From assembly GCA_036268875.1 (NCBI GenBank), contig DATATI010000010.1:1-64000 (forward strand): 64,000 nucleotides of DNA, given 5' to 3'. Shown piece by piece: positions 1-64,000 of the stretch. This DNA is from Polyangia bacterium. GTDB taxonomy: Bacteria > Myxococcota_A > Polyangia > Fen-1088. Every line of letters begins with the position of its first letter. Position 1 is the stretch's first letter. Made by a program: the position numbers and the translations under genes. The notes under the pieces are model-generated. The model was given only the letters and a program-made list of their open reading frames with translations, was not told the origin of the DNA and ran no database searches.

Positions 1-1
1 G

Positions 2-517
2 ATCCCGGAGCACGATCTGCGCGTCCTCATCGTGCGCGACGTCGACGTGCCGGCCTACGTCGAGCACGGGGCCGCCGATTTCGGCATCTCGGGGCGCGAC
101 GTGCTCGAGGAGCAAGATCGCGATCTCTACGATCCGCTCGATCTGGGCATCGGGCGTTGTCGCATGGTCGTCGCCGAGCCGGAGGATCGCCCGGTCGACG
201 AGCGCGCGCAGGTCCACCTGCGCTACGCCACCAAGTTCCCCGAGATCACCCGCCGCCACCTGCAGGCGCGCGGGACCGTGGCCGAGATCATCAAGCTCTA
301 CGGATCGATCGAGATCGCGCCGCTGGTCGGCCTGGCCGATCGGATCGTCGATCTGGTGTCGTCGGGCGAGACGTTGCGCCAGCACAACCTGATCGAGGTG
401 GAGACCATCCTCGAGGTCAGCGCGCGGGTCTGCGTGGGACGCGCGGCGGCCAAGCTGCACGGCGACCGCATCGACGAGATCCTGGCACGGCTGCGCCGCG
501 TCTGCTCGGCCGCGTAG
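2..517 (+). CDS. hisG: ATP phosphoribosyltransferase, short form (5' truncated by window)
   Basis: HisG catalyses the first step of histidine synthesis, joining ATP and PRPP. The frame is open from base 2 with no start, so the N-terminus lies upstream of the window; 171 residues are visible. Recognisable family segments are [26 protein letters not shown], and the PRPP-binding region [22 protein letters not shown] followed by [14 protein letters not shown]. The protein stops about 40 residues after this region, so it lacks the C-terminal regulatory domain of long HisG. Short-form enzymes need the HisRS-like partner HisZ, which is not in the window. The identification is firm; the dependence on HisZ is inferred from family knowledge. 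Confidence 0.95.
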
Positions 518-618
518 CGCCACCGGTCGGCCTGCCGCAACCCTCCCAACGCCGGCAATCTATCGTCGCCCTCAGTTAGGCGCAAGTAGCTGATATTTAA
601 GCCACAACGTGAGATTCA

Positions 619-670
619 TTGGCACTCTCGGTGGTCGCCTGCTTGACAGCCGGGCCTCGGTGTTTAAGTC
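619..670 (+). promoter_or_regulatory. Weak promoter/degenerate CIRCE-like sequence before fmdB-groESL
   Basis: TTGACA at 643-648 resembles a -35 box; the best downstream match is the T/A-rich TTTAAG at 663-668, only 14 bases away, which is a poor sigma70 fit. It overlaps TTGGCACTC (619-627), an 8/9 match to the left half of the HrcA operator CIRCE. The right half expected nine bases later matches only 5/9. The 162-base gap after hisG holds no gene. It is a candidate control region only. Confidence 0.25.
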
Positions 671-679
671 TTGCGGCGC

Positions 680-982
680 ATGCCGATCTACGAATACGCC
701 TGCGCCGCCTGCGGACATCAGTTCGAGGAGTGGCAGAAGATGAGCGACAAGCCCATCAAGACCTGTCCGAAATGCAAAGCCAAGAAGGTGGAGAAGCTCA
801 TCAGCCACACCTCCTTCAAGCTCAAGGGCGGCGGTTGGTACTCGGACCTCTACGCCGGTCCCAAGCCGAACGGCGCCAAGGACCAGGGGTCATCCAAGGA
901 TTCCACCAGTAAGGAAGCCGCCACGGCTTCCAGCTCGACCAACAAGTCGAGCACCGAAACCAAGAAGTCCGAGGCTGCCTGA
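680..982 (+). CDS. FmdB-family zinc ribbon protein
   Basis: A 100-residue protein beginning [16 protein letters not shown], the hallmark N-terminus of the FmdB/CxxC_CxxC_SSSS family. Two CxxC pairs (CAAC near residue 9 and CPKC near residue 34) form a small zinc ribbon; the remainder is a Lys/Ser/Thr-rich hydrophilic tail. The ATG at 680 is preferred to an upstream in-frame TTG at 671 because the family starts with MP-Y-Y. No biochemical role is established for most members; some are named putative regulators. It lies 47 bases before groES in the same direction, so it probably shares a transcript with the chaperonin genes. Confidence 0.85.
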
Positions 983-1029
983 TTCGGGCGGCCCACCACG
1001 ACGACCACGACTCGAGAAGGAGAACCGAT

Positions 1030-1317
1030 ATGAAGATCAGACCTCTGTATGACCGTATCCTCGTCAAGCGCATCGAAGAGCAGGCCAAGACCGCCGGTGG
1101 GCTTTTCATCCCCGACACGGCCAAAGAGAAGCCGATGGAGGCCGTCATCGTGGCCGTCGGCAACGGCAAGATCCAAGAGGACGGCTCGCTACGCAAGCTC
1201 GAGGTGAAGGCCGGCGAGAAGATCCTCTTCTCCAAGTACTCGGGCAACGAGATCAAGATCGACGGCACCGATCATCTCATCCTCCGCGAGGACGACATCC
1301 TCGCGGTGATTGATTAA
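1030..1317 (+). CDS. groES: Co-chaperonin GroES
   Basis: This is the 95-residue cytosolic co-chaperonin that caps GroEL, with normal family length. The N-terminus [17 protein letters not shown], the mobile-loop region [17 protein letters not shown] and the C-terminal segment [12 protein letters not shown] are all typical. The ribosome site GAGAAGGAG ends about six bases before the ATG. groEL follows 130 bases later; that gap contains a perfect hairpin and a dispersed repeat element, so the two chaperonin genes may not be expressed in strict 1:1 proportion. No good CIRCE operator lies directly in front of groES. Confidence 0.98.
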
Positions 1318-1319
1318 GT

Positions 1320-1383
1320 TCGGGACCCTGGGAGGGTCCCGCGCCCCCCGCGATGAGTCCCGCCGGGCAAAGCCCGCCGGCAC
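1320..1383 (-). repeat. Two-hairpin intergenic element, copy 1 (after groES)
   Basis: Directly after the groES stop is a perfect 8-bp hairpin, GGGACCCT/AGGGTCCC with a GGG loop (1322-1340), and then a second stem built on GGGC-AAA-GCCC (about 1363-1380). No T-run follows either stem, so this is not a standard intrinsic terminator. Read on the minus strand, the order GGGCTTTGCCC, GC-rich spacer, variable hairpin matches the copies after recQ, the TSP3-OmpA gene and frr. Relative to its host gene, orientation is the same in all four copies. Confidence 0.65.
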
Positions 1384-1411
1384 TCGACGCGATCAACCTT
1401 CTAAGTTTTGA

Positions 1412-3103
<1,692 letters not shown>

Positions 3104-3129
3104 AGCGCTCGCTTCGCTCGCTAGTTGGG

Positions 3130-3163
3130 ACGGGAGGTCGTGGTGAACGGCCTCCCGTTTTTT
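3130..3163 (+). terminator. Intrinsic terminator of groEL
   Basis: ACGGGAGG (3130-3137) pairs perfectly with CCTCCCGT (3151-3158) across a 13-base loop and is followed by six T residues (3158-3163). It lies 27 bases past the groEL stop and abuts the convergent cyaY stop. A nearby CGCTCGCTTCGCTCGC palindrome (about 3106-3122) resembles the sequence just after the TSP3-OmpA stop. Confidence 0.9.
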
Positions 3164-3511
3164 CTATTTGGGGCGGGCGATGGTGATCGAGACCTTGGCG
3201 GTGTTGAAGGTGGTCTCTTCGATCAGCGTCAGGGCGTCGATCTGCTGGCCCCGATCGTCGAGCCAACGCTGGCCGGCTTGCTCGTAGTCGAAGTGCCAGG
3301 CGCGGTCGCGGAAGGCCACCCACAACTGTCGCGGCGATGGTTGCGGGGTCAGCATGAAGCGCTGGTTGCCGGCGAAGGTGATGGTCAGCGTGCCCTGGCT
3401 GATGCTGACCTCGGCGACATCGGGGTCGACCGACTCGAACGCGCGGTCGATGCGCGCGAAGGTGTCGTCCAGGATGTGGCGGTAGGTTTTCTCGTCGAGC
3501 GGCGGGGCCAT
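3164..3511 (-). CDS. cyaY: Frataxin-like iron donor protein CyaY
   Basis: A 115-residue protein with the frataxin fold signature: an acidic first helix (HILDDTFARIDRAFESVDPD) followed by beta strands GTLTITFAGN, FMLTPQPSPRQLWVAF, WHFDYEQAGQRWLDD and a final helix containing LIEE. This aligns with CyaY along its length. Family members bind iron and modulate Fe-S cluster assembly on the IscS complex in the cytosol. The ATG at 3511 lies two bases after the stop of the upstream protease gene, with a GGAG about ten bases upstream, so the two are translationally coupled. The longer frame reaching 3820 overlaps the protease and was rejected. No isc genes are in view. Confidence 0.85.
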   Translation of the reverse strand: MAPPLDEKTYRHILDDTFARIDRAFESVDPDVAEVSISQGTLTITFAGNQRFMLTPQPSPRQLWVAFRDRAWHFDYEQAGQRWLDDRGQQIDALTLIEETTFNTAKVSITIARPK

Positions 3512-3513
3512 GG

Positions 3514-4953
3514 TTATCTCCGGCTGATCGCGGTCCAGAAGTCGAAGCCGGACCGTCGGATCAGCACCGGTACGGTAGCACCGGGATTGAAGCCGCGCAG
3601 AGCGTTCGGCACGTCCTTGGCCGCGTGCACTGGTTCGCTGCCGATGCGCAGGACGATGTCGCCCACGCGCACGCCGGCCTGCGCAGCGGAGCCGTGGTCG
3701 GAAAGGCGCGCGATGGTCACGCCGCGCCCGCCCGGCAGACCGCCGGCCTGGCTTGGCGGCACCTCGGTCACGTCGAAGTCGTTCTCTGCGGACGTGGCCA
3801 CCTCGCGCGGGCGGTTGCACGCGGACGGGTGCGGCGCCGGCGCGCGCAAGGCGGCCAGGCGCGGGATGGCCTCCTTTTCCAGGTGTTTTCCGGCGCGCAG
3901 AAGGCCGATCTTCACCCGCGTTCCGGGCAGACTAAGCTGGGCGTCAATCTTCAAATCTTCGCTGGTGGCCACGTCGGCGCCGTTCCAGGTGACCACCACG
4001 TCGCCCGGCTCAAGGCCGGCGGTCTCGGCCGGCGAAGCCGCACCGACGCTGGCGATCAACGCCCCGCGCGCCGACGGTAGCTTAAACGCCGCTTCCAGCG
4101 CTGAATCGATCGGCTGGGCATCGATGCCGAGATACGATCGCGGCGCGCTGCCTTTGTCGCGCAGCCGCGGCAAGATCGCCTTGGCCATGTTGATGGGAAT
4201 GGCAAAGCCGATCCCTTGCGCCGGCTGCAGAGGATGGCCGGCCCAGAACGCCGCGCTGACGCCGATCACCGCGCCGCTGGAATCAATCAGCGGACCGCCA
4301 GAATTTCCCAGATTGATCGACGCATCGGTCTGGATGAAGAACGAATAGATCTCCTGCTGCGGTGATTCGTGCAGCGATGCCCGATCGACGACGCGCTCCT
4401 TGGCCGAGACGATGCCGGCGGTGACGCTGTGGTTGAAGCCGTACGGGTTGCCGATGGCCACCACGGTTTCGCCGACCCGCACGGCGTCTGAATCGCCCAG
4501 CGTCAGCACCGGCAGCGGCATGGGCGCGTCGATCTTGATGAGGGCGATGTCCATGGCCGCGTCGGCGCCCACCACGCAGGCCGGCAGCTCGCGTCCGTCG
4601 TAAAGGCGCACGCGCAGGTCGGCGGCGCCGCGCACGACGTGCTCGTTGCTGACCAGATAGCCGTCCTTGCTGATGAGAAACCCGGTGCCGATTGATGTCC
4701 TCGGGCCCGAACCGCCGCCGTCGGCGGCCCGCTCGCCGTCGGTGGCGGTGCTTTCGTCGACCGTCCCGCGCACGTGCACCACCGCCGGCCTCGCCCGATC
4801 GGCCAGATCTGGCAGCGCCAGCACCGGCCCGCGTTTTTTGGGAGCGCTGGTCCACATGGTACCGGGATCTGCGGTTGCTCGCGCTGGCGCCAGGCTCAAG
4901 CCGAGCGCGCCGCCGACCAACACCATTCCGATCCGCAGCACTTTGATTCGCAT
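3514..4953 (-). CDS. HtrA/DegP-type periplasmic serine protease with two PDZ domains
   Basis: This 479-residue S1C protease has a signal peptide (hydrophobic residues 8-22, cleavage near ARATA). The trypsin-like domain carries the triad His105 (SNEHV), Asp135 (MDIALI) and Ser218 (GNSGGP). PDZ1 lies near residues 275-360 and PDZ2 near 395-475. DegP relatives degrade or refold damaged periplasmic and outer-membrane proteins. The start is an ATG with no in-frame upstream candidate that extends the signal peptide. It is coupled to the downstream cyaY, an unusual partner for an envelope protease. All key catalytic residues are present, so it is probably active. Confidence 0.93.
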   Translation of the reverse strand: MRIKVLRIGMVLVGGALGLSLAPARATADPGTMWTSAPKKRGPVLALPDLADRARPAVVHVRGTVDESTATDGERAADGGGSGPRTSIGTGFLISKDGYLVSNEHVVRGAADLRVRLYDGRELPACVVGADAAMDIALIKIDAPMPLPVLTLGDSDAVRVGETVVAIGNPYGFNHSVTAGIVSAKERVVDRASLHESPQQEIYSFFIQTDASINLGNSGGPLIDSSGAVIGVSAAFWAGHPLQPAQGIGFAIPINMAKAILPRLRDKGSAPRSYLGIDAQPIDSALEAAFKLPSARGALIASVGAASPAETAGLEPGDVVVTWNGADVATSEDLKIDAQLSLPGTRVKIGLLRAGKHLEKEAIPRLAALRAPAPHPSACNRPREVATSAENDFDVTEVPPSQAGGLPGGRGVTIARLSDHGSAAQAGVRVGDIVLRIGSEPVHAAKDVPNALRGFNPGATVPVLIRRSGFDFWTAISRR

Positions 4954-5015
4954 GCCCAGGCGGTGAAGCGTACCTCATGTTGGCCGCGCGCGATCAGCGC
5001 GGCGACGGGCGCCGT

Positions 5016-5372
5016 TTACTGACGGGCGCCGGTGCGTTCAGCGCTGCCCAGCAGACGGCGCAGCTTCTGGCGATCAGCGGAGGACAGCTTTTCCTGCGGC
5101 GGTCCGGCGTCGGGCGGCGCGCTCGCCGATGCCTCGGCGACGGCGTGCTCGGCGGTCTTGGCCTCCGGGTCGGGGGCGCCAGCGATGCGGCGGCGGACGT
5201 CGTCCACCAGCGGTTTCGCCGACTGCTTGGTTCCTTCAAGCAGATCTTGAGATTCCTTGGTGTGGCTGATGGCCTGCAAGTGACCGAACAGGGTGTGCGA
5301 TCCCAACGTCACCGTCGAGCCGAACCAGGCGATGGCCACCAGCAACGCCAGGCCAAGCAGGAACTTCAGCAT
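5016..5372 (-). CDS. Small membrane-anchored hypothetical protein
   Basis: About 118 residues with one N-terminal hydrophobic segment (LKFLLGLALLVAIAWFG, residues 2-18), then a soluble, charged tail rich in Ala, Pro, Glu and Lys with helical character (SADRQKLRRLLGS). It is probably a single-pass inner-membrane protein with a periplasmic or cytosolic tail. The ATG at 5372 is chosen over a TTG three codons upstream. It lies 62 bases upstream of the protease gene in the same direction, so it may share its transcript. No family was recognised. Confidence 0.6.
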   Translation of the reverse strand: MLKFLLGLALLVAIAWFGSTVTLGSHTLFGHLQAISHTKESQDLLEGTKQSAKPLVDDVRRRIAGAPDPEAKTAEHAVAEASASAPPDAGPPQEKLSSADRQKLRRLLGSAERTGARQ

Positions 5373-5386
5373 GAGCAGCAACCGTT

Positions 5387-5596
5387 CTAAAGCACGACGC
5401 TGCGGCCGGCGCGAAAGACGATCTGACCCGACGCCGGCACGTCATCGGCCGAGCGCAGGCGGCGATGAAACCCCGCCACCGGGCCGCGCCGTCGCTTCGG
5501 CGAGCGAAGGATCGCCACCTTGGAGATGCGGTTTGTGCGTGTGGAACCAAAGCTGGAGACTTCGCCCATCATGAAGACCACCTGACTCATCTTCAT
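5387..5596 (-). CDS. Small basic hypothetical protein
   Basis: A 69-residue frame whose third codon positions are mostly G or C, as expected for a real gene here. The product is Arg-rich in the middle (ILRSPKRRRGPVAGFHRRLR), with no membrane segment or recognised motif. It sits 14 bases upstream of the small membrane-protein gene in the same direction. No clear ribosome-binding site is visible. It could be a regulator fragment or a small ribosome- or nucleic-acid-binding protein, but nothing in the sequence proves this. Confidence 0.4.
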   Translation of the reverse strand: MKMSQVVFMMGEVSSFGSTRTNRISKVAILRSPKRRRGPVAGFHRRLRSADDVPASGQIVFRAGRSVVL

Positions 5597-5724
5597 CGCG
5601 GGAACAAACCCGTCAAATTTTTTTCGCTACAAAGTTGCCAGCAGTTCAGCAGCGTTCCTCGAAACGCGATGAGGTTTTTGGCGGGCCCGCGCTGGCGCCG
5701 GAGAGAGGTTTTGTGGCGTCCGTA

Positions 5725-5730
5725 TATAAT
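5725..5730 (+). promoter_or_regulatory. Consensus -10 hexamer TATAAT placed for a leaderless transcript
   Basis: A perfect TATAAT inside an AT-rich patch (GTATATAATG) ends six bases before the GTG at 5737. Normal -10 to start-site spacing would place transcription initiation at or next to that GTG. No good -35 hexamer is found 16-18 bases upstream. No Shine-Dalgarno sequence fits between the box and the GTG. Confidence 0.45.
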
Positions 5731-5736
5731 GCTGGC

Positions 5737-6666
5737 GTGGCCGCTCCCGCACCGCCCGCGCGTCCGTCTGGCTCGGCGCCTGGTACACCAGCGTCACCCG
5801 AGGCCGGCCGGTTGGTCGACCTTTATATCGTGGGCGGCGAGAGCCCCGATCCCAACGTGCAGCTCAAGCTGGCCACCCTGATCGCGTCGCGCTATCGGGT
5901 GGCGGCGCCGGCGGTGGCTGACGGACTTTCCGGCGGCGCCTGCCTGGTTGGCACCCGCCTGGCCGACAGCGCGGCCAAGAAACTCTCCGACGAACTGCGC
6001 GATCTCGGCGCCATCAGCAAGATTCAGCCGGCTGGCGTGCCATTGCGCTTGACCATCAAGCGCACCCTCGACAGTGAGGGCCGCATCATCGGCGGCACCA
6101 ACCCCGAATCATTCGATCACGTGTCATCGGTGTCCAGCCCCATGCAGCTGGTCGAGATGGGCGAGCGGATCGAGACCGCTGTGCGCAAAGCGCCGTCGGC
6201 GGTGACCAAGCCGAAGACCGGCCCCGAGATCGTACGCTGCCCGATCCACGGCCTGAATTACGATCGAACCAAAGCGTCCGGCTGTATGCGCTGCCTGCAG
6301 CCCGCCCGCGACGTGGCCCGAGCGATTGAAGAGCGCCAGGCCGGCTGGGGCGACGTGCGCTCGAACCCGGTCAAGCGGGCGGCGGCGGGCCTGGCGGTGG
6401 CGGTGCTGGTCGGCCTTTTACCGGCGGCTTATTACGCCCGCGGTATCAACGGCGCCGAGGTCAAAAGCCTGCGCGCCCGCCAGGCCGAGCTGTCCGAACA
6501 GCTGGGCACCAAAGCGGTCACCGACGAGTACGACTCCCTGGACGCCAGCATCGACCAGGTGCGCAGCCGCGGCCTGCGGCGCACGATGGCGCTTTGGATC
6601 GTGGTCAGCGGCGTGGTGGGTGTGGCCTGGTCGCGCCTGGCCGGCCCACGCGACGCCAGCGACTGA
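5737..6666 (+). CDS. Hypothetical membrane protein with Cys/His zinc-knuckle motif
   Basis: About 309 residues from the GTG at 5737; the frame is open further upstream but without plausible starts. After a Pro/Ala-rich N-terminus, the cytosolic part contains a Cys/His cluster, CPIHGLNYDRTKASGCMRC (about residues 168-186), that could bind zinc. Two hydrophobic segments follow (AAAGLAVAVLVGLLPAAYY, about 211-229, and MALWIVVSGVVGVAW near the C-terminus), separated by a predicted coiled-coil (SLRARQAELSEQLG). No family is recognised. The GTG is chosen because a consensus TATAAT is positioned for a leaderless message there. Confidence 0.7.
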   Translation: MAAPAPPARPSGSAPGTPASPEAGRLVDLYIVGGESPDPNVQLKLATLIASRYRVAAPAVADGLSGGACLVGTRLADSAAKKLSDELRDLGAISKIQPAGVPLRLTIKRTLDSEGRIIGGTNPESFDHVSSVSSPMQLVEMGERIETAVRKAPSAVTKPKTGPEIVRCPIHGLNYDRTKASGCMRCLQPARDVARAIEERQAGWGDVRSNPVKRAAAGLAVAVLVGLLPAAYYARGINGAEVKSLRARQAELSEQLGTKAVTDEYDSLDASIDQVRSRGLRRTMALWIVVSGVVGVAWSRLAGPRDASD

Positions 6667-6702
6667 GGACCGCCGACAGCGCGAAGCTGCCAGCGCGTCC
6701 GC

Positions 6703-7503
6703 TCAGTCGTTGGGGTTGGACGGGACCAGCTCGGCGCCGGTCTCTCTTTCCAGCGCCTCCAGCTTTTTCCGTCGCCCCCGTTCGATGGCCCAGACGATCA
6801 GGATCGACACCTGGTAGAGGCCAAACAGCGGGCCGGCCATCAACACTTGCGACAGGACGTCCGGACTGGGCGTCAGCACGCCGCCCACCACCGCGGACAG
6901 AATCAGCGCGTAGCGGTTGAATCGCCACAGGCTGCGCGCCGTGATGAGGCCGATCCACCCCAGCACCGCCAGCACCACCGGCAGTTCGAACGCGGCGCCG
7001 CAGCCGAGAAGCATGGCCAGCATGAAGCCGACCACCTCGTTCATCATGATGGTGGGCTCGATCTGCATGTTGCCGATCTGCTCGGCGAACGACAGCATGT
7101 ACGCCAGGGCCGGCGTGCACAGAACGAAATACCCGAACAGGGCGCCGCCGATGAAGCAAGCGGCGGTGGCCATGGTGACCACCAGGGCCATGCGCTTTTC
7201 TTTTTTGTATAGACCGGGGGCGATGAACTTCCACAGCTCCCAGAAGATCAGCGGGCTGCTGAACAACAGCGCCCCATACATCGCGAGCTTGGTGTAGACC
7301 CAGAACGGTTCGGTCGGACTGGCGAAGTGGAAGACCACGTCCTTGCCGGGCAGGGCCATCCGCCAGGCGTTCTGGGCAGGTCGGGTGAGGACGTCGAAGT
7401 ACTTCTTCACGAAGACGAACGACACGCACATCACGACCAAGAACACGATGGCCGAATTGCGCAACCGGGTGCGCAGCTCGGAGATGTGTTCGAAGAACGA
7501 CAT
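6703..7503 (-). CDS. tatC: Twin-arginine translocase subunit TatC
   Basis: This 266-residue polytopic inner-membrane protein is the Tat receptor that binds twin-arginine signal peptides. It begins with the family N-terminus FFEHISELRTRLRNS and has the conserved FWxYTKLAMYGALL, LYKKEK and VVGGVLTPSPDVLSQ segments, with six hydrophobic spans as expected. GAGGGA lies a few bases before the ATG. It is downstream of and in the same direction as the TatA/B gene, 120 bases away, so the two probably form one operon. Confidence 0.97.
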   Translation of the reverse strand: MSFFEHISELRTRLRNSAIVFLVVMCVSFVFVKKYFDVLTRPAQNAWRMALPGKDVVFHFASPTEPFWVYTKLAMYGALLFSSPLIFWELWKFIAPGLYKKEKRMALVVTMATAACFIGGALFGYFVLCTPALAYMLSFAEQIGNMQIEPTIMMNEVVGFMLAMLLGCGAAFELPVVLAVLGWIGLITARSLWRFNRYALILSAVVGGVLTPSPDVLSQVLMAGPLFGLYQVSILIVWAIERGRRKKLEALERETGAELVPSNPND

Positions 7504-7623
7504 GCGTCCCTCGGAGGCGTCGGCCTTCAGTTGCTCCGGGGTTCGGACGGCTTCTTGGTCTTCGGTGCTCAGGTGAATTCCTTGCTCCGGAAGGCGGTCA
7601 ACGGGGTGGTAGCGGCGAAAACG

Positions 7624-8421
7624 CTAGGTCGGCTTCTTGTCGTCGTCGGGCTGGGCGGCGGGGCCAACGGGGGGTGGGACGGCGCCGGGCACCTTGTTGG
7701 TGGCCGACGGTGCCGGTGGCGGCGGGGGAAAAATCGACGGGACATTTCCGCTGGGCAACAGATCGGCCTCGGTCAGGGCCTGTGTGGCGTCGTGCTTGGC
7801 GGCAGAGGTGAACGGAGGGGTCACCCGGCGCGCTGCCGGCAACGGCAGACCCACCGGTCGCGTGGGCCGTGCGCCGTCGGCGAGCGTGGCGTCCGCGGGT
7901 GTCGGCGGCGGGCTGCCGGGCGGACCACCCGGGCTGCCATATCGGGCGGTGGCCCCGGTGGGCGGCACGCCTTGACCGCCTCGGGCGACGGTGCCGGGGG
8001 GCGGGGCGCTGACGTCGACGATCTTGTCGCCGACGGTGGCGTTGGCTGCGGCCAGCGGTGATTCTTGAATCACCGTGACGTCGTCGTTCGCCGACGATTC
8101 GGGGGCCGCCAACGCGGCCGCCGCTTTCTCCGCGTCGCTGACTTCCTGGGCCCGCCGGCGAATCTCTTCCATCTGTTGCTTGATCAGATCGCGGCGTTTC
8201 AGTTCGTCGGGGTGCAACGTGACGGCGTCGCGCAGCTCTTCGAAAGGCTTGCGAATGGCTTCGTCCAACTGGATTTCATTTTTGACGTCGGCGGTGGTCT
8301 TGCGAATTTCGCGGATCAACTTGCCAAGACCAGAGGCCAGCTCGGGCAGCTTTTTTGGACCAAGGAAGATCAGGGCCAGAAGCAGAATGACCGTGATCTC
8401 GCCCATGCCGAGGTTAAACAC
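7624..8421 (-). CDS. tatB: TatA/TatB-family translocase protein with long Pro-rich tail
   Basis: The protein opens MFNLGMGEITVILLLALIFLG, the single membrane helix of the TatA/B family, followed by the FLGPKKLPELASGLGK hinge and an amphipathic helix. The GTG at 8421 gives the TatB-like MFNLG start; an upstream TTG and an internal ATG are less likely. The Glu after MG in the helix and the long charged helix favour TatB over TatA. The C-terminal 150 residues are Pro/Ala/Gly-rich and unlike standard TatB, making the protein (265 residues) much longer than usual. No separate TatA is seen in the window, so it may serve both roles. Confidence 0.85.
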   Translation of the reverse strand: MFNLGMGEITVILLLALIFLGPKKLPELASGLGKLIREIRKTTADVKNEIQLDEAIRKPFEELRDAVTLHPDELKRRDLIKQQMEEIRRRAQEVSDAEKAAAALAAPESSANDDVTVIQESPLAAANATVGDKIVDVSAPPPGTVARGGQGVPPTGATARYGSPGGPPGSPPPTPADATLADGARPTRPVGLPLPAARRVTPPFTSAAKHDATQALTEADLLPSGNVPSIFPPPPPAPSATNKVPGAVPPPVGPAAQPDDDKKPT

Positions 8422-8500
8422 GATCAAATATTTAACTCAGATCGGCTGAAACGCACAACGCGCGCGCATTTTTCCGAAAGTCGTCGGCAGTTGACGTTTT

Positions 8501-9499
8501 CTAAAACAGCGCGATCTGCTGCGGCGGGCCAATTCGATAGGCAGCGACCTGGCGGCCGGCCAGGGCCGCTACCAGCTGATCGTCGGCGGCGTGGCGGACC
8601 GCCACTTCGCGCGCGCCCGTGCTGGCGATGTAATCCAGAACATCGACGAATCCACCGACGTTCGACAGGGGCACAGCCACGTCGGCGGGCAAGCGCCGGG
8701 CGGTGATCGGATCGGCGGCCCAACCGGAAGCAAGGATGGTGACCACCGCCGGCAGCGCCTTCAGCCGTCCGGCGTGGTGATCTTCGGGCGGCCACAGCAA
8801 AGCTTCGCCCGGTGCCAGCGGGCCGCCGAACCGGAGCAGCGGCGGCACCGGCGCGCCAGCATCGGCAAAGGCGGCGCGGGCGGCGATGACCTGCCGATGC
8901 GCGCGCACGGTGATGCCGGCCGCGACCAGGGTTTGCGCGACGTCCAGGGCCGGACCCAGCGGACGGGCCAGCACCACCGCCGCCTTGCCGTCCGCGCCGG
9001 CGGCCCGGACGTGGTCGCGCACCTTGGCCAGCGCATCGGCGTAAGGCGGAAACTGAAACTGCGGCTGGGCGAACGTCCCGTCCACGCAGAGCGCATCGGC
9101 CGTGCGAATGTCGGCGCCGGCGGCGATCGGGCCGGCGTAGACGATTCGTTGGTCGGCAACTTCACACAGCAGCGACGATGCGCCAGGCAGGTGGCCCGAC
9201 GGAAACAGCTCCAGGCGCAGGCCGCCGAGCACGAATGGACGCCCGAAGGCCGGGCAGAGCGTGTGCGGCCGCAGCCGCGCGCCTGCCGGGCCCAGCAGGG
9301 TCAGCGTCGCCTCGCTGGCCAGAATCTGACGGTGCCCGGCCCGCGGACTTGGCAGCAGACGGGCGGCGCGCGCGTCCAGCGCCGAGGCGTGCGACAGGAA
9401 AATCAGATCACTGCCGGCGCTGGCGTCGCACGCCAGGATCGAATCGCGCACGCGCACGCCGCCACGAAAGCTGAAGGTGGGCGCCGTCGATTTCGCCAC
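8501..9499 (-). CDS. Metallo-beta-lactamase/beta-CASP-fold exonuclease homologue, degenerate metal site
   Basis: A 332-residue protein (GTG start) whose segments line up with ligase-associated/mRNA 3'-end-processing-type exonucleases: LIFLSHASALDARAAR where active enzymes have SHAHSDHVAR; FPSGHLPGAS for the GH-x-x-GS/A loop; IVYAGPI for the usual GDY; ADALCVDGTF for the usual ESTFG. Only the first His of the HxHxDH motif is retained, and the later Asp is replaced by Pro. The fold assignment is good, but nuclease activity is doubtful. It lies 73 bases upstream of tatB in the same direction. It may have a binding or regulatory role. Confidence 0.65.
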   Translation of the reverse strand: MAKSTAPTFSFRGGVRVRDSILACDASAGSDLIFLSHASALDARAARLLPSPRAGHRQILASEATLTLLGPAGARLRPHTLCPAFGRPFVLGGLRLELFPSGHLPGASSLLCEVADQRIVYAGPIAAGADIRTADALCVDGTFAQPQFQFPPYADALAKVRDHVRAAGADGKAAVVLARPLGPALDVAQTLVAAGITVRAHRQVIAARAAFADAGAPVPPLLRFGGPLAPGEALLWPPEDHHAGRLKALPAVVTILASGWAADPITARRLPADVAVPLSNVGGFVDVLDYIASTGAREVAVRHAADDQLVAALAGRQVAAYRIGPPQQIALF

Positions 9500-9589
9500 G
9501 GTGCTGACTTATAGACGGTGGCGCAGACTTTCAGAAGGATGTTTCAGAAGTTGCCGCCGGAGGAACACCGCCTGTAAGCTGGCCGGGCC

Positions 9590-11881
9590 ATGGCTGGCGT
9601 CAGTCCCCGATTTCGGCAGGATCTGGTGGCAGTCGCCGCCGAAGAGGACCGCGTGGCCTACGTCGACGTCCACGATCCGGGTAGCGGCACGCAGTTCCGC
9701 TTCTACGATTTCGAATACGCCCTGGCCACCCAGATGGACGGCCGCCCCGTTGACGACATCGTCGGCTGGGCGGCGTCGAGTTATGGCATGGAGCTGACCC
9801 CGGAGGGCATCGAAGAGTTTTCGCGCCAGTTGTCGGGGTTGGGATTCCTGGAGACGCCCGCTGGCGACGAAGGTGCCGCCGCCGCGGACGACGAGTCGTC
9901 TCAGACGGTCAGCCACCTGGTCAACGAAGCGGTCAGCCAGGTCGCGGTGCTGCCGACCCGACGTGACCGTGGCGACGAAGGGCCGGCCGGCTTCGGCGAT
10001 TTCTCGCCGCGGGACGTTCTGGGCGCCGATGAGACCACCGCTGACGCCGAGTGGCGCGCCACCGACGGGGAACGGACGGTCAGCGGCGATCCCCTTTCCG
10101 ACCTCTTCGCCGGCCGCGAATCGGCGCGGCCAACACCGGCGCCATCAGAAACGTTTGAGTCGCCACCAGCGGCGCCTGCCCAAGAGGCGGTCAACGAATT
10201 CAACGACAGCGAAGCCACCAGTCACTGGGTGCCGCCATTCGCTTCCGACCAGAAACGCGAGCCGTCGCACTGGGCGGCGGATCTGAACGACGATCTGCCG
10301 CCGGCCAGCGCGCCGCCGTCGCCGAACCCGACCCTCCCCGCGGATTTGCCGCCGGCCAGCGAGACCCTGCTTGGTTTCGGCGCCGCCGCGCTGGGCCCGC
10401 CGGGCGAGCCGTTCGGCAAGTCCGCTTCGCGCCGCGGCCGCCCGATGGGGCCGCTGACCCCTACACCGGTCGCGGTTTCGGCGACGTCGCTGGCCACGCC
10501 GCCACCGCGCCGAATGGAAACTGCCTGGTCGCCGTTGCCGACACCACCACCGTCGCTGACGCCGTCGCCGTCACTGACGCCGTCGCCGACGCCGCCGCCC
10601 ATTGTGCCGCTGCCGCCAGCCACGATGCCGGTCTTGCCGTTCGAACGCCGCCAGCCGCCCGCGCCAGAAGAGGTGGTGATGTCCGCGTTCCAGCACAGCG
10701 CCGCGGCCGCGGAGGCGAACCTGAACGCCAGCGCGAACGCGCCGCCGCGGGTACAGTTCCGCGCTCCCATCGAGCCGCCGCGTTCGTCACGCGGTCCGAA
10801 GATCGCCGTGGTGATCATGCTGATCTTGGCCGCCGCCGCCGGGATCGCTTACTACCTGTGGACCAGCAGCGTGGCGGCCGCTGCCGTCAAGCACGTGCGT
10901 GTGCTGTCGCCCAAGCCAGCCGCTGTTTACCGCTGGTTCGACAGCACCGGTCGAGTGGCCGGTGGCGAACTGCGCACCTTGGCCTTCGAAGGCGGCGGGC
11001 GGGTCACGGACGTGCTGCCGGCTGGTTCATCATTTTCAGCCGGCGAGATCATCGCCCGGCTGCAGGGCGCGGCGCTGGGCGAGACCGAAGTCAGCCACCA
11101 CCGCGCGCGGCTACTATTTTACCAGCAGATGCGCGACAGCATGCGCGCCGCCAACAACGTGCCCGAGCTGCGCCAGGCGGAGATCAAGATCGGTATCAAG
11201 ACCGGTCTGCTGGCCGAGGCCGAGGCGTGGCTGACGCCGAGGGTGATCCGTCCCGCCGAGTCAGGTCAGGTGATCGAGGTGCTGGTGAAGCCCGGCGACA
11301 CAGTCGGTCCGCACATGGCGGCGCTGAAGATCAACCCTGGGCGCCTGCGCGGCGAATTCATCTTTTCGGCGGCGGACGCGGCGACCGCGCGGGCGCTGTC
11401 CTTCTGTCGCGTCGAGGTGATCGGCCAAGCGCCCACCGCCTCGATCACGCTGGCGCGCAAAGGCGAGGAAGCCAGCGCCGCCGATTCGGGGCCGCCGCAG
11501 GCCGGGGCTTCCGCCCGCTTTGTCGACTGCCAACAAAAGGCGGCGATTGCCGAGGCCGTCGCCCCGGTCGTCGGCGAGCCTGTGTTCTCGGTCGAACTGC
11601 CTCCTGGCGCGGCGGTCAGCGTGGGCCAGCCTTTGCGTCTGGCGCGCGCCCGCTTTGACGGCGTCTTTCCCATCCCGCGCGCCGCCGTCCTGCGCTCTGC
11701 CGACAGCGACCGCGTCTTCGTCGCCACCGCTGGCGGAATCGCCGAAGCGCGCGCCATCACCTTGGCCGACACGAACGGCGCGGATGTCTTGATCACGCAA
11801 GGTCTCGACGTTGGCGACGCGGTAATCGTCGACGGGCCGGTCGATCTGCGGGACGGCGCGCGCATCGTTGTTGATCGCTAA
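9590..11881 (+). CDS. PqqD-like/HlyD-like fusion membrane protein
   Basis: This is a 763-residue three-part protein. Residues about 6-90 (RFRQDL... VHDPGSGTQFRFYDFEYAL... MDGRPVDDIV... LGFLE) resemble the PqqD/RRE-like winged-helix domain found before some peptide-modifying or export proteins. Residues about 100-400 are a disordered Pro/Ser/Ala-rich linker with short PSLTPSP repeats. One transmembrane segment (about 405-426) leads to a periplasmic domain with lipoyl-like hairpins (FEGGGRVTDVLPAGSSFSAGEII; GQVIEVLVKPGDTVG), as in RND/ABC adaptor proteins. It probably sits in the inner membrane with PqqD-like domain inside and adaptor outside. The adjacent convergent ABC exporter is a possible partner. 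Confidence 0.7.
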   Translation: MAGVSPRFRQDLVAVAAEEDRVAYVDVHDPGSGTQFRFYDFEYALATQMDGRPVDDIVGWAASSYGMELTPEGIEEFSRQLSGLGFLETPAGDEGAAAADDESSQTVSHLVNEAVSQVAVLPTRRDRGDEGPAGFGDFSPRDVLGADETTADAEWRATDGERTVSGDPLSDLFAGRESARPTPAPSETFESPPAAPAQEAVNEFNDSEATSHWVPPFASDQKREPSHWAADLNDDLPPASAPPSPNPTLPADLPPASETLLGFGAAALGPPGEPFGKSASRRGRPMGPLTPTPVAVSATSLATPPPRRMETAWSPLPTPPPSLTPSPSLTPSPTPPPIVPLPPATMPVLPFERRQPPAPEEVVMSAFQHSAAAAEANLNASANAPPRVQFRAPIEPPRSSRGPKIAVVIMLILAAAAGIAYYLWTSSVAAAAVKHVRVLSPKPAAVYRWFDSTGRVAGGELRTLAFEGGGRVTDVLPAGSSFSAGEIIARLQGAALGETEVSHHRARLLFYQQMRDSMRAANNVPELRQAEIKIGIKTGLLAEAEAWLTPRVIRPAESGQVIEVLVKPGDTVGPHMAALKINPGRLRGEFIFSAADAATARALSFCRVEVIGQAPTASITLARKGEEASAADSGPPQAGASARFVDCQQKAAIAEAVAPVVGEPVFSVELPPGAAVSVGQPLRLARARFDGVFPIPRAAVLRSADSDRVFVATAGGIAEARAITLADTNGADVLITQGLDVGDAVIVDGPVDLRDGARIVVDR

Positions 11882-11934
11882 GAGGCTGTCGCTGAATTTG
11901 CCGCGCTCTTCCAGTAGCGCACACCTGCCTCGCC

Positions 11935-13791
11935 TCAATCAGCGTAACCAGCCGCCTGCAACCGAAACAAATGTGCATAACGACCGTCGCGCGCCAGCAG
12001 TTCGGCGTGCGAGCCCATCTCTTCGATCTGGCCGTTCTTCAAAACGACGATGCGGCCGGCCAGGCGCACGGTGGCCATCCGGTGGCTGATCAAGATGGCG
12101 GTGCGGCCGCGGGCCAGGGCGGCGAAGCGTTTCCACATCTCGTGTTCGGCCTCGGCGTCCAGCGACGCCGTCGGCTCGTCGAGGATCAGCACCTCGGCGT
12201 CGCGCATGAACGCGCGGGAGGTGGCGATTTTTTGCCACTGTCCGACGGACAGCTCGTGGCCGGCCTCGAAGTATCCGCCCAGCATGGTGTCCAGTTGTTG
12301 CGGCAAGGCCTGCACCACGGCGTCTGCGCCGCCGGCGCGGGCGGCGGCTTGGATGCGCGGACGATCGCCCAGGGCCGGCACCCAGCCAAGGCCGATGTTC
12401 TCGGCGGCGGTGAACTGATAGCGGACGAAGTCTTGAAATACAGCGCCGATGCGGCGGCGCAGTTCGTCGCCGTTCAGGTCGCGCAGGTTCGTGCCGCCGT
12501 AGAAGATGGCGCCTTCGGTCGGTTCGTAAAGGCGCATCAGCAGGTGAATCAGCGTCGATTTGCCGGCGCCGTTGTCCCCGCACAGCGCCACCACTTCGCC
12601 CGGCGCGATGGTGAGATCGACGTGGCGCAGGGCCCACGCTTCTTTGCCAGGATAGCGAAACGAGACGTCACGGAATTCGATCGCCTGGGGTTGCGGCAGC
12701 GCCGCCGTCGGCGGTGCGTCGGTCGCCGCCAGCGCCGGCGCAGGCTCGCCGCCGAGATCCAGATAGGCGAACAGGTTCGACATGAACAAGGCGTCCTCAT
12801 AAAGACCGCCCAGCGCGCCCAGCAAGGATTGAAACGCGCCTTGTCCCTGACGAAAGACCATCACGTACAACGTCAGATCGCCAAGCGAGATGGCCGCCCG
12901 CGCCGCGCGCCCGGCCGCCCAGCCGTAACAGGCGTAAAAAGCGCCCAGACTGAGCAGCGTCAGGGCCAACCCGAAGGCGAACCGCCTGAAGGCCAGGGCG
13001 CGGTCCTCGCGATAGAACTTGTCGAACAGCGTGCGATAGCGCTCGAGCACCAGCGGTCCCAGGGCGAAGAGCTTGACCTCTTTGACGTGCGTGTCGCGGG
13101 TGAGCAGCCATTCCAGGTAATTGAGACGGCGGGCCTCGGGCGCGCGCCAGCTGTAAAGACGAAAGCTCTCGTTCGACAGGCGCGCCTCGCTGATGAACGC
13201 GGGAATGGAAGCCAGCGCCAGCACCACCACCGACGCCGGCGACAGGCGCGCCAGCAGGAAGGCATAGCTGCCCAGCGAGATGGCGCTCTGGGCGATGCCC
13301 AACAAGCCCAGCACCATCGACAGCGGGCGCGACGAGGCCTCGCGCCGGGCCCGTTGCATCTTGTCGTAGAAGGCAGCGTCTTCGAAGTGGCGCAGCTCCA
13401 GCGTCAGCGCCTTCTCCAGAATGTCGACGTTGATGCGGTTGCCGAGCTGGGCGCGCAAAAGCTCGCGCACCAGCGTCGATAGCCGGGTCAGCAGCGTCGA
13501 CGCCGCCATCAGCAGCAATTCCAGAAGCACCAGGCGCGTCGCCTTTCCCGGGTCGTGCGTTCCCGAGGCGCGCGCCGCGGTCACCACCGCGTCGATGATC
13601 AGCTTGCCCACCCAGGCGATGGCGGCCGGCAAGATCCCGCCGGCCACCGCCAGCGCCGCCACCGCGATGGTGAGCGCGCGGTTGGTCTGCCAGAGAATGC
13701 GAAACGTGCGTCGCACGTGGGGCAGCAAGCGCAGCGTTTCGCGCAGGCGTTCACCCAGCGGTGGTCGGGGCGCAGGCGGCGATGACGCCAT
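11935..13791 (-). CDS. ABC transporter, fused permease/ATPase exporter
   Basis: A 618-residue half-transporter with six hydrophobic segments (about residues 35-340) and a C-terminal nucleotide-binding domain: Walker A GDNGAGKST (about 405), signature LSVGQWQK, Walker B VLILDEPTASLD and switch His in ILISH. The LSVGQWQ signature and permease (GGLYEDALFMSNLFAYLD) resemble exporters related to lantibiotic and peptide transporters; the substrate is not known. The start ATG has GAG a few bases upstream. It lies 18 bases downstream of the helicase gene, so both are probably cotranscribed. It is convergent with the HlyD-like fusion gene, 53 bases apart. Confidence 0.9.
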   Translation of the reverse strand: MASSPPAPRPPLGERLRETLRLLPHVRRTFRILWQTNRALTIAVAALAVAGGILPAAIAWVGKLIIDAVVTAARASGTHDPGKATRLVLLELLLMAASTLLTRLSTLVRELLRAQLGNRINVDILEKALTLELRHFEDAAFYDKMQRARREASSRPLSMVLGLLGIAQSAISLGSYAFLLARLSPASVVVLALASIPAFISEARLSNESFRLYSWRAPEARRLNYLEWLLTRDTHVKEVKLFALGPLVLERYRTLFDKFYREDRALAFRRFAFGLALTLLSLGAFYACYGWAAGRAARAAISLGDLTLYVMVFRQGQGAFQSLLGALGGLYEDALFMSNLFAYLDLGGEPAPALAATDAPPTAALPQPQAIEFRDVSFRYPGKEAWALRHVDLTIAPGEVVALCGDNGAGKSTLIHLLMRLYEPTEGAIFYGGTNLRDLNGDELRRRIGAVFQDFVRYQFTAAENIGLGWVPALGDRPRIQAAARAGGADAVVQALPQQLDTMLGGYFEAGHELSVGQWQKIATSRAFMRDAEVLILDEPTASLDAEAEHEMWKRFAALARGRTAILISHRMATVRLAGRIVVLKNGQIEEMGSHAELLARDGRYAHLFRLQAAGYAD

Positions 13792-13809
13792 CTCAGGCTC
13801 TGTTCTGGA

Positions 13810-16416
13810 TCAAATTCCGATCCGCTGCAGCGACAGCAGCGGCCGGGTGGCATCGGCCTCCCCGTCGCCGCCGAGATCCACCACGCAATCGATGGCCCAG
13901 TCTTCGTCGCCGGCGGGATCGATGATCCGCTGCTGGGCGCGCCAGCGCCGATCACCAAGCGGGGCGATGACCGTGTTGCTGGGCCGGCGCGCCGCTGGGG
14001 TGGTGACGATGCTGGCATGCGCGGCCCAGTACGCGGCCAGCGCGGCGGCCAGGCGATCCTCGGTCCACGGCTGGCCGTCGTCGGGCGCGGCGGGCGCCAG
14101 GCAGGCCAGCGCGCCGGCGTAGTCGCGCGCAGACAGCGCTTTCAACAAGGCGTGCAATTCGGCTCGCACCCGCGCGGCCAGCGCTTTCGGATCGGCGGCC
14201 AGATCGCGTGGGCGATCGGCGATGGGCGATTCGTGCACCACCATCGCGCGCCGGCCGCTGGGATCTTTCAGGTTCTCCCACTCGTCCAGCAAGCTGGAGT
14301 CGATCGCCTTCAGCATCTGGCGAAAGTGGGCGATGACGTCCAGCACATCGTCGGTGCGCGCCGCCGCCGGCACGGCCTGGGTCAATGTCTTGTAGACGTC
14401 GGACAGATAGCGCAGAAGCACGCCCTCGCTGCGCTGCAGGCCATAGTCGCGGATGTATTCGGCGAAGCTGGCGAAGGTTTCGTACATCTCGCGGGCGACC
14501 GACTTGGGGCGGATGTTGGTCTCGCCTACCCACGGGTGCTTGTCGGCGAAGGCGTTGAACGTGGTGTAGATGAACTCGCGGTTCGGCTTCGGCCACTCCA
14601 TCTCTTCCAGCTGGGCGATGCGCTGTTCGTACTCGATGCCCTGCGCCTTCATCTCGTCCATGCGCTCGGTCTTCAGCTTGTCGAGCTGGCGGTGAAGGAC
14701 CACGTCGGGATTTTCCAGGATCGCCTCGACCAGTGTCAGCACGTCCAGCGCGTAGGTCGGCGACGCCGGGTCCAGCGCCAGCAGCGCCTCCAGCAGATAC
14801 AGCGACAGCGTCTGGTTCATGGAGAAATCACGCTGCAGCTCGCCGCTGACTTCGACCAGGCGCCCGTTCACCGCCTCGTGAGGGACGACGCTGACGATGC
14901 CAGCGCGGCGCAGGGCGCGGAAGCTCACGGCGGCGTGGCGGCGCTGCTCGCGCTTGCTGCGATCGCTGCCGTGCGAGGCGCCGATGAAATTCACCAGCCG
15001 CCGGTAGCCGCCCCCACGCGCGCTGGTCTTGCACTGCAGGCAGTTCAGCAGCATCCCGTGGGTGACGGAAAAGCGCGACTGCAACGCCTCCGGCGTGCCG
15101 CTCACCAGACGATCGAAGGTGCTCTTGTCCCAGTGGACGTAGCCTTTGGTCGGCGGCTTGTGCATCACCACCTTCTTGCCGCCGGCCTTCTTGCTGGCCA
15201 GACGCTTGTTCTCGATGGTGTGCGCCGGGGCCTGGGCGGCGACGGTGCCGCGATCGTCGAAGCCCTTGCGGCCGGCGCGGCCGGAGATCTGCTGAAAGTC
15301 GCGCACGCTCAGGACGCCGGTCTTTTCGCCGTCGAACTTGCAAAGTTGGGTGAACAGCACCGTGCGCAGCGGAATGTTCACCCCGACGCCCAGCGTGTCG
15401 GTGCCGCTGACCACCTTCAGCAAGCCGGCCTGGGCTAGTTTTTCTACCAGCAGACGGTACTTCGGCAGCAGGCCGGCGTGGTGCAGGCCGATGCCGTGAC
15501 GGATGAAACGCTGAAAATCTTTTCCGTACGGCGTGTCGAAGGAGACGTCGAGCAGCGCCTGCCGGATGGATTCCTTCTCGTCCTTGCTGCAGATGTCGAC
15601 GCTGAGAAGATTCTGCGCCTCGTCGGCGCAGGCCCGCTGCGTGAAGTTCACCAGGTAGATGGGATAGCGCCGCGTCGCCACCAGCTCGGCGATGGTCTCG
15701 TGCAGCGGCGTCTCTTCATAGATGTAGTCGAGGGGCACGGGACGCTCCCGGCTGCGCACGGTCGCGACCTCTCGTCCGGTGGTGGCTTTCAGGCTCTGTT
15801 CGATGAGGCGGGTGTCGCCCAGGGTGGCCGACATCAGCAGGAAGGTGGCGTCGCGCAGGGCCAGCAGCGGGATCTGCCAGGCCACCCCACGCTCGCGGTC
15901 CGAGTAATAGTGGAACTCGTCCATGATGACGTAATCCACGCGCGCGTCTGGATCGCGCAAAGCCATATTCGCCAGGATCTCCGCCGTGCAGCACATCACC
16001 GGCGCGTTGCGGTTGATGCTGGCATCGCCGGTCAACATGCCGACGTTGTCGGGGCCGAACAGCTGGCACAGGGCGAAAAATTTCTCGCTGACCAGCGCCT
16101 TTATCGGGCAGGTGTAGTAGGAAATTTTTCCTTCGGCCATCGCCTTGAAGTGCATGGCCGTCGCCACCAGCGATTTTCCCGAACCGGTCGGCGTGTTGAG
16201 AATGATGTGCTTGCCGGAGACCAGCTCCAGCAATGCCTCTTCCTGCGCCGGATACAGGGCGAGGCCGCTGTCGGTGGCAAAGGCGACGAAGCGGCTGAGG
16301 ATCTCGTCGGGGCCAAGCGGTCCGTCTCCGCCGTCCAGCAGCGCCGCCAGCGGCGCGGTTGTTTCGCCCCGCGAACGGTCGTTGAGAATCGGCGGTGTTA
16401 AAGCGACAGTTGTCAT
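13810..16416 (-). CDS. Ski2-like DEAD/DEAH-box helicase with DUF3516-type C-terminus
   Basis: A roughly 868-residue superfamily 2 helicase. Motifs in order are YPAQEEALLELVSGKHII, Walker A TPTGSGKS (about residue 75), the unusual DEFH box (about 164), SATLGD, and motif VI QISGRAGRKG (about 377). The long C-terminal region (HPWVGETNIRPKSVAREM; GLQRSEGVLLRYLSDVYKTL) matches the DUF3516 helicase family of Actinobacteria and Myxococcota. The family is Ski2/Lhr-like and presumably acts on RNA or structured nucleic acid; the substrate is unproven. The ATG at 16416 is preferred to one at 16446 because a minus-strand TATACT lies between them. Confidence 0.9.
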   Translation of the reverse strand: MTTVALTPPILNDRSRGETTAPLAALLDGGDGPLGPDEILSRFVAFATDSGLALYPAQEEALLELVSGKHIILNTPTGSGKSLVATAMHFKAMAEGKISYYTCPIKALVSEKFFALCQLFGPDNVGMLTGDASINRNAPVMCCTAEILANMALRDPDARVDYVIMDEFHYYSDRERGVAWQIPLLALRDATFLLMSATLGDTRLIEQSLKATTGREVATVRSRERPVPLDYIYEETPLHETIAELVATRRYPIYLVNFTQRACADEAQNLLSVDICSKDEKESIRQALLDVSFDTPYGKDFQRFIRHGIGLHHAGLLPKYRLLVEKLAQAGLLKVVSGTDTLGVGVNIPLRTVLFTQLCKFDGEKTGVLSVRDFQQISGRAGRKGFDDRGTVAAQAPAHTIENKRLASKKAGGKKVVMHKPPTKGYVHWDKSTFDRLVSGTPEALQSRFSVTHGMLLNCLQCKTSARGGGYRRLVNFIGASHGSDRSKREQRRHAAVSFRALRRAGIVSVVPHEAVNGRLVEVSGELQRDFSMNQTLSLYLLEALLALDPASPTYALDVLTLVEAILENPDVVLHRQLDKLKTERMDEMKAQGIEYEQRIAQLEEMEWPKPNREFIYTTFNAFADKHPWVGETNIRPKSVAREMYETFASFAEYIRDYGLQRSEGVLLRYLSDVYKTLTQAVPAAARTDDVLDVIAHFRQMLKAIDSSLLDEWENLKDPSGRRAMVVHESPIADRPRDLAADPKALAARVRAELHALLKALSARDYAGALACLAPAAPDDGQPWTEDRLAAALAAYWAAHASIVTTPAARRPSNTVIAPLGDRRWRAQQRIIDPAGDEDWAIDCVVDLGGDGEADATRPLLSLQRIGI

Positions 16417-16615
16417 GCGCGAAGCACGAACAGTATACAGGGCCATCCGCTGGCCGCCGGGCCTTACGGAAGGACCACGAACGGATCCGCCGACGCCATT
16501 TGGCAGTTCTGGCGCGAAGGAACGTCGACGGTGATAGGGGCGATCTGCCCGCCGAGCGGCACCTTCACCGCAGTCGCTGATGGAGAATATTCATTCATTG
16601 ATTCGAGAGTAATAC

Positions 16616-17137
16616 CTAAAATGCGCTGACCTTCACGACGCTGCACCCGAAGTCAGATGGACATTGATCAGTCGAGAAGTCAGAACAGAACTGCTTGGTA
16701 GCGATTCCATGACACTGCACCCATTCGCATCCCCAAACGAAGCTGCCGGGGTTTGTTTCCTGAGTGGAGTGAGTGCCGTTGCAATCTTGAACATCCGTGA
16801 CAGTGTCGCAAATGTCGGCACAGGTGCCCGAGGCGCTCCACGCGCATCTTGGCTTGAGACAACCGCTTTCACTGTGGACGCTCGTGCAAGTCTGATCCGG
16901 CGTTACGGATCGATAGGCGACACAGGCCTCTCCACGAATGCACCCGGGAACAGAATCGCAACTATCAGTGTCTATGGATTCGCAAAGAATGGCTGGGCCT
17001 GAGCATTGATAGTTACTGCCGCACGTAACGTCACTGCTAGAGAATATCGAGATCAAAATTGTATATACGAGGAGCGCACCACGTCGTCGGCCAGGTGATT
17101 GACCGTTTCGACGTTTTTCGTTCATTTTTTGGGCCAT
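16616..17137 (-). CDS. Cysteine-rich secreted protein in a low-GC patch
   Basis: A 173-residue protein with a basic N-terminus and hydrophobic signal (GALLVYTILISIFSSS), then about 20 cysteines in a loose repeat: C-x-x-x-GC-x-W/I-x(3-6)-C pairs such as SDVTCGSNYQC, DSVPGCIRGEACV, GCLKPRCAW and GCEWVQCHG. The pattern suggests multiple disulphides in an extracytoplasmic protein. The second ATG at 17125 gives a better signal-peptide start. Base composition (near 50% GC) differs sharply from the roughly 67% neighbours. It starts one base after the J-domain gene stop, so it is placed as the last gene of that operon. No enzyme signature is seen. Confidence 0.65.
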   Translation of the reverse strand: MAQKMNEKRRNGQSPGRRRGALLVYTILISIFSSSDVTCGSNYQCSGPAILCESIDTDSCDSVPGCIRGEACVAYRSVTPDQTCTSVHSESGCLKPRCAWSASGTCADICDTVTDVQDCNGTHSTQETNPGSFVWGCEWVQCHGIATKQFCSDFSTDQCPSDFGCSVVKVSAF

Positions 17138-17138
17138 G

Positions 17139-17618
17139 TTACCGGCGCAGCTTTTTTTCCAGCAGCTTGTACGAATCGGTCAGCTTCTGCGTCAGCTCGT
17201 TGGCGGCCTTTTGGTTTTCCGGGCGATCGTTGTGCAGGTCGGGGTGGTATTTGCGCATCAGCGTGCGGTACGCCTTGCGCACGGTTTCAAAGTCAGAACC
17301 GGGTGGCACCTCCAGCGCGGCGTAGGCTTTGCGAACCGCGGCGTCGTCGCTGGCGCTGCGCCGGGGAGGCGCCGTGCCCGGCCGGCGACCCGTCGATGAC
17401 GAAGCGCCCGGGCGCGGCCCGTGCGCCGCTTCCTCGGCTTCTTCGCGCGCCCGCTTGCGGCGATCCAGCTCGGCCTCGAGCTCGGCGTCGCTGAGCGCGT
17501 CGGCGGTGCCCATGCCGTTGCCGTGATAATCGTCTTCGTCCTCGCTGCGGGCCGCCCGTTCCAACAGCGAGTTCAGCTCGGCGCGCGCGAGATCGATCAG
17601 GCGCCGTCCGATGCTCAC
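17139..17618 (-). CDS. J-domain protein (DnaJ-like, C-terminal J domain)
   Basis: This 159-residue protein has a charged, low-complexity N-terminal half and a J domain at residues about 92-155: AYAALEVPPGSDFETVRKAYRTLMRKYHPD, with the HPD tripeptide needed to stimulate DnaK ATPase, and a basic end KLLEKKLRR. It lacks the Gly/Phe and zinc domains of true DnaJ, so it is a class III co-chaperone. Its GTG start overlaps the gpmI stop by four bases (GTGA), showing translational coupling. The client is unknown. Confidence 0.88.
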   Translation of the reverse strand: MSIGRRLIDLARAELNSLLERAARSEDEDDYHGNGMGTADALSDAELEAELDRRKRAREEAEEAAHGPRPGASSSTGRRPGTAPPRRSASDDAAVRKAYAALEVPPGSDFETVRKAYRTLMRKYHPDLHNDRPENQKAANELTQKLTDSYKLLEKKLRR

Positions 17619-19201
17619 CCGGACGACCTCGCGAACAAGCTCTCGGCGTCCATCTCCGGCGGCTGCGGCAGCTTCAGGTATTCCAGGATGGTCGGGGCCA
17701 CGTCGGCCAGCCGCCCGCCGGCGCGGAATTTTCTCCCCCGCAGATCGCCGCCGATGGCCAGGAACGGCACCGGATTGGTGGTGTGCGCGGTCTGCGGCTG
17801 GCCGGTCTCCGGATCGATCATCGTCTCGCAGTTGCCGTGATCGGCCGTGACAAAAACCGCGTAACCGGCCTTTTCCGCTGCCTCAGCCACACGCGCGATG
17901 CAGGCGTCGATGGTCTCGATGGCCGACACCGCCGGCTTCAACATGCCGGTGTGGCCGACCATGTCCGGGTTGGCGTAGTTCACCAGGATGAACGGCGGCG
18001 CGTCCTTGCCGCGCGAAAGCGCCTGCACCACGCCGTCGGTGACCGGGACGGCGGACATCTCGGGCGCCAGATCGTACGTGGCCACGTTGCGGTTCGACGG
18101 CACCAGCACGCGCTCCTCGCCGGGGAAGGGCGTCTCGTTGCCGCCGTTGAAGAAGTAGGTGACGTGGGCGTACTTCTCGGTCTCGGCGGTGCGCAGCTGG
18201 GCGATGCCGTGCAGGGCCAGCACCTCGCCCAGGATCATCTTCAGGCTCTGCGGCGGAAAGGCCGGCGGCACGGCGATCTTGGCGTCGTACTGGGTCATGG
18301 TGGCGAACGCCGCCAGCTTGGGCCTGGGGCCGCGATCGAAATACGGGAAGTCGTCGGCGGCGAAGGCCAGCGTCAACTGGCGCGCGCGATCGGCGCGGAA
18401 GTTCCAGAAGAAGGCGGCGTCGCCGTCGCGCACCACCGCCGCTGGCTTCCCGTCGCTGCCGCGCAGGCACAGCGGCTTGATGAACTCGTCGGTGATCTCC
18501 TTGTCGCCGTCGCCGCTCTTGCCGGCGTAGTTCTCCTCGACGGCGGCGGCCAGATCGTCGACCAGCCGGCCCTCGCCGCGGGTGAGCATCTTCCAGGCGA
18601 TCTCCAGCCGCTCCCAGCGCTTGTCGCGATCCATGGCGTAGTAACGGCCAACGGCGCTGGCCACCTGGCCGACACCGATCTCGCGCAGCTTGCCGGCGAC
18701 CTCGCGCAGATAGCCAGCGGCCGAGCGCGGCGGCGTGTCGCGCCCGTCCAGGAACGCGTGCCACGCCACCTTGGTCAGCCCGCGCCGCTTGGCGAGCGCG
18801 CACACGGCATAGGCGTGCTCCAGCGCGGCGTGGACGTTGCCCGGGCTGGTGAGGCCGAACAGGTGCAGGGTGCCGCCGCTTTGTTTCACCGCCTCGATGG
18901 TCTGATTCAGCGTCGGGTTCGTATAGAACGTCCCGTCCTTGATGCCGAGATCGATGCGGACGATATCCTGATAGACGATGCGCCCGGCGCCCAGGTTCAG
19001 GTGGCCGACCTCGCTGTTGCCCATCTGTCCGTCGGGCAGGCCGACGTCGTGGCCGGAAGCGCCGATCAACGTCCAGGGATTCTCCGCGAACAGCCGGGAA
19101 AAGTGTGGCGTGCGGGCCAGACGGATGGCGTTGCCTTCTTTGTCGGGGCGCTCGCCGAAACCGTCGAGAATGACCAGCACGGCGCGGGGCGATGAGTTCA
19201 T
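17615..19201 (-). CDS. gpmI: 2,3-bisphosphoglycerate-independent phosphoglycerate mutase
   Basis: GpmI interconverts 3- and 2-phosphoglycerate in glycolysis using a phosphoserine intermediate and two Mn ions. At 528 residues it has family length. Visible are the N-terminal metal Asp in VLVILDGFGER, catalytic Ser63 in QMGNSEVGHLNLG, AFLDGRDTPPRSA, FFWNFRADRARQ, the PDMVGHTG metal motif and VTADHGNCE. The start ATG precedes the alkaline-phosphatase-superfamily first strand directly. It is downstream of rlmH by 66 bases and coupled to the J-domain gene. Confidence 0.97.
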   Translation of the reverse strand: MNSSPRAVLVILDGFGERPDKEGNAIRLARTPHFSRLFAENPWTLIGASGHDVGLPDGQMGNSEVGHLNLGAGRIVYQDIVRIDLGIKDGTFYTNPTLNQTIEAVKQSGGTLHLFGLTSPGNVHAALEHAYAVCALAKRRGLTKVAWHAFLDGRDTPPRSAAGYLREVAGKLREIGVGQVASAVGRYYAMDRDKRWERLEIAWKMLTRGEGRLVDDLAAAVEENYAGKSGDGDKEITDEFIKPLCLRGSDGKPAAVVRDGDAAFFWNFRADRARQLTLAFAADDFPYFDRGPRPKLAAFATMTQYDAKIAVPPAFPPQSLKMILGEVLALHGIAQLRTAETEKYAHVTYFFNGGNETPFPGEERVLVPSNRNVATYDLAPEMSAVPVTDGVVQALSRGKDAPPFILVNYANPDMVGHTGMLKPAVSAIETIDACIARVAEAAEKAGYAVFVTADHGNCETMIDPETGQPQTAHTTNPVPFLAIGGDLRGRKFRAGGRLADVAPTILEYLKLPQPPEMDAESLFARSSG

Positions 19202-19267
19202 GCGCGCGAATCTATCATGATGATTTCCCCCCCGGCGCGCCAGACCGCGCCGGCGGCGCTGGGGATG

Positions 19268-19690
19268 TCAGCGGCTGTAGGGTTCGTTTCGGATCACCGA
19301 CAACGCGCGGTAGATCTGCTCGCACAGGATCACCCGGGCCAGGCGGTGCGGCAGGGTCAGCGCGGTCAGCGACAGGCGGACGGCGGCGCGCTGGGAGAGC
19401 GGGCGCGGCAAGCCGTCGGCGCCGCCGATCAAAAAAACCAGCGCGCGCGTACCGTGCAACATTCGTTTTTCCAGGAACGTCGTGAACGTGGCGGTGGACC
19501 ACGCTTCGCCGTCGGGCTCGAGGGCGATCACCTCGGCGCCGGCCGGAATGCGCCGGGCGAGGGCGGCGTCGTCGTCGACTTCGATCACCTCGACCGGCAG
19601 GTGGCGCTGCGCCCGCCGCAGATAATCGTCGCACACCGCGGCCATGTGCTTGTCGCGCATCTTGCCGACGGCCAGCACGACGATCTTCAC
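19268..19690 (-). CDS. rlmH: 23S rRNA pseudouridine1915 N3-methyltransferase RlmH
   Basis: A 140-residue SPOUT methyltransferase that modifies pseudouridine 1915 in helix 69 of 23S rRNA. It has the N-terminal KIVVLAVGKMRD strand, the FLIGGADGL SAM loop and the C-terminal knot HRLARVILCEQIYRALSVI ending EPYSR (usually EPYHK). The GTG at 19690 is used; the longer frame to 19804 overlaps rsfS. It lies 29 bases after rsfS, and this rsfS-rlmH order is common in bacteria. Confidence 0.95.
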   Translation of the reverse strand: MKIVVLAVGKMRDKHMAAVCDDYLRRAQRHLPVEVIEVDDDAALARRIPAGAEVIALEPDGEAWSTATFTTFLEKRMLHGTRALVFLIGGADGLPRPLSQRAAVRLSLTALTLPHRLARVILCEQIYRALSVIRNEPYSR

Positions 19691-19719
19691 GATCGGCGCC
19701 CGGCGTCGTGGCCGTTCAC

Positions 19720-20343
19720 TTACAGCGCGCCGTAAAGCGCGTCGGGCTGGGTGATCATCGCCTCGGGTGGGATCGCCATCTTGACCCGCGGCGCATCGAT
19801 CCACAGGCTCTCGAGGTCGTAGAACTCGCGCACCGGGTGATAGAAGACGTGAATGACGATCGATCCGAAATCGAGCAGCGTCCAGCGTCCGTTGCCGCCG
19901 CCTTCGTGGCCAAGGACGTGACGGCCGCGGGCCTTCATCATCGCCGTGATGTGATCGGCGATGGCGTCCACCTGCCGATCGCTGCGTCCGCTGACGATGC
20001 CGATGAAGTCGGTGTAACTGGCCATCGCCGACACATCGATCAGCACCGGCATCAGCGCTTTTTTGTCCAGGGCGCCGTTCATCAGCTCAAGCGCCAGCTC
20101 GCGCAGGTCGCCAAGGTCGCGGCCGTTGTTGAGGACGGTCGACTGGGCGGCGGCGGTGGGCAGGGGCCTCACCTTCTCGGCGGCGACGCGGTGGGCGGGC
20201 TTGCGCGCGTTCTTGAGATCGCCGCGCACCGGAAGCCGCCCGGTGGTGCGCGCCGGCTTGCGCGCGGCCCGCTTGGGTTTGCTCCGCGTCTCTTTGCCTG
20301 CGGAGGTTCTGCCTTTGCCACCTGTTCGCTTTGTTGTCGTCAC
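19720..20343 (-). CDS. rsfS: Ribosomal silencing factor RsfS
   Basis: A 207-residue protein. The C-terminal ~115 residues carry the RsfS fold (VLIDVSAMASYTDFIGIVSGRSDRQVDAIADHI; GHEGGGNGRWTLLDFGSIVIHVF; REFYDLESLW), which binds uL14 on the 50S subunit and blocks subunit joining in slow growth. The first ~75 residues are a Lys/Arg/Ala/Thr-rich extension not found in short RsfS proteins and likely disordered; it could add RNA binding. The start is GTG. The 136-base gap behind it carries no gene. Confidence 0.93.
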   Translation of the reverse strand: MTTTKRTGGKGRTSAGKETRSKPKRAARKPARTTGRLPVRGDLKNARKPAHRVAAEKVRPLPTAAAQSTVLNNGRDLGDLRELALELMNGALDKKALMPVLIDVSAMASYTDFIGIVSGRSDRQVDAIADHITAMMKARGRHVLGHEGGGNGRWTLLDFGSIVIHVFYHPVREFYDLESLWIDAPRVKMAIPPEAMITQPDALYGAL

Positions 20344-20479
20344 CTGCCTTCAAGAGTAGCAAAGCACCACCACAGTAGCTACGCGAGAAAACCCCCCGAT
20401 TCAGCGCGATGTGGGCGCCGCCACCAGTCAATGGCGGCTGCCGCGACCGGCAACGTGACAGTGCGGTGACTTTTATTAA

Positions 20480-21397
20480 TTATTTTGGTGGCGTGGTTGG
20501 CGGCGCTGGGGCCGCTTCGGCCGCCGCGGCTTGCTGGCGCTCGCTCTCCGCTTGCTGCCAGCGGCGTTCGAACACGCGCACCAGCGTCTCAAGGTAGCTC
20601 GTGCCCAGGCGCGACAGGCCGTCTTCGACCGAGACGGAGGCGCGATCCAGCCAGCGCGCCTCGGCGGGGGCGGCGCCAACGGCCGGCTCGTCTTCTTCCA
20701 ACACCACACCCGCCTTGCCGCCGCTGCGCACCCACTGCTCGACCGCTTTTTGAAAGCGCCCGGTCGCCCAGACCGGCGCCTCCAGCAGCGATCGACCCAG
20801 GATGCCGCCGCCGTCACGGAAGATCGCCACCACCGCGCTTCGTTCGGTTTCGGCCAGCGTGGATTGAATCACCGCCCGCAGCTGGATGGCCCGCGCCCGA
20901 TCCAGCCCGGCGCCGACGTGCAGCTTGGCGCAGAAGTGATCGAACAGCGTGCCCATCTGAAAAGTAGTGGCCATGTCCTCGGCGCGCCGCCCGATGGCCA
21001 GGACGGCGAAGAATTTTCGCCAGGCCAGCTTCAAGGCCAGCAGCGTCGCTGCGGTCAAGGTGGCGTTGCGTACGGCGCTGCCCTCGCGCGGATCAGCCAG
21101 AAGCTCGGCCGACGACAGCGCCAGATCGACCTGCCGCCGCTCGGCCAGATTGATCAGCATGCCGGCGCGCACCCGGCCGGCGATGTATTCATCGGCCACC
21201 GGGATGGGCACCACGCCGCCCACCACCGTGGCCAGCAGCGACCGCCGCACGATCAGGCGTCGGTGCGGGCGCAGGTGGTCCAGGCGGCCGGCCCCTTCCG
21301 GGCGGCGCCCGCCGGGGAAAATGATCAACTCGGGCGCGGCAGGGTCAGCGGGTGGGCCCTGGCCGTTGCCATGTTTGTCGTCAGCGCCGCTTTTCAC
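20480..21397 (-). CDS. Conserved-looking hypothetical protein with two hydrophobic stretches
   Basis: A 305-residue protein with no family recognised. Hydrophobic stretches near residues 54-72 (LLATVVGGVVPIPVADEYI) and 114-134 (TAATLLALKLAWRKFFAVLA) suggest membrane association; the P-I-P-x-A-D element faintly recalls DUF697/YcjF-like proteins, which is only a guess. A C-terminal helix is followed by a short Ala/Pro tail. Its GTG overlaps the stop of the upstream lipoprotein gene by four bases, so the two products probably act together. Confidence 0.7.
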   Translation of the reverse strand: MKSGADDKHGNGQGPPADPAAPELIIFPGGRRPEGAGRLDHLRPHRRLIVRRSLLATVVGGVVPIPVADEYIAGRVRAGMLINLAERRQVDLALSSAELLADPREGSAVRNATLTAATLLALKLAWRKFFAVLAIGRRAEDMATTFQMGTLFDHFCAKLHVGAGLDRARAIQLRAVIQSTLAETERSAVVAIFRDGGGILGRSLLEAPVWATGRFQKAVEQWVRSGGKAGVVLEEDEPAVGAAPAEARWLDRASVSVEDGLSRLGTSYLETLVRVFERRWQQAESERQQAAAAEAAPAPPTTPPK

Positions 21398-22290
21398 TTG
21401 CGGCCCTTCTTTTTCTTCGACGGTGGCGGCGGCACGGCCGGCGGCGGGACGTGGCCGCCGAGGCCGCGCAGCATCTCTTTTTGTTCGGGGACGATGCGCT
21501 GGCGCAGCGCCAATTCCTCGGCCGGCGGTCGTTCGATGGGGGGAACGGCGGCGGCGTCGGTCAGCACCGCGTGCACGTCGACCTCACCTTTCATCGGGCG
21601 ATTGTCTTCGGTCAAGGTGAAGGCGGCGGTCAGGTCGGCCTTTACCAGCGCGCCGGAGCGTTCGTCGACCAGCATGTCGCCCGCCAGCGTCTGCACGGTC
21701 ACCGTGCCGCGCCATTTGCGCAGCGCCCGCACTTCGCCGGGCGGCAACGCCAGCGCTTCGCCTTTGCTGATGCGGTAGTCGGCGGCCCTGGCCCCGGCCA
21801 GAAGCTGCGATGGTCCGGGCTCGATCGCCGCCGTCGCCGCCACCACCTCCCACGCCGCCCAGGGCCCGCCCAACGCTTCTTCCAGAAGCTGCGTGGGTTC
21901 CGGTTCCTCGGCGACGCGGCGGATCATCTTTCCATAGCGTAGCGCAGTGCTGAGCTCGCGCCCGTAAAGGACCACGTCGCGCCCGCCGTCGCGGTCGTTG
22001 ATTTCGCTCAGGCGGTAGTTACCGGCCCGATCCAGCCAGACGTTGGTGGTGGTGGTGGTACCGGCGGCGTCGGCGGTGTCGCCGTCGGGGGTGATGACGA
22101 AACGGGTGGTGGCGTGAAAGTGCCCACCGCCCATCTTGCGAAAGGCGCCGGCGAAGAACGCCGGCCGCAACGCCTGTTCCAGCGACGCCGTGCGGGCGCG
22201 CGCCTGCTCGCGGGCGGCCCGACCGCAACCGACGGTGGCGGCGCATGCGGCGACGAACAAGGCGGCGATGGGGAGACGGCGGGGGCTCAC
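21394..22290 (-). CDS. Lipoprotein of unknown function
   Basis: A 298-residue protein with a lipoprotein signal: the hydrophobic segment PIAALFVAACAATVGCG ends in a lipobox-like TVGC, so the mature protein starts at Cys22 and is anchored in the envelope. The body is beta-rich and polar (FHATTRFVITPDG; NVWLDRAGNYRLSEINDRDG; KWRGTVTVQTLAGDML), which fits a LolA- or outer-membrane-associated fold, although this is not established. It ends in a Pro/Lys tail, KKKKGRK. It is translated from a GTG and coupled to the following hypothetical gene. Confidence 0.75.
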   Translation of the reverse strand: MSPRRLPIAALFVAACAATVGCGRAAREQARARTASLEQALRPAFFAGAFRKMGGGHFHATTRFVITPDGDTADAAGTTTTTNVWLDRAGNYRLSEINDRDGGRDVVLYGRELSTALRYGKMIRRVAEEPEPTQLLEEALGGPWAAWEVVAATAAIEPGPSQLLAGARAADYRISKGEALALPPGEVRALRKWRGTVTVQTLAGDMLVDERSGALVKADLTAAFTLTEDNRPMKGEVDVHAVLTDAAAVPPIERPPAEELALRQRIVPEQKEMLRGLGGHVPPPAVPPPPSKKKKGRK

Positions 22291-22403
22291 GAAACGCGGA
22301 GATTAGCACCGGAAGGTCAAACGTGGCCGGCGCCCGTCGCCCGCCGCGGGGGCCGAAGCGGTGAAAGTTCGCCAAGGCCCGGCTGATCCGGCATAGCTAT
22401 GGG

Positions 22404-23279
22404 ATGGACGGCGCCGCCGAATTCCTGCTCTCGCCAGTGGCCATCGCGCTGGCTGGCCTCCTCGGCGCGGTGTGGGGCAGCTTCTTCAACGTCTGCATCG
22501 CGCGCGTGCCGCTGGGCCAGTCGGTGGTGCGCCCAGCGTCCCGCTGCATGTCCTGCGGAACCGCGGTGCGCCCCGTCGACAACATCCCCATCGTTTCCTA
22601 CCTGCTGTTGCGGGGGCGCTGCCGGTCGTGCGGGACGGGTTTTTCCCCGCGTTATGCCCTGGTCGAAGCGTTGATGGGCGGGCTGTCGGCGCTGCTGTTC
22701 TGGAAGGCGGTGACCCTTGACGTCGACGGCGCGGTGGCGATCCGGCTGGCGCGATTTGCCCTTTATTTCGCCTTCTGCGGGACGCTGGTGGTGCTGTCGT
22801 TCATCGACCTTGATACAAAACTTTTGCCCGACGTGATCACCTTGCCGGCCATCCCCATCTTCTTTCTGGCGGCGTTCGGCGCGCACGAGGTCGGCTGGCG
22901 CGACCGGGCCATCGGCGCGCTGGCGGGATATCTGTTCGTGCGTCTCATCGCCGACGCGTACTTCTACATTCTCAAACGCGAGGGGATGGGCCTGGGCGAC
23001 GGCAAGCTGCTCGCGATGATGGGCGCGGCGCTGGGCTGGAAGGCGCTTCCGTTCATCATCTTCGGTGGTTCGTTCCTGGGCGCGGCGATCAGCATCCCGC
23101 TCTTGCTGGTCGCTCGTCGTCGACAGAAAACGGCGCCCGGCGGCACCCAGGCCGACGCCGACGATTCGCTGGCCCGGATGCAGGTGCCGTTCGGCCCGTT
23201 CCTGTCGCTGGCGGCGATCCTGTATCTGTTCGTCGGCCAGTCCGTGCTGCACGCCCTGGTCGCGCCGCTCGATGGTTGA
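22404..23279 (+). CDS. pilD: Prepilin peptidase/N-methyltransferase PilD
   Basis: This is the inner-membrane aspartic protease that cleaves type IV prepilin and pseudopilin leaders and methylates the new N-terminus. The 291-residue protein has the N-terminal methyltransferase zinc site (two CxxC pairs, CMSCG and CRSCG), both catalytic aspartates in FIDLDTKLLPD and GMGLGDGKLL, and seven to eight hydrophobic segments. This is the bifunctional form, so N-methylation is expected. Gliding motility and type IV pilus systems use it in Myxococcota. It is a single gene, convergent with manB. Confidence 0.96.
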   Translation: MDGAAEFLLSPVAIALAGLLGAVWGSFFNVCIARVPLGQSVVRPASRCMSCGTAVRPVDNIPIVSYLLLRGRCRSCGTGFSPRYALVEALMGGLSALLFWKAVTLDVDGAVAIRLARFALYFAFCGTLVVLSFIDLDTKLLPDVITLPAIPIFFLAAFGAHEVGWRDRAIGALAGYLFVRLIADAYFYILKREGMGLGDGKLLAMMGAALGWKALPFIIFGGSFLGAAISIPLLLVARRRQKTAPGGTQADADDSLARMQVPFGPFLSLAAILYLFVGQSVLHALVAPLDG

Positions 23280-23303
23280 CGGGCTGATGGCCTTCTTCGG
23301 CGG

Positions 23304-24686
23304 TTACGCCGCGGTCTCGGCGATGATCTGGTGCAGGCGATCTTCAACCAGCGTCCGGATGCTGCTCAGGCGGCCGGCGCTGTCCGCTTCAAAGCGCAGC
23401 ACCAGCACCGCGCCGGTGTTCGACGCCCGCACCAGTCCCCAGCCGACGGTGCGGCCGTCCTCCTGAAAGCTGATCCGTCCGCCGTCGATGTCGACGACGG
23501 GATGGCGCTCGCGGAACCAGGCCACGGTCCGCCGCACCACCTCGAACTTGATCTCCTCGGGACAGTCGAGGCGGATCTCGGGCGTGTTGTGCAGCGCCGG
23601 CAGCGTGTCGTAATGCTGGGCCATCGTCGCCGGCCCCCGCGACAGAAGTTCGATCAGGCGCGCGCCGGCATAGACCGCGTCGTCAAAGCCGTACCAGCGA
23701 TCGGCGAAGAACATGTGCCCCGACATCTCGCCGGCCAGGGCGGCGTTCTCTTCCTTCATCTTCACCTTGATCAGCGAATGGCCCACCTTCCACATGATGG
23801 CCTTGCCGCCGAGAGCGGTGATCTCGTCGAACAAGGCCTGGCTGCACTTCACTTCGCTGACGAAGGTGGCGCCCGGTTTGTCTTTCAAGATCTCGCGGGC
23901 GAACAGCATCATCAGTTGGTCGCCCCAGACGATGCGTCCCTTGCCGTCGACGGCGCCGATGCGATCGGCGTCGCCGTCGAGAGCGATGCCCACCTCGGCG
24001 CCGGTTTCGCGCACGCGGGCGCTCAGCGCCTGCAGATTCTCCGGCACCGTCGGATCGGGGTGGTGGTTGGGGAAACGCCCGTCGGGCTCGCAGAAGATTC
24101 CTTCTGCTTCGATACCCAGCGCTTTCAGGATCGGCATCAAGGCCACGCCGCCGGTGCCGTTGCCGCCGTCGACGATCACCTCCGGGCGACGCGCGCCCAG
24201 GCGGACGTTGCCGACGATGGTGGCGATGTAGTCGGGCAGGATGGCGTGCGCACTGGCGGTGCCCGGACGTCCGGTGGTGCGGAAGGCGCGCGCTTTGATG
24301 CAGGCGAGCAGGTTCTGAATCTCGGCGCCGTGGATGGTGCTGCGCCCGGCGACGATCTTGAAACCGTTGTCCTCGGAAGGATTGTGGCTGGCGGTGATCA
24401 TCACGCCGCCGTCTGCGCCCAGGTGAAACACCGAAAAATAAAGTCCCGGCGTGTGCACGATGCCCACGTCCACCACGTCCAGGCCGGCGCTAAGAAGCTG
24501 CTCCTTCAGCGCCGCGTGGATGCGCGGCGACGACAGCCGGCAGTCGCGGCCCAGGGTGATGCGGGTGGCGCCGCGCGCGACGAACATGGTGGCGATGGCG
24601 CGGCCAAGATCACTGACGAAGGCGTCGGGCAGATCGCGCTCGGCGTGGCCGCGGAGGTCGTATTCACGAAACACACGAGCGTTCAT
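23304..24686 (-). CDS. manB: Phosphomannomutase/phosphoglucomutase
   Basis: The 460-residue alpha-D-phosphohexomutase has the active-site serine loop GGVMITASHNPSEDNGFK (about 100), the metal loop IALDGDADR (about 220), the sugar-binding GEMSGHMFFADRW and the C-terminal phosphate-binding RASNTGAVLVLRFE. AlgC/ManB-type enzymes supply mannose-1-phosphate or glucose-1-phosphate. The ATG at 24686 is used over a TTG two codons upstream. manC lies 39 bases upstream, so the two supply GDP-mannose for surface polysaccharide or O-antigen. Substrate preference cannot be told from sequence alone. Confidence 0.93.
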   Translation of the reverse strand: MNARVFREYDLRGHAERDLPDAFVSDLGRAIATMFVARGATRITLGRDCRLSSPRIHAALKEQLLSAGLDVVDVGIVHTPGLYFSVFHLGADGGVMITASHNPSEDNGFKIVAGRSTIHGAEIQNLLACIKARAFRTTGRPGTASAHAILPDYIATIVGNVRLGARRPEVIVDGGNGTGGVALMPILKALGIEAEGIFCEPDGRFPNHHPDPTVPENLQALSARVRETGAEVGIALDGDADRIGAVDGKGRIVWGDQLMMLFAREILKDKPGATFVSEVKCSQALFDEITALGGKAIMWKVGHSLIKVKMKEENAALAGEMSGHMFFADRWYGFDDAVYAGARLIELLSRGPATMAQHYDTLPALHNTPEIRLDCPEEIKFEVVRRTVAWFRERHPVVDIDGGRISFQEDGRTVGWGLVRASNTGAVLVLRFEADSAGRLSSIRTLVEDRLHQIIAETAA

Positions 24687-24725
24687 GGGCAATGGTCTAG
24701 GAAAGATTGATCGGGCGGGGCGCGT

Positions 24726-25799
24726 TCACAAGAGGTCGTCGCGTCCGGCGCGTTTGGCAGCCTCGACGATCTGTCGAACATCCTGGGCGCGATCCTTGGG
24801 AATGACCAGGATAGCGTCCTTGGTGGCCACCACCACCAGATCGCGCACGCCCACCACGCCCACGTAGGGCGCGCCGGGTTCGGCGTACACGACGCTGCCG
24901 TCGCTGTCGATCAGCGCGGCGTCGCCGACCACCACGTTGCCGCGCGCGTCAGCGGGACGCATGGCTGGCAGGGCCGCCCAGCTGCCGACGTCGTTCCAGC
25001 CGAAGGCCGCCGGGATGACGCGAATGCCGGACGCCTTCTCCATGATTCCAAAGTCGATCGAGACGGCCGGCGCGGTCGCATAGCGCGCGCGCACGGCGCC
25101 GGCGAAGTCGGGGGCGGCGACGAACGCGTCCAGCATCTGGCCCAGCGCCGGCAAATGGCGCCGCACCTCTTCCAGCATCCGGCCGACGGTCAGAAAAAAC
25201 ATCCCCGAGTTCCACAGATAATCTCCCGATGCCAGGTACGCCTCTGCCGTCGGGCGATCGGGTTTTTCCACGAACGCCGCCACGTCGTGCACCGCCGCGC
25301 CGTCGTCGCCGCCGACGCGCGCGCCCACCCGCACATAGCCAAATCCAGTCTCCGGGTACGTCGGGGTGACGCCGATGGTGACGATGGTGCGGCTGGCTTC
25401 GACGACCGCCGCGCGGACCACGGTGGCGAAGCCGGCCTCGTCGCCGATGTGCGGATCGGCGGGCAGCACGGCCAGGACCGCGTCCAGGCCCGCGCGCCGC
25501 GCCGCCGCCGCCGCCGCCAGACCCACCGCCGCGGCGGTGTTGCGCGGCTGCGGTTCAACCAGGATGTTCTGCGCTGGCAGCATCGGCAGTGCCGCGCGGA
25601 TCTGCGCCTCTTGATCAGCCGCCGTGACGATCAGAACGTTGGCCGGGCCCACCGCGGCGCTGGCCCGACGCGCTGCCGCCGCCAGCAGCGATTCCTTGCC
25701 GTCCAGGGCCAGCAGCTGCTTGGGCCGCTGCCGCCGGCTGGCCGGCCACAGGCGCGTGCCGCCGCCGCCGGCGAGAATGATGGCGAAGACGCTGGACAT
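24726..25799 (-). CDS. manC: Mannose-1-phosphate guanylyltransferase
   Basis: The 357-residue enzyme makes GDP-mannose from GTP and mannose-1-phosphate. The nucleotidyltransferase signature AIILAGGGGTRLWPASRRQRPKQLL opens the protein; VLPADPHI, FGYVRVG, FVEKPD and WNSGMFF follow. It lacks the C-terminal phosphomannose-isomerase domain of two-domain ManC/AlgA, so the isomerase must be elsewhere. The ATG at 25799 begins the conserved first strand. The long open frame upstream is a shadow of the TPR gene. A small inverted repeat precedes the start. Confidence 0.95.
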   Translation of the reverse strand: MSSVFAIILAGGGGTRLWPASRRQRPKQLLALDGKESLLAAAARRASAAVGPANVLIVTAADQEAQIRAALPMLPAQNILVEPQPRNTAAAVGLAAAAAARRAGLDAVLAVLPADPHIGDEAGFATVVRAAVVEASRTIVTIGVTPTYPETGFGYVRVGARVGGDDGAAVHDVAAFVEKPDRPTAEAYLASGDYLWNSGMFFLTVGRMLEEVRRHLPALGQMLDAFVAAPDFAGAVRARYATAPAVSIDFGIMEKASGIRVIPAAFGWNDVGSWAALPAMRPADARGNVVVGDAALIDSDGSVVYAEPGAPYVGVVGVRDLVVVATKDAILVIPKDRAQDVRQIVEAAKRAGRDDLL

Positions 25800-25800
25800 G

Positions 25801-25821
25801 CTTTTGACACTGTAACAAAAG
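25801..25821. promoter_or_regulatory. Inverted repeat CTTTTG-N9-CAAAAG before manC
   Basis: A perfect 6-base inverted repeat (25801-25806 and 25816-25821) lies one base from the manC ATG, in the 93-base divergent region with the TPR gene. Its size would suit a dimeric regulator, or it could form a hairpin that masks the manC start. No factor is identified. Confidence 0.25.
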
Positions 25822-25892
25822 GCCGGCCGCGGCGCGCCACCGACGACGGCGCCGTGGCCCGCCGGCGGCGGCAGCTGTGATACGGTTTGCCG

Positions 25893-28800
25893 GTGGTGCC
25901 GGCAGAGGGGGCGAAGGCTGCGGTTTCCCGCATCGAAGAGCTGCGCCGGGTTCTGGCCAGCACGCCCGACGCCACCACCCGCGCCCGACTGCGCGTCGAG
26001 CTGGCCGATCTGCTGCGCGCGCGCGCCGATCCATTTTCCGCGCTCAGCGAATTGCGGCGCGCCGCCGGCGAGGCACCGCAGCTGACCAGCGTGCGGCTGG
26101 CGTTGCTCAGCGCCGCCGCCGAGCTGCCCGCCGGTGAACGGGCCATGCTGCTGGCCGAACATGCTCGGGGTGATCGCGGGCCGGTGGCGATCTGGGCCTA
26201 CGCTGCGGCGCTGGCTCGGGCGGAGAACGGCGCCGTCGAAGAAGCCACGCGGGCGTTCTTGGATCTGGCGGGTGATCTGCGCGTGTCGCTGCACCGTCGC
26301 CGCTCCGCCGCCCGCCGGGCCGAGGCGCTGGCGGAAAAATCCCCGCGCCAGCAAATCGCCGCCTTGCGCGTGCAGGCCACGCTGGCCAGCGGACGCGCCC
26401 GGCTGGCCTTGCTTCGTCGTGCCGCCACCATCGCCGAGCGCGTCCCCGAGGCCGTCACGCTGCTGGGCGTGGCCCATGACTGGCTGGCGGCGGGCGGCAC
26501 CGGCGACGCAGCCGCGGTGTTGCTGGCGCGAGCGCGTACCGCCGGTGGCGCGGCGACGGCCCTGGCGGCGCTGGAAGACGAGATCGTGCAACGCACGCCC
26601 CGGCCCGAGTCCGTTTCGCCGTCCGGCGTGTCCCGGGTGTCGGCCGGCGAAAAAAAGACCAGGGGGCGAACGTCGCAGGCGCTTGCCGGCGATGCTTTGG
26701 CGGCGGCGCGCGCCGGGCGTCCGGCCGTGGCCCGGCGGCTGGCCGAGCGCGCCTTGCGCAGCCCGGCCGTCGAGGGTTCAGACGTCGCCGGAGCGGTGAA
26801 CGCGGTCGTGACGACCCTGCAGGAGCTGGGCGCGCCGCGCGAGGCGCTTTTGTTGCGGCGAACCTGCCTTGAATCTGCGCCGGAAGAACCACGTGCCGCG
26901 GCGCTGGCGGCGCTGGCGAGCGACGCGGCCAGCGCGGGTTTCGAGACACTGGCGGCCGCCTTCCGCGCCGACAGCCTGGGCCGCCAGCCATCACTGGCTG
27001 TTCCCGTCGATGATTCGTTGCCCGCCACCCCGGCAGGATTTTTCTTGGCCGCGCAGCGCGCGCTGGCGCACTTGCCAGCGGGCGCTTCCATCGATCCCGT
27101 GCTGGCCTTGCTGGAAAAAGCGGTGGCCGGTCACCCCGCCGCCGACGACGCGCTGGCCTTGGGTGAAAAGGTGCTGCGCCAGACGGCCTCGCCCGACGTT
27201 TCGTTCCGCATCATCGATCTCTTGCGGGCCGCCAACAGCTCCGAGCCCGATCCGGCGCGCCGGGCGCGTGTCGCTGAACGGCTGGCGTCCGCCCTTGAAG
27301 CCGAGCGCGATCCGCTGGGCGCGGTGGCGGTGCTGGACGCGGCTTTGGACGCCATTCCGCCCGCCGCCGGCGCCTCCTTGCGGCAACGCCGGGCCCGCAT
27401 GCTGCGCGACATGGGACGGCCGAAAGATCTCTCCGCGGCCTTGCAGGGAGACATCCCGGCGCTGGATGAAGACGCCCGTCGCGATGCCTTCGCCGAGCGG
27501 GCGTTGCTGCTGGAAAATGCCGGCGACGCCGACGGCGCGCTGGAGATCCGGCTGCTGGCGCTCAATGAAAGTCCCGGCGATCTGCCGCTGCTGCAAGCGG
27601 CTCGGCGGCACCTCGACCACAGCGGACGCTGGGAGCTGTCCTTGCGTTTGGCCACGTCGGCGGTGTCGCACCTGACCACGGCGGCCGAGAAGCTGCCCTT
27701 GCTGCGCGACATCGCGCGCCTCAACGAGACCGCCGCCCACAACTTGCCGGCGGCCGCGAATGCGTGGCTGGAAGTGACGCGCCTCGATCGCGACGACGCC
27801 GCCGCCGCAGAATCCGCCGAGCGTCTGTTGATGGCCATCGGGCAGTGGGATCGCTGCGCGGCCTTGCTGGCCTGGGTGGCGTCACGGCCCGATCGCCATG
27901 GCGAGCCGATGCGCCGGGCGGCGTTGCTGTGGCGGCTGGCCGAGCTGCGCCGCGCCCGCCTGGGCCAGGAGGAAGAGGCGTTCCGTCTTTACTCGCTGCT
28001 GGACAAGGAAGCGGCGGCCGTTCCGCGCGGCGGCAAGAAAGGCCGCCGCCCGCTGCCGGCCCAAGCCGAACCGGCCATCGATCTGGTGGTGCTGCCGCCG
28101 GTTTTCGGCGCGCTGGGGCGGGCCCTGGCCATGCGCAGCCTGCGCGCGGCGGTGGCGCCCAGTCGCGCCGATCTGGCGGCGGCGCTGCTGGATCGGGCGA
28201 TGTTTCTGGTCGATCCGCTGGCTCGCGTGGCGGATGCTCAGCGCGATCTGGCGCGCGCGCTGGATCTGGATCCGCGCAACGTGGATGTGGTGGTGGCGTT
28301 GGAGCGCCTCACCGAGCGCACCGGTCGCTGGGCTGATCTGGCGGACGAGCTGCGACGGAAAGCGGCGGCCAGCCCGGCGCCGGTGGCGGCGCGCCTGTGG
28401 TACGGCGTCGGCCGCATCGGCGAGCGGCAGAGCGATCCGACGGTGGCCGCGGACGCCTACCGCCAGGCCTGCGCGCTGGACAGCACGCTGATTGAACCGG
28501 TGGCGGCCCTGCGCCGCCTGGCTCGCCTGCGCCGCGATTGGCCGGAGGTGGCGCGGCTGCTGGAAATCGAGCACGCGCTTTCGCCGGGCCCGCGCGAACA
28601 AGCCGAGACCTCCGCCGAACTGGCGCAGGTTCTGGGCGATCACCTGCAGCAGCCCGAGCGGGCAGTGTCACTGCTGGAGTCGGCGCTGACGTTTTTTCCC
28701 GACGACACCGCGATGCTGCAGCGTCTGTTCGCGCTGAATTTGGCGGCCGGCGGTGGACACTGGGAGCAAGCGGGACAGGTCCTGGATCGCCTGCTGGCCC

Positions 28801-29645
28801 ACGGGGTCGGCGTCGACGACGCGGCCGAGCGCTATTTTCGGGTGGGTGAGGCGGCTGCCGCTGACGGCCATGTGGAGCGGGCGCTGGGTTTTTATTCGCG
28901 CGCCTACGGTCGCGACAGCGGCTTTCGTCCCAACCTGGAACGTCTGTCCAAGCTGTGCTTCGAGCTTGAACAGTGGGACAACGCCTGGAAGGCGACGGAG
29001 GCGATTCTGGATCGCTACCGCCACATCCTGGTGCGTGGGCCGCTGGCGGAGCTGTTGCTGCGGTCGGCGCTGTGCGACGTCTTCATCGCCCAGCGCGCCA
29101 CCGCCGCCGCGCGCCTGACCACCATGCTCAGCGACGGCGGACGGTTCGTCGGCGAGGGCGGCATTCGCGACGTCGCCGAGTCCTGGAGCGCGATGGGCCT
29201 CGAGCCGCGCCTGCTGGTGGGCCTGGAAGGCGAACGGCGCGAGCGCGTGCTGCGCCGGTCCGGCGAGGCGCTGTCATTCGCCGCTTCCGACGCTGCCACC
29301 GCCGACGTGCGCACCGGCGCGCTGGGTTTGCTGGCCGCGCTGGCCATGGTCGAGAGCCGCTGGGCCGACGCCCTTCGTTTTCTCGGCGAGCTCGGCGCCA
29401 ACGAAACGCTGCCGCCGCTGACGCGTGGCGGGTATTTGATCGCCGCCGCCGACATCCACTTGCACGAAGGCGCGGACGGCGCCACCGCCCGCGCGCTTTA
29501 CGAAAAGGCCAGGACCCTGGTACCCGGCGACGGCCGCCTGGCGCGGCGCCTGGCCAGTCCCGATCCGCTGACCTGCCCGCCGTCCGATCCGCTGTTCGTC
29601 GACGACGACGAAGAGGAGCCGACCGGCGTCGACGTTCAGCGCTAG
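25893..29645 (+). CDS. Large TPR-like repeat protein
   Basis: A roughly 1250-residue, Ala/Arg/Leu-rich all-helical protein made of degenerate TPR/solenoid repeats: LRRAAGEAPQL, RVELADLLRARADPFSALSEL, DRDDAAAAESAERLLMAIGQW, LARALDLDPRNVDVVVALERL, AAVDAYRQACALDS. There is no clear signal peptide, so it is probably cytosolic or weakly exported. Similar large tetratricopeptide proteins are numerous in Myxococcota, and their partners are usually unknown. GTGs at 25893 and 25896 are the likeliest starts; a TTG at 25887 is possible. No ribosome site is obvious. It is divergent from manC. Confidence 0.8.
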   Translation: MVPAEGAKAAVSRIEELRRVLASTPDATTRARLRVELADLLRARADPFSALSELRRAAGEAPQLTSVRLALLSAAAELPAGERAMLLAEHARGDRGPVAIWAYAAALARAENGAVEEATRAFLDLAGDLRVSLHRRRSAARRAEALAEKSPRQQIAALRVQATLASGRARLALLRRAATIAERVPEAVTLLGVAHDWLAAGGTGDAAAVLLARARTAGGAATALAALEDEIVQRTPRPESVSPSGVSRVSAGEKKTRGRTSQALAGDALAAARAGRPAVARRLAERALRSPAVEGSDVAGAVNAVVTTLQELGAPREALLLRRTCLESAPEEPRAAALAALASDAASAGFETLAAAFRADSLGRQPSLAVPVDDSLPATPAGFFLAAQRALAHLPAGASIDPVLALLEKAVAGHPAADDALALGEKVLRQTASPDVSFRIIDLLRAANSSEPDPARRARVAERLASALEAERDPLGAVAVLDAALDAIPPAAGASLRQRRARMLRDMGRPKDLSAALQGDIPALDEDARRDAFAERALLLENAGDADGALEIRLLALNESPGDLPLLQAARRHLDHSGRWELSLRLATSAVSHLTTAAEKLPLLRDIARLNETAAHNLPAAANAWLEVTRLDRDDAAAAESAERLLMAIGQWDRCAALLAWVASRPDRHGEPMRRAALLWRLAELRRARLGQEEEAFRLYSLLDKEAAAVPRGGKKGRRPLPAQAEPAIDLVVLPPVFGALGRALAMRSLRAAVAPSRADLAAALLDRAMFLVDPLARVADAQRDLARALDLDPRNVDVVVALERLTERTGRWADLADELRRKAAASPAPVAARLWYGVGRIGERQSDPTVAADAYRQACALDSTLIEPVAALRRLARLRRDWPEVARLLEIEHALSPGPREQAETSAELAQVLGDHLQQPERAVSLLESALTFFPDDTAMLQRLFALNLAAGGGHWEQAGQVLDRLLAHGVGVDDAAERYFRVGEAAAADGHVERALGFYSRAYGRDSGFRPNLERLSKLCFELEQWDNAWKATEAILDRYRHILVRGPLAELLLRSALCDVFIAQRATAAARLTTMLSDGGRFVGEGGIRDVAESWSAMGLEPRLLVGLEGERRERVLRRSGEALSFAASDAATADVRTGALGLLAALAMVESRWADALRFLGELGANETLPPLTRGGYLIAAADIHLHEGADGATARALYEKARTLVPGDGRLARRLASPDPLTCPPSDPLFVDDDEEEPTGVDVQR

Positions 29646-29652
29646 TGGCGGT

Positions 29653-30750
29653 CTAGAGGTCCGCGGCGGCCATCAGGCGCGCGCCGCCGGCCGAACCGTT
29701 GGCCATCACCGAACGCCAACCGAAAACGGCGGCCGGGGCGCGCTTTTGGATGTGGCGCGGGTGCGAGCCTTCGTAACGACCGGCGGTGATGCTGACCCGA
29801 TCGGGGTACAGGTTCAGCGCGCCCACCAGGCCCACCGATTCGGGCGGCATGGTGTACGACTGGCCGTCGTGGACCACCGTCGCGCGCGGGCCCACCACCA
29901 CCGGAAAGCGCAGCGCCAGATCGCGCGGATCGACCTTCAGGGGGCGCAGACGTTGGCGCTCTTCCGCCAGGAGAATGGCGGGTGTCTTGCCCGACAGCTC
30001 GGTGGGGGTGCGGGCGTTCAGATCGCGCAGCCACTCTGACAGCTGGCGGTCAAGGTCAGCCTCGTCGACGAAGACGCGCGACTTGAAGAACATGTGCTTG
30101 ACCCAGTTGCCCAGGTTGGTGCCCGGGCCACGGTCGGCGCCGCGGCGGGCCCGCACCTCGATGCCCAGGCCCAGCTGAACCGAGGCATAGGCAAAGGCCG
30201 GATCCCACTCCAGCACCTGGCCGTCCTTGTCGGCGCGCAGTCCGATGGGCTTCGGTCGATCGAACGCCGCCAGCAGCGGCACCCCGCCCATGGCGTCGAA
30301 GTGGTGAATGATCGATCGCACCAGCGATTCGACGCCTTGATCGTCGACGATCGATACCGCCACCCAGCGCGAGTACTCCAGGCGCGAGGCGAAAAAGTTG
30401 ATGGTGCGGGTCTCGCCGTCCTTGAGGCGCACGTCCGCCTGGCCGAAGCCGTGACGCGAGATCTCGCCCGGCACCTTGTCCTGATGGCCGAGGGGTCGGC
30501 TGCGGCGCGGGCGGACGCCGGCAATCAGCGAGTAAAGCGCGCTTTTGCCACCGTCATAGCCGGCCTGCTTGGCCTGCTCGACGATCTCCAGCGAACGAAG
30601 GTTGGGTTGTTTGAGCAAAAGGTCAACCACGAATGCCCGGAACGGCTGAGCCTTCGACGGACGTCCCACGCTCCGCTTCACCGATTCGACCGAAATTTCC
30701 TTTTCCACGAAGTCTAAATACGAGTGACGCCCGTCGAGGATACGCGGCAA
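29653..30750 (-). CDS. IS21 IstA-like transposase/integrase-core protein, degenerate
   Basis: The 365-residue frame resembles the IS21 transposase IstA: N-terminal helix-turn-helix region, RNase-H-like integrase core and C-terminal Mu-transposase-like beta domain (SYTMPPESVGLVGALNLYP). Catalytic Asp106 (FGQADV) and Asp164 (AFDRPK) align with the family, but the expected Glu in the VENLVGWVK-type motif is Thr211 (GTNLGNWVK). No istB partner is next to it, and I see no terminal inverted repeats in the flanks. The start is uncertain (TTG at 30750, or GTG further in). It is either a decayed insertion-sequence remnant or a domesticated DNA-binding protein. Confidence 0.7.
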   Translation of the reverse strand: MPRILDGRHSYLDFVEKEISVESVKRSVGRPSKAQPFRAFVVDLLLKQPNLRSLEIVEQAKQAGYDGGKSALYSLIAGVRPRRSRPLGHQDKVPGEISRHGFGQADVRLKDGETRTINFFASRLEYSRWVAVSIVDDQGVESLVRSIIHHFDAMGGVPLLAAFDRPKPIGLRADKDGQVLEWDPAFAYASVQLGLGIEVRARRGADRGPGTNLGNWVKHMFFKSRVFVDEADLDRQLSEWLRDLNARTPTELSGKTPAILLAEERQRLRPLKVDPRDLALRFPVVVGPRATVVHDGQSYTMPPESVGLVGALNLYPDRVSITAGRYEGSHPRHIQKRAPAAVFGWRSVMANGSAGGARLMAAADL

Positions 30751-30874
30751 GAATAAAAAAGTGCTCCACTGTGCGCAAGGACGGCCGGCGCACTCACGGC
30801 GCCTTTGAATTGCCTATGAATTTTGCGACCTTCCGCGGGAAGCTGGCGGGTCATGCGGCGGAGCGGACGATTGG

Positions 30875-31948
30875 TCAACCAGCGATGGTGGTGGTTCTGG
30901 TCAGGCCGCGGCGCGCGTCACGACGCTCAATGCCTAGCTCGATGAGGCGCGAGACCAAGGCTTCTGGGGAGAGCCCCGCGGCTTCCCACATTTTCGGGTA
31001 CATCGACATGGCGGTGAAACCGGGGATGGTGTTTACCTCGTTGACATAAAGCTCGCCGCTGCCGCGATCGAGGAAGAAATCGACGCGCGCCATTCCCGAC
31101 AGCTCCAATACCTTGAAGGTGCGGATCGACAGCTCGCGCACACGCGCCTGGGTGGCCGGCGGAATATCGGCGGGAATGCGCAAGGCCGCGCCGTTCGGAT
31201 CGACGTACTTGGCGTCGTACGAATAGAACGCGTGTTGCGCGCCGATGATGATCTCGCCCGGCACGGAGGCCTGCGGGTGATCGTTGCCCAGCACGGCGCA
31301 CTCGAGCTCGCGGGCGTCGACGGCGCGTTCGATGATCACCTTGCGGTCGAAGGCCAGGGCCGCGCGCACCGCCGGCTCCAGCGCCGCCACTGTCTTGACG
31401 GGCGTGACGCCGACAGATGATCCGGTGTTCGCCGGCTTGACGAACAAAGGGAAGCCAAGCGCTTGTGCGCGGGCCAGCGCGGCGGCGGGCGTGTCCTGCA
31501 GCTCGGCGGCGGAGAGCACCTGGAAATCGACCACCGGCAGACCAGCGTCGCCCAAGAGCCGCTTGCTGACGTCTTTGTCCATCCCGATCGCCGACCCCAG
31601 CACGCCGGCGCCCACGTAGCCGATGTCCAGAAAATCCAGCATTCCTTGCACGGTGCCGTCTTCACCGTAGGGGCCGTGCAAGATCGGAAAGACGATGTCG
31701 TCAGGGCCGGCGGCGTCGGAGAAGCCCACGGTCTCGGCCCGGGGATCGAGACGCAGTTGATGGGGATCGCCCACCGCGCGCTCCAGCGTCGATTCCGGTT
31801 CGCGCCGCCACTGGCCGTCCTTGCCGATGCTGATCAGCGCCGGCGAAAAACGGGCGCGATCCAGGGCCAGCCAGATGTTGCGCGCCGACAGGATGGAGAT
31901 CTCGTGTTCCGACGAGCGGCCGCCAAACAAGATCACCACGCGCATCAT
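30875..31948 (-). CDS. ddl: D-alanine--D-alanine ligase
   Basis: This ATP-grasp ligase makes D-Ala-D-Ala for peptidoglycan. The 357-residue protein has the N-terminal VVILFGGRSSEHEIS, HGPYGEDGTVQGMLD, the lid segment FPLFVKPANTGSSVGV, and the metal-binding RVDFFLDRG...LYVNEVNTIPGF. The start is the first of a tandem ATG-ATG at 31948, with AAGGAG eight bases upstream; the longer frame is rejected. It is the last gene of a minus-strand run with the prolyl oligopeptidase (22 bases apart) and a lipoprotein. Confidence 0.97.
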   Translation of the reverse strand: MMRVVILFGGRSSEHEISILSARNIWLALDRARFSPALISIGKDGQWRREPESTLERAVGDPHQLRLDPRAETVGFSDAAGPDDIVFPILHGPYGEDGTVQGMLDFLDIGYVGAGVLGSAIGMDKDVSKRLLGDAGLPVVDFQVLSAAELQDTPAAALARAQALGFPLFVKPANTGSSVGVTPVKTVAALEPAVRAALAFDRKVIIERAVDARELECAVLGNDHPQASVPGEIIIGAQHAFYSYDAKYVDPNGAALRIPADIPPATQARVRELSIRTFKVLELSGMARVDFFLDRGSGELYVNEVNTIPGFTAMSMYPKMWEAAGLSPEALVSRLIELGIERRDARRGLTRTTTIAG

Positions 31949-31970
31949 CGGGTCGCTCCTTGTGCTGTCA

Positions 31971-34135
<2,165 letters not shown>

Positions 34136-34139
<4 letters not shown>

Positions 34140-35287
34140 CGCCCGCCGGTCGGCGTGGACGCCGGTGGCGCCGCCGGGTCGGGCGTGCCGATGCGAGCGG
34201 GCAGCCCGGACAACATCGTCGCCGCCATGGCGTCTACGTCTTTGGCGCTCTCGGCGTCGAGATCGAGGTGCTGGCGCGTGTGCCACAAGATGCGTCCGTC
34301 GTAGGCCGAGACCAGGGTCATCGCCACGTAGATATTGTCGCCGCCGAACCATTCGTCGTCGTGGGCGACGGTGCCTTCGTGGGTGTACTGCGGCCCGTCC
34401 AGCGGAATGACCAGACCAACGCCGATGTTCACGTGCGGGCCGCCGCCGTAGATTCGCCCCGGCGCGCCCGGAACCGGCGGCGGAGCGCCGCGCCCGACCG
34501 GCGCGCGCCAACCGCCGCCCGTCGGTGCCGCCAGGTGCGAAGGCGCCACCGCGGCCGCCGCTCCCCTTCCCCCGGGCGCCCCGCGAAATGCCGGCGTTCC
34601 CCGCCAACCACCGCCACCACTGCCGCCGCCCAACGGTCCGGCGTGCGATCCGCCGCCGCCCTTCGCCTCTGCCAAAGTGGCGACGATGATCGCGGCGACG
34701 ATGACGACGACGAAGACCACGCCCAGCACCTGCGCCACACGCTTGCCGTTCGACACGCTGACGCCTTTGACGTTCACGTACAGCAGCGCATCCGATTGCG
34801 TCGCCCAACCGACCCGCGCCGCCAGCTCGGGCGCCACGAAGCGCGGTGGCGACAACGGCCCCTGGCCGACGCTGTCGGGGCTGTTCTCGAATTGCAGGAT
34901 GCCGTTTGCCAGCCAGCCCAGCTCGTCGCGGCTGACCAGCAGCTGACCGTCCTGGGCCACCACGCCATCCCAGCGCGCGCTGAGGTTCACCTCGTACCCG
35001 CGGCTGTGCAGCAGGCGCTGGATGGCGGCGACGGTCTCCGCCGACAGCGATTGTCCCAACGCCGCCGAAGCCGCCGGATCGTTATCGCCTACCTGGTCGA
35101 GAATGACGAACACGTCGGGCGGCAAAAGCGCGATCCGCGCCGGCGTGTATGTGCGCGCGGCGAACGCCGGTTCCACCAGCGGCGCGGGCGCGGTGGCGCA
35201 GCTGGCGGTCCAGGCAAGCATGGCCAGCGCCAGCGGCAGGGCCGCGTGCCGCAACCGGGCCAGGGTCAGCGCGGAATGGTTGTACAC
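34136..35287 (-). CDS. Lipoprotein with internal hydrophobic segment and Gly-rich region
   Basis: A 383-residue protein with lipobox LAWTASC (Cys about 30). Its first soluble part (ARIALLPPDVFVILDQ; AAIQRLLHSRGYEVNLS) resembles envelope lipoproteins of the GNA1162 kind in outline, a weak similarity. A hydrophobic segment, VLGVVFVVVIVAAIIVATL, precedes a Gly/Ala/Pro low-complexity region, followed by a beta-rich end (HVNIGVGLVIPLDG; DNIYVAMTLVSAYDGRILW). The role is unknown. The GTG at 35287 opens a transcription unit that continues into the peptidase and ddl. Confidence 0.75.
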
Positions 35288-35376
35288 GGCAAGATCAACT
35301 TAGCACGCAGGATTCATCCGTTCCGCGCGTCGGGCGCCGACCCGAGGTATGCTTGCCAGTCGATCGGATCTTACAG

Positions 35377-36177
35377 ATGAGGACGCGCCACTGTCTTTTT
35401 GCCGCTCCGGTCGCGCTGCTGGTCGCGGGCCAGGCGAGCGCCGTCGAGAAAAACGCCGACCGAACTGCGGCGGCCGGCTCTCCGCTGCGCATGACGGTCG
35501 ACAAATCGAAGGTGGATCTGCCGCAACACCGGCTGGAGGTGACGCTGTCGCATCAGGTCCCGAAGATTGCCATCAAGGTGACCGGCGAATCGGGCGAGGT
35601 GCTGGCCGACGACGAAGAAGATGTCTCCGCTCGTCCCTCAGGCGCGCCCATCATCGTGACCTGGAACCCGTCCCGCGACGAGCCGGTGATGCACATCGAT
35701 CTGCACGCCACCGACGCGCGCGGCTCGTCGTTCAACGTCACGCTGACGCCGTATTCCGTTTCCATCCCCCACGACGATGTGACCTTTCGGACCGATTCGG
35801 CCGAGATCGACGCGACGGAGGTACCCAAGCTGGACACCGCCCACCAGCGTTTGATCGAACGGCTGGCCGTCGCGCGCGGCAAGGGCCTGCCCCGTGAGGT
35901 CACGCTTTACATCGTCGGAGCCACCGACACGGTGGGCAGCGTCGCCCACAACCTGAAGCTGTCGCAAGATCGCGCCCGTTCCATCGCCCTGTGGTTTCGC
36001 CGCAAGGGCGTGCCCATCCCCATCGCCTATGCGGGCCTGGGCAAGGCGCACGTGGTGCAAGACTCGGCCGATCAGGAAGACCAGCGCATCAACCGACGGG
36101 TCGACTATTTCCTCTCCGCCAGCGAGCCGATGATCAAGGTGGCAGGGATCCGGCCGATGTGGAGGAGGCTCGATTGA
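35377..36177 (+). CDS. OmpA-family envelope protein
   Basis: A 266-residue protein with a signal peptide (CLFAAPVALLVAGQASA) and a C-terminal OmpA-like domain (VTLYIVGATDTVGSVAHNLKLSQDRARSIALWF; DQRINRRVDYF) that normally binds peptidoglycan non-covalently. The N-terminal part is a beta-sandwich-like domain (LPQHRLEVTLSHQVPKIAIKVTG) rather than a membrane barrel. The ATG at 35377 follows the divergent lipoprotein promoter region by about 90 bases. Its TGA overlaps the next gene, a lipoprotein, so the two are coupled. Confidence 0.85.
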   Translation: MRTRHCLFAAPVALLVAGQASAVEKNADRTAAAGSPLRMTVDKSKVDLPQHRLEVTLSHQVPKIAIKVTGESGEVLADDEEDVSARPSGAPIIVTWNPSRDEPVMHIDLHATDARGSSFNVTLTPYSVSIPHDDVTFRTDSAEIDATEVPKLDTAHQRLIERLAVARGKGLPREVTLYIVGATDTVGSVAHNLKLSQDRARSIALWFRRKGVPIPIAYAGLGKAHVVQDSADQEDQRINRRVDYFLSASEPMIKVAGIRPMWRRLD

Positions 36178-36626
36178 AAACGCTGGCTTCGACGATTTTG
36201 TTCGCGCCATTGTGGCTGGCGTGCGCCACCGCGCCCGTGGGGCCGTCGGTGACGCCGGTGACGCTGGTGCAGACGTGTCCCAGGGGGCCATTCTGCGTGA
36301 CCGGGCAGATTGACGATCAGTTCGCCCTGGCGGTGGTCGACGCTCGCTGCTTCGTGCGCACCGTCGATGGCCAGCTCAGCGAGGTGACCTCGGATGCACG
36401 AGGCGTCTTCCTGATCGACGGACTGACCGCTCTGCCGTCGGAGATCCGCTTCGAAAAGGCCGGCTTCGAGAGCCAAGCCGTTCCGGTCTTATCAGGCAGC
36501 AGCGGCAGCGCCGCCCGCGCTTACGTCACCTTGCAACGCAGCGACGACAGCGACTGTTTCTGCGAAGGCATCCCGGGGTCACCCGGTCAGCCCGCCTGCC
36601 CGCCGGAACGCTGCCAGCGCCACTAA
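36174..36626 (+). CDS. Small lipoprotein with carboxypeptidase-regulatory-like fold
   Basis: A 150-residue protein with TTG start and the near-perfect ribosome site GGAGGAGG five bases upstream; the TTGA overlaps the stop of the OmpA-like gene by four bases. Lipobox LWLAC gives a lipidated Cys. The body looks like a single beta-sandwich (FCVTGQIDDQFALAVVDARCFVRTVDG; VFLIDGLTALPSEIRFEKAGFES) of the CarboxypepD_reg/TonB-plug type that binds or presents ligands. The C-terminus has a Cys-rich tail (DCFCEGIPG, ACPPERC). It is probably a partner of the OmpA-like protein. Confidence 0.75.
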   Translation: MKTLASTILFAPLWLACATAPVGPSVTPVTLVQTCPRGPFCVTGQIDDQFALAVVDARCFVRTVDGQLSEVTSDARGVFLIDGLTALPSEIRFEKAGFESQAVPVLSGSSGSAARAYVTLQRSDDSDCFCEGIPGSPGQPACPPERCQRH

Positions 36627-36660
36627 ACCTCCTGCGGCCCTTCAACGGCGCGACTCCCGT

Positions 36661-36757
36661 TCAGGAGGCCGCGCTCTGTCCGGCCGGCTTGCCTTGCGCG
36701 AGCAATCCATTTGGGGGCGACGTGGGGGAGAATTTAATCACCCCGCAGAGAGCGCCT
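36661..36757 (-). repeat. Two-hairpin intergenic element, copy 2 (after recQ)
   Basis: This element lies immediately beyond the recQ stop (36758) and occupies most of the gap to the lipoprotein gene. It has the TCAGGAGG start, an imperfect GGCCG/CGGCC stem around a TCT loop (36667-36685), a CTTGCCTTGCGCGAG spacer matching the copy at 58958, GGGGGCGACGTGGGGG, and a weak second hairpin around AATTTAATC. Some bases differ from copy 3 but stems persist through G-U pairs. No T-run follows. Confidence 0.65.
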
Positions 36758-39061
36758 CTAATCGCCGCCGGGGTTGTAGAAGCCGGGGAGGCGGGGGCCG
36801 CGGTCACGGTTGCGGTCGCCGCCGCCTTCGCGTCCCTGACGGTTGCGATCGCGACCCCGGCGCCGGCGCCGGTTGCGGCCGCCGCCATCGCCTGGCGCAC
36901 CACCGCCGTTGTTGCCGCCGCCATTGTTGCCACCGCCGTTGCCGCGGCCGTTGTGGCCTTGAGCGTTCTGCGGGCGGTAATTGTTGTTGTGACCACCACC
37001 GGCCGGTTGTTGCTGCGGGCGCAGGGTGGCCATCATCGGCAAAGCGACGATTGGCGACGGTCGCCAATCAACGTACGGTCGAATGTTGGCGTCGCGCACG
37101 GTTGCCCACCCGCCGTCTATGTCGCCGCTGCCATCGCCGGGCGGCAAGGCCACGACACCGGCGCCGTCTTCGGCGGCTTGCTGATTGGCCTCCGCCAGCC
37201 AGGCGGCCTGGTCGTCGATGACGGCATCGCCGGGCATCTCGCGTCCGGCGTCGGGGAGATCATCCCAGATCTTTTCGTCGAAGACGCCAACCGTTTCGCC
37301 GTCGGCGCTGTCCGCCACCACGTATGGGGGCAGGGGCGGCAGAACGTCAGACGGAATTGGCGTCTCGAATACCACCACCGGCGGTGCGACGGCGGGACGG
37401 GCGGCGCCCGGTCCTGGCAGACCGACGCGCACGTCGGCACCGCCGCTGCCGCGCCGCCGCCGCCGCCGCGGGCGAGCATGGAAGTCGGTGGCGGCATGTA
37501 GACCGTGGCGCTCGTCGGCTGACCCGGGATCGAACACCTCGCTGTCGAGACCCGCGCACGAATCGCACAGGCCGCACTTGTCGCCTTCCGGCTCGCCGAA
37601 ATAGGCGCGCATCATCTGCACGCGGCAGCGTTGCGTGTTCATGTACGCAAGCAGCGCCGCCAGCCGCCGGCGATCGGAGATGCGCCGCGCTTCGAACACC
37701 GACGCCGCCTTGTCGATCCGCTCGCGCGTAGGTTTGGGCTCGACGCCTTCCCAGCGCGCCGCCTTCACTTCTTTGGCGACGCCCATCGCTTCCAGCACCG
37801 ACAGAATGACCCGCACCCGTCTTTCAGGCAGCGCCATCGACAGGGCCAGATCACGCACCGAAACTTCTTTGCCTTCGTCGCTCCAGGCGTAAAGACCTTC
37901 CGCCACCATGCGTGCCTGCACTTTGGTCGGGTGCGCCTCTTTCAAGAAGTGTTCTTGAATAGCGATGTCGTCGGGCTGAAACAGCAGGACGCAACGCGCC
38001 GGTTTGCCGTCGCGGCCGGCGCGTCCGGCTTCCTGCACATAGGATTCGGGCGAACCAGGCATTTGATAGTGGATGATGTAACGAATGTCTGGCTTGTCGA
38101 CGCCCAGGCCGAAGGCGTTAGTGGCCAGCATCACCACTTTGCGGCCGGCTTGCATGAAAGACGCTTGCGCCTTCTCGCGCTCGTCGGTGGTCATCTTGCC
38201 GTTGTACCGTTCGACGGGGATCTTGCCGTGGCGCAAAGCCACGTACAGATCGTCAACGGCGCGCACCGTGGCGCAGTAAACAATTCCTGGGCGGCGCAGA
38301 CGCTGGATCAATTTTCCGAGCTGGCGCAGCTTGTCCGCTTCGCCCGCGACTTTTCGCACGTCGAAGGCCAGATTCGGACGATGGAACGAGATGCGACAGA
38401 CCTTGGGGTCGCGCATGCCCAGCTGGACCAGCACGTCGTCGCCGATGGCGGGCGTGGCCGTGGCGGTCAGGCCCAGGATGGGCGGCCGACCCAGAACCTG
38501 GGCCGCACGCCGCAGGCCCAAATAAGACGGTCGAAAGTCATGGCCCCACTGTGAAACGCAGTGCGCTTCGTCGACACAGAAAAGCGAGAACTTCACGCCC
38601 GCCAGCGCGTCTTGCACGGTGGGCGAATTGATCGACTCTGGGGTGATCAGCACCAGCTTGATGGCGCCTTCGCGCACGGCCTGAAGATCGGCGGCGCGTT
38701 CCTTGGCGGTGCGGGTCGAATCGATGCGCGCCACCGGAACGCCGGCGGCTTTCAATTTGCCGACTTGATCTTCAATCAACGCCAGCAGCGGTGAGACGAC
38801 AATGGTCGGCCCGTCCATCACCAATGCCGGCAGTTGGTACGTCAGAGATTTGCCACTGCCGGTGGGCATGATGGCCAGCGTGTCCCGGCCGGCCAGCACC
38901 GATTCCATGATCTCTGCTTGGCCGGGGCGCAACCCGCGCAGCTTGAAAACCTCGCGCAGCTTGACCAGCGCACGCTGTAAAGCAGGCGACGGAGGTGGGG
39001 TGGGCTCAGTGGGGGTGATCACCGGCACATGGTCCGTCGCTGACGGAACCGCGCCGGACAC
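36758..39061 (-). CDS. recQ: ATP-dependent DNA helicase RecQ with Gly/Asn/Arg-rich tail
   Basis: A 767-residue RecQ-family 3'-5' helicase. Visible are LRPGQAEIMESVLAGRDT, Walker A PTGSGKS (about 64), DEAH in CVDEAHCVSQWGHDF, TATATP, QEAGRAGRDG and the Zn region CRVQMMRAYF...CGLCDSC. The final ~200 residues replace the normal HRDC domain with disordered sequence ending in (GGN)n, RRRRRGRDR and EGGGDRNRDRG, reminiscent of RNA-binding tails. A GTG at 39061 is used, but the upstream frame stays open to 39314, so the N-terminus could be longer. A two-hairpin element follows the stop. Confidence 0.93.
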   Translation of the reverse strand: MSGAVPSATDHVPVITPTEPTPPPSPALQRALVKLREVFKLRGLRPGQAEIMESVLAGRDTLAIMPTGSGKSLTYQLPALVMDGPTIVVSPLLALIEDQVGKLKAAGVPVARIDSTRTAKERAADLQAVREGAIKLVLITPESINSPTVQDALAGVKFSLFCVDEAHCVSQWGHDFRPSYLGLRRAAQVLGRPPILGLTATATPAIGDDVLVQLGMRDPKVCRISFHRPNLAFDVRKVAGEADKLRQLGKLIQRLRRPGIVYCATVRAVDDLYVALRHGKIPVERYNGKMTTDEREKAQASFMQAGRKVVMLATNAFGLGVDKPDIRYIIHYQMPGSPESYVQEAGRAGRDGKPARCVLLFQPDDIAIQEHFLKEAHPTKVQARMVAEGLYAWSDEGKEVSVRDLALSMALPERRVRVILSVLEAMGVAKEVKAARWEGVEPKPTRERIDKAASVFEARRISDRRRLAALLAYMNTQRCRVQMMRAYFGEPEGDKCGLCDSCAGLDSEVFDPGSADERHGLHAATDFHARPRRRRRRGSGGADVRVGLPGPGAARPAVAPPVVVFETPIPSDVLPPLPPYVVADSADGETVGVFDEKIWDDLPDAGREMPGDAVIDDQAAWLAEANQQAAEDGAGVVALPPGDGSGDIDGGWATVRDANIRPYVDWRPSPIVALPMMATLRPQQQPAGGGHNNNYRPQNAQGHNGRGNGGGNNGGGNNGGGAPGDGGGRNRRRRRGRDRNRQGREGGGDRNRDRGPRLPGFYNPGGD

Positions 39062-39511
39062 GACACTTTCGGCCGCATCGTCTGAGCGGTGAATGACGAT
39101 CGTCGGAACGTCTTCGTCAGAGCCAGTGGCAGACGGGGAAGCCGCCGTCGTTGACGAATCTATTTCCGAAGAGCGTGTTGAATTAGAAGAAGAGGCAGCC
39201 GCCGGTGTTACCGTCAGGGCGGCCCTAGAATCATCATCGGAACTCAGGCTGAACTCCTGTGAAAACGGGCGCCAACGCCGTGCACGCCAACCCGAACACC
39301 CTAATGCACCCTGTCACACAAAACTGCTTGTCGGAGGTCGTGGGAAACTGCGACCGTCCGGCGCCGGTGCGGAAACTTATCCGCTAAGCACGAGCGTTAT
39401 GCAGACGGTAGCACGGGTTTTTCGCTGGTGCCACTCTTTCTTCTGTCACGTTTGCGTTTCGGGCGTGTCTGTTTTTCATTCGCGGCATACCGGTTGCGAT
39501 GGGGTTCGCGC
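39062..39511. other. Divergent recQ-radC gap with a Ser/Asp-rich open frame
   Basis: No independent gene is supported in these 450 bases. On the minus strand, directly upstream of and in frame with recQ, translation of 39062-39250 yields a Ser/Thr/Asp/Ala-rich sequence (for example SPSATGSDEDVPTIVI) typical of a linker, yet it has no ATG, GTG or TTG before the stop at 39314-39316. The part nearer radC is AT-richer and presumably holds the two promoters, but no confident -35/-10 pair was found. Confidence 0.4.
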
Positions 39512-40189
39512 ATGGTCGCATTGGCTGACTTGAATCCGGACAGTCGTCCCCGTGAGCGGTTAGCAGCGTGCGGGGCCCATCAATTGTCGGACGACGAGCT
39601 TCTGGCCATCGTGCTGGGCGCGGGTCGTCCCGGTCGCAGCGCCTTGGAGATGGCCAGCGTCATGTTGGCGCAGGCAGGCGGTCTGGCCGGCCTGGCGCAG
39701 TCGAGCGGCCGCGAGCTGCGCGTGCACGCCGGCGTCGGCCCGGCCCGCGCCAGCATGGTCCTGGCGGCGCTGGAGCTTGGCCGAAGATCGGTCGGGCAGC
39801 GGCCGACCCGCGGCCGGCGTCTCAGCGATGCGCGCGACGTCTGGGAATACTTTCGGGCCCGGCTGGCCCTGGCCACCGTGGAAGAGTTCTGGGCCCTTTC
39901 GCTGGACGTCCGCCATCGCGTGCAAAACGAGACCTGCCTGGCGCGTGGCTCATTGACCGGCGTCGAGGTGCATCCGCGCGACGTTTTCTGTCCGCTGATC
40001 CGGATGTCGGCGGCGGCGGTGATCTTCTGTCACAACCACCCGTCCGGCGATCCCGCGCCCTCGCGCCAGGACGTCGAGCTGACCTCCCGCCTGCGCGAGG
40101 TTGGCGAGCTGTGCGGCATCACCGTCCTTGACCACGTGATCGTCGGGTTCGAAGGCTTTACCAGCCTGGCCGATCGCGGCTGGCGGTGA
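39512..40189 (+). CDS. radC: RadC/JAB-domain protein
   Basis: A 225-residue protein of the RadC family: an N-terminal helical (UPF0758) region (SRPRERLAACGAHQLSDDELLAIVLGAG) then a JAB1/MPN+ metalloprotease-like domain with HNHPSGDPAPSRQD (His-x-His...Asp), CLARGSLTGVEVHPRD and TVLDHVIVG. Its cellular role is still disputed (not confirmed as a DNA repair protein). ATG 39512 is selected; upstream codons in frame give a poor N-terminus. It lies divergent from recQ. Confidence 0.93.
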   Translation: MVALADLNPDSRPRERLAACGAHQLSDDELLAIVLGAGRPGRSALEMASVMLAQAGGLAGLAQSSGRELRVHAGVGPARASMVLAALELGRRSVGQRPTRGRRLSDARDVWEYFRARLALATVEEFWALSLDVRHRVQNETCLARGSLTGVEVHPRDVFCPLIRMSAAAVIFCHNHPSGDPAPSRQDVELTSRLREVGELCGITVLDHVIVGFEGFTSLADRGWR

Positions 40190-40230
40190 ATCTTTCTGGA
40201 CGCATAGTCACCTGTCCCTAGAATCGGGCG

Positions 40231-41121
40231 ATGCGGATGGGTTTTCGGCTGGCGATGTCCCTGGCTCTTCTGGCAGTCGCCGCGGCACCGGCGCGCGCGT
40301 TCGAAGACTACGTCGGCACGCGGTCGCTGGGGATGGGCGGCGCGCTGCGGGCGGTGGCCGCCGGTGACAGCGGACCGCTGCTGAATCCGTCGGGGATGTC
40401 GCTGGTGCGCGCCTACACCGTGGAAGGCGCGTACGCCCGGTCCACCCGGCGCGACAGCAACTTCTTTCATGGGTCGATCATCGATTCGACGTCGGGCCTC
40501 AATCTGGCGGGTGGTCTTTACTACACTTACCAAGGCAACGCGCCCGACGACGTGCCGAGCGGCCACGGGCACGAGGTGGGCGGCGCGCTGGCGCTGCCGC
40601 TGGGCGAATACGTGGCCCTGGGATCGACGCTGAAGTACTTTCGCTTGAGCGGCGATGAGGCGCTGGGCGGACACAGCGGCGGCCTGACCTTCGACGTGGG
40701 CGCCACCATTCGCCCGGTGCAAGGCCTGATGATCGGCCTGGTGGGCACGAACCTTTATCATCTGACCAACGACGATGCCCTGCGCACCATCGGATATGGC
40801 CTGGGTTTCACCGCCGTGACCGATCTGATTCTGTCGGTCGATGGCCGCACCATGCTCGACGCTTCGCTGCGCACCGGCCACAAAGGCACCAGCATCATGG
40901 GCGGCGGCGAGTATTTTCTGTTTCACAAGTTCGCCTTCCGCCTGGGCGGCGGGCACGACGCCATCAATCAGCACGGCTATCTGTCGGCGGGGTTCTCGGC
41001 GGTGTCGGAGATCGGCGCGCTGGATGTGGGCGTGCGCCGCGATCTGTTCGGCGTGTCGGACGGCGACCTCGCGGTGACAGTGGTGTCCGCCGGCTTTCGC
41101 CTGTTCGTTCCCCAGCCGTGA
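40231..41121 (+). CDS. Outer-membrane beta-barrel protein (FadL/PorV-like)
   Basis: A 296-residue protein with signal peptide (LAMSLALLAVAAAPARA) followed directly by GTRSLGMGGALRAVAAGDSGPLLNPSGM, a sequence typical of FadL/PorV/UPF0164-type barrel N-termini. The rest alternates short amphipathic strands (LNLAGGLYYTYQGN; VALGSTLKYFRLSG; FAFRLGGGHDAIN) and ends in aromatic VSAGFRLFVPQP. It is likely an outer-membrane channel or assembly factor; the substrate is unknown. It is 42 bases downstream of radC and precedes the ECF promoter. Confidence 0.8.
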   Translation: MRMGFRLAMSLALLAVAAAPARAFEDYVGTRSLGMGGALRAVAAGDSGPLLNPSGMSLVRAYTVEGAYARSTRRDSNFFHGSIIDSTSGLNLAGGLYYTYQGNAPDDVPSGHGHEVGGALALPLGEYVALGSTLKYFRLSGDEALGGHSGGLTFDVGATIRPVQGLMIGLVGTNLYHLTNDDALRTIGYGLGFTAVTDLILSVDGRTMLDASLRTGHKGTSIMGGGEYFLFHKFAFRLGGGHDAINQHGYLSAGFSAVSEIGALDVGVRRDLFGVSDGDLAVTVVSAGFRLFVPQP

Positions 41122-41133
41122 GAGCACCGCGCG

Positions 41134-41161
41134 GGAACTTTCACGCCGCGCCGCTGTCCAA
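41134..41161 (+). promoter_or_regulatory. Candidate ECF sigma-autoregulated promoter
   Basis: GGAACTT (41134-41140) is an exact match to the common ECF -35 element; GTCCAA (41156-41161) lies 15 bases downstream and matches GTCTAA-type -10 boxes at five of six positions. The pair sits 60-90 bases before the sigma-factor ATG. ECF factors often transcribe their own operon from such a site, so autoregulation is inferred. Confidence 0.5.
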
Positions 41162-41221
41162 TGTCATGTGGAGGCGACGCTTCGGCTGTCTCGGGCGCGG
41201 CCCGGCCGGGTCCCCTTCACG

Positions 41222-41803
41222 ATGAGTCTGGCCGAACGCCTCCTCATTGGCCGGCTGAAAGCGCGCGACGAGCAAGCGTTCAACGAAATCGTCGGCCGTT
41301 ATGGCGACAAGGTTTTCAGCCTGGTGTATCGGATGATCGGCAGTCGACCGGAGGCAGAAGACATCGCTCAGGAAGTGTTCGTCACCGTGTTCAAGACCAT
41401 CGACGGCTTTCGCGGCGAATCCAAGTTCTCGACCTGGCTTTTGCGCATCGCCGCCAATCAGTGCAAAAACCGGATCAAATATCTGGCGCGCCGGCCGGTG
41501 GGCGCGGCGGCCTTCGACGAGACCGTCGACAGCGATGGCGATGCGGCGTTGCCGGCGCCGGCGCAAGGACACATCGACGCGCCCGACGTCTTGATGGAAG
41601 CGGCGGAGATGGAATCGCTGACCCAGGCGGCCATCGCCGAATTGGACGAGGACCATCGCTTGCTGATCGTTCTGCGTGACGTGGAAGAGCTGTCGTATCA
41701 GGAGATCGGCGAGATCACGGGCCTCGCCGAAGGGACGATCAAGTCGCGCTTGCACCGCGCGCGTATGTCCATCAAAGAGCACCTGGACAAGAACACCCGC
41801 TGA
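41222..41803 (+). CDS. ECF RNA polymerase sigma factor (RpoE-like)
   Basis: A 193-residue sigma factor with region 2 (RDEQAFNEIVGRYGDKVFSLVYRMIGSRPEAEDIAQEVFVTVFK, TWLLRIAANQCKNRIK) and region 4 (LVLRDVEELSYQEIGEITGLAEGTIKSRLHRARMSI). There is no region 1 or 3, as usual for ECF types. The ATG at 41222 is used; a GTG at 41168 would add 18 residues and would sit at the predicted transcription start. The anti-sigma gene starts two bases after the stop. It controls an envelope or stress regulon of unknown trigger. Confidence 0.94.
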   Translation: MSLAERLLIGRLKARDEQAFNEIVGRYGDKVFSLVYRMIGSRPEAEDIAQEVFVTVFKTIDGFRGESKFSTWLLRIAANQCKNRIKYLARRPVGAAAFDETVDSDGDAALPAPAQGHIDAPDVLMEAAEMESLTQAAIAELDEDHRLLIVLRDVEELSYQEIGEITGLAEGTIKSRLHRARMSIKEHLDKNTR

Positions 41804-41805
41804 CC

Positions 41806-42168
41806 ATGGACCACGCCAAGGCTTCCGATCTGTTTTCCGATTACGTCGAGGGCGCGCTGTCGCCGGCTCAGAAGGCCGAGCTGGAGCAGCACCTGGCGGC
41901 CTGTATTCAGTGTCGAACCGAACTTGAATCGTTCAAGCAGGCGGTGGGGTCGTTGGGGCGGCTGAAGAAACCCGCTCCGCCCAGTTTTCTGCCCAGCATT
42001 CAAAAGCAGATCTACGACCGGTCGCGCGGGCGTTTCTTCGGACGGCGCTGGAAATTGTTCGGCCGCGTTCCGTTCGAGTGGGTGTCGCTGGCGATGATCA
42101 TCGCCATGCTGATCTATTACATCGCGCTCATGCATGGCGCGCCCAGCGGTGTGCGCCCGTCACCGTAA
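41806..42168 (+). CDS. Anti-sigma factor with zinc-binding HC2 domain
   Basis: A 120-residue protein with N-terminal zinc-binding anti-sigma motif HLAACIQCRTEL (H-x3-C-x2-C) preceded by DLFSDYVEGALSPAQKAELEQ, and one transmembrane segment near the C-terminus (VSLAMIIAMLIYYIALM). The short periplasmic tail argues against a large extracellular sensor. It lies two bases after the sigma gene, so translation is coupled and the stoichiometry likely fixed. It should hold the ECF factor inactive at the membrane until a signal releases it. Confidence 0.92.
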   Translation: MDHAKASDLFSDYVEGALSPAQKAELEQHLAACIQCRTELESFKQAVGSLGRLKKPAPPSFLPSIQKQIYDRSRGRFFGRRWKLFGRVPFEWVSLAMIIAMLIYYIALMHGAPSGVRPSP

Positions 42169-42192
42169 GGCGCGCTCGTCTACCGACTGAAA

Positions 42193-43461
42193 TTAGTAAA
42201 CGTAGGCCAGCAGCACTTTCAAATACTGGCCTTCGTTGAAGCCGGGCGGCATCGGATGGTCGGCGGCGGGCCCGCGGCGTTCGATGATCTGCAGCTGGCG
42301 GCCGGCTTGTTTGGCGCCGGCGGCGACGATGCGCTCGAAGGTCTCGGCGTCGACGTTCTGCGAGCAGGAGCAGGTGACCAGAACCGCACCCGGCGCGGCC
42401 GCCGACAAGGCCAGGGCGTTCAATCGTTCGTAACCCTTGCGCGCGGCCTCGAGGTCCTTGCGAGCGCGGGCAAACTTGGGCGGATCGATCACGATCAGAT
42501 CGAACGAGCGCGGGGTGGCGGTTTCCAGATAGCGAAAGGCGTCCGCCTCGACGGTGTTGATGCTGACTCCGTTCTTGGTGGCGTGCGCTTCGATGCGGGT
42601 CACCGCGCGCGCCGAGCTGTCGACGGCGGTGACGGACGCAGCGCCGCCACGCGCCGCCTGCAAACCAAAGCCGCCCGCGTAGGCGTAACAGTCCAGCACG
42701 CGTGCGCCGCGGGCCAGCTGGCCCACGCGGATGCGGGTCTCGCGCTGGTCGATGAACATCCCGGTCTTCTGTCCCGACAGAGGCTCGATCTCGAGGCGGA
42801 TGCCGTCTTCGCGGCCGGTCACCGTCGGGCGCGAGTCGCCGCGGGCCACGCGCGACTGGGCGACGAATCCTTCCAGGTCGGCGTAACCGGCCGGCGAGAC
42901 CTCGTAAACAGTCTTCGGGGCGATCTCTGCTTCGACGGCGTCGAAGATCTCGGCCCGTCGCTGTGACAGCCCGAGCGTCGTGATCTGCACGACCGCGGCG
43001 TCGTCGAAGACGTCGATCACCAGCCCGGGCAGATCGTCGCCCTCGCTGTTGACCAGGCGATAAATGTCGGTGGCCGGTGACGGCAAGCCGAGGCGCGTGC
43101 GTAGGGCGCGGGCGCGTTGCAGGCGGGCGCGGAAAAACGCGGCGTTCACCGGCTCGTCCTTGCGCGTGCACAGCCGCACCGCGATCTGCGAGCGCGGGTT
43201 GTAAAAGCCGCGTCCGATCAAGCGCCCGTCCTGATCGCACAGCGACACCACATCGCCCGGTCCGCAGTCGCCTTCCACCTTCTCGATGGCGTTGGCATAG
43301 ACCCAGGGGTGACCGAACCAGAGGGGACGCGCCCGTCCCTGCCGCAGAAACACCCGGGCGCGCGAATCCTGCCCGCCTTCCCCCACCGACGGCAGCGCCG
43401 CCCGCGGGCCTTCCGGTTCGTGGTGGCGCTCAGGTCTTGCGTGGCGGGCCGGGCGGCGCAT
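42193..43461 (-). CDS. Class I SAM-dependent rRNA methyltransferase, RlmI-like
   Basis: A 422-residue protein: N-terminal PUA-like RNA-binding domain (LWFGHPWVYANAIE; GDVVSLCDQDGRLIGRGFYNP), central THUMP-like EEHAD-type region, and C-terminal Rossmann methyltransferase with DCYAYAGGFGLQAAR, NTVEADAFRYL and VIDPPKFARARKDL. RlmI of E. coli makes m5C1962 in 23S rRNA, and CSCSQNV here could hold the catalytic Cys. The first ~35 residues (Arg/Pro-rich) lack homology, so the true start may be later. The exact target base is not provable from sequence. It is convergent with the anti-sigma gene. Confidence 0.88.
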   Translation of the reverse strand: MRRPARHARPERHHEPEGPRAALPSVGEGGQDSRARVFLRQGRARPLWFGHPWVYANAIEKVEGDCGPGDVVSLCDQDGRLIGRGFYNPRSQIAVRLCTRKDEPVNAAFFRARLQRARALRTRLGLPSPATDIYRLVNSEGDDLPGLVIDVFDDAAVVQITTLGLSQRRAEIFDAVEAEIAPKTVYEVSPAGYADLEGFVAQSRVARGDSRPTVTGREDGIRLEIEPLSGQKTGMFIDQRETRIRVGQLARGARVLDCYAYAGGFGLQAARGGAASVTAVDSSARAVTRIEAHATKNGVSINTVEADAFRYLETATPRSFDLIVIDPPKFARARKDLEAARKGYERLNALALSAAAPGAVLVTCSCSQNVDAETFERIVAAGAKQAGRQLQIIERRGPAADHPMPPGFNEGQYLKVLLAYVY

Positions 43462-43500
43462 GCGATTGGGTCGAGATAATGCGCTGTCGCCTGGCGCGCG

Positions 43501-44988
43501 CTAGCTGTTTTCGCCGCTGGGCGAACGAAAATCGTCGGCGTCGATCCCGTAACGTTGTATGCAGCGCCAGACCACGGCGTATTGGCGATCCAGATGGCGC
43601 GCCACGTGGGCGACGCTACCGCGGTACTGGCGCAGCAGCGCGGTCAGCTCCTCGGGCGTCGGCGCTGGGCGGCGCGTGCGCGCGGTGGTGGCTTCGTCGG
43701 CGGGATCGGGAATGCCGCTGTCGGCATACTTGGGAGAATCGCGGGTGGCGCTCAGCACCGACGAATGGGCGCCGTCGCCGGCCGGTTCAATCAGCGCCGA
43801 GATGGAATCGGGCAGGTGCGAAAAGCCGATGATCTCGTGGCCACGGCTCAGCACCTCGGCCTCGACCACGGTCTTTTGCAGCTCGCGCACGTTCAGCGGC
43901 CAGCCGTAGAGAAACAGGGCGTGGAAGGCCTCGGTCTCGAAGGTACGCGGCGCGCCGGTCTCGCCGGCGCGCATGTCACGCAAGAAAAATTCGACCAGTC
44001 GGCCGACGTCTTCCAGGCGATCGCGCAACGCTGGCAGCTGCACCGGCTGCGCGCCCAGGCGGCCCACCAGCGCGTCTTGCACATTGCCGGCCTTGGCCAT
44101 GGCGGCGCGGCTGCTGGCGGCGATCACGCGCACGTCGGCCTCGATCACCCGCGTCGATCCCAGCGGGCTGAACTTGCGGTCCTGCAGAAAGCGCAGCAGC
44201 TTCGGCTGCAATTCGGCCGGCATCTCGCCGAGCTCGTCCAGGAACAGCGTGCCGCCTTGGGCGGCTTCGATGAAGCCGACCTTGCGTGCCTGGGCCGTCG
44301 AATGCGCGCCCTTCTCATAACCAAACAGCTCGCTCTCCACCAGCTCGCGCGGGATGGCGGCGCAGTTGATGGCCACCAGATTTCCGGTTCGCCCGCTGGC
44401 GGCGTGAATGCCGCGGGCGAACACCTCTTTGCCCACGCCGGTCTCGCCCAGCAGGTAAATCTCCGCTCGCGACGGAGCCAGTCGCCGCAAGCGGCTGCAG
44501 ATCGAAGCCAGCGCCGGCGACAACGTCGGAACCGGCGCGAACGGCGTGGCGATGTCCTCGTCGATGGCCGCCATCTCGAGCGGCGTCACCAGCCGGAACA
44601 CCATCGCCTGCGAACCGACGAAGATGAGAGCGCCTGGCCGCAAGGTGATCGGCCCTGTCAGCCGCTGGCCATCGACATACGTGCCGTTGGTGCTGCCGAG
44701 ATCGACGAGCTCGAAGGTGTCGGACTTATCGGCGGCCACCGAGCGCGTGATGCGAGCGTGCAGGCTGGAGACCGTGCGATCGGGCAAGGCCAGCGCACGC
44801 CGTCCGTCGGGGGTGGGCGGCCGGCGCCCGATCTCCAGGCCGTCGGCTAATTGCACCACGCGTGCGGCACGCAGAGTTTCGGGGTTGCCCGGCGTGCCCG
44901 CCAACAACAAGACGCCGATACGCTGCGCCTCCCGGGTGGAGCCGCGCCGCGGTATCGTTTGGCTGACCTCGTCGTTGATGGGGACCAT
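43501..44988 (-). CDS. FHA-domain bacterial enhancer-binding protein, GAFTGA loop degenerate
   Basis: A 495-residue regulator: FHA domain (about 30-135, with SSLHARITRS and LGSTNGTYVDG for phospho-Thr recognition), AAA+ domain (Walker A GETGVGKEVF; Walker B GGTLFLDELGE; R-finger region ASSRAAMA) and a Fis-type helix-turn-helix C-terminus (GSVAHVARHLDRQYAVVWRCIQ). The sigma54-contact loop GAFTGA is replaced by GAHSTA (YEKGAHSTAQAR). FHA-EBPs couple Ser/Thr kinases to transcription in Myxococcota, and a kinase gene is divergent 92 bases away. Loss of the loop's Phe makes sigma54 activation doubtful. Confidence 0.92.
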   Translation of the reverse strand: MVPINDEVSQTIPRRGSTREAQRIGVLLLAGTPGNPETLRAARVVQLADGLEIGRRPPTPDGRRALALPDRTVSSLHARITRSVAADKSDTFELVDLGSTNGTYVDGQRLTGPITLRPGALIFVGSQAMVFRLVTPLEMAAIDEDIATPFAPVPTLSPALASICSRLRRLAPSRAEIYLLGETGVGKEVFARGIHAASGRTGNLVAINCAAIPRELVESELFGYEKGAHSTAQARKVGFIEAAQGGTLFLDELGEMPAELQPKLLRFLQDRKFSPLGSTRVIEADVRVIAASSRAAMAKAGNVQDALVGRLGAQPVQLPALRDRLEDVGRLVEFFLRDMRAGETGAPRTFETEAFHALFLYGWPLNVRELQKTVVEAEVLSRGHEIIGFSHLPDSISALIEPAGDGAHSSVLSATRDSPKYADSGIPDPADEATTARTRRPAPTPEELTALLRQYRGSVAHVARHLDRQYAVVWRCIQRYGIDADDFRSPSGENS

Positions 44989-45080
44989 GGACGCGACTTT
45001 CTAATTTACAATCAAATGTAGGGCAGAGGGATACAACCTGACCCCCAAAACGGGCAAAGTCACCTCTCCAAAACGCCACC

Positions 45081-47615
45081 ATGCAGCAGGACCCGCCCCT
45101 TTCCGGCTCCCGCGCTGACAGCGACGAGCCGCCCGAACGCACGGTGACCACCGGCGCGGCGCAGCTGCGTGCGGCACCCGCGACGAATCTGACGCCGGGC
45201 GCGGTGATCGACGGTCGATACCAGATCGAAGCGTCGATAGGCGAAGGCGGCAGCGGTTCGGTGTTTCGGGCCTGGGATCGCGCGTTGGGCGAACCGATTG
45301 CAATTAAGATTCTGCACCCAGAACGGGCCCGCGAAAAGAGCTGGATCAACCGTCTGGCGCGCGAGGTGCGGGTGGCCCGCGCCATCCGCCATCCCAACGT
45401 GTGCCGGGTGTTCGACCTCGGCCACGCCGACGGTCATTGGTTCGTCACCATGGAGCTGGCCGACGGCGGTGCATTGCGCCAACTTTTACGCGCCGGCAAC
45501 CAAACGGATGGTCCGCGGCCACTGGAAGAACGGTTGGCCGACGCGCGCTCGCTGTGCGCCGGCCTGGCGGCCATCCACGCCGTCGGTTTCATTCACCGCG
45601 ATGTCACCCCGCAGAACGTTCTGCGCATGACCGACGGCCGGCTGGTGCTTTCCGATTTCGGTCTGGCCATCGAGAACAACGACAACACCACCGTCCACGG
45701 CGGAACGCCCGCGTACATGCCGCCCGAAGCGCTGATGGGCGGCCGATCGGATCAGCGCTCCGACGTCTGGCAGCTGGGCGCCATCCTTCACGAGATCATG
45801 TTCGGCCGAAAGCCAGAATGGCGAAACGGCCCCGACGGTACGTCGATGAAGTGGCCGCTGCCTGCCGTCTCCAGCCCGGTCGAAGAAGAAGTGGCGCGCC
45901 TGTGCGGCGACTGCCTGGCCCACGATCCGGTGGCGCGTCCGCCCACCGCGATGGCGGTGGCCGGGCGGCTGGCGGCGGCGGAGGTGGCGCGCCCGCGTGG
46001 CTGGCTGATGCGGCGGGCGCTGCAGGTACGCGCGTTCTGGCGCCAGCATCGGGCGCTGCGCGCGGCGGCCGTGGCGGCAGTGCTGGCGGCGGGCGTGGTG
46101 CGCGGCGCCCAGATTCTGGCCAAGCCGGCCCTGTGTCGCGGCGCCGAGACCAAGCTGGCCGGCGTGTGGGACCCGCGGGTGAAGGCGGAGGTTCGAAAGG
46201 CGTTCTTCGGCACCGGACAAAGCTTCGCCAGCAGCACGTTCTGGAGCGTGAACCGTTTGATCGAGGATTATGTCCAGCGCTGGAGCGGGACGTACATCGA
46301 AGCCTGTGAAGCCACCCAGGTGCGCGGCGAACAATCGGCCGAGGTTTTGGATCTGCGGATGTCGTGTTTGCAGGATCGATTGGCCGGGTTAAAGGCATTG
46401 ACCGCGCTGTTCAGCCAGGCTGACGGCGCCGTGGTGGAGAACGCCGCCACCGCCGCCAGCCAGCTGGGCGCGGTCGATCGCTGCAATGACGTCAAGTTGC
46501 TGCGATCGATGGTGCCGCCGCCGGAGAACCCGGTGGCCCGCCGTCAGGTCGAGCAGCTGCAATCCCGCATCGCCGATACGCGCGCCCTGGCGGCAGCCGG
46601 GCGCCTGGCTGAGGCAGAGAAAGCGACGGCCCTTCTGGTCGAGGACGCCCGTCGGGTGAAGTTCCCGCCGGCGCTGGCCGAAGCGCTGGCTCTGCGCGGG
46701 CGCATGCTGATCGACCTCCGCAATGTCAGCGGCGCGGAGGATGCCTTCGAAGAAGGCCTCTGGGCCGCCGAGGAAGGTCGTCACGACGAGACCAAAGCGG
46801 AGATCGCCGTCGGTCTCATCAGCGTCATGTCGCTCAAGGGGGCGCCAGCGCGCGACACCGAGCGTGGCCTGCACATGGCCGAGGCGACGCTGCGGCGGAT
46901 CGGGGGCCACGAACGGCTGCAGATGTGGATGAACACCAACTTCGGCGCGGCGCTGGAGGCCAGTGGTCGCGCCGACGAGGCGCTTGGTCGCAACCTGCAG
47001 GCGCTGGCCATCGGCCAGCGGGCGCTTCGGCCAGATGATCCGGACGTGATTTTCGCGGAGTCGAACATCGGCAACACGCTGCTCGCGTTGGAGCGCCCCG
47101 CCGAGGCGCTCGCCTACATCGACAAGGCCATCGAGATCGGCGCCAAGACGCTGGGCGCCGATCACCCGCAAATGGCCTTGCAGCTCAGCAACCGCGCCGA
47201 GGCGCTGAACCAGCTCGGCCGCTGGGCCGAGGCCCGCGCGGCGGCCGAGCGGGCGATGGCGATCTGGGAAAAGCAGCTTCCGAAAGATCACCTGTACCTG
47301 TCTTACGGTCTCGCCAACATCGGGCAAAGCTACCTGGGCGAGGGTAAACCGGCCCCGGCGGTGCGCCCGCTCGAAAGGGCGCTGCGCATCCGCCTGGCCA
47401 AGGAGCCATCGCCGGCGCAGATCGCGCTATGCGAATTCGCGCTTGGGCGCGCCCTGTGGGACAGCGGCGCGCAACAGGAACGCGCGCGCGACCTGGCGGT
47501 CAGTGCCCGCGATCGCTACGGGAACATGCCGGCGATGAAGAAACGCCAGGACGAGGTCGTCGCCTGGCTTGGCAAACACAGGCCACCGGTGGTCAGCGCG
47601 CACGCAGCGAATTGA
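45081..47615 (+). CDS. Ser/Thr protein kinase with transmembrane segment and TPR domain
   Basis: An 844-residue PknB-family kinase. The kinase domain (about 41-300) has GEGGSGSVFRAWD, the Lys in AIKIL, catalytic HRDVTPQN, DFGLA and YMPPEA, so it should be active. A hydrophobic segment (about 330-350, LRAAAVAAVLAAGVVRGAQ) anchors it; the C-terminal half carries TPR repeats (RLAEAEKATALLVEDARRV; ALAYIDKAIEIGAKTLGADHP; WAEARAAAERAMAIWEKQL) for protein contacts. The short divergent 92-base region with the FHA-EBP suggests a signalling pair. Its last 23 bases overlap the end of the convergent hydantoinase gene. Confidence 0.93.
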   Translation: MQQDPPLSGSRADSDEPPERTVTTGAAQLRAAPATNLTPGAVIDGRYQIEASIGEGGSGSVFRAWDRALGEPIAIKILHPERAREKSWINRLAREVRVARAIRHPNVCRVFDLGHADGHWFVTMELADGGALRQLLRAGNQTDGPRPLEERLADARSLCAGLAAIHAVGFIHRDVTPQNVLRMTDGRLVLSDFGLAIENNDNTTVHGGTPAYMPPEALMGGRSDQRSDVWQLGAILHEIMFGRKPEWRNGPDGTSMKWPLPAVSSPVEEEVARLCGDCLAHDPVARPPTAMAVAGRLAAAEVARPRGWLMRRALQVRAFWRQHRALRAAAVAAVLAAGVVRGAQILAKPALCRGAETKLAGVWDPRVKAEVRKAFFGTGQSFASSTFWSVNRLIEDYVQRWSGTYIEACEATQVRGEQSAEVLDLRMSCLQDRLAGLKALTALFSQADGAVVENAATAASQLGAVDRCNDVKLLRSMVPPPENPVARRQVEQLQSRIADTRALAAAGRLAEAEKATALLVEDARRVKFPPALAEALALRGRMLIDLRNVSGAEDAFEEGLWAAEEGRHDETKAEIAVGLISVMSLKGAPARDTERGLHMAEATLRRIGGHERLQMWMNTNFGAALEASGRADEALGRNLQALAIGQRALRPDDPDVIFAESNIGNTLLALERPAEALAYIDKAIEIGAKTLGADHPQMALQLSNRAEALNQLGRWAEARAAAERAMAIWEKQLPKDHLYLSYGLANIGQSYLGEGKPAPAVRPLERALRIRLAKEPSPAQIALCEFALGRALWDSGAQQERARDLAVSARDRYGNMPAMKKRQDEVVAWLGKHRPPVVSAHAAN

Positions 47616-48984
47616 CAGCGCGACCGCTGCCGGCGGCGGCCAGCACCTGGCCGTCGTCGAAGACGATCTGGCCGCGGCGGACCGTGGTGCGCGGCCAGGC
47701 GGTGATCTCGCGGCCGGCGTAGACGCTGTGGCCAGCACGGGAGAATAGCTGGTCGTTACTGAGGAGGCGTCGACGACTGGTCTCCCACACCGCCAGATCG
47801 GCGTCGCTGCCGACCGCGATGGTGCCTTTTTGTGGGTAAAGGCCAAAAATGCGGGCCGGGTTGGTGGCGGTCAGGGCGACAAAACGCTCGACGGAGATTC
47901 GTTGTTTGCCCACCCCTTCGGTGAACAGCAGCGGCAGCATGGTGTCGAGCTCGGCCACGCCAGGGCGAGCGGTCTGCACGGTCTGCGCTGGATCGATCTT
48001 GTGGGCGCGGGTCCAAGGCGCGTGGTCGCTGCCGATGGCGTCGATGCTGCCGTCCACCAAACCTTGCCACAAGGCTTCGATGTCCGCCGGGCCGCGCAAG
48101 GGCGGCTGCGCGGTGTAAAGGGCGCCGTCGCTGTCGTGATAGCGCTCGGCGGTGAGAAACAGATAAAGCGGGCGCGTCTCCACGAACACCGGCAAGCCCT
48201 GCGCCCGCGCCTGGCGGCACAGGTCCAGCGCGCGCGCCGACGACAGGTGCACGATGTACGTCGGGCATCCGGTGGTCCGACACATCTCGATGGCGCGTTC
48301 GGTGGCGATGGTCTCGGCGGCGGGCGGGCGGCTTTCGGCGTAGGCGCGCAGGGTGGTGCGGTGCTGGTGCGCCAGCATCGCCGTGCAGCACTCGATGATC
48401 GGCAGATCCTCGCAATGAATGAGGGTGACGCCGCCGGCCTCACCGGTGGCCTTCATGATGGCGGCATGGTGGCGCGCCGACGGTTCGAACGACGGCATGC
48501 ACATGAAGAACTTCATGCTGCGGTGGCCGGCGGCGACGCAGGCCGCGACCTGGCCGGCGGTCTCGTCGGTGGGGCAGGTGACGGCCAGGTGAAAGAACAC
48601 GTCGGCGATGGCTTCGCGGACGATGGCGGCGGTCTCGGCCACCACCCGGTCCTGCAGCGACTCCCAGGGCAGGGCGAAGGCCATGTTGCCGACGGTGGTG
48701 ATGCCCCCGGCCAGCGCCGCTTGCGATCCGCTGGTGTAATCGTCGGCCCACATCACGTCGCCGGGATCGACGTCTTCGACGTGCAGGTGAACATGCGGAT
48801 CGACACCGCCCGGAAGCACCAGCGCGCCGCGGGCGTCGATCTCGCGGCGACCGGTCATGGCGCCGCCAATCTGGGCGACGGTTTCGCCTTTGATCCCGAG
48901 GTCAGCGCTCTGCCGTCCCTCCGCGGTGACCAGCGTCCCGCCACGCAACACGAGATCGAGGGAGATGTCTGGCACCGACGGCAT
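47593..48984 (-). CDS. Hydantoinase/dihydropyrimidinase-family amidohydrolase
   Basis: A 463-residue cyclic amidohydrolase. The metal motif GGVDPHVHLHVED, a carboxylated-Lys region (SMKFFMCMPSF), IHCED, TYIVHLSSA and GSDHAPWT match the binuclear-zinc dihydropyrimidinase/dihydroorotase superfamily; overall length favours hydantoinase or dihydropyrimidinase over dihydroorotase. The true substrate is uncertain. The ATG at 48984 has AGGA just upstream and starts MPSVPDISLDLVLRGGT; the longer frame is rejected. It follows the CBM9/DUF5916 gene by 35 bases on the same strand. Confidence 0.9.
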   Translation of the reverse strand: MPSVPDISLDLVLRGGTLVTAEGRQSADLGIKGETVAQIGGAMTGRREIDARGALVLPGGVDPHVHLHVEDVDPGDVMWADDYTSGSQAALAGGITTVGNMAFALPWESLQDRVVAETAAIVREAIADVFFHLAVTCPTDETAGQVAACVAAGHRSMKFFMCMPSFEPSARHHAAIMKATGEAGGVTLIHCEDLPIIECCTAMLAHQHRTTLRAYAESRPPAAETIATERAIEMCRTTGCPTYIVHLSSARALDLCRQARAQGLPVFVETRPLYLFLTAERYHDSDGALYTAQPPLRGPADIEALWQGLVDGSIDAIGSDHAPWTRAHKIDPAQTVQTARPGVAELDTMLPLLFTEGVGKQRISVERFVALTATNPARIFGLYPQKGTIAVGSDADLAVWETSRRRLLSNDQLFSRAGHSVYAGREITAWPRTTVRRGQIVFDDGQVLAAAGSGRAVNSLRAR

Positions 48985-49019
48985 TGTATCCTGCTGCGGC
49001 GAATCAGGCGACGGGTGAC

Positions 49020-51656
49020 TTAGTTGGCCCACCAGTACGACAGCTTGAACAGGATGACGTCGGCGGCGCCGCCGTGCCGCAGGGCGGACAGGTGCAGATC
49101 GCCGATCGGCCCGTAAAGCGAGTCCACCGTCGGCAGCTGCGAGCGCGCATAGATGAGATACAAGGTCGAACCCAGCCGATACTCCCAGCGCAGGACGACG
49201 CTGATGTTCACCGCCGCCCGTTCAAAGTCGGCGCTGGCCTGCGCCACCGTGCTGGTCGGCGCCGCAGCGATGTCCGCCAGGCTGATGGCGCCGCTGGTCG
49301 CGGGCAGGCGGCGCAGATCGGTGTAGTGCCCGGAGGCGAGGAAAAGCTGGGCGTACGTCTGCAGTGTCAGCTGACGAGTGAAGGTGTAGTTGGCGCGCAG
49401 GATGGCGCCCGCGCTCTTGGCGGTGAGGCGGCCAAAGACATAGCGCTGCCTGTCTGGATCGCACGCCATCGGCGTGGGCGCCATCGGCGCGTCGGCGCTG
49501 CCGCTGCATTCGGTGGTGGCGAAGCGCGGCTCGCCGGTGGCGTCGGTGAAGTTCAGGTCCAGGCCGAGGTCGAACTGCGGCAGCGGGTGCGCGGCCAAGC
49601 TGCTCCACGCGTCGATCGACCAGCCGTTCTCTAATAGCTGCGCATCGCCGCCGGTCCACGCCACCAGCCGCCGGCGAAAATCGGTGTCCACTTCGGCGTG
49701 CAGGATCCAAGCGTGCGCCCGCTCCAGCGAAGCGCGGCTGCCGGGCAGAAGCGCGCCTTGCTCGCCGATCTCCCGATCGTCCTGGCGCGCCGCCAGAAAG
49801 CCGGCACCCGCCGACACGATCCAGAAATTTTGAAACATCACGGTGCTGGTCAGCTGGGCGCGCTTGCCCAGGTCCAGGCCGTCCAGCGAATAGCGGCTGC
49901 CGGCGTCCAGGCGCAGATGCTGCTCGCGCGTGCGGTCGGTGGGCGTGAGATTGCGGTACTCGACGGCGGCCTTGAGCTCGTGCAGGTTTTGCCGGGCCAT
50001 GAAGCCGACGTCGTTGTAGTCCACGCGGCGGCTGTGGCCCGCATATTCCAGGTTCCACACCAGGTGCGCGCCGCCTTCTTTGGCCACCCGCGCCCAACTT
50101 CCCAGGCCCGACGCGCCCGGGCCGATCAACGTTCCGTCGGCCAGCGTGCGCTCTGGTCCATCGACGATGCGCGAGCCGATCACCTGCCCGGACAGCGAGT
50201 AAAGCCCGCCGCCGAAACGCACCAGACCATCGGCCCCGGCCACGTAAGCGTCGTGGAAACAGCGGCCAGCGGAGGTGGGCGTGTTGCTGTCGGGACAGGG
50301 CGGCGGCGCCGCGCTGGCGTCGGGCGCGACTTCAAAGCGAGTGGTCCCGGTGGCGATGAGGCCGAGGTGCCCGGCGCCGAACTCGCGGCGCAGGCGCAGC
50401 ACATTGAAGCTGGTGGCGGGGGCCACGACCAGCGCCGCCCGCTGGTCGCTGCTGACGCGGTTTTCGTTGGTCAGCGCCGAAAGCGCGCCGACAGACACCC
50501 CGCTGCCGATCTGTCCGGTCAGCTTGGCCGCGACGTCGATGGTCGACGGCTGCGGGGCGGCCGTCAGGTGTTCGCCGTCGTTCAGCGACAGGGGCAACGG
50601 CGGCGCGCTGCCGATGCGGCGCGAGTAGAACACCCGGTTGGGAAACGTGTCGGGCGCCGCCGCCGCGGCATCTTCCTGCGAAGTGGTTAGATACTCGGCG
50701 CCTTCCACGAACAGCGGTCGCTTCTCCGGCAAGAAGGTTTCGTAGTTGGTCAGGTTCAAGATCAGACGGTCAGCCTCGACCTGTCCGAACTCGGGCAGGG
50801 CGGCCGCGTCCAGCGTCAGGCCCTGGGTGAGGTGCCACTTCAGATCCAGGCCGGCGGGCGCGTCACGCAGGCTGGGGCGCACCAGGCCGAAGCCGCGGCT
50901 CTGGATCTGCGCGCTGCCGTCCTGGCGCTCGGCTCGGGCGGTGACGAATGGACGCAGCTCGATGGTGCCGCCGCGCTTGAGATCGCGCAGGTCGTCCAGA
51001 CGCCCAAAACGCGCCACCCAATCCGAAACCGAGCGCGGGATCAAAGCCCATTGATCGCCTTCGCCGACGCTGGACATGATGCGGCTGGCTTGCATGCCCC
51101 AGCTCTGCACCGGCAGGTGAGCGTCAAAGCGCAGGATGCGCAGCGGGAGGCGCAACTCGGCCGACCAGCCGTGATCGGTCAGCGCCGTGCGCGCCTCCCA
51201 CACCTCATCCCAGTCCAGCGAGATCACCGACTGATTTCGCAAGGTCCCGTCAGCGATCACGCCCGAGACGTTGACGGCGAAGATGAACGCGTTCTTTCCA
51301 TCGCGGCGGGTGTCAAGCTGCAGCTGCACCCAGTCGCTTTCCGAATCCTGATCGCGGCGGGTCAGACGCTGCGCGATCGGCGACCGGCGCTGTTCACAAT
51401 CGAAGGCCACATACAGCGCCTCGTCGTCGTAAAGCACGCGGAGAGTGGTTTTCTCCGACGGCGGCTGGCCTTCGGAGGGGAAATTTTGCACGAAGTGCTG
51501 AGATGCCTGCGCGGTCTTCCACGCCGGATCGTCCAGGCGGCCGTCGATCACCGGCGGCTGCGCGGTGCGCACGGCGTTCAAGTGTGGCACGGCGGCAAGG
51601 TCAGGATCGGCGGCGGCGGCGAGCCAGGCCAGCGGCAAGAGCGACAACGACAACAT
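49020..51656 (-). CDS. CBM9-like/DUF5916 outer-membrane protein
   Basis: An 878-residue protein with a short signal peptide (MLSLSLLPLAWLAAAAD). Residues about 30-200 resemble a carbohydrate-binding family 9 module (IDGRLDDPAWKTAQ; TLRVLYDDEALYVAFDC; VQLQLDTRRDGKNAFIFAVN), and the rest is a DUF5916-type barrel (NYETFLPEKRPLFVEGAEYL; FYSRRIG) ending with the typical aromatic KLSYWWAN. Such proteins lie in the outer membrane, with unknown ligand. It starts just before the hydantoinase gene and may share a transcript, though no functional link is established. Confidence 0.85.
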   Translation of the reverse strand: MLSLSLLPLAWLAAAADPDLAAVPHLNAVRTAQPPVIDGRLDDPAWKTAQASQHFVQNFPSEGQPPSEKTTLRVLYDDEALYVAFDCEQRRSPIAQRLTRRDQDSESDWVQLQLDTRRDGKNAFIFAVNVSGVIADGTLRNQSVISLDWDEVWEARTALTDHGWSAELRLPLRILRFDAHLPVQSWGMQASRIMSSVGEGDQWALIPRSVSDWVARFGRLDDLRDLKRGGTIELRPFVTARAERQDGSAQIQSRGFGLVRPSLRDAPAGLDLKWHLTQGLTLDAAALPEFGQVEADRLILNLTNYETFLPEKRPLFVEGAEYLTTSQEDAAAAAPDTFPNRVFYSRRIGSAPPLPLSLNDGEHLTAAPQPSTIDVAAKLTGQIGSGVSVGALSALTNENRVSSDQRAALVVAPATSFNVLRLRREFGAGHLGLIATGTTRFEVAPDASAAPPPCPDSNTPTSAGRCFHDAYVAGADGLVRFGGGLYSLSGQVIGSRIVDGPERTLADGTLIGPGASGLGSWARVAKEGGAHLVWNLEYAGHSRRVDYNDVGFMARQNLHELKAAVEYRNLTPTDRTREQHLRLDAGSRYSLDGLDLGKRAQLTSTVMFQNFWIVSAGAGFLAARQDDREIGEQGALLPGSRASLERAHAWILHAEVDTDFRRRLVAWTGGDAQLLENGWSIDAWSSLAAHPLPQFDLGLDLNFTDATGEPRFATTECSGSADAPMAPTPMACDPDRQRYVFGRLTAKSAGAILRANYTFTRQLTLQTYAQLFLASGHYTDLRRLPATSGAISLADIAAAPTSTVAQASADFERAAVNISVVLRWEYRLGSTLYLIYARSQLPTVDSLYGPIGDLHLSALRHGGAADVILFKLSYWWAN

Positions 51657-51662
51657 CGGCTG

Positions 51663-52589
51663 CTAGTCGGTGAAGCGCTCGGCGAGAAGGCCCAGGTCGG
51701 CGGGGCCAAGGTCGATGGTTGGCAAACGCGGCAAGGTCAAAAGCGGCAAGCCCGGGTTGTCGCGCAGGCGAGTCAGCATCTGCTCGGCGGTCTGGCGGTG
51801 CGCGCGCACGCTGGTGCCAAGGCGCAAGGTGGCGTCCAGCGCGTCGTCGCCGGTGGGCGGCAACACCTGGTTCAACGTGGCGCGCACGGTGGCGTCGAGC
51901 AGCGCATCCGATGGCAGGGCGTTCACCACCAGCGGGCCGAGCGGCACCTGCAGGCTGGTGCGGGCGGTGTGGGCCAGCTCGATGGCCTCGCGCACCGGCA
52001 GTTCCTCGGGCAAGGTGACGATCACCAGGGCGGCGCGCGCGGGATCGGACAGCAGCTCGCGGGCGGCGGCGGCGTCATTGGTCAGCGGCCCCTTCGGCAG
52101 CGTGTCCAGGATGGCCTGCGGAATGCGCAACATCAGCACCGCGTGACCAGTGGCCGGCCCGTCGAGGATCACCAGATCATAGCGAGGCCGTCCGTTTTGC
52201 AGCTCGGTGGTGTGCCACCAGGTCTTGCCCAGCATGGCGTACGCGTCGAGGCCGGGGATGGCCGACAGGAAACCGCGCACCGCTCGGTTCTCGAACAGGG
52301 CGCGGTAGACCGTCTCATAGCGCAGGACCATCAGGCCGTATTCGTGCAGCGCGCTTTTCGGCGTCATGTTCACGGCGTCGATGGCGGGGGCCACGGTGAC
52401 GACATTAGAACCAATTGCCTCGCGGCGACCGAACATTTTGCTCAGGCGTTCGACCGCGTCGGTCTGGGCGATCAAGACGCGCTTGCCGCGCCGGCTGGCC
52501 GCCACCGCCAGCGCCGCGGCGACGGTGGTTTTTCCCACGCCGCCCTTGCCCGCGATGACCAGCAGCTTGCGATCGAAAAGATCGCTCAT
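51663..52589 (-). CDS. ArsA/Get3-family P-loop ATPase
   Basis: A 308-residue MinD/ArsA-like ATPase: deviant Walker A GKGGVGKTTVAAAL at residue ~13, switch DAVERL..., and LVILDGPATGHAV for the DGPATGH motif. It lacks the arsenite Cys triad context of true ArsA and the TRC-binding region is not obvious, so it may act in another membrane process. It overlaps the SEDS gene by four bases (ATGA), implying joint translation. ATG 52589 is chosen (MSDLFDRKLLVI); the 52838 start overlaps the SEDS reading frame. Confidence 0.88.
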   Translation of the reverse strand: MSDLFDRKLLVIAGKGGVGKTTVAAALAVAASRRGKRVLIAQTDAVERLSKMFGRREAIGSNVVTVAPAIDAVNMTPKSALHEYGLMVLRYETVYRALFENRAVRGFLSAIPGLDAYAMLGKTWWHTTELQNGRPRYDLVILDGPATGHAVLMLRIPQAILDTLPKGPLTNDAAAARELLSDPARAALVIVTLPEELPVREAIELAHTARTSLQVPLGPLVVNALPSDALLDATVRATLNQVLPPTGDDALDATLRLGTSVRAHRQTAEQMLTRLRDNPGLPLLTLPRLPTIDLGPADLGLLAERFTD

Positions 52590-53692
52590 GGCGTGGCCTC
52601 GGCGCTGGAGACGGCGGCGATGAGGCCGATGGCCGCGCCCGCCGCCAGCACCGCCGCCGGATCGTAACTGACGAAGGGCATGGTGACGCCGATGATCGGC
52701 ACCAGGCCGACGCACACCGCGATGTGCAGCGCCGCCGGCGCCACCAGCGCCATCCCCGCCGCCAGGGCCAGCGCCGCCAGCCGGTGATCGGAAGCGCGGC
52801 GGGCGATGAGCACGGCGCCCACGCCGATTCCCACCCACGCCAGGACCACCGCGGCGGCGGCGAATTTTCCCAGCTCTTCGGCGATCACCGCGAAGACGTA
52901 ATCGCTCTCCGGCGAAGACAGCGAGCGGCGGGTGCTGCCATGGCCAAGCCCGACGCCGACGTTGCCGGCGCTGGCGGCGGCGCGCGCGTGAGCCAGGGCC
53001 AGCACCTCGAAGCCTTTGCCGCGGCGATCGGCCAGCGGCTCGACGAAGCCTTGCCAGCGGCTGCCCACGTAACGGAACCGCGAGGCCACCAGGCCCAGCG
53101 CCGCCGCCAGCAGCGCCGCCGCCGGCACCAACCAGCGGCCACCGACGCCCAGGCCGGCCAGCGCCACCAGGGCCACCAGAATGGTGACGCCGGCGGCGGA
53201 AAAATCCGGCTGCACGATCAAGGTCAGCACCGCTACGAACGTCATCACCAGCGCCAGCAACCAGCGCGGCAGACCGTCATTTTTCAAGGGCGCCGCCGCG
53301 GGATCGCCCCATGACACCAGCAAGAGGGCCACGCCCAGGGTCAAAAACGGCGCTGGCTCGCCCGACAGCGGTCCCAGGTGCAGCCAGCGGCTGGCGCCTG
53401 CGGCGCGCACACCGATGCCGGGAATGAACACCGCCAGGCCGGCCAGCAAGGCCAGCAAGAAAAAATACGGCGCCGCTCGCAGCAGGCGCTTGGCGCCCGC
53501 GCGCGCCACGGCGAAGCCGGCCGCGATTCCCAGCGCCGAGGCGATCAGGTGCCGGGCCACGAAGTGCTGAGGGTATCCCAGGCTCAGGCTGCTTTGCCGG
53601 CTGGTGGCCGCCGCCGACACCATCACGCCCAAGGCCCCCAGGACCAGCGCCGACGGGACCAGGAGCAAAAGCACGAGCGATCGGCGCATCAT
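52586..53692 (-). CDS. SEDS-family (FtsW/RodA-like) polytopic protein
   Basis: A 368-residue protein with about ten hydrophobic segments. FtsW/RodA/SpoVE motifs are present: GASRWLHLGP, LTLIVQPDFSAAG, NVGVGLGHGSTRR and ESDYVFAVIAEELG, with the conserved Asp retained. SEDS proteins polymerise lipid II glycan strands with a cognate class B PBP, but no PBP is near. It is shorter than FtsW (about 400). It starts seven bases downstream of the barrel gene and overlaps the ArsA gene, so all three look like one unit. An ATG-ATG doublet follows an upstream TTG. Confidence 0.85.
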   Translation of the reverse strand: MMRRSLVLLLLVPSALVLGALGVMVSAAATSRQSSLSLGYPQHFVARHLIASALGIAAGFAVARAGAKRLLRAAPYFFLLALLAGLAVFIPGIGVRAAGASRWLHLGPLSGEPAPFLTLGVALLLVSWGDPAAAPLKNDGLPRWLLALVMTFVAVLTLIVQPDFSAAGVTILVALVALAGLGVGGRWLVPAAALLAAALGLVASRFRYVGSRWQGFVEPLADRRGKGFEVLALAHARAAASAGNVGVGLGHGSTRRSLSSPESDYVFAVIAEELGKFAAAAVVLAWVGIGVGAVLIARRASDHRLAALALAAGMALVAPAALHIAVCVGLVPIIGVTMPFVSYDPAAVLAAGAAIGLIAAVSSAEATP

Positions 53693-53698
53693 CAAAGA

Positions 53699-54373
53699 TC
53701 AGAAACGATAGAAGAGTCCGATCCCGCTGTCGAAAAGATCCCCGAAGAGGTTCAGGTGATCGCCGGTCTCGGTGACGAAGTCGGGACGGTTCAGAGTTTG
53801 GGTGAAGTTGAAACGCACGCGGATGCCCATGCCGTCCTTGATCGTCCAATCGATGCCCAGACCGCCGCAGACAAACGGCTGGCGCGAAGAGGCCCTTCCG
53901 GGGCGCAGGGTCAACTCTGGCGTGGAGAAATAACCGAAGGTGAAGCCGGCTCCCGCCGAAGCCCACAGGGTGACCGCCCGCAGCGGAAGCGCCACTGTTT
54001 GCGCGACGGAAAATCCGGTCTGGGTCAGCGTACGGTAGTCGGTCGACGGTCCTTCGAGAGCCAGCGTGAAGTGATCGTGGAAGAAGTTGGCGCCGACGCC
54101 GAGGAACAGCGTCGGCGCTTCGGGCGGGCCCAGGCGCAGATAGCGCCGTTCGTAAAGTCCACCGACGGAGAATCCGACAGTGGGGGTCAGCTGCTCGCCA
54201 CCGGACGAGACGCGGATCGACGGGCCGATGAAGACACTGACACCGTTGCTGCCGGTGGGTTCCGCAGCGGGCATGGCCGGCGCGGGCGGCGGGGATGGAT
54301 TCGTCTCGGGTGGCGGCGGCTGCGCCTGCGCCAACAGCAGCAGCAGTAAACGGGAGACGACCGCCGCGTTCAT
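53699..54373 (-). CDS. Outer-membrane beta-barrel protein of unknown function
   Basis: A 224-residue protein with N-terminal signal (RLLLLLLAQAQ), a Pro-rich linker and then amphipathic beta strands (VSVFIGPSIRVSSGG; TPTVGFSVGGLYERRYLRLG; TLWASAGAGFTFGYFS; GIRVRFNFTQT) ending in GLFYRF, whose terminal Phe is typical for barrels assembled by Bam. It resembles small OmpW/OmpX-like proteins in form only. It is first in a tight run with the SEDS and ArsA genes, unusual company for a barrel. Confidence 0.7.
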   Translation of the reverse strand: MNAAVVSRLLLLLLAQAQPPPPETNPSPPPAPAMPAAEPTGSNGVSVFIGPSIRVSSGGEQLTPTVGFSVGGLYERRYLRLGPPEAPTLFLGVGANFFHDHFTLALEGPSTDYRTLTQTGFSVAQTVALPLRAVTLWASAGAGFTFGYFSTPELTLRPGRASSRQPFVCGGLGIDWTIKDGMGIRVRFNFTQTLNRPDFVTETGDHLNLFGDLFDSGIGLFYRF

Positions 54374-54383
54374 CGCTGGCAGA

Positions 54384-54911
54384 CTACCCGATCACGACCA
54401 GATCCTGACCAGCTTCGACCGCTTCGCCGTCCGCGCAGCGCACCTCGCGAACGACGCCGGCGCGAGGCGCGCGCAGTTCGTTTTCCATCTTCATCGCCTC
54501 GACGACCACCGCCGGCTGCGCCGCCGCCAGCGCTTCGCCGACCTTGACCAGGATCTTCACCACCCGGCCGGGCATCGGTGCTTTCAGCGTGGCGGTGGCG
54601 CCGATCGCGGCGGCTGGCCGCGCGATCAGATCCCGCACCGCCGCGCTGCGGGCCTCGGTCACCTCCGCCGTCACCAAAACCGGATCGCCGGGCGGCCCGA
54701 TGGCGACGGTGAGCTTGGGCGCGGCGCCGTCGACCTGCGCGATGATCTGCTGCCTCCCCAACATCAACGACCAGACGCCCGGTTCCACCTGGCGCGCTTG
54801 CACATCGCGCGGCTGTCCGTCGACGATGATCTCCAGCGCCTCGCCGTCGCCGTTGCGCAGTTCGACGATGCGGTCCTTCCCGCCGATCCTGATGGCGTAT
54901 CGATGGATCAT
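54384..54911 (-). CDS. Biotin carboxyl carrier domain protein
   Basis: A 175-residue protein whose C-terminal ~70 residues form a biotinyl domain: GATATLKAPMPGRVVKILVKVGEAL, then VVVEAMKMENEL with the biotinylated Lys. The N-terminal half (YAIRIGGKDRIVELRNG; VWSLMLGRQQIIAQVDG) is the small carrier-specific beta domain of acyl-CoA carboxylases. It should carry CO2 between a biotin carboxylase and carboxyltransferase, as in propionyl- or acetyl-CoA carboxylase, but neither partner gene is near. It lies 83 bases downstream of rpoD in the same direction. Confidence 0.9.
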   Translation of the reverse strand: MIHRYAIRIGGKDRIVELRNGDGEALEIIVDGQPRDVQARQVEPGVWSLMLGRQQIIAQVDGAAPKLTVAIGPPGDPVLVTAEVTEARSAAVRDLIARPAAAIGATATLKAPMPGRVVKILVKVGEALAAAQPAVVVEAMKMENELRAPRAGVVREVRCADGEAVEAGQDLVVIG

Positions 54912-54948
54912 GCGCCGCGATTAAACCACGTTCCCCTCACCCCGACCG

Positions 54949-54963
54949 TCTCCCAAAGGGAGA
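54949..54963. repeat. Short hairpin TCTCCC-AAA-GGGAGA
   Basis: A perfect 6-bp stem with an AAA loop between rpoD and the biotin-carrier gene, inside CTCACCCCGACCGTCTCCC and its near-complement. Closely similar CTCTCCCAAAGGGAGAGGG hairpins occur between genes in many unrelated bacterial genomes. It might slow readthrough from rpoD, but no T-run follows. Confidence 0.5.
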
Positions 54964-54994
54964 GGGAGCGCGGAGCGGCGAGAGTGGCGAGCGC

Positions 54995-56899
<1,905 letters not shown>

Positions 56900-56901
56900 A
56901 C

Positions 56902-58731
56902 CTACGGCCTCTCAATGGCTGCTTTGAGTCCCAGCTTCGCCTGTGTTAACGCCAATCCTCTTACGGTGGTTGCACGTGTAGTCGCTTCATCGCCGCGCGA
57001 TCGCGCACCCTCGGCGAGCTTTTCATTCATCAGAATCTCAGCCTCAACGCGCAAAAGCTCAAGCTTGGCCCCGAGCTTCACCAAAGTCACCTGCGGATCG
57101 GCGACCCGGTTGATGCTGCCGTCCATCAGCGCCCGCGACACACTGTCCCGAACGTCGGGGGGGGCCGCTTGCAGCCAGGCCGGTGTGTCGATGCGGTTGG
57201 CAGAGGCGATGCCCTCCATGGCCAGACGAAAAAGCTGGCGCAGCGACGGATCAATCAGCAGATCGCCGGCGCGGTTAGCCTGTGGATGTCGCGCCAATTC
57301 GGGATAGGTCACCAGCAAGACCAGAAAGTACAATTCTTCTGGTGGCAATTTGCGTTGCGGCGGGGGCTCCGCCGATGCCGACACTGCTTCGGCGTTCGCC
57401 GCCGACTGGGCGGGACCGCGGCGCAGGCTTTCCGACGCTTCGCGCAGGGCCCGGTTGACCTGGTGGATGGTCATACCCAGCACGGCCGCCGTCTGGCGGG
57501 CGTAAAGCTCCAGCGTGGTCTGGTTGCGCACCCTGGCTAACAACCGCGTGATGGCCTCCAAAGCTTCGACCCGACCAGGGATGCTGGCGGTCTGGGCGGT
57601 GTTCTGGATGAACTGATCCAGCATCGGGCGGGCGCCGTCGACCAGCCGGCGGAGTGCCTCCGCGCCTTCGCGACGGACGAAATCATCGGGGTCCACGCCG
57701 GTGGGCAAGCGGGCGATGCGTCCGTCGACGTCCGCTTCCACGAACAGCGGCACCGCCTTGTCCGCCGCGCGCTGGCCGGCGGTGTCGCCGTCGAACACCA
57801 CCACCACCTGTCGCGCCAGACGACCGAGGAGATCAATCTGCTCCGCTGTCAGCGCCGTGCCCATCGGCGCCACCGCATTGTCGATGCCCGCCTCGTGCAA
57901 CGACATCACGTCGAAGTTGCCTTCCACCACGATCGCCACGTCGGTCTTGCGGATGGCCTCGATGGCGGCGTGCAGGCCGTAAAGCTGTTCCTTCTTGTGA
58001 AACAGCGGCGAATCGGGCGAGTTGACGTACTTGCGATCCTTGGCCTCGGGATCCAGCAGGCGGCCGCTGAACCCGACCACCCGCTTTTGTCGATCGATCA
58101 CCGGCAGCATCACGCGGTCGCGGAAAAAATCGTAGCGCCCGCGTTCGTTGACGCCGCAAAGGCCCAGGACTTCGCCGTCCGTGACAGGGATTTTTTTGCT
58201 CGCAAGGTAGTTCTGCAGCCCGTCCCATTTGCCCGGCGCATACCCGACGCGAAAGCGTTCGATAAGCGGCGCGCTGATGCCGCGCTTTTCCACGTACGCG
58301 CGCGCCTGCGCACCGGCAGGCGAGGCATAGGCCTCTTGAAAATACGTGGCCGCCAGCTCCATCACCCGGAACAGGCGATCGCGCTGCGACTCGGCGTCGC
58401 GGCGGGCTTGCCGCTCGGCCGGCGACAGGGGCTGGGCGTCCAGCTCGACGCCCGCGGTGAGCGCCAAATCGCGCACCACCTCGATGAACGTCCGCTGCTC
58501 GATCTTGACCAGGAACTCTATGACGTCACCTTTTTCGCCGCAGCCGAAGCAGTGAAAGAATTGACGTGTCTCGTGCACATGGAAGGAGGGCGTTTTTTCG
58601 CTGTGAAAGGGGCAAATCCCTTTCCAACTCCCCGTACCCGCCCTCTTGAGCTCAACATAGCGTTTGACGATCTCGACGATATTCGTCCGATCCCGGACAT
58701 CGTCGATTTTCTCCCTGGGGACTAAGGGCAC
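56902..58731 (-). CDS. dnaG: DNA primase DnaG
   Basis: This 609-residue primase makes RNA primers at the replication fork. It has the N-terminal CHC2 zinc ribbon ([11 protein letters not shown]...FHCFGCG), the catalytic RNAP core ([35 protein letters not shown]) and a C-terminal helicase-binding domain. The GTG at 58731 gives a start near residue VPREKID, family-like, and lies about 30 bases after a good promoter. In-frame sequence further upstream is poor. Together with rpoD it forms a replication-transcription operon; rpsU is not seen in front of it. Confidence 0.97.
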
Positions 58732-58762
58732 GGCAATGTCCGCGGCACCGGAAGGCGCGCAT

Positions 58763-58790
58763 TTTTTAGCCCAGCCCCACCCATAGTCAA
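58763..58790 (-). promoter_or_regulatory. Sigma70-type promoter of dnaG-rpoD
   Basis: On the minus strand TTGACT (58785-58790) is followed after 16 bases by TAAAAA (58763-58768). Matches to consensus are 5/6 and 4/6. A start near 58756 would leave a leader of about 25 bases before the GTG of dnaG. Confidence 0.65.
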
Positions 58791-58957
58791 GCCCGATTAC
58801 GAATTTTCCCCGAGAATTCCCCCCTCGGCAATTCCCTAAATCTATTCCTACCTTGCCCCACCCGTTCACCTTCTCCCCGTCCCATTAACGTACCCTCAGC
58901 CGCCCAATTTCGCTCAATAACACCGCGACGTCCGTCCGACGCCGCCGCTATTCCCAT

Positions 58958-59061
58958 TCAGGAGGCCGGGCTCTGCCCGGCCGGCCCACCTTGCGCGAGC
59001 GATCCGTTGGGGGGCGACGTGGGGGGATTTAATTCCCCCACGCAGCGAGCGCAGCGAGCGA
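58958..59061 (-). repeat. Two-hairpin intergenic element, copy 3 (after the TSP3-OmpA gene)
   Basis: The clearest copy. Plus-strand order: TCAGGAG, then hairpin 1 GGCCGGGC-TCT-GCCCGGCC (58964-58982, perfect), CGGCCCACCTTGCGCGAGC, GTTGGGGGGCGACG, then hairpin 2 CGTGGGGG/CCCCCACG around an AT-rich GATTTAATT loop (59018-59042), then GCAGCGAGCGCAGCGAGCG up to the OmpA stop. It fills the gap between dnaG's promoter region and the stop at 59062. It is compared with copies at 1320, 36661 and 63657. Confidence 0.75.
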
Positions 59062-60936
59062 TCACTGCCCCTCGCCGCCCTTCAGCTCGGCTTCATCGGC
59101 GCGTTTGAGGATGATGAACTCGACGCGTCGGTTCTTGCTCCAGCAGTCCTCGTTGTGTTGGGTGCAGACCGGCTTGGTCTCGCCGTAGCCGTGTTTGCGC
59201 AGGCGGCTCGGTTCGACGCCGCGTTCGACCAGCGCTTGCTTGACCGACGCGGTTCGGCCTTCGGTGAGCTCCAGATTGTGCTCGTCGTTGCCGCGCTCGT
59301 CGGCGTGGCCTTGCACTTCCAGCAGCAACAACTGCGGGTTGCCTTTGATCGTCGCCGCGATCGCATCCAGCAGCGGGAACGAGACCGGCTTGATGTCGGT
59401 CTTGTCGGTCTCGAAGTAGATCTTGTCCAGGATCTCCAGCTTGCCGCGCCTGACGATCACGCGCCCCTTGTCCGGGCAGCCGTCGTCGTCCTGGAAGCCG
59501 TTGTAAGTCTCCGGCTCGTTCGGGCACTTGTCGTTCTTGTCCAGGATGCGGTCTTTGTCGTTGTCGGGATCCGGGCAGCCGTCTTGATCCTCGAAGCCGT
59601 CTTTGTCTTCCGGATCGTCGGGGCATTTGTCGACGTCGTCGGGGATGCCGTCGCCGTCGCGATCGAAGGTGGTTGAATCGGGGCAACCGTCCGCGTCTTG
59701 GAAGCCGTTCTTGGTCTCCGGCTCGTTCGGGCACTTGTCGTCGACGTCCAGGATGCCGTCGTGATCGTTATCGGGCTCGGGGCAGCCGTCCTCGTCTTCG
59801 AAGTCGTCAAAGTCTTCGGGATCGTCGGGACACTTGTCGACGTCGTCCTTGTACCCGTCGCCGTCGCGGTCGCCGATCGACGGTTCGAAGATCATGCCGA
59901 TGAAGGCGCGCGGTGCGCCGCCGCCGTAACCGTTGGCCACTCGCCAGCCACCGCCCAGCTCGAAGAACGAGTTGTGGGCCAGGTACAGCTTGATGCCGGC
60001 GATGGCTTCCGCCGTCGGGTTGAGATTGCTCTGGGTGCCGTCGGCGGCGATCTTCTTGCTGCCCAGGCCGTAAAAGCCGTAGATCTCGCCCACCACGTCG
60101 AACTTCTGCGGGACGATGCCGTACGAGATGCCGAAGCCGCCGACCACTTCGTTCTTGGCCAGGATGCCCTGCTGGGTGTTGGTCAGCATCATCCCGCTGG
60201 GGGTGAACATCCGCGGCGCGGTGCCGGTGGTGCCATCGTCGACGAAAGTGGTGCTGGGGCGGATGCGCATGCCCGCGTTGATGGTGGTGCGGAAACGACC
60301 GAGGTAACCGGTCTCGGTATCGGCGATGACCGTCGGCTGGAAGATCAGCTTCCCTTCGCCCATGAAGGCGTTCTTGTCACCGGTGGGCAGGACCAGGCTG
60401 GGAATGATGGCGATGCCGAATCCGGTGCGGGTGGCGTTCAGCAGCCGAATCTTCGGGTGCAGCGTGATGTCGCCCAGGCCCTGGCGGGTGAATCCATAGT
60501 CGGTGGTGGCGGCGCCGGCACCGCCGGGGTTGGACGGCTCGCCCTTGCCGGACAACACGGTCATCGGCACGACCACGCCCAGCTCGAAGCCAAAATGCGC
60601 CAGCTTGACGAAGCCGACCGCGGCTTGCAGCGACGGCGTCACCAGGTTCGTCACCACAAAACCGTTTTGCTGGGGTGGCGTCCCTAGCTTCATCGTGCCG
60701 TCAAACTGCAGCGGCCGGCGCGCATAGGTGGTCACCAGGCCGAACGAAAAATCCCACTGACCCAGGACGCCCGATGAATTGAGGGTGATGAAACCCTTCG
60801 AATCCATGGCCGGGCGAAACATCTGCAGGTCCAGCGGCGCGCTGTTGATCTGCGCCTCGGCCGGCGCAGCGAGGCCGAATGCTGCGACCGCCGACACGAC
60901 GATCGACATGAAAATCCGGCTGGGGCGAACCGACAT
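59062..60936 (-). CDS. Outer-membrane OmpA protein with barrel and thrombospondin type 3 repeats
   Basis: A 624-residue envelope protein. After a signal peptide (SIVVSAVAAFGLAAPAEA) come barrel-like strands (about residues 20-350), then calcium-binding TSP3 repeats (about 353-488: DRDGDGYKDDVDKCPDDPED and DNDHDGILDVDDKCPNEPE patterns), then an OmpA peptidoglycan-binding domain (LEVQGHADERGNDEHNLELTEGRTASV; HGYGETKP; NRRVEFIIL). It should link the outer membrane to the cell wall. The ATG at 60936 has GGAGG about seven bases upstream; an earlier in-frame start is rejected. A near-consensus promoter lies 75-100 bases upstream. Confidence 0.94.
   Translation of the reverse strand: MSVRPSRIFMSIVVSAVAAFGLAAPAEAQINSAPLDLQMFRPAMDSKGFITLNSSGVLGQWDFSFGLVTTYARRPLQFDGTMKLGTPPQQNGFVVTNLVTPSLQAAVGFVKLAHFGFELGVVVPMTVLSGKGEPSNPGGAGAATTDYGFTRQGLGDITLHPKIRLLNATRTGFGIAIIPSLVLPTGDKNAFMGEGKLIFQPTVIADTETGYLGRFRTTINAGMRIRPSTTFVDDGTTGTAPRMFTPSGMMLTNTQQGILAKNEVVGGFGISYGIVPQKFDVVGEIYGFYGLGSKKIAADGTQSNLNPTAEAIAGIKLYLAHNSFFELGGGWRVANGYGGGAPRAFIGMIFEPSIGDRDGDGYKDDVDKCPDDPEDFDDFEDEDGCPEPDNDHDGILDVDDKCPNEPETKNGFQDADGCPDSTTFDRDGDGIPDDVDKCPDDPEDKDGFEDQDGCPDPDNDKDRILDKNDKCPNEPETYNGFQDDDGCPDKGRVIVRRGKLEILDKIYFETDKTDIKPVSFPLLDAIAATIKGNPQLLLLEVQGHADERGNDEHNLELTEGRTASVKQALVERGVEPSRLRKHGYGETKPVCTQHNEDCWSKNRRVEFIILKRADEAELKGGEGQ
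59471..59876 (-). repeat. TSP3 repeat coding region
   Basis: Four to five imperfect repeats of about 25-35 codons encode Asp-rich loops DxDxDGxxDxxDxCP alternating with CPxxPE and DGC segments. Each holds calcium-ligand aspartates. At DNA level this gives recurring GGGCAGCCGTCnTC and GGGCAnTTGTCG stretches, which resemble tandem repeats but are codon-driven. Confidence 0.85.
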
Positions 60937-61006
60937 CGAGACCTCCGTGAGCCTTGAGCGCAAGTCGTGAAGAGTTCCGCCAAATTAGTCGGAAAATCGA
61001 CGGACA

Positions 61007-61034
61007 TTTATAACAGCGTCGAGATCGCTGTCAA
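61007..61034 (-). promoter_or_regulatory. Near-consensus sigma70 promoter of the TSP3-OmpA gene
   Basis: On the minus strand, TTGACA (61029-61034, perfect) and TATAAA (61007-61012, 5/6) are separated by 16 bases. A start near 61000 gives a 5' leader of about 60 bases. This is the best promoter in the window, fitting an abundant outer-membrane protein. It lies close to the divergent GTG at 61053. Confidence 0.8.
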
Positions 61035-61052
61035 AGCAGTATCCTGGCCGCC

Positions 61053-61958
61053 GTGATTCTGTGTGGCAGTTCGTTACGCCCGCCGGGCGCGCGCGGGGTG
61101 GATCCGATCGTGCGGCTGACTTCGGAGGCCGGCTTCGACGGAATCGGCATCGGGCGGGGCTGCACGCTGCCCCTGGCGACGGAGATCCTGGCCGTGGCGC
61201 TGCAGGCGGGCCTCGGGCCCGGGATCCTGGCCGCGCCGCTGGGGGAGCGGCCGCTGCAACCGGGGAAGCGTTACCCGCGCCTGGGCGCCGAGGCGGCTGA
61301 CGAGCGGGCCGCGGCGATCGAGCTTTGTCGGCGGACGCTGGAGCTGGGCGGCGGGGTGGGCATGACGGTGGTGGCGCTGGATTTCGGCGCGGTGGCGCTG
61401 AGCACGCCGAGCGAGTCGGTGGCGCGTCTGTACGCCCGGCGCGAGCTGGAAGACTATGATCTCGACGAAGGGCCGCTGGGAGCGGCGTTGCGCGAGCGGC
61501 GCGCCCGCGGCGGAGCTCTGGTCGACGCCTGCCGCTGGTCGCTGGAGGCGTTGTCGCCGCACGCCGAGCGCCGCGGAATCACCTTGGCGCTGGAACTGGG
61601 GCCCACGCCCTGGGGGCTGCCCGGTCCACGCGAAGCGCTGGAGCTGTGCGCGCTGTTCGGGGGCGGCGCGATCGGGGTGGCCTTCGATCCGGCCCGGCTG
61701 ATGGCGATGCGCGCCCTGGGCCTGCCGATCAGCGACGGGCGAATCATGGCGCTGCGAGGGGCGGCGGTGGTGATCGTCGAGAACGACGCCGTCGGCACCG
61801 ACGTCGGTTACTTGCCCGGCCTGGGCGAGCGCGACGCCGATCTCGGCACGCGCGAGGGCTTCCCGAAGAACGTTCCGGTGATCGTGGTGGGCACGCCGGA
61901 CGCCACCGACGGCGAGGTGGCCGCGGCGGCGGCGCTGGCGCGCGTCCGTTACGAGTGA
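61053..61958 (+). CDS. Xylose isomerase-like TIM-barrel (sugar phosphate isomerase/epimerase family)
   Basis: A 301-residue protein starting with GTG. It has barrel-like strands: ILCGSSLRPPG, GFDGIGIGRG, LGPGILAAPLG, GMTVVALDFGA, GITLALELGPTPWG and GAIGVAFDPARLMAM, the ELGP and FDPARL elements lying where AP_endonuc_2 family proteins place metal ligands. The substrate is unknown, and some metal ligands are not obvious, so the enzyme class is tentative. It overlaps the convergent PHA-system gene by ten bases at the 3' end. Confidence 0.7.
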   Translation: MILCGSSLRPPGARGVDPIVRLTSEAGFDGIGIGRGCTLPLATEILAVALQAGLGPGILAAPLGERPLQPGKRYPRLGAEAADERAAAIELCRRTLELGGGVGMTVVALDFGAVALSTPSESVARLYARRELEDYDLDEGPLGAALRERRARGGALVDACRWSLEALSPHAERRGITLALELGPTPWGLPGPREALELCALFGGGAIGVAFDPARLMAMRALGLPISDGRIMALRGAAVVIVENDAVGTDVGYLPGLGERDADLGTREGFPKNVPVIVVGTPDATDGEVAAAAALARVRYE

Positions 61959-62248
61959 GCGGGGTTGGCGCCGCCCAGGATTCCGGTGAGCTCCTTGGCG
62001 ATCCCCGACTTGATGGCGCTTGCCAGCGGCGTCAGCAGGAATCCCAGGTTCAGATCGATGTGCACGCGCGCCGGCTCGATGGCCAGGTGCGCGTCCAGGC
62101 CTTTGCGCGACACCAGCAGCTCGTGCTCGCCTTTCCAGGTGCACTTGGCACCGTATTCGTTTTCCAGCTTGGGCGTCGCCCGGGCAATGCGGGCGCGGGC
62201 TTCCTCGGGCGTCAGCGCGTGGGGTATGTCGACTTCAAATTTGGGCAT
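61949..62248 (-). CDS. Polyhydroxyalkanoic acid system family protein
   Basis: A 99-residue protein beginning MPKFEVDIPHALTPEEARARI, continuing ECTWKGEHELLVSRKGLDAHL-like and HIDLNLGFLLTPLASAIKSGIAKEL, a good match to the PHA_gran_rgn (polyhydroxyalkanoate system) family of small cytosolic proteins. The name is historical; function is not firmly known and no phaC/phaA genes are in view. The ATG at 62248 starts the conserved region. Its stop overlaps the end of the TIM-barrel gene. Confidence 0.85.
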   Translation of the reverse strand: MPKFEVDIPHALTPEEARARIARATPKLENEYGAKCTWKGEHELLVSRKGLDAHLAIEPARVHIDLNLGFLLTPLASAIKSGIAKELTGILGGANPAHS

Positions 62249-62442
62249 CGCCGTTTCTCTAGCGATATCCCTGGCGGAAGTCCAGGCGAAGCTGCTGGGG
62301 GGGCCGGATGTCCACAGGCAAGGCCGCCGGACGAACCGATTCTTGAGGGGGGCAGGCAACGTCGTAGCCTGTCTTTGGCCGCTCAAAAACAATTCGAGCA
62401 AATCAACATTGGACGTCGAGTACGTCTCTTTCGGGCGCTCGC

Positions 62443-63243
62443 TTGCCTGGGGAGAGGCAACTATGTTTTCAGGCCGCCGGCGTGGTGGGAAATCTCGTTC
62501 AAGAATCGGGCGTCAATCCCGCCATCTCGCAGTCGAGCGGCGGACCGGGGCGCGGCATTGCCCAGTGGTCGGCAGGCACGCGCTGGGACACCACCAGGGG
62601 CGACAACCTGGTGGCGTTCGCGGCGACGGAAGGCCTGCCGACGAATTCTTTGAGGGTGCAGCTGGATTTCATCTGGTTCGAGCTGCAGACGTTCCCGGCC
62701 TACGGCTTGGCCAAGCTGCGCGTGACCACCAACGTCAGCGACGCCAGCATCGAGTTCGAACACGATTACGAGGGCTGCGTCGACGCGAACTTTCCGGTCT
62801 GCGAGCAAGCCATGCGCATCGTGTACTCGATGCAGGAGCTGAAATCGTACGGGAACGATCCCGTGATGCTCGACGCGGGCGTTTCCTTCGACGCTGCGGG
62901 CGCCGCTGATGTCAGGGTGGCGTCCGACAGCGGCGCGTCCGATCACGGCGGAACGACCAACGAAGACACCGCGTTCGACATCGTCGCCGTGGTCGACACG
63001 GCCGCGCCCGTCGACACCACGCCGCCGCCGCCAGCCGTCGACGCCGGCGCGCCGTCGCCGGTCGACTCGGGGGCGGTCGTCGATACGAGGAAAATGGGCA
63101 GCGCGCCGGCCAGCGCCACGTCCAGCGGCGGTTGCGCGCTGACGTCTGGCCTTTCGCCCGAAGGCGCGGGGAGCGGTGGCGTCTTGCTGGCGATCGCCTT
63201 CGCGCTCAGCCTGGTGGCGTCGCGGCGGCGGCCACGCCGGTAG
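62443..63243 (+). CDS. Phage tail-tip-lysozyme-domain protein with MYXO-CTERM tail, N-terminally truncated
   Basis: A 266-residue frame (TTG start uncertain). Residues about 10-130 match the phage tail tip lysozyme family: AAGVVGNLVQESGVNPAISQ with the catalytic Glu of QES, and PGRGIAQWSAGTRWD; family members cut peptidoglycan. A Thr/Ala/Pro/Asp linker follows and then a sorting tail: SGGCALTSG, hydrophobic GGVLLAIAFALSLVAS and terminal RRRPRR, i.e. MYXO-CTERM. No signal peptide is encoded and the first lysozyme helix is missing, suggesting 5' deletion or pseudogenisation. The last 38 bases overlap the opposite LTD gene. Confidence 0.75.
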   Translation: MPGERQLCFQAAGVVGNLVQESGVNPAISQSSGGPGRGIAQWSAGTRWDTTRGDNLVAFAATEGLPTNSLRVQLDFIWFELQTFPAYGLAKLRVTTNVSDASIEFEHDYEGCVDANFPVCEQAMRIVYSMQELKSYGNDPVMLDAGVSFDAAGAADVRVASDSGASDHGGTTNEDTAFDIVAVVDTAAPVDTTPPPPAVDAGAPSPVDSGAVVDTRKMGSAPASATSSGGCALTSGLSPEGAGSGGVLLAIAFALSLVASRRRPRR

Positions 63244-63616
63244 CCGCTTCGGGGTCGAACGTCAGGCGCGAGACCTCGAACTGATTTTTGCACAGCCGGA
63301 TGATCGTGCCTTCGCCGGCCAGCAGCGGTTCGCGCTGCAAGAGGTGATAGGTGCGCAGGCCGTCGCGCGTGGGCGGCTCGCCGTGGGCTTTTTTCCCCGG
63401 CATGCCGCTGACCACGATGATCTTCTCTCCCGGCTGCAGCATGAAACCGGGATCGATGGTTCCCAGCAGCGATCCGCGCTTGCCTTTGCGGGCGGCGATC
63501 ACCTGCAAGCCGCCGGTGGTGACGGCGGTGGGCCCGGTATTCTCCAGGACAAACCACTCCTCGTTGATCTTCTTGCGGTCCGCCGTCGCATGCGCTTCAC
63601 GAAAAATCAGAGCCAT
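63206..63616 (-). CDS. Lamin-tail-domain protein
   Basis: A 136-residue protein consisting of one lamin tail (LTD) Ig-like domain: NEEWFVLENTGPTAVTTGGLQVIA, FMLQPGEKIIVVSG and EGTIIRLCKNQFE. There is no signal peptide, so a cytosolic scaffold or nucleic-acid-associated role is possible, but bacterial LTDs are mostly extracytoplasmic, so this is unclear. AGAGGAC lies about six bases before the ATG. It is convergent with the lysozyme gene (38 bp overlap) and precedes the frr repeat element. Confidence 0.8.
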   Translation of the reverse strand: MALIFREAHATADRKKINEEWFVLENTGPTAVTTGGLQVIAARKGKRGSLLGTIDPGFMLQPGEKIIVVSGMPGKKAHGEPPTRDGLRTYHLLQREPLLAGEGTIIRLCKNQFEVSRLTFDPEAATGVAAAATPPG

Positions 63617-63656
63617 TAACAGTCCTCTTTCCGTTCCGTGTCTTAAGGCCTCGCCG

Positions 63657-63740
63657 TCCAGTCAGGAGCGTGGGCTTTGCCCGCGCGGCCCACCTTGCGG
63701 AGACGGGGTGGGCAGGCGGGAGGGTCTAACCCTCCTGCCC
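63657..63740 (-). repeat. Two-hairpin intergenic element, copy 4 (after frr)
   Basis: The gap between LTD gene and frr is almost wholly this element: GTCAGGAG, hairpin 1 GCGTGGGC-TTT-GCCCGCGC (63668-63686, one G-U pair), CGGCCCACCTTGCGGAGAC, and hairpin 2 built on GGAGGGT-CTA-ACCCTCC (63719-63735) extended by GGGCA/TGCCC, ending at the frr stop. Loop and stem bases differ from copy 3, yet pairing is kept. No T-run is present on the minus strand. Confidence 0.7.
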
Positions 63741-64000
63741 TCAGACTTCGAGAATCTCCGCCTCTTTTTTTGCGACGATTTCGTCGATCTTGGTGACCGC
63801 CTTGTCCGTGGTGTCCTGGACGGTCTTGAGACCCTTGCGCTCGTCGTCTTCGGTGATGGTTCCGTCTTTGAGGAATTCCTTCAGCATCTCGTTGGCGTCG
63901 CGGCGGGCGCCGCGCAAGGCGACCTTGGCCTCCTCGGCCATCTTCTTGACCACCTTGACCAACTCTTGTCGGCGTTCTTGCGTCAACGCGGGCGAAGGCA
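63741..64000 (-). CDS. frr: Ribosome recycling factor, C-terminal part (5' end beyond window)
   Basis: Only the C-terminal ~86 residues lie in the window; the gene's start lies past base 64000. [38 protein letters not shown] and [19 protein letters not shown] are characteristic of RRF's three-helix bundle, which splits post-termination ribosomes with EF-G. There is no sign of damage. A two-hairpin element follows the stop. The in-frame TTG at 63986 is not the true start. Confidence 0.95.

Follow-up and report, generated by a model that had tools for sequence, protein, structure and literature searches.

Two-hairpin DNA elements dispersed just behind gene ends in a group of soil myxobacteria

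The window analysed here is a stretch of 64,000 nucleotides from a Myxococcota genome (a 6.15-Mb draft in 95 contigs). It raises the question of why hairpin pairs of similar layout stand behind unrelated genes, and whether they are mobile DNA, functional RNA or both. An initial annotation had placed such pairs after groES, recQ, an OmpA-domain gene and frr, and all four are present; Pfam assigns the upstream genes to Cpn10, RecQ zinc-binding/helicase, OmpA and RRF, respectively. They are short two-hairpin DNA elements that occur scattered across genomes of a single soil myxobacterial group, land just behind gene ends and probably shape how the RNA of the upstream gene ends. The features are listed below with scores from two covariance models: R1, based on alignment A1 of 15 type A and type B (A/B) copies, each read in the direction of the upstream gene, and R2, built from 38 type C copies.

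1320–1394, plus strand: type C element after groES (stop codon 1315–1317); R2 93 bits
36655–36755, minus strand: degenerate type A element after recQ (36758–39061, minus strand); R1 77 bits, E 2e-14
58952–59050, minus strand: type A element after the OmpA-domain gene; R1 108 bits, E 1e-21; included in alignment A1
58959–58964, minus strand: CTCCTG of the OmpA-site element
58964–58982, minus strand: hairpin H2 of the OmpA-site element, with the linker between it and H1
59020–59040, minus strand: hairpin H1 of the OmpA-site element
59041–59061, minus strand: interval filled by CGCTCGCT repeats at the OmpA site
59062–60963, minus strand: OmpA-domain gene (OmpA by Pfam), stop codon 59062–59064
63206–63616, minus strand: gene next after frr (MALIFREAHATADRKK...), from the list of open reading frames
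63656–63747, minus strand: type B element after frr (stop codon 63741–63743); R1 76 bits, E 3e-14

The layout proposed for the four copies is indeed common to all of them, but only the three minus-strand copies form one sequence family (A/B). The groES copy is not matched by R1 and belongs to a separate family, type C, of equal layout, so that a single family for all four was rejected. In the A/B unit the stop codon is followed, often after CGCTCGCT repeats, by H1 (GGGGGGATTAAATCCCCCC in type A and GGGAGGGCTGGGCCCTCCC in type B), a C-rich linker, CAAGGTGRGCC, H2 (for example GGCCGGGCAGAGCCCGGCC) and CTCCTG. The CTCCTGA described after H2 in three copies is upheld as far as CTCCTG, which is conserved, while the GGATGGAAATAGCGGCG that continues it is more weakly so. 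The type B linker contains a CCCACC that can pair with GGTGGG; this middle stem suits type B, yet across A/B only 67% of cells pair, and it is not claimed for type A. The A/B ends show a weak complementarity, CGC(T)CGCT with AGCGGCG, and at one locus (L018) the CGCTCGCT segment ahead of a type A element has lengthened to an extended series of CGCTCGCT and TCGCTGACG repeats. The type C unit consists of GGGACCC-TNNNA-GGGTCCC, the linker CCCCCCGCGATG, an H2 closed by CGCG/CGCG and the tail ACGCGATC; its ends, compared by eye, do not match as terminal inverted repeats. Folded against shuffled sequences, the 36.6-kb copy is no better than chance (z +0.43) and the other three range from z −2.1 to −3.1, with the groES copy at −3.07.

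Copies elsewhere in the genome had been predicted and were found. A DNA search with the 59-kb copy returned 16 places (E ≤ 1e-3, 75–100% identity) and R1 returned 23 A/B copies (E < 1e-3, best 1e-21), a similarity far beyond chance. Another genus (G003) has 29 matches to a divergent A/B relative of equal layout, and R1 gave one weak, chance-like match (G024) among 41 genomes of other families and no A/B match in 52 named loci. The groES copy as query matched at least nine places in its own genome and up to at least 48 per related genome, and R2 identified 19 type C copies in the genome carrying the window and at least 522 in 20 of the 144 genomes of the class, namely in 16 of the 18 family genomes and in four genomes of three other families; G002 and G006 gave no match to type C. 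The window copy behind groES is 95% identical to that behind groES of G007.

Type C also forms tandem arrays that repeat about every 80 nt (L270, L365, L367 and G001:C93:5540–5837); several of these lie at contig ends, so that assembly probably stops at such arrays and the copy numbers are too low. Partial type C copies in which one hairpin was lost as a block occur at L336 and L362 (H2 missing) and at L350 (H2 and tail only). At L286 and L281 the TGA stop codon of the upstream gene lies inside H1, so that the element supplies the stop codon, and at the orthologous L344 only a short remnant (CGGGATCCTGA) is left.

A further hairpin pair of equal layout and other sequence, with a branched H1 (CGGGGTGCGGCTCGCTGCCGC...), the linker TCCCCCTCGCG and H2, is found at L071 (after rnpB, G001), L208 (G001) and L207 (G007) and is possibly a fourth family. 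At L222 (G003:C297) a stop codon is directly followed by a tandem of two or three hairpin units that differ again in sequence type. There are two families and likely more, each a fixed unit of about 75–125 nt composed of H1, a C-rich linker and H2. Rfam covariance models at gathering score match nothing in the window and, in 12 loci, only tRNA and RNase P, none of it on the elements, in agreement with the earlier view that no named family fits.

The copies mostly begin 0–45 nt past a stop codon, with H1 only a few nucleotides past it in many cases, and some lie directly behind tRNAs and RNase P RNA. The description of the elements as sitting directly after stop codons is therefore right for most copies and too narrow as a rule: three A/B copies adjoin RNase P RNA, tRNA-Cys and tRNA-Met, and stop-codon specificity was rejected. 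With simple codon-usage gene calls, 15 of the 23 A/B copies fall between co-directional genes and seven between convergent genes, so that 22 of 23 stand behind a same-strand gene, tRNA or rnpB; one copy (L017) lies between divergent genes. The suspected bias to 3' ends is thereby borne out, as is the shared orientation relative to the upstream gene, which holds for all but one of the 23 copies and for every one of the 15 between co-directional genes. For type C, 45 copies were placed at loci of G001 and G007: 29 begin no more than 100 nt, and mostly 0–8 nt, from a same-strand stop codon, and a few of the 45 are reversed.

Such positions, right behind stop codons, tRNAs and rnpB, could be explained by ordinary, vertically inherited terminators that resemble one another only through the composition of GC-rich hairpins; the rnpB site, which is occupied in G007 as well and filled in two genera, would agree with this. 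However, the linker and tail, for which a terminator has no need, are 75–89% identical among A/B copies in unrelated places. In the aligned copies no U-tract follows H1 or H2, and H2 is succeeded by CTCCTG in A/B or by ACGCGATC in type C, although U-tract terminators exist in the same genomes. Empty sites in relatives, described below, contradict this origin, which is very improbable; only the terminator function in itself survives.

The absence of a U-tract counts against a termination role of H1 and H2. At L039 (G000:C79) a lone H1-like hairpin follows a stop codon and, about 70 nt further on, a strong hairpin is followed by eight T, so that classical terminators do exist in this genome. Clusters of hairpins near stop codons without a U-trail have been proposed as terminators from RNA-seq data (Gupta and Pal 2021, PMC8355165); like the present elements they have a pair of hairpins no more than 80 nt from the stop codon and need no U-trail, but they are single-site predictions without conserved sequence, whereas the present pair is a dispersed repeat.

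Related genomes contain both filled and empty sites. The A/B sites L021 and L033 are empty in relatives, the type C site at glnA holds an element in G001 and none in G007, the flanks of the two being alignable, and for four further type C pairs (L273, L294, L298 and L299) one species has the element and another lacks it. Two species carry elements of opposite orientation in one convergent gap (L275 versus L291/L339), an arrangement suggestive of separate insertions. Other type C sites are shared, the groES site by three species and several by G001 and G007. At nrdJ an element is present where G001 and G007 carry hairpins followed by a long T-run. The empty sites demonstrate, as far as genome comparison can, that copies were gained at new 3'-end sites, and together with the dispersed similar copies they point firmly to insertion as the way in which copies would arise.

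The frr site is empty in G001, G007 and G011, where the next gene begins a few nucleotides after the frr stop codon. In the window a type B element and a new leader separate frr from the next gene, and the GGAGG inside frr that precedes the next start codon of the sister genomes reads GAAG here. The loss of GGAGG together with the element and the new leader suggests that translational coupling has been broken in this genome (63206–63750, L080–L082). This separation of cistrons, and the proximity of H1 to the stop codon in many copies, would be expected if the hairpin stalled the ribosome or uncoupled the next cistron; in Escherichia coli, REPs located no more than 15 nt from a stop codon cause ribosomes to stall (PMC12306157). 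Copies behind tRNAs and rnpB cannot act on ribosomes, and an action in translation is very unlikely as the general explanation.

The general sort of element is already known, while the A/B and C families and their strict placement appear to be undescribed. RMX of Myxococcus xanthus is part of the background on repeats in Myxococcota, and a literature search turned up no paper on repeats of the present sort in this phylum. The MIRU of mycobacteria are, like these elements, short repeats at cistron junctions with one orientation and tandem arrays, but they are not known to be two-hairpin elements and are set apart by description. The nearest in size are the MITE-like SPRITE, CIR, RUP and ERIC (PMC10969869, PMC2229807). 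SPRITE of Streptococcus pneumoniae is a dispersed repeat with a sequence resembling a Rho-independent terminator and is grouped with MITEs; by description both it and the present elements are dispersed and terminator-like, but it comes from a different phylum and the present elements have no U-tract (PMC10969869). CIR, RUP and ERIC are dispersed and structured elements of near 110–127 nt, of which RUP is tied to an insertion sequence via terminal repeats, CIR moves by an unknown mechanism and ERIC acts on mRNA in one orientation; unlike the present elements, none is described there as bound to a position right after stop codons (PMC2229807).

REPs of the GTAG and CGTC superfamilies are single palindromes of 20–40 bp with a GTAG or CGTC tag, often in head-to-head dimers, and the GTAG types are associated with a RAYT (Di Nocera et al. 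2013, PMC3733652). The present elements resemble them in their many dispersed intergenic palindromic copies near 3' ends, their compensatory stem variants and the occurrence of several families per genome (PMC3733652). They differ in being hairpin pairs of 75–125 nt with a fixed orientation and no conserved tag; A/B copies end in CTCCTG, and GACG, the reverse of CGTC, is seen at the tail of only part of the type C copies. As two-hairpin units of this length without a GTAG or CGTC tag, they fall outside the REP definition.

A RAYT-type transposase (Y1_Tnp, PF01797), as anticipated for an element of this kind, is absent from the genome carrying the window and from several copy-rich relatives (absent from G000, G001, G007, G011 and G012), a further difference from GTAG REPs. 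Among the 18 family genomes, six have RAYT matches (G013 partly at E 6e-12), and the enzyme may be extinct or missed in draft genomes. No transposase (beyond RAYT, in the one interval examined) and no consistent target duplication were found for the elements. An autonomous element between half copies 2.6 kb apart (G007:C310) was considered and rejected, ordinary genes alone lying in between.

The elements could also be purely selfish, of REP/MITE type and with no role in RNA, their hairpins being seen as DNA by a trans-acting transposase and copies surviving at 3' ends only as these are the least harmful places. Empty sites and tandem arrays agree with this, as do the truncated copies L336 and L350, an excess of short direct repeats (4–6 nt, p = 0.003) around some type C copies, variable in length and confined to a minority, and the similar preference of REPs for the vicinity of 3' ends (PMC3733652). 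Tolerance alone, however, predicts no single orientation, contrary to the forward direction of all A/B copies in co-directional gaps; pairing is largely kept at orthologous sites; and RAYT is lacking from several copy-rich genomes. A purely selfish nature is possible but doubtful.

Stems had been proposed to survive by paired changes, and covariation is strong in each family, with 36 double-change cells for A/B (11.7 expected) and 74 for type C (23.2 expected). None of 500 shuffles reached the covariation score, and in both families the signal was lost when partners were slid. Because the copies are paralogues, covariation alone could reflect a constraint of mobility. Orthologous copies, at the level of sequence, are more telling on the pairing constraint. 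Of ten orthologous type C copies, nine are 86–100% identical and one is 82% identical, with the 40 nt that follow reaching only 53–88%, and the paired positions of the copies show ten double and three single pair-keeping changes and eight broken pairs; gene conversion could contribute to this kept pairing.

One type C linker base tracks a pair of H1, with C accompanying G-C 48 times, T accompanying A-T 22 times, T accompanying G-C twice and no other combination, counts in which some copies may appear twice since some loci overlap. Such tracking would allow the 5' arm of H1 to pair with either partner, and the same pattern would equally be expected from two old subfamilies. It is unlikely that the elements are a new mobile class that finds transcription-unit 3' ends through a dedicated mechanism, perhaps guided by RNA or by transcription, and that brings genes a portable 3'-end module whose H1 5' arm switches between its own 3' arm and the covarying C-run of the linker.

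The favoured reading, with a probability of roughly 60%, is that of non-autonomous REP/MITE-like palindromic elements gained behind 3' ends, with a hairpin pair that works as a 3'-end structure at the RNA level. The fixed H1–linker–H2 unit would insert, or be kept, just behind transcription units in one main orientation and would be transcribed at the start of the 3' UTR; there the two hairpins may stop or slow RNA polymerase without a U-tract, block 3'-to-5' exonucleases or do both. Protection against exonucleases is known for REPs. The alternative left by the initial annotation, a selected RNA or a mobile palindromic element at 3' ends, is supported by dispersed copies, 3' bias, covariation and empty sites. 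A role in RNA is favoured by the single orientation, the position behind both mRNAs and stable RNAs, the largely kept pairing and the element at nrdJ, where G001 and G007 have T-run hairpins, and from orientation, position and retained pairing we infer that the pair probably serves as a 3'-end structure. Several copies lie 39–90 nt ahead of a co-directional gene, which would be awkward for a strong terminator.

The filled and empty sites within one lineage would mean that 3'-end RNA structures can be gained as ready-made elements rather than stepwise. The same gene with and without an element offers a natural experiment for testing hairpins close to stop codons, and for these families of mobile palindromes no RAYT partner of the usual kind was found.
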